A stretch of DNA of 36,063 bases from Planctomycetota bacterium (GTDB lineage: Bacteria > Planctomycetota > Planctomycetia > Pirellulales > Thermoguttaceae), in NCBI GenBank assembly GCA_025353625.1, contig JANXOJ010000474.1:1-36063 (forward strand), written 5' to 3'. This document shows, one piece after another, positions 1 through 36,063 of the stretch. Position numbers and translations under genes: made by a program. A model generated the notes under the pieces. The model had not been told where the DNA came from. It did no database searches and worked only from the letters and a program-made list of their open reading frames with translations. Each line of letters opens with the position of its first letter. Positions within the stretch are counted from its first letter, which is position 1.

Positions 1-183
1 GGGTGGCTGCGCGAAAATTGGCCAATTGACGGGCCGTACTCTCAACGACTGTCAACCCTAAGCACCTCAGACGCGCGCATGGGAAATTAAGAGTGAATCC
101 TTCACAAGCGCGTCGCGCTAATGTGCCGGCTGCCTTGCTTCTTCCCCGGTTTGGCGCGATAATTTTCCTGGAAAGGATTGGTT

Positions 184-3177
184 ATGGCATGGTTTGGTCG
201 TAAAGAAGCCGCTTCAGCCTCAGAAAACCTCGCGGCGAGCGGGGCCGATGACGAGCTTGACCGCCGAACGATGGAAATCGGTAGCCGGCTGCTTGCCGCT
301 GCACGAAACCATCGCAAGGGTCTCTTTTCGAGCAGCTTTTGGTCCGATCAACTCGTTGCCTGGACGATGAAGGACGCCGGCTTTCGCACGCAGTTGTTCC
401 GCTTCATCGATGTTTTTCCCATGCTTCGCACGCCCGATCAAGTACACGACTATCTGACCGACTATCTCGGACAGCCGGGCGTCACGTTGCCGATGGGCCT
501 CGATGTTGGCCTTAAGGCTGGGCGGCTGGCCAAGAGTGTGGTGGCCAAAACGGTCGCCGATCGCGTGGAATCAATGGCACGCAGCTTTATTGCCGGAAGC
601 GATGCGACGGAGGCCCTGCCGGTGCTGAAAAAACTTTGGCACCAGGGCGTCGCCTTCAGTATTGATCTGCTGGGCGAGGCGTGTGTGAGCGATGCCGAAG
701 CGGACGTATATCAGCAACGCTATCTCGATCTGCTGGATACCCTGCCGGCTGAAGTAAAGCGTTGGCCGGCCAATCCACGATTGGAAAGCGACCACCTTGG
801 CCCCGTGCCGCGAACGAGCATCTCGATCAAGATCAGCGCATTGTGTGCGCGCACGGACGCCATTGATATCTCGGGTTCGCTCAATGCACTAGCGGCCGCG
901 TTGCAACCGATCTTAAAAAAGGCCGCTGCGCTCGACGTGATGGTCTACTTCGATATGGAGTCGTTCGCCGTCAAAGACCTGACGCTGGCCCTGTTCCGGC
1001 GATGTTGCCAGACCATCGACTTTCACGCCGGAATTGCCTTGCAAGCTTACCTTCGCAGTGGGCCGGACGATGCGGCCGCGCTGATTGCGTGGGCTCGCGA
1101 GAGCGGCCGTCAGGTGACGGTGCGACTGATCAAGGGGGCCTACTGGGATTATGAGGTCATTCATGCCGAACGGATGGGTTGGCCCGTGCCGGTTTGGACC
1201 GATAAACGCAGTACCGACGCCTGCTTCGAGTTCATGGCCAAGCGATTTATCGAGGCGGCTCCGCATCGCGCAGGCCAAGGCGGCGTGAAGTTGGCCCTCG
1301 GCTCGCACAACGTCCGCTCGATTGCCTATTGTTTGGCCCTGTTGGAATCGAAGGGTATCTCCGAGTCCGCGATTGAATTTCAAAAACTCTACGGCATGGC
1401 CGATCCGCTTCGCGAGGCCCTCGTCGAACGAGGAGTGCGCGTGCGCGAGTACCTGCCGGTCGGCGAGATGATCCCCGGCATGGCCTATCTCGTTCGCCGC
1501 TTGCTGGAAAATACGTCGAATCAATCGTGGCTCCGCGCTGGATTTGCGACCGATGCCGCCGACGATATCCTTTTAGCGGCACCCCGTCCTTCCCCCGACG
1601 AAACGCCGCAATCGCCGGCGGCTGTTGGCGCGTCGGCTGCGCGCAGGCACCAACTTTCGCCGGCAATCGATGGCTTGGGCGATGGATTACCGATGTTCAA
1701 CGAGCCATTACGGAACTTTGCGATGGAGCCGCAGCGCGAGCAATTTGCTCGCGCCGTCGCGTCAACGACGATCCCCAAGGTTGCAAAAATCGTCGGAATC
1801 GAACCGTGTCGCCAAGCGATTGCCGCGGCGGCGGCCGCTTTTCCCGCTTGGCGCGATGCCGATCCGTTGGAACGTTCCAAAAGCATCGTCCGCGCCGCCG
1901 GGTTGTTGCGATCGCGGCGCGACGAACTCTCCGCTGCGATGATTCGAGAAGCCGGCAAGACCTGGCGCGAGGCCGATGGAGATATCTGCGAAGCAATCGA
2001 TTTCTGCGAATACTACGCACGGGTGGCGGTTGGACTCTTCCAGCCGCAACGACTGGGCCGATTCGTCGGTGAGGTCAATTTTCAATGGTATCAGCCTCGC
2101 GGTGTGGTAGCGGTAATCAGCCCGTGGAATTTTCCCCTGGCCATCTGCGCCGGCATGACGACGGCCGCGCTTGCAACCGGCAATACGGTCGTCGTCAAAC
2201 CATCGTCGCAAACGCGCGGCATTGCCTTGCGTCTTTGTGAGATTCTTTGGCAAGCGGGCGTCCCGAACGATGTCTTGCAGTTCATGCCCGGCAGCGGTCG
2301 GGAGATGGGCGATGTCTTGGTGAGCGATCCGCGAATTGCCGCGATTGCTTTTACAGGCTCGAAGGAAATTGGGCTTCGCATCCTTCGCCTCGCTGCGGAA
2401 GTGCCGCCGCAACAGCAGTCGGTCAAGAAGGTGGTTTGCGAAATGGGCGGTAAGAACGCGATCATCGTCGACGATTCGGCCGACCTCGACGAGGCCGTGC
2501 TGGGGATTCGGCAATCGGCGTTTGGATATAGCGGCCAGAAGTGTTCGGCATGCAGCAGGGTTATTGTGCTGGATGGAATCCACGACCTATTGCTTCGCCG
2601 CCTCGTCGAGTCCACACGGGCGTTGGTGATCGACGATCCGGCTGCCCCCGGCACGGACATCGGCCCGGTGATCGACGAATCGGCGGCCAGAAAAATTCGC
2701 GAATATATCGAGATCGGCAAATCGGAAGGTCGCCTGGAGTTGGCTGGCCAGGTTCCCGTCGGGCTGGCCGAACACGTTGGCAAACCCTATATCGGGCCGC
2801 ATATTTTTTCCGGGATTGAAGTCCAACATCGCTTGGCACGGGAAGAGATTTTTGGCCCCGTGTTGGCCGTACAGCGTGCCAAAAGTTTTGGTGAGGCGGT
2901 CGATCTTGCCAACGCTAGCGAATACAAGCTGACGGGGGGCGTTTTCAGCCGCAGGCCGGCCCACGTCGAGGTGGCCAAGCAGCAATTTCGCGTGGGAAAC
3001 CTCTATTTGAACCGGGGCATCACCGGTGCCGCAGTTGGCCGCCAGCCGTTCGGAGGGTTCGGCATGTCGGGTACTGGTAGTAAGGCCGGGGGAGCCGACT
3101 ATCTGCTACACTTCGTGGAGCCTCGATCCTCGACGGAAAACACCATGCGCCACGGCTTCGCCCCTGGGTTAGAATAG
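184..3177 (+). CDS. putA: Bifunctional proline dehydrogenase / L-glutamate gamma-semialdehyde (P5C) dehydrogenase, PutA type without N-terminal DNA-binding domain
   Basis: N-terminal PRODH barrel motifs (VRLIKGAYWDYE, ALGSHNVRSI) followed by an ALDH domain (ISPWNFPLAICAGMTTAALATGNTVVVKPSSQT, FTGSKEIG, CEMGGKNAIIVDD, GYSGQKCSACSR). ORF track starts at TTG 178; ATG at 184 preferred. Confidence 0.95.
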   Translation: MAWFGRKEAASASENLAASGADDELDRRTMEIGSRLLAAARNHRKGLFSSSFWSDQLVAWTMKDAGFRTQLFRFIDVFPMLRTPDQVHDYLTDYLGQPGVTLPMGLDVGLKAGRLAKSVVAKTVADRVESMARSFIAGSDATEALPVLKKLWHQGVAFSIDLLGEACVSDAEADVYQQRYLDLLDTLPAEVKRWPANPRLESDHLGPVPRTSISIKISALCARTDAIDISGSLNALAAALQPILKKAAALDVMVYFDMESFAVKDLTLALFRRCCQTIDFHAGIALQAYLRSGPDDAAALIAWARESGRQVTVRLIKGAYWDYEVIHAERMGWPVPVWTDKRSTDACFEFMAKRFIEAAPHRAGQGGVKLALGSHNVRSIAYCLALLESKGISESAIEFQKLYGMADPLREALVERGVRVREYLPVGEMIPGMAYLVRRLLENTSNQSWLRAGFATDAADDILLAAPRPSPDETPQSPAAVGASAARRHQLSPAIDGLGDGLPMFNEPLRNFAMEPQREQFARAVASTTIPKVAKIVGIEPCRQAIAAAAAAFPAWRDADPLERSKSIVRAAGLLRSRRDELSAAMIREAGKTWREADGDICEAIDFCEYYARVAVGLFQPQRLGRFVGEVNFQWYQPRGVVAVISPWNFPLAICAGMTTAALATGNTVVVKPSSQTRGIALRLCEILWQAGVPNDVLQFMPGSGREMGDVLVSDPRIAAIAFTGSKEIGLRILRLAAEVPPQQQSVKKVVCEMGGKNAIIVDDSADLDEAVLGIRQSAFGYSGQKCSACSRVIVLDGIHDLLLRRLVESTRALVIDDPAAPGTDIGPVIDESAARKIREYIEIGKSEGRLELAGQVPVGLAEHVGKPYIGPHIFSGIEVQHRLAREEIFGPVLAVQRAKSFGEAVDLANASEYKLTGGVFSRRPAHVEVAKQQFRVGNLYLNRGITGAAVGRQPFGGFGMSGTGSKAGGADYLLHFVEPRSSTENTMRHGFAPGLE

Positions 3178-3188
3178 AAAAGCTTGCC

Positions 3189-3232
3189 AAATCCTCACAT
3201 TGACATAACATTCCGCTAACACTTTCGGTGTA
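3189..3232 (+). promoter_or_regulatory. Candidate PHO box array (PhoB operator) upstream of phoB
   Basis: Contiguous 11-mers AAATCCTCACA (3189-3199), TTGACATAACA (3200-3210), TTCCGCTAACA (3211-3221), then CTTTCGGTGTA (3222-3232); same period and ACA endings as the array upstream of pstS. Confidence 0.65.
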
Positions 3233-3298
3233 AGCTCGTTACCTATGCTTACAGAATCAATACCGAATCACCGGCACAATGAATGCGGAATCTCAACG

Positions 3299-4003
3299 AT
3301 GAAAAAGTCCGTCTTGATCGTGGAGGACGAGGAAGACATTCGTGAGTTGGTTAGCTATCACCTGCTCAAAGAAGGTTACCAGGTATCGAGCGTCGCCTCG
3401 GGCGAAGAGGCGATTAAGGTTGCCGAACAACAGATGCCCGATCTGATTCTTCTCGACGTAATGCTGCCCGGCATGGACGGCATGACCGTTTGCCAGCGGC
3501 TTCGTGCGGCACCCAAGACGGCAGATGTGGCGATCGTGATGTTGACGGCCAAGAGCGAAGAAGCCGACATCATCCGGGGCCTAAATCTAGGTGCCACCGA
3601 TTATGTAACGAAGCCGTTCAGCCCACGCGTACTACTTGCCCGCGTCCGCGCCGTATTGCGGCGCCAAACTACGGTTGCCCCCGAGCAGGAAACCGACCTC
3701 GAAGATCGCGACGAAGTCATTGAGATTCACGACTTAGTCATACATCCTGGGCGGCATGAGGTGCGCATCAAAGACAGTCCAGTGACGTTGAGTTCCACGG
3801 AGTTCCGCGTCTTGTACTTTCTCGCCGCGCGGCCGGGATGGGTTTTTAGTCGGCAGCAGATTCTCGACGGCGTACACGGCGACAACTACGCCATCACGGA
3901 TCGCGCGGTGGACGTGCAGATCGTCGGCCTGAGAAAAAAGCTGGGCGATTCCGGCAAGTTCATCGAGACGGTTCGGGGTGTCGGCTATCGATTTAAGGAA
4001 TAA
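3299..4003 (+). CDS. phoB: Phosphate regulon response regulator, OmpR/PhoB family
   Basis: Receiver domain (VEDEEDIRELV, DLILLDVMLPGMDG, VMLTAKSEE, GATDYVTKPFSPRVLLARV) plus winged-helix DNA-binding domain; followed directly by a PhoR-like kinase and pst genes. ATG at 3299 (MKKSVLIVEDEED) preferred over 3245. Confidence 0.92.
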   Translation: MKKSVLIVEDEEDIRELVSYHLLKEGYQVSSVASGEEAIKVAEQQMPDLILLDVMLPGMDGMTVCQRLRAAPKTADVAIVMLTAKSEEADIIRGLNLGATDYVTKPFSPRVLLARVRAVLRRQTTVAPEQETDLEDRDEVIEIHDLVIHPGRHEVRIKDSPVTLSSTEFRVLYFLAARPGWVFSRQQILDGVHGDNYAITDRAVDVQIVGLRKKLGDSGKFIETVRGVGYRFKE

Positions 4004-4006
4004 GCG

Positions 4007-5935
4007 ATGCGCCGCAGTCGCCTAATTTGGCAAGTTCTTTTTGCTGCGGCATCGATCGCTACGGCGGTCGCCGCGTTATTGGGAATCCATGCCGCGCGGC
4101 GTGCGGCTTCCTTCTGTGAAAGTGCGATCTGGAACAAACTCGAAGTGGCCGCCTCAGCCTGCAATGCAAGGCTTGCCGCCTCCATTTCTCCCGGCGCTTA
4201 CTTGGGAGAGGGGCAGGCTGCGAGGGCGAATTCCACGAAATTACGCGATGTCTGCCGCGAGTTGAGCGATCAACTCGACATTCGACTCACGATCATCTTG
4301 CCGTCGGGCAAAGTCGTCGCCGACAGTTCCGAAGATGCGGCCACGATGGACAATCATCGCGAGCGTCCGGAAATCGTTGCGGCACTATCGGGTTCCGCCG
4401 GGCATTCGATCCGCATGAGTACCACGCGGCGAGAATTATTCATGTATCTTGCCGTCCCCGTGTGGCAGGGCAAAGAGGTAGCCGCCGTGGTTCGGACCTC
4501 GGTTCCCTCGGTGACGTTTAGCCGCGTCGTTACCCCGATTTACGTTGAAATCGCCTTAACGGGCATACTTTTCGCGACCCTCGCCATCGGCGGAACCTTT
4601 CTGGTTGTACGGCGGTTGGCCCGTTCGATCGACGATGTGCGGCACGGCGTCGAACACTTTGCACAGGGTGATTGGAAATACCGTTTGCCCGACTTTCGAT
4701 CGGAGGAATTCGGCATGTTGGCAGATTCTCTCAACGCAATGGCGACACATCTCGATGAACGGATTCAGAAAATTCTTCATCAGCAGAGCGAACACCAAGC
4801 CATGTTGTCGAGCATGGAAGAAGGCGTCATGGCCGTCGATCGCTCCGGCACGGTCCTGAGCATCAACGAGCCGTGTGCCGCGCTGTTGGGTGTCGAAGTC
4901 GAAAAACTTCGCGGCCGTAGCATCTATGAGACGTTGCGCAAGCCCGACCTATTGAAATTCATCGAACGGTCGCTGGAGAGCACGCGGTCGTTGGACGGCG
5001 ATTTGCGTTTTTACAGTCCGGAAGAACGTTGGCTCCTCGCCCACGGCACGCCCTTGCACGACGCCCGCAACCAGCGGATTGGAGTGCTCGTCGTGCTGCA
5101 CGACGTCACGCGCTTGCGGCACTTGGAAAACGTCCGCCGCGACTTTGTCGCCAACGTGTCGCACGAGCTTCGCACGCCAATCACTTCCATCAAGGGCTTC
5201 GTCGAAACGCTCATCGACGACGGCTTCGACGATCGGGCCAACGCCACGCGGTTCCTGGGCATCGTACTGCGGCAGGTCAACCGCTTGGACGCCATCATCA
5301 ACGATCTTTTGTTGCTCTCCCGCGTCGAGCGCGGCAACGACGACCAACGCATCGAAACCGATGCGGAGCCGATTGTCGACATCCTCCGCGTGGCGATGGA
5401 GACGTGCGAAAAGAAGGCGCACGATAAGTCCGTCGAAGTTGTCGTTGACTGCCAGACGGACCTAGTCGCCAAGATCAACGCCCCGCTGCTAGAACAGGCG
5501 GTGATCAATCTTATCGACAATGCGATCAAGTATAGCGAAGCGGGCAGCAGTGTAAGGGTCGAAGCGTTTCGCGACGATAACAGCGCGGTGATACGCGTGC
5601 TCGACAATGGCTGCGGGATTGCGGCCAATCACGTTCCGCGACTTTTCGAGCGGTTCTATCGCGTCGATAAGGCGCGCAGCCGGGAACTGGGCGGCACCGG
5701 CCTGGGGCTGGCCATCGTCAAACACATTATGACGGCCCACCAGGGAACGGTGCATGTGGAAAGTGTTGTCGGGCGAGGGAGCATCTTCTCGCTCCGACTG
5801 CCTTTGACCCCCCAGGCCACCAAAGACCAGGCCACCAAAGACCAGGCCCCCAATGCCCCGGCATTTGATCGTCTGGCAGTTGGCGGCGCGGCGGTTGGCG
5901 GCGCGGAGAATACTGTAATGCACTTGCAGGGTTGA
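4007..5935 (+). CDS. phoR: Phosphate regulon sensor histidine kinase, PhoR-like (TM, HAMP, PAS, HisKA, HATPase)
   Basis: HAMP-like segment, PAS region (MLSSMEEGVMAVDRSGTVLSIN), H-box VSHELRTPITSIKGFVETL, N/G boxes (INLIDNAIKYS, DNGCGIAANHVPRLFERFYRVDKARSRELGGTGLGLAIVKHI). Confidence 0.92.
   Translation: MRRSRLIWQVLFAAASIATAVAALLGIHAARRAASFCESAIWNKLEVAASACNARLAASISPGAYLGEGQAARANSTKLRDVCRELSDQLDIRLTIILPSGKVVADSSEDAATMDNHRERPEIVAALSGSAGHSIRMSTTRRELFMYLAVPVWQGKEVAAVVRTSVPSVTFSRVVTPIYVEIALTGILFATLAIGGTFLVVRRLARSIDDVRHGVEHFAQGDWKYRLPDFRSEEFGMLADSLNAMATHLDERIQKILHQQSEHQAMLSSMEEGVMAVDRSGTVLSINEPCAALLGVEVEKLRGRSIYETLRKPDLLKFIERSLESTRSLDGDLRFYSPEERWLLAHGTPLHDARNQRIGVLVVLHDVTRLRHLENVRRDFVANVSHELRTPITSIKGFVETLIDDGFDDRANATRFLGIVLRQVNRLDAIINDLLLLSRVERGNDDQRIETDAEPIVDILRVAMETCEKKAHDKSVEVVVDCQTDLVAKINAPLLEQAVINLIDNAIKYSEAGSSVRVEAFRDDNSAVIRVLDNGCGIAANHVPRLFERFYRVDKARSRELGGTGLGLAIVKHIMTAHQGTVHVESVVGRGSIFSLRLPLTPQATKDQATKDQAPNAPAFDRLAVGGAAVGGAENTVMHLQG
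5813..5905 (+). repeat. Short tandem duplications in the PhoR C-terminal tail
   Basis: CAGGCCACCAAAGAC twice in tandem (5813-5827, 5828-5842) followed by CAGGCC; then GTTGGCGGCGCG at 5879-5890 and 5894-5905, both with 15-bp period; encodes QATKDQATKDQA and VGGAAVGGA. Confidence 0.8.
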
Positions 5936-6006
5936 GAAGCTATGCAAAAAGCTGCAACAGCTCCTGGATCGCTCCCATGTTAAGTAATTTTATGGTGATT
6001 ATAACG

Positions 6007-6039
6007 CGAATTTAACAATATACTCACACTTCGCTAACA
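6007..6039 (+). promoter_or_regulatory. Candidate PHO box array upstream of pstS
   Basis: Three contiguous 11-mers CGAATTTAACA (6007-6017), ATATACTCACA (6018-6028), CTTCGCTAACA (6029-6039); matches the array upstream of phoB. Confidence 0.7.
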
Positions 6040-6231
6040 TTCTCCAGCTAGCATTTATGCGTTTAGCTGTGAGATGGGTCTCACGGTGCAAATCCGGGTG
6101 GGCACTAAAAGGCGTTGATTGTGCAACATCAAACATCATTACCGCCTATTATGGGGGGTATGAATTTGCTGTGGCTCACTTTGTGCGACCGATCCGGGCT
6201 GTGTGAAAAAAGATGTTCTAAGGAGATTTGA

Positions 6232-7209
6232 ATGCATTGCTTTCCTTTCAAGCGGCTCGGAACTTGGGCCGTGATTTCCTGTGCGGCCGCATTTGTTACA
6301 ATAATGTCGCCGGCTAAGGCCGATGGGCCAGCCGAATATCAAAAGGCCGGGGATGTTTCCGGCACCATGACTAGCATCGGTTCCGACACGCTGCTGAACC
6401 TGATGAATTTCTGGGCCGACGAATTCAAGAAAATGTACCCCAACGTGACGTTCCAGATCGAGGGCAAGGGTTCGGCGACGGCCCCCCCGGCCCTGATCGA
6501 AGGCAAAGCACTGTTAGCTCCCATGTCGCGAACGATGAAGCCGGAGGAAGAAGACAAGTTCGAGGCCAAATATGGCTTTAAGCCGACTCGTTTCGACGTC
6601 GCATTGGATTGCTTGGCAGTCTACGTACACAAAGACAATCCAGTAAAGGGGTTCACGCTTTCCCAGTTGGACTGCATTTTCTCGAAGACTCGCAAGAGCG
6701 GATTTTCGGAAGTCACGACGTGGGGTCAGGCCGACCTCAAAGATGCCGGCTGGGCCGATCTGCCGCTAAGCATCTACGGACGCAACTCGGAAAGCGGCAC
6801 GTATGCCTTCTTCAAGGAGCACGTCCTTCTGAAGGGCGATTTCAAGGATACCGTTAAACAGCAGCCCGGTTCCGCCGGCGTGATTGACGCAGTTGCCAAG
6901 GATCGCCAGGGCATCGGCTATTCGGGCATTGGCTACAAGACTTCGGAGGTCCGCGCCGTCCCGCTTGCGAAGACGGAGAACGACAAGCTCGTCGAGCCGA
7001 CGTTTGAAAACGCGATCAATAAGACCTATCCGCTGGGACGCACGCTGTACATTTACGTCTCGAAGAAGCCGAGCGAGCCGCTCCCGCCGGGCGTTAAGGA
7101 ATTCTTAAAGTACGTCCTTTCAAAGCAAGGCCAGACAATTGTCGTGAAGGACGGATACGGCCAACTACCGGATAAAATGATCGATAAGAACATCAAGCTG
7201 CTCGATTGA
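6232..7209 (+). CDS. pstS: Phosphate ABC transporter substrate-binding protein PstS
   Basis: Signal peptide; TSIGSDTLLNLMNFWADEFKKMYPNVTFQIEGKGSATAPPALIEG, GRNSESGTYAFFKEHVL, GIGYSGIGYKT; first gene of the pst cluster. Confidence 0.95.
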   Translation: MHCFPFKRLGTWAVISCAAAFVTIMSPAKADGPAEYQKAGDVSGTMTSIGSDTLLNLMNFWADEFKKMYPNVTFQIEGKGSATAPPALIEGKALLAPMSRTMKPEEEDKFEAKYGFKPTRFDVALDCLAVYVHKDNPVKGFTLSQLDCIFSKTRKSGFSEVTTWGQADLKDAGWADLPLSIYGRNSESGTYAFFKEHVLLKGDFKDTVKQQPGSAGVIDAVAKDRQGIGYSGIGYKTSEVRAVPLAKTENDKLVEPTFENAINKTYPLGRTLYIYVSKKPSEPLPPGVKEFLKYVLSKQGQTIVVKDGYGQLPDKMIDKNIKLLD

Positions 7210-7212
7210 TGC

Positions 7213-9549
7213 ATGGTGACGTTCAGCCAAGCAACGCTTACGAAAGTCAAACGCCACGATCGCATGGCCCGCTGGGTGGTTACACTCGGCGGCGTCGTGG
7301 TGATCGTGTGCGTGCTTGGCATTTTGCTCATGATTCTGGGGACGACGTTGCCGTTGTTCCTTCCGGCGCGGGCTCGGCTTCTGGCACATGTAAATCTGCC
7401 GCCAACGGTCAAGGCCGACGCCGTACTGGCGATCGGAATTGACGTTGCCTCCGATTATAGCCGACAGACTGCTCACATCCTCGATGCGTCGGGCACGTTT
7501 CACTTTGTCGATCTTTTTAGCGGCGAAGTGATTCAGGACGCCAAAACGCGGCCGTCGTCGGGAACCGTTCCAACGGCAACGCCAAAAGTTTCCGAACCGA
7601 GCAGTCAGCCCACCGTACTTGCGGCCGTGCGGAGCAGCCCGGCGGCGTACACGTTGCGATGGTCGGATGGAAGTATCTCATTGGCCGAAGTGGTTCTGCC
7701 ATCCTTATCGGATAAGGCAAGCGAACGGCCAAAATTCCTGCTGAAAAATCGAGCTAACGTGCCGCCCGATAAGTTCGGCGTTCCGCGCGAGGCCATCCTG
7801 TATGCCACGGGCGACAAGTCGAGCGTTTGCGCTGCGGTCTATTCGCACGACCGCATCGTCATCACCCGGCAGAGCGCGACCGAAGACCTTTCCGGTGACG
7901 AGACCACGAACGCGGCGCGGATTGTGATTGCCGATACCTTACCCGGCCCCCTGACGGCAATCGCCTTGGATCGTAGCGGCACGATGCTCTACGCGGGAAC
8001 GGCAAACGGCTCTCTGCTTTGGTGGCGGCTCGGCGAAGATCGGGTTCTCGACCACGACATCCTGCCGGCATTTCTCGACAAGCGGGCCGTGACATCCTTG
8101 AGCCTCATGCTAGGCGACGTTACGCTTGTGGTAGGTGACGCCTCGGGCGAGGTCAGCAATTGGTTTTTTGTCGTTCCTGAATCCGAAAGGAAAAGCAGTG
8201 CCGCCGAACGTCGAACGGCTAGTTCAAAAAAGGAGCTTAAGAAACTTGCCCTCATCCGCACTTTGGCCCCGCACGTTGCGGCCATCCGCGAGATTGTCGC
8301 TTCGCCGCGAAATCGGGAGCTATTGATCCGCGACGAATCCGGCGCGGCAACCGTGGACGTCACGACGAGCGAACGCCGTCTGGCCAAGTTCGACCACGTT
8401 GACCGGCTGGCCTTTTCTTCGCGCGGCGACACGATCATTGGCCTAACGGGCGATGAGATTAAGGCGTGGCACATCGAAGGAAGCTTCTTCGGCCACGAGT
8501 CGTCGCTGCATCCTGAAGTCAGTTGGAAAACGCTCCTTGCCCCGGTTTGGTACGAAGGACTTAGCGAACCGGAATTTGCTTGGCAGACAACCGGCGGCGA
8601 CGACTACGAGCCTAAGTTGAGCCTGATTCCGATGATTTTCGGCACGTTCAAAGGAACCTTTTATGCGATGCTACTGGCTGGGCCGCTGGCACTGTCCGCC
8701 GCCGCGTACGTTAGTCACTTCACGACTCCCCAGTTTCGCGCATGGATCAAGCCGGCGATTGAGATGATGGCCGCCCTGCCGTCCGTTGTATTGGGGTTTC
8801 TCGTGGGCGTTTGGCTGGCACCGGTAATCCGCAGCGGCCTCGTCACCCTGTTGCTCGCGCTCGTCAGCGTGCCGGTCGTATTCATTATATTTCTGCTGAT
8901 ATGGGAGCAAGTTCGCAAGCGACCGGCGGCAGAGCGTCAAGCCCGCAGCCGCGAGTTTTTGCTTGCCGCTTTGTTGCTCATCGTGGGGGTTGTCGTTGCG
9001 TCGTGGTTTTCGTCGCCGTTGGAGCAGCGATATTTCGGCGGCAATGTCACCACATGGATGTCCAAACATCTGGGCGTGATCTACGATCAACGCAACAGCA
9101 TCTTGATCGCCTTTGGCGTCGGCTTCACGGTCATTCCGATGATCTTTACGCTTGCCGAAGACGCACTTTCGAGCGTGCCGCACGGCATGACGGCTGCCTC
9201 GATGGCGCTGGGGGCCAGCCGCTGGCAGACCCTATGGCACGTCGTCTTGCCTTCGGCCAGCCCAGGCATCTTCGCCGCGATCATGATCGGCTTCGGTCGG
9301 GCCGTTGGCGAAACAATGATTTTCCTGATGGCCACCGGCAGCACGCCGAATATGGACCTGAGCCCCTTCAACGGCATGTTGACGCTTTCAGCGAATATTG
9401 CCCAGGAGATTCCCGGTGCGCCGGCCGGGGGCACGCTCTATCGAATGCTATTCCTCTGTGCCGTGATCCTTTTCGTATTGACGTTCATTTTGAATACGAT
9501 TGCGGAGGTTGTCCGTCAGCGGCTAAGAAAGAAATACGGCCAGTTTTAA
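7213..9549 (+). CDS. pstC: Phosphate ABC transporter permease PstC with a large N-terminal extracytoplasmic insertion
   Basis: 778 aa; C-terminal permease region (GTFKGTFYAMLLAGPLALSAAAYVSHF, IEMMAALPSVVLGFLVG, ASMALGASRWQTLWHVVLPSASPGIFAAIMIGFGRAVGETM); about 450 aa after TM1 looks beta-rich and soluble. Confidence 0.93.
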   Translation: MVTFSQATLTKVKRHDRMARWVVTLGGVVVIVCVLGILLMILGTTLPLFLPARARLLAHVNLPPTVKADAVLAIGIDVASDYSRQTAHILDASGTFHFVDLFSGEVIQDAKTRPSSGTVPTATPKVSEPSSQPTVLAAVRSSPAAYTLRWSDGSISLAEVVLPSLSDKASERPKFLLKNRANVPPDKFGVPREAILYATGDKSSVCAAVYSHDRIVITRQSATEDLSGDETTNAARIVIADTLPGPLTAIALDRSGTMLYAGTANGSLLWWRLGEDRVLDHDILPAFLDKRAVTSLSLMLGDVTLVVGDASGEVSNWFFVVPESERKSSAAERRTASSKKELKKLALIRTLAPHVAAIREIVASPRNRELLIRDESGAATVDVTTSERRLAKFDHVDRLAFSSRGDTIIGLTGDEIKAWHIEGSFFGHESSLHPEVSWKTLLAPVWYEGLSEPEFAWQTTGGDDYEPKLSLIPMIFGTFKGTFYAMLLAGPLALSAAAYVSHFTTPQFRAWIKPAIEMMAALPSVVLGFLVGVWLAPVIRSGLVTLLLALVSVPVVFIIFLLIWEQVRKRPAAERQARSREFLLAALLLIVGVVVASWFSSPLEQRYFGGNVTTWMSKHLGVIYDQRNSILIAFGVGFTVIPMIFTLAEDALSSVPHGMTAASMALGASRWQTLWHVVLPSASPGIFAAIMIGFGRAVGETMIFLMATGSTPNMDLSPFNGMLTLSANIAQEIPGAPAGGTLYRMLFLCAVILFVLTFILNTIAEVVRQRLRKKYGQF

Positions 9550-9556
9550 GAATTTG

Positions 9557-11299
9557 ATGAGTACTACACCGGCACAAAATCCCGAAGCATCGCACCGACC
9601 CGACGGCGAACGGTCTGCCGCGCCAAAATCAACCGCACCGGTACGGCCCGGCGGCGAGCGATTTTGGAGCCAGGGCGAGCCGATGGTCTGGGTTGCCGGA
9701 GGCGGCCTGGCGGCCGTCTTGCTTGGGGCCTTGATCCTAATTGTCGTAATCCTCAGCAATGGGCTCGTCGTCTTTTGGCCCGCTCCTATCGAGCAAGTCC
9801 GACTCGATGATGGCACGCAAATCCTCGGTCGCCGGATCAATTCCGAGAATTCCATTGGGCGCGGCCTACAAGTCCGTTTCAAGACGGCAAATCGCGAGTT
9901 CGATTCGCAGCGGCAAGATTTCCATTGGGTGGCCGACGACAAAATTGCTTCGACCGACCTTCCCGCGGAATGTGTCGTCTTGGAACGCCTTGCCAACGGC
10001 GATTTCTACGGCTTCGTCAAGGAAATTAAATCGCCGGGGCTCGATGTCAAACAGAGTGGCGATCCGTTTCATCAACTACAAGACGCATTGCGGTCGATGG
10101 ACCTTCACAAGACGGAAGAACTCGACCCGCTGCTTCGTCGCATTGAAGGCAAAACCGACGAGCTTAATGCCGTAAAGCTCAGCCGGCTCAAAGGCGAGTA
10201 TCGACAAAAGCAGCTCCGCAATTCCGCGTCGCACGATGAAAAGGCTGCGACCGCCCTTGAGGGCAACATCGCCGAACTTAAGGCCGTCGCGGGCGAACTT
10301 CAAAAAGATAGCGAACGACTGGTTAACCAGCGATCCAAGGTTGAAGAAAGCCTGCGGCAAAACTTGGCCATTGTGCTCGACGCACAGGGTGCGTCGCGTT
10401 CGATTGCTCTCATGGATGTCATCCGCGTTTATCGGCCGAACTCCATGAACATTTTGGCGAAGGCGAGCCACTATGCCGCGAAGGTTTGGGAACTACTTAC
10501 CACTCCGCCGCGCGAAGCCAATACCGAAGGAGGCGTGCTGCCTGCTATCTTCGGCACCGTGGCCCTCGTCTTGCTCATGGCCGTACTCAGCTTCCCCTTG
10601 GGCGTTTTGGCCGGCGTTTATCTGGGCGAATATGCCCGCGACGGATTCCTCGTGCGGCTCGTGCGGATCGGCGTCAATAACTTGGCGGGCATCCCTTCCA
10701 TTGTTTACGGCATCTTCGGTGTTGGATTCTTCATCAATTCGCTGGGCCACGCGATCGACGAACAGTTCTATGCCTATCGGTTGGCCGAAGGGCGAGTGTT
10801 TCACGGCGGCGGCGTGCTTTGGGCGGCGTTGACCCTTGGCATCCTCACCGTGCCCGTCGTGATCGTGGCCACGGAGGAGGCCATCCGCGTTATCCCCCGA
10901 GGCGTCCGCGAAAGCTCGTATGCACTCGGATCGACAAAATTTCAAACCCTCATCCGCGTGCTGCTTCCGCTTGCATCGCCTGGGATCATGACCGGTTTCA
11001 TTTTGGCGATGGCTCGTGCGGCGGGCGAGGTTGCCCCGCTGATGCTTACCGGCGTCGTGAGCACGGCCGGCACGGTGCCGCTGGATGGCCGCTTCCCCTA
11101 TTTGCACTTGGAGCGGCAATTCCTGCACCTCGGTTTCCAGATTTACACCGTTGCTTTTCAAACGCCCAACTCCGAGGCCGCTCGGCCGATGGTCTACGTC
11201 ATCACGCTGCTACTGGTGCTGATCGTTCTGCTGCTCAGCGGCATGGCGATCCTCCTGCGAAACCGGATGCGGAAGCAACTTCAGATTAAAACGATATAG
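9557..11299 (+). CDS. pstA: Phosphate ABC transporter permease PstA with an extracytoplasmic coiled-coil-like insertion
   Basis: Permease motifs ([99 protein letters not shown]). Track begins at TTG 9554; ATG 9557 preferred. Confidence 0.93.
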
Positions 11300-11309
11300 C
11301 AAGGTTCCC

Positions 11310-12176
11310 ATGAGCGAAGCAACCCAGCCGCCAGCAATCCTAGCGCGCACGATCGCAAAAGTCTCACCCACGGCTGCCGCACAGCCGGTCGTTGACGTGC
11401 CGACTCCAACGGATACCCACGCGCAACCCATCGTCCAGGTCAAGGACTTGTGCCTATTCTACGGCCGCAGCCAAGCACTGAAGAGTATTACCATCGATTT
11501 CCCCCGCAATCAGGTCACGGCCTTAATTGGTCCTTCGGGCTGCGGCAAGTCGACGCTACTGCGCTGCCTGAATCGCATGAACGATCTCATCGACGATATC
11601 AGCACCACCGGCAGTATCCTGGTCGACGGCCAAGAAATCCTCGATCGCGGCACCGACGTCATCGAACTTCGCCGCCGCGTTGGCATGGTCTTCCAAAAGC
11701 CGACTCCATTTGCCAAATCGATCTATGAGAACGTTGCCTACGGCCTCCGCATCGCCGGCATGCGCGATCGCCGGACGCTCGATGAGGCGGTGGAAAAGAG
11801 CCTCCGCCGCGCCGCACTGTGGGACGAAGTCAAAGACCGTCTGCGCCAATCGGCCCTGGGCCTCTCCGGTGGCCAGCACCAGCGACTTTGCATCGCTCGG
11901 GCAGTCGCCGTCAACCCGGAAATCATCCTCATGGACGAGCCTTGCTCGGCCTTGGACCCCCGCTCCACGTCGCGCGTGGAGGATCTCATCGGTGAATTAC
12001 GCGAAGATTTTACGATTATTATCGTCACGCACAACATGCTCCAGGCCGCCCGCGTTTCCGATCAAACGGCCTTTCTCTACGAAGGGGTCTTGATCGAGTT
12101 TCGCCCCACGCAAGCCCTCTTCACCTGCCCCGCGAAAAAGGAAACGGAAGACTATCTCACGGGCCGGTTCGGATAG
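11310..12176 (+). CDS. pstB: Phosphate ABC transporter ATP-binding protein PstB
   Basis: Walker [21 protein letters not shown], signature [44 protein letters not shown]-terminus typical of PstB. Confidence 0.97.
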
Positions 12177-12256
12177 AAAGGAAAATCCGGTTATCGTTGC
12201 TGCTTCGACGATTAGCAAGGCTGCGTTTTCTCAAAGCGGATTTGCCAGTAAATAGC

Positions 12257-14035
12257 CTATTCGCTGCCTTTTTGCCGCAGCGACTTTCCCGCCCGCTCCA
12301 CCACCGCGTCGGCCCAGGGTTTGGACTTATAAAGCTCGATTACGGCGTTGTAAATTTTGGCGGCTCGTTTGGCGTCGGTCGTGCGAAGCTCGTCGGCCCG
12401 GTCGAGACGCTCGACGATCATGGTCAGTTGCTCGCGACTTTGGGCTTCGCACTGTTGGCGAAGCTCGGCGAGACGCCGCTTTACCAACTGGATGCACTGC
12501 CAAGTCGGTGTGGTGTGTTCCTTGGCCGCTCCAAAAAGGTCGATCATTGCCTGAAACTTTGCCAGGGCCGCTTCGGGATCGATGCGAGCCAGATTGTGCG
12601 TATCCAAATAGGTTCGTTCAACGGGCGTGAGTGCAGTCCGCGAGCCCAGGCCCTTGGCCTGTAGTTCGAGTTTGCGTTCCAAATGCAGCAAGTCCAAACG
12701 ATCGCTATATTCCCTGAAAGTATCCCAGCGAGCGTCGTTCGAGTAGCGCATTTCAAACAGTCGGATATCGTCCTCGGCCGAAAGCAGTGCCTCGTCGGTC
12801 TGACTGCCCGTTTGGCTTTCGATGCGGCGAAAGAGCGCGTCGGCCGAAATTGGCTGCAAGAAATACCACGCCAAGAGACCGGTCGCCAGCAAGCCGATGA
12901 CCAACGCGGCCGTCTGGTGCGAAATGATGTTCGTGGGAGTATCCTGGGCCGGACTATCGAGTTCGCCCGGCGTAACCGCGACAAATCGGCCCGTCGTCTT
13001 AGGCGGCGAGGTCGCCGATGTGGTCGCGGGAGTCGGTGCCGCTCGAGTTTCCGGCAATAGGGCTTCCATGCGCCGCGCCTCAATGGACGGAATCGGATCG
13101 ACGCCGATCGTAACCGCCTTCGTCGCGCCCAAGTGATCGATCGGCGGTTTCGAGGCCGCATCGGAATCATCGGCCGGCTCCGATCCTTCGGTAGCGTGGG
13201 TCTCGCCTTCCAACGGCATCACCAACGATTGCATCATCGTTTCCAATCGACGCTCCAGCACCGTGGCCGTGGCATAACGTTGATTGGGATCCTTTTCCAA
13301 CAGCTTGTGGATGATCTGCGCGAATTCATCGGGGACGTCTACGGCAACCTTTTGAATTGCCGTAGGGCGTTCAAACCGTTGTTTCTCGATCATTTCGATA
13401 AATGTCTTCGCATGGAACAGCGGTCGCCGCGCCAGCAGAACATAAAGCAAGCCGCCGAGACTATACAAGTCGCTACGGGGATCGACGGGACGCCCCTCCG
13501 CCTGCTCGGGAGCCATGAATTCGGCCGTCCCCAGGACGCTTCCCACGCTCGTCAGTCGCACATTGCCAAACAGCCGCGCAATGCCGAAATCGGATAGCTT
13601 GGTCTGGCCTTCGTCGGTCAGCAGCAAGTTTCCAGGCTTGATGTCCCGATGGATTACGCCGCGGTCGTGGGCGTGTCGCAATGCACGGCTGACCTCGATG
13701 CCGATCTGGGCAACTTCCCGCCAGGTAAAGACGCGTCCCCTGGCAAGCTGTTCTTCGAGACTGCTGCCCGCCACGTATTCCATCGAATAGTAAAGCTGAT
13801 CGTCTTGCTCGCCAAAGCCAATAATCTGGACGATGTTGGGGTGTTTGAGCTTGCGAAGGGTCTCGATCTCGCCTTCAAACCGATCGCGGAAATCGCCGTG
13901 CTTGGCCATATCGGCGGCAAGCAACTTGATGGCCGCCATTGTGCCCCGTTCATCGGCCCCCAGATAGACCGTGCCCATGCCGCCGCGGCCGATTTTGCGT
14001 TCAATCTTATAGGGGCCGAGTTGGGAGGGGAGCAT
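12257..14035 (-). CDS. Membrane-anchored Ser/Thr protein kinase (Hanks type)
   Basis: LGPYKIERKIGRGGMGTVYLG, HRDIKPGNLLL, LSDFGIARL, MAPEQAEGRPVDPRSDLYSLG; single TM after the kinase domain (TAALVIGLLATGLLAWYFL). Start trimmed from 14248 to 14035 because the upstream extension translates an intergenic palindrome. Confidence 0.93.
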   Translation of the reverse strand: MLPSQLGPYKIERKIGRGGMGTVYLGADERGTMAAIKLLAADMAKHGDFRDRFEGEIETLRKLKHPNIVQIIGFGEQDDQLYYSMEYVAGSSLEEQLARGRVFTWREVAQIGIEVSRALRHAHDRGVIHRDIKPGNLLLTDEGQTKLSDFGIARLFGNVRLTSVGSVLGTAEFMAPEQAEGRPVDPRSDLYSLGGLLYVLLARRPLFHAKTFIEMIEKQRFERPTAIQKVAVDVPDEFAQIIHKLLEKDPNQRYATATVLERRLETMMQSLVMPLEGETHATEGSEPADDSDAASKPPIDHLGATKAVTIGVDPIPSIEARRMEALLPETRAAPTPATTSATSPPKTTGRFVAVTPGELDSPAQDTPTNIISHQTAALVIGLLATGLLAWYFLQPISADALFRRIESQTGSQTDEALLSAEDDIRLFEMRYSNDARWDTFREYSDRLDLLHLERKLELQAKGLGSRTALTPVERTYLDTHNLARIDPEAALAKFQAMIDLFGAAKEHTTPTWQCIQLVKRRLAELRQQCEAQSREQLTMIVERLDRADELRTTDAKRAAKIYNAVIELYKSKPWADAVVERAGKSLRQKGSE

Positions 14036-14071
14036 GGGAGGAAGGCGGACGGCTGAAGGATGAGGGATTGG

Positions 14072-14113
14072 CAAACGTCCTTCTCCCATTATGCGGGAGA
14101 GGGGCCGGCGGTG
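14072..14113. repeat. Palindrome-containing intergenic repeat-like element
   Basis: CCTTCTCCCATTATGCGGGAGAGGGGCCGGCGGTGA; inverted arms CTTCTCCC / GGGAGAGG. Resembles the dispersed CCCTCTCCC...GGGAGAGGG class of bacterial intergenic repeats; only one copy in the window. Confidence 0.4.
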
Positions 14114-14275
14114 ATGGCGGATGCGACTCGTGCTTTGATCGGAAGGCAATTGGACTAGCCAAGATCGAATTTTACCCGATGCCACGACCTTCCTCCTATA
14201 GTAGCCGAATGTTACAATGCTTACCAGCGGCGAGCGAGTCCGCCCCAAATTCCTAGTCCCTCCTACCTCAATCCC

Positions 14276-15145
14276 TTGTCTTCCGGTATTCTAAACCTCA
14301 ATAAGCCTGCCGGCATGACCTCGCGGGACGCCGTCAACTTTGTGCAGCGGCTCGTTCGGCCCGCGAAGGCCGGGCACGCCGGTACGCTCGACCCGCTGGC
14401 CGTCGGCGTACTCGTCGTTTGCGTTGGATCGGCGTCGCGATTGATCGAGTATGTGCAACGGATGCGTAAGCAATACGTAGGCACCTTTCTCTTGGGACAA
14501 AGCAGCCCAACCGAGGACATTGAAGGCGAACTTACCGCGCATGCAAATCCAACGGTGCCGACTTTGGAGCAGATTACTTCCGCGAAATCCCGCCTTGTCG
14601 GTCGGATATTGCAACGCCCGCCCGCATTCTCGGCGTTGAAGGTCGGCGGCAAGCGGGCGTACGACATGGCCCGTGCGGGTCAACCACTGGAATTGCAGCC
14701 TCGGCCGATAGAGGTCCATTCGCTCGATGTGGTGCGCTACGAGTATCCGGAACTGGTCTTGGAGATCGAGTGCGGCAGCGGAACCTACGTCCGCTCACTA
14801 GGTCGCGACTTGGCCGAGTCATTGGGCACATCGGCCGTCATGTCGGCTTTAACCCGAACCACGATCGGATCGTGGCAGGTCGAAGAGGCAATCGATCCAC
14901 GACAACTTACGGCCGAGAACTGGAAATCACATCTCGAACCGATGCAGCTTGCCGTTTCCGCATTGCCGACGCGCGTGCTTACCGAAGCCGAAATTAGCCA
15001 AGTTCGTCGCGGTCTCTTCATCCCCGATTCGCCGAAAACGAGCGGCGATGAGGTCGCGGCGGTGGATACCTCCGGAAACCTGGCCGCCATCCTCGTCGCC
15101 CGTGGCAACGGCCAGTGGGGGCCATCGAAGAACTTCTCATCGTAG
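14276..15145 (+). CDS. truB: tRNA pseudouridine(55) synthase TruB
   Basis: LNLNKPAGMTSRDAVNFV, KAGHAGTLDPLAVGVLVVCVG, RPPAFSALKVGGKRAYDMAR, CGSGTYVRSLGRDLAESLG. TTG start at 14276. Confidence 0.96.
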   Translation: MSSGILNLNKPAGMTSRDAVNFVQRLVRPAKAGHAGTLDPLAVGVLVVCVGSASRLIEYVQRMRKQYVGTFLLGQSSPTEDIEGELTAHANPTVPTLEQITSAKSRLVGRILQRPPAFSALKVGGKRAYDMARAGQPLELQPRPIEVHSLDVVRYEYPELVLEIECGSGTYVRSLGRDLAESLGTSAVMSALTRTTIGSWQVEEAIDPRQLTAENWKSHLEPMQLAVSALPTRVLTEAEISQVRRGLFIPDSPKTSGDEVAAVDTSGNLAAILVARGNGQWGPSKNFSS

Positions 15146-15153
15146 GTTGTGTC

Positions 15154-15179
15154 AGCGGACCATCCGTATAGGGTCCGCT
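15154..15179 (+). terminator. RNA hairpin after truB, possible terminator
   Basis: AGCGGACC-atccgtatag-GGTCCGCT, 8-bp perfect stem starting 9 nt after the truB stop; no U-tract, so intrinsic termination is uncertain. Confidence 0.4.
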
Positions 15180-15399
15180 CGACATCAGCTTACATGCGAT
15201 AAAATCCGTTTGTGCCGATTGTGCGGGCGCGTCGTTTTGGGCAGCCCTGACCGGCGGGCGATTTCTTCTTGACGCGCCCCCCCAGGCTCCGACGATACTG
15301 TAAGCGGCAACATTAGGAATAGCTACTGGGCATGGATGCGCCCAAAAGTCTCTCGACCGCAACGGTTGGGGGACGCCCGCACCTTGGCACGCGCATCCC

Positions 15400-18096
15400 A
15401 TGCTTGAAAATCGCGATCTAAAAAAGGACCTTTTGGCCCTCGGGCTCTTTGCGCTCGTCGTCTTTCTTGGGGCGTCGCTGCTCAGTTACGATCCGGCCGA
15501 TCCACCGAGCAAGTTGGTCTATCCCGAGCGCATTGAAGTGCTGAACGTTTGCGGTCGCTCCGGGGCGATTGCCGCTCGATTCCTGCTCAACGCCATTGGC
15601 ATCGGTGCCTACTACTTCGTCGTTTCGCTTGGCATCATGGACGCATTCCTGCTCGCGCGGCGGCCTGTGAACCAGCCGATAACGCGGTTTAGCGGCTGGC
15701 TGATTTCTCTCGCCGGACTAACGACGTTTGCCTCCATAGCCTTGCCGCAACTTTCGCCTGGCCCGGTCATCGGTTCCGGGGGCTACCTCGGTGCGGCGGG
15801 GCGCGGGCTGTTGGAACTGAATTTCGCGACGGTCGGAGCCTATATTTTTGCCATAAGTTTGATCTTCGGCGGTCTGTTGCTTTCCACCGACTACCTGTTG
15901 GTGCAAATGTTGGCGTGGATCGTTGGCAGGCCGGCCCAGGGCTTTGGTCAAGGGATGCTTCACGTTCGTGCCGCGGCAGCCAAGCACTTGAAACGTCGTA
16001 GCGATCTCGACGGTTACGACCCGGCCGACATTTTACAGGCCGAGCGCGGCGGTGCCAAGATCGTCTCCATGCGCGTCAAAGGACGCCCGGTAGAAGAGGC
16101 CAAGCCGCCCGCCGTGGCAATCGAGTTGCCCAAGGAGCTCGTCGTATCGGCTCCGGCTGCCGTACTATCCGCCGAACAACCGGCAACGGTCGAGCCAGCC
16201 TCGACGGGCGGCATCAGTTCGCTGTTGCGCATTCGCAAGCCAAAAATTGCCGCGAAGGACGAGTTGAATCTCGACGAGCCGCCGGCGAACGCTGCCGACT
16301 ACGAATTGCCGAGCATCGAATTGCTGCTTGCCGGCGAGGGCTTCGACTTTGAGGAGCAAGAGAAGGAAGTTCGCCGTCGCGCCAAGGTTTTGGAGCAGAC
16401 ATTCAAGGATTTCGGCTTCAATATCCGCGTCGTCGAGATACAGACCGGCCCGGTTATCGCGCAGTTCGAGGTCGAGCTTGAAGCCGGCTTGCGGCTGAGC
16501 AAGATCACCGTGCTGGCCGACGACTTGGCAATCGCCCTGCGCGTGCCGAGCGTCCGCATCGTCGCGCCCATCCCCGGCAAAAACACCGTCGGCATTGAAG
16601 TGCCGAACACCACGCGGCAGATCGTGCGCCTTCGCGAAGTCATCGAAGAGGCCAACGGACAGGCGCAGAAGATGCGCATCCCCGTCTACCTGGGCAAGGA
16701 CGTTTCCGGCAACGCGATGGTCGTCGATCTCTCGTCGCTGCCGCACCTTTTGATCGCCGGCCGCACCGGCACCGGCAAGAGCGTCTGCTTGAACTCCATC
16801 ATCACCTCGATGATTATGACAAAGCGGCCCGACGAAGTTCGCATGTTGATGATCGACCCCAAAATGGTCGAGCTCAGCCCCTACAAAAACTTGCCCCACC
16901 TCATGCACCCGGTCGTGACCGACATGAAGAAGGCCGAGGCCATCCTCGCCTGGGCCGTCGATAAGATGGAAGAGCGATACCACTTGCTGGCCCGAGCCGG
17001 CGTGCGGCACATTAGCGGCTACAACCAGTTGGGCGAAGACGAACTGATGGACCGCATCAAGCCGGAAAACGACGAAGAGCGGCGGCAGATTCCCACCCAC
17101 ATGCCGTACATCGTCATCGTGGCCGACGAGTTGGCCGACTTGATGATGACCTCCGCCAAAGAAGTCGAAACGCACATCATCCGCTTGGCCCAAAAGAGCC
17201 GGGCGGTCGGTATCCACCTCGTTCTCGCCACCCAAAAACCGACGGTGGACGTTATCACCGGCCTAATTAAGTCGAACCTGCCCGCGAGAATCTGCTTCCA
17301 AGTTGCCAGCCGCACCGATAGCCGCGTGGTACTCGACGAAATGGGTGCCGACAAACTGCTCGGTAACGGCGACATGCTGTTCCTCTGGCCGGGCACGAGT
17401 ACGTTGATTCGCGGCCAGGGCACCTACTTGAGCGACGACGAGATCAATCGCGTGATCGATTCCGTCGCCACCACCGAGCCGCAATTCGTTAAGGAACTGG
17501 TGCAACTCAAGGCGACGCCGACAGAAACCGAAGTCGCCGGCGCGAAGAAGTTCGCCGATCGCGATGAGCTTTACGAAGCGGCCATCGATGTCGTGGTCCG
17601 CGAGGGGCGCGGCAGCGTTTCCCTGCTTCAACGATCCTTGGGAATCGGCTATGGCCGTGCCGCCCGGCTGATCGACTTCATGGCGGAAGACGGCTATGTC
17701 GGTGAATACAACGGCTCGCAAGCCCGCGAAGTGACGATCACCCTCGAGCAATGGGCCGATATGAGTGGTCAAAAGGCCGGCGGCGCATTGGCCGAGGCCG
17801 TGTCCCCTCGGCGGAGCCATACGATCATGCTACCACCTTCCGCGACAGCGCACGCTGCCGGGCACAAGGCCATCACGCTTAATTCAGACGAAGACTACGA
17901 TGAACGAGCAATGGCCGAGGAAGATTTCCACGACGTTCCATCGCGCAACTTCGATGGCAACCACCTAAACTCCGATCCCGACGACTATGTTTCGACCCGA
18001 AATAGCCGTTCGAGCGAAGCTCCGACGGGCGGTGCAACGGGTGACGATCACCCCGACGGGACGAAAGCTGCCTCGGGGCAGCGCGGCTGTGCGTAA
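15400..18096 (+). CDS. ftsK: DNA translocase FtsK/SpoIIIE
   Basis: N-terminal TM segments, AGRTGTGKSVCLNSIITSM Walker A, MLMIDPKMVELSPYKNLPHLMHPVVTDMKKA, HLVLATQKPTVDVITGLIKSNLPARICFQVASRTDSRVVLDEMGADKLLG, C-terminal gamma winged helix (GSVSLLQRSLGIGYGRAARLIDFMAEDGYVGEYNGSQAREV). Confidence 0.97.
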   Translation: MLENRDLKKDLLALGLFALVVFLGASLLSYDPADPPSKLVYPERIEVLNVCGRSGAIAARFLLNAIGIGAYYFVVSLGIMDAFLLARRPVNQPITRFSGWLISLAGLTTFASIALPQLSPGPVIGSGGYLGAAGRGLLELNFATVGAYIFAISLIFGGLLLSTDYLLVQMLAWIVGRPAQGFGQGMLHVRAAAAKHLKRRSDLDGYDPADILQAERGGAKIVSMRVKGRPVEEAKPPAVAIELPKELVVSAPAAVLSAEQPATVEPASTGGISSLLRIRKPKIAAKDELNLDEPPANAADYELPSIELLLAGEGFDFEEQEKEVRRRAKVLEQTFKDFGFNIRVVEIQTGPVIAQFEVELEAGLRLSKITVLADDLAIALRVPSVRIVAPIPGKNTVGIEVPNTTRQIVRLREVIEEANGQAQKMRIPVYLGKDVSGNAMVVDLSSLPHLLIAGRTGTGKSVCLNSIITSMIMTKRPDEVRMLMIDPKMVELSPYKNLPHLMHPVVTDMKKAEAILAWAVDKMEERYHLLARAGVRHISGYNQLGEDELMDRIKPENDEERRQIPTHMPYIVIVADELADLMMTSAKEVETHIIRLAQKSRAVGIHLVLATQKPTVDVITGLIKSNLPARICFQVASRTDSRVVLDEMGADKLLGNGDMLFLWPGTSTLIRGQGTYLSDDEINRVIDSVATTEPQFVKELVQLKATPTETEVAGAKKFADRDELYEAAIDVVVREGRGSVSLLQRSLGIGYGRAARLIDFMAEDGYVGEYNGSQAREVTITLEQWADMSGQKAGGALAEAVSPRRSHTIMLPPSATAHAAGHKAITLNSDEDYDERAMAEEDFHDVPSRNFDGNHLNSDPDDYVSTRNSRSSEAPTGGATGDDHPDGTKAASGQRGCA

Positions 18097-18380
18097 ACTG
18101 GCCGCTTTTGTCCGAGCGGGAATAATATCCTGCGACCGGACCAAAATAATCTTTCAACGTTGCTGGCCAACGTCGAAGCCTGCGGCGCAAGCAAGCAATT
18201 CGGACGCCATCCCATGCACAATCCTCGCTTGCGCAGCGGACTTCGATAGTTCATTTCGGCCCAACCGCACTATATTTCCTCGCCGCTTTCTTCCCATCGC
18301 TACCTTCATCGGGGGGCACGGGCTTGACGCCCTAATTCGTCGCGGGTAAACTCTATGGTCCGCCCAAACAACGAACCTTA

Positions 18381-18506
18381 ATGAAAATTGGACCCATGAC
18401 TGCCGATACCAGCACCCTGAACACCATCATGAGCAGTGCGGTTGTCGCCGCTTTGGCAGGCGAAGTTGGCGTTGCGACGATTTTTATTCAGGAGGTTCGG
18501 GCCTAG
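18381..18506 (+). CDS. Small ORF (41 aa, or 36 aa from ATG 18396); candidate leader peptide
   Basis: MKIGPMTADTSTLNTIMSSAVVAALAGEVGVATIFIQEVRA*; ends 35 nt before a strong terminator hairpin and upstream of cimA. No clear Shine-Dalgarno; below the ORF-track length cut-off. Confidence 0.35.
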   Translation: MKIGPMTADTSTLNTIMSSAVVAALAGEVGVATIFIQEVRA

Positions 18507-18541
18507 GGCTTTCGGTTCAACAAAAAGAACTTGTCGGCCCC

Positions 18542-18571
18542 AAGGCCCATTTTGGCCTTTGGGCCTTTTTT
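18542..18571 (+). terminator. Intrinsic terminator / candidate attenuator upstream of cimA
   Basis: AAGGCCCA (18542-18549) pairs with TGGGCCTT (18560-18567) followed by a T run to 18571; outer complementary arms TTCAACAAAA (18516-18525) / TTTTGTTGAA (18568-18577). Confidence 0.75.
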
Positions 18572-18649
18572 GTTGAATGGGAGTTCAAATCGCAAATTTG
18601 AGACGCCCCTATACGCACCTTCAATCCAACTCCTAACTCCTCTTCCCCC

Positions 18650-20215
18650 ATGCCCCGCATCGAAATCTACGACACGACACTTCGCGACGGCTCCCAGGCC
18701 GAAGGTATCAGCTTCTCCCTTCAGGATAAGCTGGCAATTACCGAGCGACTCGATTGCCTGGGGTTCGACTACGTCGAGGGTGGCTATCCGGCGTCGAACG
18801 AGAAAGATGCCCAATACTTCCAGCGGGTTCGTGAACTGGACCTTAAGCATGTGCGGGTCTGCGCGTTCGGTATGACGCGACGCAAGGGTGTCAAGGCGGA
18901 AGACGACGATGGCCTCAAATCGCTGATCGATTCTCATGCAAAGACAATCACGATCGTCGGCAAGAGTTCGCTCTTCCAGGTGACGGAGGTTCTGCGCACG
19001 AATGCGGAAGAGAACCTGGCGATGATCGGCGAGAGCATTGCCCACCTCGTCGCCCAGGGCCGCGAGGTGATTTTCGATGCGGAACATTTCTTCGATGGCT
19101 GGAAGGCGGATGCAGCGTATTCAATCTCGGCCTTAAAGGCGGCGGCGGAAGCCGGTGCCAAGCGGGTCGTGCTGTGCGATACGAATGGCGGCAGCATGCC
19201 GGAAGATATTGTCCGCGCCGTGCGGAACGCCATCGAATCGCTGACGGTGCCAGTTGGTATCCACTGCCACAACGATTGTGAGTTGGCGGTTGCCAATTCC
19301 CTGGCCGCCGTCGATGCCGGGGCATCGCAAGTCCAGGGCACGATCAACGGTTTTGGCGAGCGATGCGGCAATGTTGATCTGATCTCGGTCGTTGCCAATC
19401 TGGCCCTGAAAAAGTCGGGCTACGATCTGCTCATCCCGGGTGGCGTGGCACACTTAACCGAACTGTCGCGGTTCGTCTACGAAATCCTGAACATGAACTT
19501 TCGCTCGCATCAGCCGTTCGTCGGCAAGAGCGCGTTCGCGCATAAAGGCGGAATGCACGTCAGCGGCATCGCCCGCAATACGTCCGCCTACGAGCATATC
19601 GTGCCGGAATTGGTTGGCAACGAGCGTCGCGTATTGGTGAGCGAGCTATCGGGCCGCTCGAACCTAGTGGCGATGACGCAGCGGCATAAGATTCCCAACG
19701 ACTCGAAGTTGATGGATAGCATCCTGGCCCAGGTCGTTGCCCTCGAAGGGGCCGGATACCAGTTCGAGGCGGCCGACGGCTCCTTCGACTTGCTCGTGCG
19801 AAAATGTATCGGCACGTTCCGCCCACACTTTGAACGGCTCAGCTATCGCGTCAACGTGGAGACGAACGCTCGCGGCGAAATCCGCACGGAGGCGACCGTT
19901 AAGATCCGCATTGGCGACGAGATTTGCCACGAGGTAGCCGAAGGCGACGGCCCGGTGAACGCGATTGATGCGGCCATGCGGAAGGCCCTCAACGGGCATT
20001 TTCCGGCCTTGCAGAAGTTGCACCTGATCGACTACAAGGTTCGCGTCATCAACTCGGAAGCATCGACGGCCGCCGGCGTCCGCGGGGTGATCGAGAGCCA
20101 AGACGAAACCGACGTCTGGGGCACCGTGGGCGTGAGTGAGAACGTCATTGAGGCGAGTTGGATTGCTTTGGTCGATAGTTTTGAGTACAAGTTGATGAAG
20201 GATGAAGAATCATGA
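18650..20215 (+). CDS. cimA: (R)-citramalate synthase (2-isopropylmalate synthase / CimA family)
   Basis: IEIYDTTLRDGSQAEGISFSLQDKLAITERLDCLGFDYVEGGYPASNEKD, VVLCDTNGG, GIHCHNDCELAVANSLAAVDAGASQVQGTINGFGERCGNVDL, GKSAFAHKGGMHVSGI, C-terminal LeuA-type regulatory domain. Confidence 0.92.
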   Translation: MPRIEIYDTTLRDGSQAEGISFSLQDKLAITERLDCLGFDYVEGGYPASNEKDAQYFQRVRELDLKHVRVCAFGMTRRKGVKAEDDDGLKSLIDSHAKTITIVGKSSLFQVTEVLRTNAEENLAMIGESIAHLVAQGREVIFDAEHFFDGWKADAAYSISALKAAAEAGAKRVVLCDTNGGSMPEDIVRAVRNAIESLTVPVGIHCHNDCELAVANSLAAVDAGASQVQGTINGFGERCGNVDLISVVANLALKKSGYDLLIPGGVAHLTELSRFVYEILNMNFRSHQPFVGKSAFAHKGGMHVSGIARNTSAYEHIVPELVGNERRVLVSELSGRSNLVAMTQRHKIPNDSKLMDSILAQVVALEGAGYQFEAADGSFDLLVRKCIGTFRPHFERLSYRVNVETNARGEIRTEATVKIRIGDEICHEVAEGDGPVNAIDAAMRKALNGHFPALQKLHLIDYKVRVINSEASTAAGVRGVIESQDETDVWGTVGVSENVIEASWIALVDSFEYKLMKDEES

Positions 20216-23200
20216 CCATCCCCATGCAAGACCTCCCCAAGCAATACAATCCGGCCGCCGCCCAAGATCGTTGGCACAAATTCTGGGAATCCAAAGGCTA
20301 TTTCCATAGCGAGCCCAACCGAGCCAAGAAGCCTTTTTCGATTGCCATCCCGCCGCCCAATGTGACCGGGGCGTTGCACTTGGGGCACGCGCTGAACAAT
20401 ACGTTGCAAGACATCCTCATTCGCCAAAAGCGGATGCAAGGTTTTGAGGCGCTGTGGATGCCCGGCACCGATCATGCGGGCATTGCCACCCAGGCGGTGG
20501 TCGAGCGTCGCTTGCTGCAAGAGGAAAAGCTAAGCCGCCACCAGTTGGGACGCGAGGGGCTCGTCGCTCGGATATGGCAATGGAAGAACGACTACGAAAA
20601 GCGGATTCTTGGCCAGCTCAAAGAAATGGGCTGTAGCTGCGATTGGCACCGGACCCGCTTCACGCTCGATGCGCAATGCGCGCGAGCGGTGCGACATACG
20701 TTCTTTAAGATGTTTCAAGAAAAGCTCATCTATCGCGGCAAGCGGCTCGTCAATTGGGACGCGATGCTGCAAACGGCGGTAAGCGACGACGAAGTCTTTC
20801 ACGAGACGACGAAGGGCCATTTTTGGTATTTTAATTACCCCACAATCGATCCCAAGCCGGGCGAGCCGGCCTATGTCACCGTGGCGACAACGCGCCCCGA
20901 GACGATGCTCGGCGATACGGCTGTGGCGGTCCATCCCGAGCCGTCTGCCGCACTCGACAAGGCCGAGGCAGACTTACTGCAACGCTTTGAAGCGGCAGCG
21001 TCCAAAGACAAGGCCGATCTACAGAAACAGATTGACGACCTTCGGGAACGCCGCCGTACAATGCTTGCCGATTTGGAAACGCTCGCCGACATGGCCCGCG
21101 ATGGTCGCAAGATTCGGCTGCCGCTCTTAAACCGCGAGATACCGCTAATCGCCGACGTTTGGGCGAAGCCGGAGCTTGGCACCGGCTGCGTAAAGATCAC
21201 GCCCGCCCACGACCCGAACGACTACGAGGTCGGACTGCGTCAACGCCTGCCGATGATCAACATTCTGAATTGTGATGGAACGCTCAACGAAAACGCCGGG
21301 CCGTATCAGGGGCTTGCGAATCCCAAGGCACGGCAAGCCGTTGTGGCCGATTTGGAAAAGCTGGAATTGGTGGCCAAGATCGAAGATCGCGAGATCGAGA
21401 TTGCCCATAGCGACCGCTCGAAGACGCCGATTGAGCCGCTCTTGGCCGATCAATGGTTCGTGAAAATGGACCATTTGGCGCAAACGGCGATGGATGCCGT
21501 GACCGATGGGCGCGTGAAGATTTTCCCCGAGCGATACGCCAAGAGCTATCTCGATTGGCTCAGCGAGAAACGCGACTGGCCGGTCAGCCGCCAGCTTTGG
21601 TGGGGACACCAGATTCCAGTCTGGTATTGCAAAACCGCGTCCGAGGCCGAGTTGCAAAAAGCGTTCGCCGGACGTGCCGATGTTGTCTGGCATCGCGATG
21701 AACAGAATTGCCAATGGCTGATCTGTGCGCAGGAAGAAGACCTCGCCGAAAACGCCGTGCCGGGGCACGCGCTCGTCCGCGAGTTGGACGTCCTCGACAC
21801 CTGGTTCAGTTCCGCCCTCTGGCCGCATTCGACGTTGGGCTGGCCGGAGCAGACGCCGGAATTGGCCTACTACTATCCCACCAGCGTGCTCATTACCAGC
21901 CGCGATATCATCACGCTCTGGGTCGCACGCATGGTGCTGGCCGGACTGTACAACGTTGGCGATATTCCATTCCGCGAAGTCTTCATCCATCCCAAGATTC
22001 TCGACGGATACGGCGAAGGAATGTCGAAGTCCAAGGGCAACGGCGTCGATCCCATCGACGTGATCGAAAAGTTTGGGGCCGATGCCTTGCGCTTCGGGCT
22101 GGCCTATCTTACCACCGAGACGCAGGACGTGCGGATGCCGGTGGAGTTCGAGTGCCCGCATTGTCAGAAGCTGATCGAACAAACCAAGGAAAACCGCGTT
22201 CGCCCGCGCGTTAAATGCAAGCATTGCAGCAAAGAGTTTTCAACGCAATGGGCCGAAAAGGCGGAAGATAAGGCATTGCCGCGCGGAGCGGTGGTGAGCG
22301 AGCGGTTCGAGCTGGCAAGAAACTTCTGCAATAAACTTTGGAATGCCTCGCGTTTGGTTCTGATGAATCTTGAAGGGTACGCTGCGGCCACGGTGGCGGA
22401 CGGCGAGCTATTAGTTGACGACCGCTGGATTCTCAGCCGACTTGCGACCGTGACCCAAGATGTGACAACGCACCTAGCCGGATATCGCTATTCCGAGGCG
22501 GCAAAGGTATTGTACGGCTTCGCCTGGGACGAGTTTTGCAGCTTCTACCTCGAAATGGTGAAGGCTCGCCTGACCGACCCGGCCGCGCGCCCGACGGCGC
22601 AGCGGGTGCTAACGCATACGCTCGACACGCTCCTGCGATTGCTGCATCCGATGATTCCGTTTGTCACCGAGGAAGTATGGCATTTACTCAATGAAGCCGC
22701 GCCACAACGGGGCATCGAACGCGTTGCATCGGCGAGCGAGAGCATTATGATCGCGCCGTGGCCCCAGTCCGCGTCGGCCCGGCAGAATCCGGAGATCGAG
22801 GCGCGATTTGCCCGCTTCCAGGAAGTGTTGCGCGCGATCCGCGATATTCGAAGTCGGCAGAATGTGCTGCCTAAGACGCAGATCAATTTTTCCGTCCGTT
22901 GCGATGCGGCCACGGCCGATTTGCTCAAGCCGATGGAGCCCTACTTCATCAGCATGGCCGGTGCAAGGGCCACGGAAATCGGGCCGCAGACCAATCCCCC
23001 GGAAGTCTCGGCGAATGTCTCACTATCCGGAATGGAGGTCTTCGTCGATCTGGCCGATTTGATCGATGTCGCCGCCGAGATCGAGCGAAAGCAACAGGAG
23101 ATTGTCCGGCTCGATGGCCTGATTGCCGTGAAACGCAAAAAACTGGAGAATCAGAGTTTTATCGACCGCGCCCCGGCGGCCGTGGTCGAAGGCGAACGAG

Positions 23201-23301
23201 CGGCTTTGAAGGAGCTTGAGGACCAGCGGGCGGCGGCCGTGGCAGTTGTCGAGCGGATGAAGAACACCGTGGCACCCGGTTATCCCAAATTACGCTATTG
23301 A
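20212..23301 (+). CDS. valS: Valyl-tRNA synthetase
   Basis: PPNVTGALHLGHALNNTLQDILIRQKRMQG (HIGH region), TTRPETMLGDTAVAVHP editing domain, GMSKSKGNGVDPIDVIEKFGADALRF (KMSKS), C-terminal coiled coil. 4-nt ATGA overlap with cimA. Confidence 0.96.
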   Translation: MTIPMQDLPKQYNPAAAQDRWHKFWESKGYFHSEPNRAKKPFSIAIPPPNVTGALHLGHALNNTLQDILIRQKRMQGFEALWMPGTDHAGIATQAVVERRLLQEEKLSRHQLGREGLVARIWQWKNDYEKRILGQLKEMGCSCDWHRTRFTLDAQCARAVRHTFFKMFQEKLIYRGKRLVNWDAMLQTAVSDDEVFHETTKGHFWYFNYPTIDPKPGEPAYVTVATTRPETMLGDTAVAVHPEPSAALDKAEADLLQRFEAAASKDKADLQKQIDDLRERRRTMLADLETLADMARDGRKIRLPLLNREIPLIADVWAKPELGTGCVKITPAHDPNDYEVGLRQRLPMINILNCDGTLNENAGPYQGLANPKARQAVVADLEKLELVAKIEDREIEIAHSDRSKTPIEPLLADQWFVKMDHLAQTAMDAVTDGRVKIFPERYAKSYLDWLSEKRDWPVSRQLWWGHQIPVWYCKTASEAELQKAFAGRADVVWHRDEQNCQWLICAQEEDLAENAVPGHALVRELDVLDTWFSSALWPHSTLGWPEQTPELAYYYPTSVLITSRDIITLWVARMVLAGLYNVGDIPFREVFIHPKILDGYGEGMSKSKGNGVDPIDVIEKFGADALRFGLAYLTTETQDVRMPVEFECPHCQKLIEQTKENRVRPRVKCKHCSKEFSTQWAEKAEDKALPRGAVVSERFELARNFCNKLWNASRLVLMNLEGYAAATVADGELLVDDRWILSRLATVTQDVTTHLAGYRYSEAAKVLYGFAWDEFCSFYLEMVKARLTDPAARPTAQRVLTHTLDTLLRLLHPMIPFVTEEVWHLLNEAAPQRGIERVASASESIMIAPWPQSASARQNPEIEARFARFQEVLRAIRDIRSRQNVLPKTQINFSVRCDAATADLLKPMEPYFISMAGARATEIGPQTNPPEVSANVSLSGMEVFVDLADLIDVAAEIERKQQEIVRLDGLIAVKRKKLENQSFIDRAPAAVVEGERAALKELEDQRAAAVAVVERMKNTVAPGYPKLRY

Positions 23302-23325
23302 GCGACTAACCGAGAGTGCCTGCGA

Positions 23326-23343
23326 GGATTTCAGTTGAAATCC
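23326..23343 (+). other. Near-perfect small hairpin after valS
   Basis: GGATTTCAGTTGAAATCC; arms GGATTTCA/TGAAATCC, 25 nt downstream of the valS stop; no U-tract. Confidence 0.35.
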
Positions 23344-23534
23344 GGAAGAAACTGGATTTTGTGCTCTTCTAGTGCTTTCCTCGCCCTTCAATTTTTCTGT
23401 TTGGGGGCTGGACATTTTGCCAAGCTGGTATGGTAAAATGGTCGCCAAGTCGAGCGGTCACGGCGCGGACGGCATGCGGAGCGTGCCCGATGCTTTGGAA
23501 ACTTTTTCACTTTACCTTCGGAGCAATCGATCTT

Positions 23535-24785
23535 ATGTGTGCATCACCCGTCGTGAAGAAAGACAACCTAGCAGCCATCTTGCGGCGGGCGTTGGACGCC
23601 GGCGAGGGCATCTTGCGGCTCACGCCGAACTGGGTGCCCCGCAGCTTCCTGCATCCCGGCAAGCGGATCAAGCTTGCCCCAACCGATTGGTACGCGCTGG
23701 GCACGCATCGCGGCGGCATTGATGAGCGATGGTTCGCAAGCACCACCGAAGCGGCCAACGACAACCGCGCGGCCGACGAAGGGTTGAGCTATTGCGTCTT
23801 CGAGGGGGAGCGATTTCAGCTTCGCGACGCCGTGACCGAGGCCGGCTTGCAACTCATCGGCAAGACGATGTTCGAGAAGTACGCCCGCTGGCCCGTCTAC
23901 TCGAAGTTTTTCGATAACATGGGGCCGATTCCGCTGCACATGCACCAGAGCAACGCCCATGCGGCGATGACCGGCCAGCAAGGTAAGCCGGAGAGCTACT
24001 ACTACCCGCCGCAGTTGAACAATGCGGAAAACCATTTCGACTATACATTCTTTGGGCTTGAACCCGGCACGACCAAGGACGACATCCGCCGTTGCCTGGA
24101 GAATTGGAACAAGGGCGACAACGGGATACTGTATCTATCGAAGGCCGCCAAGCTGAAGCCCGGCACCGGCTGGATGGTTCCGGCGGGCGTGCTGCATGCC
24201 CCCGGCTCGATGTGTACCTACGAGCCGCAGTGGGGCAGCGACGTGTTCGGCATGTACCAATCGCTGGTCGAAGGCCGCGAGGTGCCCTGGGCACTACTCG
24301 TCAAGGATGTGCCGGCGGAAAGGCATCACGACATCGACTTCATCGTCGAGCAGCTCGACTGGGAAAAGAACGTCGATCCGAACTTTAAGCAGCATACGTA
24401 TGTCGAGCCAATCGTCGATGCGTCGGCATCCGGCCCCGGCTATACGGATCGCTGGATCGATTATGGCTGTTTTGACGGCCAGCAACTCTTCTCGGCCAAG
24501 GAGCTAACGGTCGATCCCGGCGCGAAGTGCATTCTCCGCGATCCCGGTGCGAGTGGTTGGATCACCGTGCAAGGCTCCGGCCGCATCGGCAAGCTGACGC
24601 TGCAAACGCCCGCGATGATCCACTTTGGCGAAGAACCGTTGGACGAGGTTTTTATCGGCCACGATGCCGCCGCGCGGGGTATCGAGATTGAAAACACCGG
24701 CTGCGAGCCGCTCGTGAGCCTGCGGTACTTTGGCCCGGATGTGCATGGTAACATGCCAAGCATAGGAGATCACGTCAAACCATGA
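23535..24785 (+). CDS. Cupin-fold, class I mannose-6-phosphate isomerase-like protein
   Basis: Central metal-site-like segment (GPIPLHMHQSNAHAAM), YYYPPQLNN, WMVPAGVLHAPGSMCTYEPQWGSDVF. Track start 23430; ATG 23535 (MCASPVVKKDNLAAILRRALDAGEGIL) preferred. Confidence 0.65.
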   Translation: MCASPVVKKDNLAAILRRALDAGEGILRLTPNWVPRSFLHPGKRIKLAPTDWYALGTHRGGIDERWFASTTEAANDNRAADEGLSYCVFEGERFQLRDAVTEAGLQLIGKTMFEKYARWPVYSKFFDNMGPIPLHMHQSNAHAAMTGQQGKPESYYYPPQLNNAENHFDYTFFGLEPGTTKDDIRRCLENWNKGDNGILYLSKAAKLKPGTGWMVPAGVLHAPGSMCTYEPQWGSDVFGMYQSLVEGREVPWALLVKDVPAERHHDIDFIVEQLDWEKNVDPNFKQHTYVEPIVDASASGPGYTDRWIDYGCFDGQQLFSAKELTVDPGAKCILRDPGASGWITVQGSGRIGKLTLQTPAMIHFGEEPLDEVFIGHDAAARGIEIENTGCEPLVSLRYFGPDVHGNMPSIGDHVKP

Positions 24786-25837
24786 CCTACGAACACCCCA
24801 ACAACTACCCGAAACTTCACAATGCAGCTTGGCCTGGCGTCGTCGGCAAAGGCAATGGATCCGAGCCGCCCATCGACTTGGATACCATGCTCAATCTTAC
24901 GGCTGACGCCGAGCATGAAGGCGTTCGCTTCGATGGCTTCGATTTGTTCCTTTTTGCCCCGCACGTCGATATCGATTCCAGCGACGACCAAATCCGGCAG
25001 CTTGCCGACAAGGCGCGTGCGAAAAACTTGGAAATCGGCACCGTCGTCGCGCCGGTCTGGGGGCCGACAGGCGGCGGGATGGCGATGGGCAATGCCGACG
25101 AGCAGGCCAAATTTCTTACGCAGGTTCGTAAGGGCTGCCGCATTGCCGAGCGACTGCGGCAACTGGGCATCCGACCCAACGGCGTGGTGAGGATCGATTC
25201 GGCCTCGCCGGTCGATGCTTGGTACGAAGACCCGACCGGCAATCAGAAGCGGATTGCCGAATGTTTCCGCGAGGCGTGCAACATTGCCGAAAATCACGGC
25301 GAGCGACTGGCCGCCGAAGGTGAAATCTGTTGGGGCGGCATGCACAGTTGGAAGCGAATGCTCCAAGTTTTGGAGATGGTCGATCGCTCCCAAACGCTCG
25401 GCTTTGAGGCCGACATGGCGCATACGCTGCTTTACCTGATGGGCTATAACGCCCCGGAGGATGCTCTACTGCCGGCGGAATTCAATTGGCGGAACGAGGA
25501 CAAGTTGGAAGCCGCGTATACCCAACTGACGGCGGCTTTGCGTCCGTGGACTAGCGACTTCCATATCGCTCAGAATAACGCCACGGTCCACGGCACCGGC
25601 ACGCACGACAAGACCGGCCGCCACTGCCTACCCGACGACGCCAACGGCAAGCTCGATATTACGCACCACGCCGGCTTTTGGCTCCGCAACGAAAGAGGCG
25701 AACTTACCAAGCGTTGCCGCCACATCTGCTGGGACGGCTGCATGTTCCCCAATGAGGTGATGATGCAACGCGATACCTGGGTGAGCATCTTGAAGGCGAT
25801 GATGGCGGTGCGGGATAAGCACGGCTGGGCGGAATAA
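24782..25837 (+). CDS. Sugar phosphate isomerase/epimerase-like TIM-barrel protein
   Basis: RFDGFDLFLFAPHVDI, EIGTVVAPVWGPTGGG, HGERLAAEGEICWGGMHSW, GFEADMAHTLLYLMGY; 4-nt overlap with the upstream cupin gene. Confidence 0.7.
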   Translation: MTYEHPNNYPKLHNAAWPGVVGKGNGSEPPIDLDTMLNLTADAEHEGVRFDGFDLFLFAPHVDIDSSDDQIRQLADKARAKNLEIGTVVAPVWGPTGGGMAMGNADEQAKFLTQVRKGCRIAERLRQLGIRPNGVVRIDSASPVDAWYEDPTGNQKRIAECFREACNIAENHGERLAAEGEICWGGMHSWKRMLQVLEMVDRSQTLGFEADMAHTLLYLMGYNAPEDALLPAEFNWRNEDKLEAAYTQLTAALRPWTSDFHIAQNNATVHGTGTHDKTGRHCLPDDANGKLDITHHAGFWLRNERGELTKRCRHICWDGCMFPNEVMMQRDTWVSILKAMMAVRDKHGWAE

Positions 25838-25956
25838 ACAAATCCGAATGACGAAATTCTGCCCCGCCGGCGAAAGGCGAAGGAACTCAACCTCATATTC
25901 TCAGCCATTTACCGAGGCCGCAAGAGCGACTAAAACGGCCAACATACCACAACCCA

Positions 25957-26013
25957 TTCGACTTTTTGAATTTCGTGCTTCTTTCGACATTTGATTTTCG
26001 TCGTTCGACATTC
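25957..26013. repeat. Degenerate TTCGAC-containing intergenic repeats
   Basis: TTCGAC at 25957, 25983 and 26004, each followed by T-rich DNA with interspersed TTTCGT/TTTTCGTC, in the gap before the oxidoreductase gene. Confidence 0.35.
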
Positions 26014-26040
26014 TCACCCGTTCTTACCGGAGACTAACTC

Positions 26041-27207
26041 GTGTCCACTCCCCTCAACATCGCCGTCCTCGGCTGCGGCTTCATGGGCCGCGCCCATTCC
26101 AACGCTTGGCTGCAAGTCAGCCACTTTTTTACCCTCCAGCACAAGCCGGTGCTCAAGGTCTGTTGCGGCAGCAGCAACGACCCCGCCAAGCTAAACAAGT
26201 TCCGCGAAGCCTGGGGCTATGACTCGGTCGAGTCCGATTGGAAAAAAGTCATCGACCGCAAAGACGTGGACGTAATCGATATTTGCGTTCCCAATCACTT
26301 GCATCACGAAATCGTCCTTGCAGCGGCCAAGGCGGGCAAGATGGTTGTCTGCGAGAAGCCGCTGGCGATGAACGTCGCCGAGGCCGAAGAGATGGTCGCA
26401 GCCGTCGAGAAGGCGGGCGTGGCCAATATGGTGACGTTCAACTACCGCCGCGTGCCGGCGATTGCGCTCATCAAGCAACTGATCGACGAAGGCCGCATCG
26501 GCCGGCCCTATCACTACCGCGCGACCTACAACCAGGACTACACCATCTCGCCCGAAGTGCCGCAGGGCGGGCGTGCCCTGTGGCGACTGGATGCCAAGGT
26601 GGCCGGCTCCGGCGTGACGGGCGACCTCCTGGCCCACTCCATCGACACGGCCCAATGGCTCAACGGCCCCATCCGCCGCGTCGTCGCTCATACGGAGACT
26701 TTCGTCAAGGAGCGAAAGCACGTCGATTCCGGCAAAGTCGAACCGGTTACCATCGACGACGCCTGCATGTTCCTGGCGACCTTTGCCAACGGTTCCATGG
26801 GAACCTTTGAAAGCACCCGCTACGCCAGAGGCCGCAAGAACTACAATACACTGGAGATGAACGGCGAGAACGGTTCCGTCTTTTTCAACCTGGAAGACCC
26901 CCACCTGCTCGACTTCTTCCGCTACGCCGACCCGATCAGCGGCAAGAAGGTCGAAGACCACCTGACCGGCTGGCAGGAAATAAACGTCACCAATTTCGAG
27001 CACCCCTATATGAAGAACTGGTGGGTGCCCGGCTGCACGATCGGCTACGAACACACCTTTACGAACAGCTTTGCCGATTTCCTCTCCAGTCTGGAAGGAG
27101 GCCCCAAATTCGAGCCGACCTTGCGAACGGCTCTATCGACGCAGCGCGTTTGCGATGCGGTATTGGAGAGTGCGAAAAAGGGCTCGTGGGTAGAAATTGG
27201 TGGGTGA
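26041..27207 (+). CDS. Gfo/Idh/MocA family NAD(P)-dependent oxidoreductase
   Basis: [18 protein letters not shown] Rossmann motif, [76 protein letters not shown] start. Confidence 0.93.
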
Positions 27208-27211
27208 TTGA

Positions 27212-29119
27212 GTGGCGAGACGTTTTGAAATTGGATGTTGTATTGCGGTCGGAATGGTTGCTTTTGTGGGATCCTCCCTCACGGCGGCCGAGTCGATCGA
27301 GGTCGAATCGCCTAACGGCCAGGCGCGCATTCGCATGGACGTCAAAGATTTTGAGGGGGACCGCGCATGCCCCATCTACGACATTCAATATCGCGGCAAA
27401 CCGGTTGTTGTGCCATCGCGGATGGGATTCGATTTGAGCAACGGCCAATTGACGAGCGACTTTGCCATCGTGCGCGTGGACCGCACTTCCAGCGATACCA
27501 CATGGAAGCCGGTCTACGGTGAACGGAGTTCAATCCGCGACCGCTACAGTCAAGCCGTGGTGACGTTGAGGCAACAGCACGCCCCAAAGGTAATGTTGCA
27601 ACTAACGCTTCGGGCATACGACGAAGGTACGGCGTTTTTCTATACGTTTCCCCCGCAGCCAGGGATGAAAGACGTGTCGATCGTCCGCGAGAAGACGGAA
27701 TTCCGCTTGCCCAGCGATGGCACCGCCTGGGCAACCTACACGGCCCAAGGCATTTATACCCCGGTACCGGTCAGCAGTGTGAAGTCCGGCTGCGAACGTC
27801 CGCTGGTGGTGCGGCTAGCGGACGATCTCTACGCGGCCTTCGCCGAAGCACGCCTCGTCGATTACGCCCGCACGAAGTTCGGGCCGCTGCCGGGCCATGC
27901 GCACAGCCTCGTCGCGGAATTGGGCAGTGCCGTTAAATCACCGTTGCCGTTGCGCACGCCGTGGCGCGTCGTCATGTTGGCCGATAGCCCAGGCCAGTTG
28001 CTGGAAAATAATTTCATCATTCTCAACCTGAACGATCCCTGCGCCCTGGCCGATACGTCGTGGATCAAGCCGGGCAAGGTAATTCGTGAAGTCACGCTCA
28101 GCACGGCCGGCAGCAAGGCGTGCATCGATTTCTGCGTCAAGCATCATTTGCAGTACGTCGAGTTGGATTGCGGCTGGTACGGCCCGGAGAAAACGAGCGA
28201 CCCGCATCGAGTAGCGGTCAAGGCCGATCGGCCCCAAGGTGACTTGGATATGATCGAGGTCGTTCGCTACGGCAAAGAGCGCGGCGTCGGCATCGTTCTC
28301 TATATCAATCAAACCCCGCTGGAAAAGTATGTTGACGACGTCTTGCCGCTCTACCGCAGTTGGGGCGTCCAAGGGGTGAAGTATGGCTTCGTGTCGGTCG
28401 GATCGCAGCGTTGGACGACGTGGCTCCATGCGGCCATTCGCAAGGCGGGCGAGAATCGCCTGATGCTCGATATCCACGACGAATACCGGCCCACCGGCTA
28501 CTCGCGGACCTATCCGAACTTGCTCACGCAGGAGGGAATTCGCGGCGACGAAGAAAAGCAGCCCAACGAGCTGCATCTGATGACGCTCTTCACCCGCATG
28601 TTGGCGGGGCCGGCCGATATTACGGTCTGTTACTACGATCGGCGCGTCGATGACCAGGCGTCGCACGCCTATCAACTGGCCAAGCCGGTTTGCTTCTATA
28701 GCCCTTGGCAGTTTCTCTACTGGTACGACCGGCCGGGGCACATCGGCACGATGAAGTCGCAAGGCAATAACATCCTTGGCGACGAGCCGGAGCTAGAATT
28801 TTTCGACCATCTTCCTACGGTTTGGGATGAAACCAAGATACTCGTCGGCAGCATTGGCGAATGCGCGGTGGTTGCCCGGCGGAGCGGAGCGGAATGGTTC
28901 ATCGGCGGCATGAACGCGGATAAACCGCGAGCGTTCGATATCCCGCTAGCCTTTCTCAACAGCGGCACAAAATACACGGCGTCAATATATTCCGATGATC
29001 CAAGCGTGCCGACGCGGACGCACGTCCGCATCGAAAAGAAGCCGGTCAATGCCGGGACGGTCTTGCATGTGACCCTGCCCGCTCGCGGCGGACAGGCGTT
29101 TCGCATCGTACCGGAGTAG
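27212..29119 (+). CDS. Glycoside hydrolase family 97-like protein (alpha-glucosidase/alpha-galactosidase type), secreted
   Basis: Signal peptide; GTAFFYTFP, CVKHHLQYVELDCGWYGPE, GVQGVKYGFVSVGSQRWT, LMLDIHDEYRPTGYSRTYPNLLTQEGIRGDEE, DITVCYYD; GTG start. Confidence 0.88.
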   Translation: MARRFEIGCCIAVGMVAFVGSSLTAAESIEVESPNGQARIRMDVKDFEGDRACPIYDIQYRGKPVVVPSRMGFDLSNGQLTSDFAIVRVDRTSSDTTWKPVYGERSSIRDRYSQAVVTLRQQHAPKVMLQLTLRAYDEGTAFFYTFPPQPGMKDVSIVREKTEFRLPSDGTAWATYTAQGIYTPVPVSSVKSGCERPLVVRLADDLYAAFAEARLVDYARTKFGPLPGHAHSLVAELGSAVKSPLPLRTPWRVVMLADSPGQLLENNFIILNLNDPCALADTSWIKPGKVIREVTLSTAGSKACIDFCVKHHLQYVELDCGWYGPEKTSDPHRVAVKADRPQGDLDMIEVVRYGKERGVGIVLYINQTPLEKYVDDVLPLYRSWGVQGVKYGFVSVGSQRWTTWLHAAIRKAGENRLMLDIHDEYRPTGYSRTYPNLLTQEGIRGDEEKQPNELHLMTLFTRMLAGPADITVCYYDRRVDDQASHAYQLAKPVCFYSPWQFLYWYDRPGHIGTMKSQGNNILGDEPELEFFDHLPTVWDETKILVGSIGECAVVARRSGAEWFIGGMNADKPRAFDIPLAFLNSGTKYTASIYSDDPSVPTRTHVRIEKKPVNAGTVLHVTLPARGGQAFRIVPE

Positions 29120-29251
29120 GCTACCTCGTTGAATGTGCGGTGGGTGGGACAACGACAACTACCCTACGCATGCCACGTTCGGCGAAGGGTCGTTCCGTGG
29201 CGACTGTTTTAACTGAGGCTTAGGTATCCCGCCTTTCGAGGAAACAAATTG

Positions 29252-29941
29252 ATGTTGGACGTACTCGTTATTGCTCCCCACCCGGACGACGCCGAGTTGG
29301 GCATGTCCGGGGCCATTTTGAAAATGAAGGCCGATGGATGGCGCGTCGGCGTGCTCGACCTAACGAGCGGCGAGCCGACGCCTTTCGGTTCGCTGGAAAC
29401 CCGCGTCGCGGAAACGGCGGCGGCCACCGCGATTTTGGGACTCGACTGGCGCGAGAATCTGGGACTGCCCAATCGCAGTTTGGAAGCAACTTTGGAGGCA
29501 CGCGCAAAGCTGGCCGTTGTTTTTCGCCAACAGCGGCCCCGTTGGCTCTTTGCTCCGTATTGGGTGGATGCCCATCCCGATCACGTCGCCGCGACCGAAT
29601 TGATCGAGGCGGCCCGCTTTTGGTCGAAGCTGACCAAGACCGATATGCCGGGCGAGCCGTTTCACCCGCAGCGAATATTTTACTATTACTGCGTCCATTT
29701 GAAGCACATTCCGCAGCCGGCATTCCTGCTGGATATCAGCGACTATTGGGAACGCAAGCGTGCGGCCATCGAATGTTATCGGAGCCAGTTCATCGCGGGC
29801 CGCCCCCAAGAGCCGCCGACCTTCATCGATCGACAGCGCGACCAAGCGGCGATGTTGGGCGCGGCCATCGGCGTGAAGTATGGCGAGGCTTTCGCCAGCC
29901 GCGAGCCGATCGGGCTGACGACTTTGATGGGGTTGGTATAA
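29252..29941 (+). CDS. PIG-L family deacetylase, BshB1-like
   Basis: LDVLVIAPHPDDAELGMSGAILKMKADGWRVGVLDLTSGEPTPFGSLETRVAETAAAT, RPRWLFAPYWVDAHPDHVAATELIEAARFWSKL. Zinc motif PHPDDAE and HPDH present. Confidence 0.92.
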   Translation: MLDVLVIAPHPDDAELGMSGAILKMKADGWRVGVLDLTSGEPTPFGSLETRVAETAAATAILGLDWRENLGLPNRSLEATLEARAKLAVVFRQQRPRWLFAPYWVDAHPDHVAATELIEAARFWSKLTKTDMPGEPFHPQRIFYYYCVHLKHIPQPAFLLDISDYWERKRAAIECYRSQFIAGRPQEPPTFIDRQRDQAAMLGAAIGVKYGEAFASREPIGLTTLMGLV

Positions 29942-30091
29942 AGTTTTCTTGTCCGGCAAGATGCGAACGAACTGTCAATTGCCGAGCGACATCTTGCACA
30001 GCGGCTGTGAACCTTTGTTGGAGTTCGCGCTTCAGCCTATTTTCGAGCCTCGAATACCGTGCGAAGACACGCTCGGGTGCGAGGAGTAGGT

Positions 30092-31174
30092 TCACCTTGA
30101 CGAGGCGACGTAGCGCGTCAGCCACTCGTGCGTGGCGCGGAATTCGGCCCGCTGCGAAAGTGCCGCATAGCGCGGATCGCGAGCGACGCCATCGAAGCGA
30201 CTCAACGTTTGCTGAATGCTCTGGGCCGACGGCGCGCGGTCGCCCGCATAGACCTCCGCCGGCATCGCCAGATAAGAACGCCAGTTGCCGTCCAGGACCG
30301 CGTATAACTGCATCGACGATTCGGCCAACCGCTGGCGAGCGAACTGAACATCGCCACCAACCGGCATGGCTGCGGGAAGTGTCGGCGGCGCGGCCCGAGG
30401 AGCCGCCGCCGTGGGAGCAACCTGAGCGGGCGTCCCTCCGGGCAGGGACATGGATGTCGGTGCCAGCGCGGGTGCCGCGTTGGCCGTTGCGCCGCTGGGA
30501 GCACCCGTGTATAAAGAGACTTGCCGCATCAAATTCATGACCGAAGGCGAAAGCGGTATCGATAGATTGGGATCGGTTACATTCGCACCGCGATAGTACA
30601 GACTGTTCGCCGCGTGATCGATCTGCAACACCGATCCATCGAGCGAGACGCCGGCAAACAGGCCGCGGCTTCGCGAGTAGGTGTAGATTTCCGCTTGTAG
30701 CGACGCATCCGTGGCCGCTGCCGCCTCGCGTCCCACCGGTCCGGCCGCCGCCGCCGCATCGGCACCCAACGTGAACTTACCACTGAGCAGACCTTGCACG
30801 CTATTGCGCGTCTTAAAAACGAGGACGATATCGGTCACCTGGACGCCGATCTGCCAACCAAAGCTGCCGCCGGCCATCGTCACGAACGAAGGCGGCCGCC
30901 ACGCCCCGCGTTCATCGCGGACCATCACAATTCCTCGCCCATAGCGGGCACCGACGACGAACCCCCCCTTCACTAAGTCGGGGATAATGACGATGCCCTG
31001 GGCATTCTGCAAGAGCGAACCGGGTATGGCTCGAACGGGAATCGACATAACCTCGTCGAGAACTTGCCGGGAGTCCTCAACGACAACTGCTTCACGATTT
31101 TGGGCCGTTAGCGAGGCAAAGGCCAAAAAGACCGAACCGAGTGCCGCAACAGCCGCCGGAAAAAAGCTTCTCAT
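30092..31174 (-). CDS. SYLF (Ysc84) lipid-binding domain protein with signal peptide
   Basis: AIPGSLLQNAQGIVIIPDLVKGGFVVGARYGRGIVMVRDERGAWRPPSFVTMAGGSFGWQIGVQVTDIVLVFKT; SRGLFAGVSLDGSVLQID. Start trimmed from 31366 to ATG 31174 (MRSFFPAAVAALGSVFLAFASLTAQ). Confidence 0.9.
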   Translation of the reverse strand: MRSFFPAAVAALGSVFLAFASLTAQNREAVVVEDSRQVLDEVMSIPVRAIPGSLLQNAQGIVIIPDLVKGGFVVGARYGRGIVMVRDERGAWRPPSFVTMAGGSFGWQIGVQVTDIVLVFKTRNSVQGLLSGKFTLGADAAAAAGPVGREAAAATDASLQAEIYTYSRSRGLFAGVSLDGSVLQIDHAANSLYYRGANVTDPNLSIPLSPSVMNLMRQVSLYTGAPSGATANAAPALAPTSMSLPGGTPAQVAPTAAAPRAAPPTLPAAMPVGGDVQFARQRLAESSMQLYAVLDGNWRSYLAMPAEVYAGDRAPSAQSIQQTLSRFDGVARDPRYAALSQRAEFRATHEWLTRYVASSR

Positions 31175-31365
31175 GGGGCGGATATTACCGATCGCGGCCA
31201 ATCTCGGCAACGTCAGTTCGGAAGAACAAATAGACGATAACTTGAACTCCGAATTCGCGTTGCTAGCTGAAACCGTGTCCGCCGTCGCTGCAAACCCGTT
31301 CCTGCGCCCGATTATTCCAATTTTTCCGCAACTTCCGTTGACAAAACCTCCGATAAACGAATACA

Positions 31366-31818
31366 ATGAGTCGTGGAGTTTTTGGGACGATCATGCATCA
31401 ACTACTGGCTGGCCTATTGAGTGCTTCGCTGCTATTGCACAGCTTTTTTGGCTGTTGTTGGCAATGTTCGTGTTCTCATTCACAGGCTTCTCATACATCG
31501 GCGACAGCGGAAATATCGCCCGGTGCCGCAAGCTCAAGTCCATGCTGCAATCACTGCCAGGGGCTGCATAACGGCATTCAGAGATCATCGAATCCGTGTC
31601 AATGCCGCGCGGAATGTCGCGGTGTTTGCAGATACCTCCCGGCCAAGCGAATACTACTTGATTTTCATGCGGTTGGTTTTTCGATGGGTACTGCGATGCT
31701 GAATCGCCAGCCCAAGGACGGTGCCGGATCGGCCTCGCCTCGGAATATGGGGCCGCTCTGCTTCAGTCCCGAGCGGCCCGTGCGGCTTCATCTCTTGCAT
31801 CAACTTTTCTTGATTTGA
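31366..31818 (+). CDS. Small Cys-rich secreted or membrane-tethered protein upstream of metal efflux genes
   Basis: Hydrophobic N-terminus then GCCWQCSC, PCCNHC, NPCQCRAECRGVC; 12 Cys, 11 of them in the first 90 residues. Position just upstream of the RND adaptor. Confidence 0.55.
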   Translation: MSRGVFGTIMHQLLAGLLSASLLLHSFFGCCWQCSCSHSQASHTSATAEISPGAASSSPCCNHCQGLHNGIQRSSNPCQCRAECRGVCRYLPAKRILLDFHAVGFSMGTAMLNRQPKDGAGSASPRNMGPLCFSPERPVRLHLLHQLFLI

Positions 31819-31959
31819 TGCCCTTTCTGAACGATTGATTCGTCTCGGTTTTTCCTGTGCGCTTGCCGACGACATTTCGCGGATTGCGCCCCGATCGTCG
31901 CGGTCTCGCACTTCGTCCGGTGCTGCGCATGGGCGGCAAATCCAAGAGAATTTTTAGCT

Positions 31960-33615
31960 ATGTCTCAATCTCATATTACTTATGGAAAACCGTTGGCTAG
32001 TCCCTCGGCAACTGCGATCGACGCGCCGACCGGACCATCGCCCAAGCGCGCGTCTTGGCGACTGTGGTTGCGAACCACGTTGACCAGTTCGCTCGTCATC
32101 ATCACCTTGGCGGGCGTGGCTGTTGTAGGGTACAGAACCGACTGGAAAATGCCATCGTTTGCCGCACTGATGGGCCACAACGCGGTTGCGGACGACGACT
32201 GGTGTAAAACGCATGGCGTCCCAGAGTCGGTGTGCATCGAATGTAATCAAACGCTCGCTCCCAAGGAACACAATTACGGTTGGTGCAAAGAGCATGGGGT
32301 TGCTCAGTGTTCGCTGCACCATCCCGACGTGGCCCAACTCAAGGCAAGCCCGGTCGTGACGCAGATCGATTTCGCGCGCGCCGAACGTGCCCTGGCACTG
32401 AAGCCGCGTGCCGATAACAACGGCCGCTGCAAATTGCACGAGCGACGCATACAGTTCGCTTCTTTGCAATCGGTGGATAAGGCGGGGGTGGACATTGCCG
32501 TCGCCGAGGTTCGACCGATTACGGAAGCCATCGTCACGAATGGCGAGGTACTTTACGACCAGACGCGGATGGCCCATTTGGCGAGCCGCGTATCCGGCAA
32601 CGTTTCCCACGTCGAAAAACAGGTGGGCGACCGCGTCCGCAAGGGCGACGTGCTGGCCTTGATTGACGCTGCGGAAGTGGGCAAGGCCAAAAGCGAACTT
32701 CTGCAATCGATCGCCCAAGTGCGACTGAAACAGACAAATCTCGACCGCCTCCGACCGCTGGCCAACGATGGCACCTTGCCGGTGCGCCAATTCCGCGAGG
32801 CGGAAGCGGCCCTTCAGGAAGCGAAGATTCGTTTGCTCAGTGCTCAACAGACCTTGTCGAATCTCGGTTTGGTTGTTCGGATCGAGGACTTTGTCAACGT
32901 GGAAATTGAGCGGATCGCCGAACGGATTCAGTTTCTCGGTTTGCCGGCAACGCTTATCGAGTCGCTCTCGGGGGAGTCCACCACATCCAATCTCTTTCCG
33001 CTGCGGACGCCGCTGGACGGCGTTGTCGTGGAGCGCAAGGTGGTTGCCGGAGAAGTGGTCGATGCCACTGCGACCATTTTTACCATCGCGGACGTAGATC
33101 GAATGTTCCTGGCCCTGAGCGTGCGGCAGGAAGAGGCCAAGTACATTTCGTTGGGCCAAACCGTGCTCTTTCGACCGGGCGACGGCAAGGACGAACCGGA
33201 AATTAAAGGGGCCGTCGATTGGATCAGCACGGCTGCCGACGAACAAACCCGCACCGTCAAGATTCGCGCCAGTCTTCCCAACGTTACTTACGGGCTGCGA
33301 GCCAACGTTTTTGGCACCGGGCGGATCGTATTGCGCGAAGAGCCTAAAGCGGTCGTCGTGCCCAACGAAGCGGTCCATTGGGATGGCTGTTGCAATGTGG
33401 TCTTCGTACGCGATAAAAATTTCCTCCAAGAGGGCGCGCCCAAGTACTTCCACATTCGCAAAGTTCGCTTGGGATGCAAAGATGAAAACAACACGGAGAT
33501 TATCGTCGGCCTCCTTCCGGGGGAAGTGATTGCCTGCAAGAACAGCGTGGTGCTGGAGGCACAACTGCTGAAAAGCAATCTGGGCGCGGGTTGCGCCTGC
33601 TGTGGCAAGAACTAA
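31960..33615 (+). CDS. Efflux RND transporter periplasmic adaptor subunit (HlyD/CusB/CzcB type)
   Basis: VDIAVAEVRPITEAIVTNGEVLYDQTRMAHLASRVSGNVSHVEKQVGDRVRKGDVLALIDAAEVGKAKSEL; PLDGVVVERKVVAGEVVDATATIFTIADVDRMFLAL; N-terminal WCxxHGV repeats. Confidence 0.9.
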   Translation: MSQSHITYGKPLASPSATAIDAPTGPSPKRASWRLWLRTTLTSSLVIITLAGVAVVGYRTDWKMPSFAALMGHNAVADDDWCKTHGVPESVCIECNQTLAPKEHNYGWCKEHGVAQCSLHHPDVAQLKASPVVTQIDFARAERALALKPRADNNGRCKLHERRIQFASLQSVDKAGVDIAVAEVRPITEAIVTNGEVLYDQTRMAHLASRVSGNVSHVEKQVGDRVRKGDVLALIDAAEVGKAKSELLQSIAQVRLKQTNLDRLRPLANDGTLPVRQFREAEAALQEAKIRLLSAQQTLSNLGLVVRIEDFVNVEIERIAERIQFLGLPATLIESLSGESTTSNLFPLRTPLDGVVVERKVVAGEVVDATATIFTIADVDRMFLALSVRQEEAKYISLGQTVLFRPGDGKDEPEIKGAVDWISTAADEQTRTVKIRASLPNVTYGLRANVFGTGRIVLREEPKAVVVPNEAVHWDGCCNVVFVRDKNFLQEGAPKYFHIRKVRLGCKDENNTEIIVGLLPGEVIACKNSVVLEAQLLKSNLGAGCACCGKN

Positions 33616-33644
33616 CCGCCCGCTCTCGGGATGAGAAGCCGACC

Positions 33645-36063
33645 ATGTTGAATTGGATCATCAATTATTCGCTAAAGCACAGGCTCCTAGTCATCGTGGC
33701 CGCGCTGCTCTTGGCCGCGGTGGGCGGTTTGTCGCTGCGCTATCTGAACATCGACGCCTTTCCCGACACCACGCCCGTCCAGGTGCAAATCAACACCGTG
33801 GCTCCCGCACTCGGCCCGGAAGAAGTCGAACAGCGGATGACTTTTCCGATCGAGCAGGCGTTGGGTGGCCTGCCGGGCTTGGAAAGCATGCGCTCGGTGT
33901 CAAAATTCGGCTTCTCGCAGGTGGTGGTGACGTTTGAAGACGGCGTCAACATCTATTTTGCCAGACAACTGGTGAACGAACGATTGGCGACCATCGAACT
34001 ATCGGACGGGATTCAACGGCCCAAGATGGGGCCGGTCTCCACCGGCTTGGGAGAGGTCTTTCACTATACCGTGGCCGGGGCTGGAAACGATATCACCGAA
34101 TTGCGGACGATCCACGATTGGGTCATCAAACCGAAACTGCGGACGGTTAAAGGCGCGGCGGAAATCAATAGCTGGGGCGGATACGAAAAACAGTATCAGG
34201 TGCGGATCGATCCCAATCTGCTCATCAAATTCGGGCTTACTTTCGATCAGGCCATTCGTGCCATTCAAGACAACAACCGCAACGTCGGCGGCGGCAACGT
34301 CCGCGAAGGGACGCAGGGCGTACTGGTGCAGGGGCTCGGTAAGACCGTTAATAGCGAGCAGATCAAAGGCATCGTCATAACCGCCAAAGATGGCGTCCCG
34401 ATCCGCGTCGGCGATATCGGCGATGTGACCATTGGTTCCGAGATTCGTCGCGGTGCCGTGACCGCCGACGGCAAGGGGGAAGTCGTTATGGGCCTGGGCT
34501 TCATGCTCATGGGTGAGAACCCCCGCGAAGTCACGTCGGCCTTGAAAACTCGGCTCGACGAAATCAAGAGCACCTCGCTGCCCGCCAACGTTGACGTGCA
34601 ACCCGTATACGATCGCACCCAACTGGTCGATGAAGTGATCGAAACGGTCAAGCGAAATTTATTTGAAGGCGGACTATTCGTCGTCGTGGTGCTCTTTGCC
34701 TTTTTGGGCAATTTGCGTGCCGCCACGATCGTGGCCGTGGCGATTCCACTTTCCATGCTGTTCGCATTCTCCGGCATGTTGCGGTTTGGCATTGCCGCCA
34801 GTTTGCTGAGCCTGGGAGCAATCGATTTCGGCATGATCGTCGATAGCTCGGTCGTCATGATCGAAAATTGCGTCCGGCACATTGCGCACGGCGATAATCG
34901 AAATCGATCCATGATCGACGTGGTCCGCGACGCGGCGGTTGAAGTCCGCAGGCCGACGATGTTCGGTGAACTAATCATCGGGATCGTCTATCTGCCGATC
35001 CTCACGTTGGAAGGAATTGAGGGCAAATTGTTCCGACCGATGGCACTCACGGTCATCTTCGCCTTGATCGGATCGATGATTTTGTCGTTGACCCTCATGC
35101 CCGTCTTGGCCAGTCTGATTTTGCCGCGTCATATCGAAGAGCGGGAACCGCTGCTAATGCGGATTGCACAGTGGATTTACGCCCCAATTCTGCGGTTTTC
35201 CATGAACTATAAGATTCTGGTCTTGGGGTTCGCGGGCTGTATTTCTTTCGTTGCCTTCGGTTTGATTGCGCCGAACCTAGGTTCTGAATTTGTGCCCCGC
35301 TTATCGGAAGGCGCGCTTGCCATCAGCGTCGTGCGCTTGACGGGCACCGACCTGCAAGATTCCGTGAGGTACAACACACAAATGGAAAAGGCCGTTCTGG
35401 CTGAATTCCCCAATGAAGTGGAGCACGTCTGGAGTCGCGTGGGAACGGCGGAAATTTCCACCGATCCGATGGGCGTGGAATTGACGGATACGTTTATTAC
35501 GCTCAAGCCGCGCAAACAATGGAAACTGGCCCAAACCCAAGAAGAGATCGCGACGCTGATCGAAAAGCATGGCTATTTTCTTATTCACCCATTCGATAAC
35601 GATCAAGTCATCGCAGGGCAGGGTACGGCAACGCTTGAATTGCTCGAACAAAAACCAGACCTCGACATGGTGATTTCGCCGCTCGGTGGCGGCGGTTTGC
35701 TATCGGGGACATCGATTGCCGCGAAGGGCATCAAGCCGTCTATCAAGGTCTTCGGTGCCGAGCCGCGCGGGGCTGACGATGGTTATCGCTCATTCACGAC
35801 CGGCGTGCGTGTGACCGAACAAACGCCGGAGACGGTGTGTGATGGGTTGCGTACCACGCTCAGTGAACGCACGTTCAACATCATCCGCGCCAATGTCGAC
35901 GGGATCGGCGTCGCGTCGGAGGAAAATATAATCAAGGCGATGCGCATGACGTGGGAACTGCTCAAGATTGTCATCGAATCCTCCTGTTCGCCGCCGCTGG
36001 GGACGATTCTGGAGGGCAATCTCGACGTAAAAGGCAAACGCGTCGGTATCATCCTGACCGGCG
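33645..36063 (+). CDS. CusA/CzcA heavy-metal RND pump N-terminal part, continuing in frame as threonine/serine dehydratase C-terminal part; open at the window end
   Basis: Manual translation from ATG 33645: MLNWIINYSLKHRLLVIVAALLLAAVGGLSLRYLNIDAFPDTTPVQVQINTVAPALGPEEVEQRMTFPIEQALGGLPGLESMRS...SLLSLGAIDFGMIVDSSVVMIENCVRH...GSEFVPRLSEGALAISVVRL...LKPRKQWKLAQTQEEIATLIEK then HGYFLIHPFDNDQVIAGQGTATLELLEQKPDLDMVISPLGGGGLLSGTSIAAKGIKPSIKVFGAEP...GKRVGIILTG. No stop found in this frame through 36063. Confidence 0.85.
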   Translation, partial: MLNWIINYSLKHRLLVIVAALLLAAVGGLSLRYLNIDAFPDTTPVQVQINTVAPALGPEEVEQRMTFPIEQALGGLPGLESMRSVSKFGFSQVVVTFEDGVNIYFARQLVNERLATIELSDGIQRPKMGPVSTGLGEVFHYTVAGAGNDITELRTIHDWVIKPKLRTVKGAAEINSWGGYEKQYQVRIDPNLLIKFGLTFDQAIRAIQDNNRNVGGGNVREGTQGVLVQGLGKTVNSEQIKGIVITAKDGVPIRVGDIGDVTIGSEIRRGAVTADGKGEVVMGLGFMLMGENPREVTSALKTRLDEIKSTSLPANVDVQPVYDRTQLVDEVIETVKRNLFEGGLFVVVVLFAFLGNLRAATIVAVAIPLSMLFAFSGMLRFGIAASLLSLGAIDFGMIVDSSVVMIENCVRHIAHGDNRNRSMIDVVRDAAVEVRRPTMFGELIIGIVYLPILTLEGIEGKLFRPMALTVIFALIGSMILSLTLMPVLASLILPRHIEEREPLLMRIAQWIYAPILRFSMNYKILVLGFAGCISFVAFGLIAPNLGSEFVPRLSEGALAISVVRLTGTDLQDSVRYNTQMEKAVLAEFPNEVEHVWSRVGTAEISTDPMGVELTDTFITLKPRKQWKLAQTQEEIATLIEKHGYFLIHPFDNDQVIAGQGTATLELLEQKPDLDMVISPLGGGGLLSGTSIAAKGIKPSIKVFGAEPRGADDGYRSFTTGVRVTEQTPETVCDGLRTTLSERTFNIIRANVDGIGVASEENIIKAMRMTWELLKIVIESSCSPPLGTILEGNLDVKGKRVGIILTG

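Follow-up and report, generated by a model that had tools for sequence, protein, structure and literature searches.

The leader between ftsK and cimA in a planctomycete genome is very probably a classical ribosome-mediated transcription attenuator, one that senses charged tRNA-Ile and controls cimA and probably also valS. In the sequence and its comparison with relatives we find a short ORF, a conserved position of the control codons, mutually exclusive pairings with compensatory conservation, a promoter-like site and an isoleucine gene downstream. The controlled gene, for citramalate synthase (TIGR00977), thus belongs to the pathway of the amino acid proposed to be sensed. Beyond this gene, it seems likely that ribosome-mediated attenuators of a widespread, codon-swappable family serve Planctomycetota as a main means of controlling amino-acid biosynthesis; one RNA model describes the family, which pairs Ile with cimA, Leu with leuA, and Phe/Tyr/Trp with DAHP synthase.

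Organization of the cimA leader

The window (the whole stretch of 36,063 nt that was analysed) derives from a 4.97 Mb planctomycete assembly, and most relatives of its cimA belong to Pirellulales. A first-pass annotation of the same DNA named the flanking genes correctly: ftsK (15400-18096) is the upstream neighbour of the leader region, followed by citramalate synthase, which TIGR00977 identifies as cimA, and valS. Between ftsK and cimA lie a promoter-like site, a 41-codon ORF and an intrinsic terminator (18536-18571). The features of the region, with the basis for each, are as follows.

18324-18352, + strand: predicted sigma-70-type promoter, TTGACG (18324-18329), 17-bp spacer, TAAACT (18347-18352); window sequence and similar sites in relatives
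18372-18390, + strand: segment 1, 5' part of the leader, whose partner in untranslated RNA is 18478-18499 (control codons and GAGGTTCG); folds, and matched arms exceeding swapped arms in 60 loci
18381-18506, + strand: ORF for the leader peptide (41 aa; 36 aa if started at the ATG at 18396), with a TAG stop at 18504-18506; sequence and homologous ORFs in 60 relatives' loci
18480-18488, + strand: putative control codons ATT-TTT-ATT (Ile-Phe-Ile), aligned with ATTATTATT of relatives; comparison with relatives
18499-18508, + strand: segment 2, antiterminator 5' arm, overlapping the leader stop codon; sequence, alignment, folds and arm swaps
18514-18534, + strand: small hairpin within the antiterminator loop (GGTTC...GAACTT); fold
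18536-18548, + strand: segment 3, antiterminator 3' arm and terminator 5' arm; alignment, folds and arm swaps
18553-18571, + strand: segment 4, terminator 3' arm and U-run (TTTTTT, 18566-18571); alignment and folds
18650-20215, + strand: cimA, citramalate synthase (isoleucine pathway), proposed controlled gene; TIGR00977, 646 bits against a cut-off of 450 (equivalog model)
20212-23301, + strand: valS, probably co-transcribed with cimA, whose stop it overlaps by 4 nt; profile match and gene order

The ORF has the length and the end first ascribed to it, and the antiterminator is exactly as claimed, with GGGCCTAGGG (18499-18508) and CCCAAGGCCC (18539-18548) forming six base pairs, an A-A mismatch and three base pairs. 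An intrinsic terminator had also been described and does exist, but not in the register given for it (AAGGCCCA/TGGGCCTT); pairing of GGCCC-C-AAGGCC (18536-18547) with GGCCTT-T-GGGCC (18554-18565), followed by six T, is lower in energy and is conserved. Moreover, the architecture is fuller than that annotation had it, since a 1:2-like helix (18372-18390 with 18478-18499) is present as well. The overlap of the antiterminator arm with the stop codon is a placement that lets a ribosome at the stop cover the arm, and the distance from stop to terminator has a median of 31 nt across relatives. No ribosome-binding site is visible before the leader ORF in the window, as had been remarked. The leader ORFs of the window (18489-18497) and of relatives share a Shine-Dalgarno-like GGAGG, placed after the Ile codons and before the stop, which may slow the ribosome over the antiterminator arm.

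We infer leader translation, ribosome stalling, a response to isoleucine and co-transcription of valS, in the following scheme. RNA polymerase would start at ~18359, the start expected from the predicted promoter, and a ribosome would translate the leader peptide. When Ile-tRNA is sufficient, the ribosome at the stop codon would cover segment 2, so that segment 3 pairs with segment 4 and transcription ends at 18566-18571. When Ile-tRNA is short, the ribosome would stall at the ATT at 18480 or 18486 and leave segment 2 free; segments 2 and 3 would then pair, no terminator would form, and cimA, probably together with valS, would be transcribed. With no translation at all, segment 1 would hold the control region and the terminator would form.

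The fold of the whole window leader is more stable than those of 200 dinucleotide shuffles (z -3.0), and the bare RNA adopts the 1:2-like helix plus the terminator. Constrained folding with a ribosome at the stop (blocked up to 18518) yields the terminator (-21.9 kcal/mol), while a stall with the A site on the ATT at 18480 (bases through 18494 blocked) yields the antiterminator (-32.7) without the terminator. For a stall at the second Ile codon (18486), the antiterminator forms while the polymerase is at 18552 and the finished RNA favours the terminator; antitermination there would thus depend on folding order, and the first Ile codon should matter more.

Conservation, control codons and pairings in relatives

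We fetched the cimA loci of 80 relatives and read their upstream regions by gene position. They display a common design, in which a short ORF, with runs of ATT toward its 3' end, has its stop inside CGGCC-UUA-GGGC and is followed by a spacer of ~31 nt and GCCCUGAGGCC...GGCC..AGGGC-UUUUUU. A first covariance model, built from 47 leaders, detects the element before cimA at 60 of the 80 loci (E<=2e-4), 14 of them not in the model-building set. When genomes sampled from the order were searched, 115 of 147 gave a match at E<=0.01. Of 29 of the best loci, the window's excluded, 27 have cimA adjoining the match, the other two being short pieces without cimA. The window scores 70.2 bits with this model, in the upper third of the relatives' scores, and a second model, built from 35 leaders with the window left out, recovers the window leader at 62.7 bits (E=8e-15). 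Together with the covarying helices described below, these homologous leaders strongly support the attenuator first proposed from the window. DNA and peptide similarity searches with the leader gave no convincing homolog outside its own genome because the leader sequence diverges fast, and its homologs are seen only via gene position. The two next-best model matches in the window's own genome (C642:4824 and C723:11) were rejected, being a lone terminator-like hairpin and a structure that no amino-acid gene follows.

Conservation of the ORF and helices, which the first-pass annotation had named as a check, is stronger than expected across relatives but fails in the only same-genus genome available (CimA 87% identical), where ftsK, an unrelated 341-aa ORF and cimA follow one another without the leader. 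This absence indicates that the element can be lost, and the weak codon cluster of the window may be a step toward such a loss. The 341-aa ORF that replaces the leader (L136 205-1230, - strand) is a secreted-looking orphan with no relative in 39 other genomes searched. Downstream of cimA, valS is found in 64 of the 80 fetched loci; given this gene order, attenuation in response to Ile may also govern the level of valyl-tRNA synthetase. Promoter-like sites of the form TTGAC-N16/17-TA..T stand before most relatives' leaders in the same place as the window site, with at least 9 of 12 consensus matches in 61% of leaders versus 8% of shuffles, which speaks against a transcription start downstream of 18577.

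Clustering of Ile codons was tested by choosing, for each leader, the frame with most Ile and applying the identical choice to dinucleotide shuffles. At least three Ile in the last 12 codons occur in 72% of leaders versus 0.5% of shuffles. The window has just two, a level that 7% of shuffles reach; they lie at -8 and -6 before the stop codon and, taken alone, form a weak cluster. The first-pass caution that branched-chain codons are not densely consecutive therefore holds for the window, with its Ile-Phe-Ile, but not for its relatives, which carry dense Ile runs (ATT ATT ATT) at the same position. Over the last 14 leader residues, as compared with cimA, Ile amounts to 25.8% versus 4.9%, Val to 14.9% versus 9.7% and Leu to 1.2% versus 8.6%, and Ile peaks 6-9 codons before the stop. 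The Ile clusters in the leader ends support the branched-chain sensing that had been suggested, and these proportions narrow it to isoleucine as the most likely sensed amino acid, Leu being depleted. Ile codons are ATT in 71% of cases in the leaders versus 24% in cimA of the same loci (odds ratio 7.7, p 5e-55).

Both the antiterminator (alignment columns 49-60 with 105-116) and the terminator (105-115 with 127-137) covary across the 47 leaders. They exceed all 500 shuffles by three measures, namely paired cells, cells with change on both sides, and the covariation score, and by each of these they beat every slid register. The count of antiterminator pairs with both-side change is not exceptional, being reached by 129 of 500 shuffles, partly because leaders with TAGGG and those with TTAGGG or TAAGGG need registers differing by one. 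To avoid this, we also used a register-free test in which the duplex energy of arms from one leader, averaged over leaders, was compared with that of arms swapped between leaders; it gave z -7.0 for the antiterminator and -8.9 for the terminator. Letter-shuffling one arm abolished the effect (z +0.7, +0.4, -1.5). The 1:2-like helix between the leader 5' part and the control-codon segment reached z -7.9 versus -1.3 when shuffled and +0.9 for a cimA control segment. Because sequence relatedness is retained throughout, none of these z values is a probability. Three mutually exclusive pairings hence keep their complementarity across relatives, and they are the classical 1:2, 2:3, 3:4 set.

Secondary matches of the cimA-leader model lie before leuA, where Leu runs (e.g. 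MFIAPLLPLLLLLLPKGGN) are present in all 13 leuA leaders read. These Leu-rich leaders with the same terminator architecture (L175-L184, L186, L189, L191) include one from the window's same-genus relative (L175). Another model match precedes DAHP synthase (L190), and leader ORFs rich in Phe/Tyr/Trp (e.g. MRSIQTTYYWFYFPPHGRGVGGGL) were found in 16 of 25 DAHP synthase loci with a start found. Elsewhere in the phylum, among other families and classes, the model has few matches, and these again include leuA, DAHP synthase and cimA. leuA is absent from the assembly of the window's own genome (a single match of the query), and no leader or T-run lies in the 330 nt before the DAHP synthase gene of that genome, so the wider family rests on other genomes. 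Leaders with Phe/Tyr/Trp clusters (e.g. YYWFYF) before DAHP synthase were seen at L190, L194, L196, L200, L202, L205-L207, L212, L214-L220 and L223, and the leader ORFs of this gene often end in a conserved GRG-GGG-like tail.

Alternative readings of the leader

From a single genome, a 36-41 aa ORF with a terminator behind it would look the same if it were an ordinary small gene between ftsK and cimA, with cimA served by a separate promoter, and this alternative had been raised at the outset. Comparison makes it very improbable, for the N-terminal half of the ORF is not conserved, yet the Ile cluster, the stop position and the three exclusive pairings are, and the next gene is nearly always cimA. 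T-boxes control isoleucine genes in other bacteria, and a T-box or a riboswitch would be a leader that binds tRNA or a metabolite and is not translated. Such a reading is hardly credible here: no Rfam family matches the window leader, T-box and amino-acid leader families included (none above cut-off, none at E 5), and codon identity follows the downstream gene. Ribosome-mediated attenuation predicts such tracking of the downstream pathway by codon identity, which neither a riboswitch nor a plain small gene predicts.

Within ribosome-mediated attenuation, the leader could sense valine besides isoleucine, that is, several branched-chain amino acids, in keeping with valS in the operon. We regard this as unlikely. 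Val-Val and Val-Gly-Val do occur in the window peptide, valS follows cimA and Val is somewhat enriched at the leader ends, but the enrichment of Ile is far larger and falls on the positions nearest the antiterminator arm, whereas Val peaks further upstream and Leu is depleted. It is also improbable that the window holds an ancestral attenuator whose response is being lost in its genus. Ile-Phe-Ile in place of Ile runs, the A-A mismatch in the antiterminator and the missing leader of the same-genus genome would suit such decay; however, every part of the window leader is intact, including the 1:2-like helix and the U-run, the pairings are still mutually exclusive, and the model score exceeds that of most relatives.

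Relation to known attenuators and variation before cimA

The proposed isoleucine-sensing attenuator shares with the enterobacterial attenuators (trp, his, leu, ilvGMEDA) the design of a short translated leader with cognate codons, an antiterminator arm at the stop, exclusive 1:2, 2:3 and 3:4 pairings and an intrinsic terminator. It differs from them in that Rfam models detect no similarity, in its gene, cimA, with which the pyruvate route to isoleucine begins, and in its planctomycete host. The ilvB-II, ilvB-OMG and ilvB (Leptospira) motifs likewise combine a leader ORF rich in branched-chain codons with a terminator and antiterminator, but they precede ilvB in Corynebacterium, Leptospira or scattered phyla and have mixed branched-chain and Thr codons, whereas the planctomycete cimA leaders have mainly Ile (PMC10272879). 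In Actinobacteria, leuA and ilvB are likewise preceded by leader peptides with cognate amino-acid runs (the LEU element and the ilvB leaders); the LEU element, however, forms a pseudoknot in whose base stem the Leu codons are paired with the Shine-Dalgarno box of leuA, while the planctomycete elements have an intrinsic terminator (PMC1262725). According to Naville and Gautheret (2010, PMC2965389), leader-peptide attenuators were known from Proteobacteria and Actinobacteria alone, and their study contributed one from Firmicutes; for Planctomycetes, another study does no more than count short ORFs close to genes (PMC4833913). The literature searched yielded no planctomycete amino-acid attenuator and no cimA attenuator, though the survey of Lopatovskaya and others (2010, Mol Biol 44:128) could include planctomycete cases. 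What looks unreported is not the kind of attenuation, which is classical, but the gene (cimA), the phylum and the range of amino acids covered (Ile, Leu, aromatic).

Planctomycetes have long been discussed for their unusual cell plan. Because attenuation works only with a ribosome close behind RNA polymerase, conservation of the leader provides indirect evidence for transcription-translation coupling in these cells, and would extend tightly coupled control of the two processes to planctomycetes. The attenuator also suggests how the citramalate route to isoleucine may be regulated, and the approximately 60 leaders, in which ATT is strongly preferred over ATC, are ready-made for testing codon sensitivity.

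Between the leader and cimA, four genomes (L068, L093, L095, L107) carry a similar ORF of 106-141 aa (KVWQLGMELSERVY...), which looks like a putative four-helix-bundle/S23-type protein, and L104 has a 648-aa ORF. Among these, L068 is Aeoliella straminimaris, a culturable relative. Directly before cimA, a palindrome-like CAAATTTGAGA with repeated CTAACTC units is found in both genus members (18587-18640 in the window, ~2930-3000 in L031), and the palindromic word has a single occurrence in the window's own genome.
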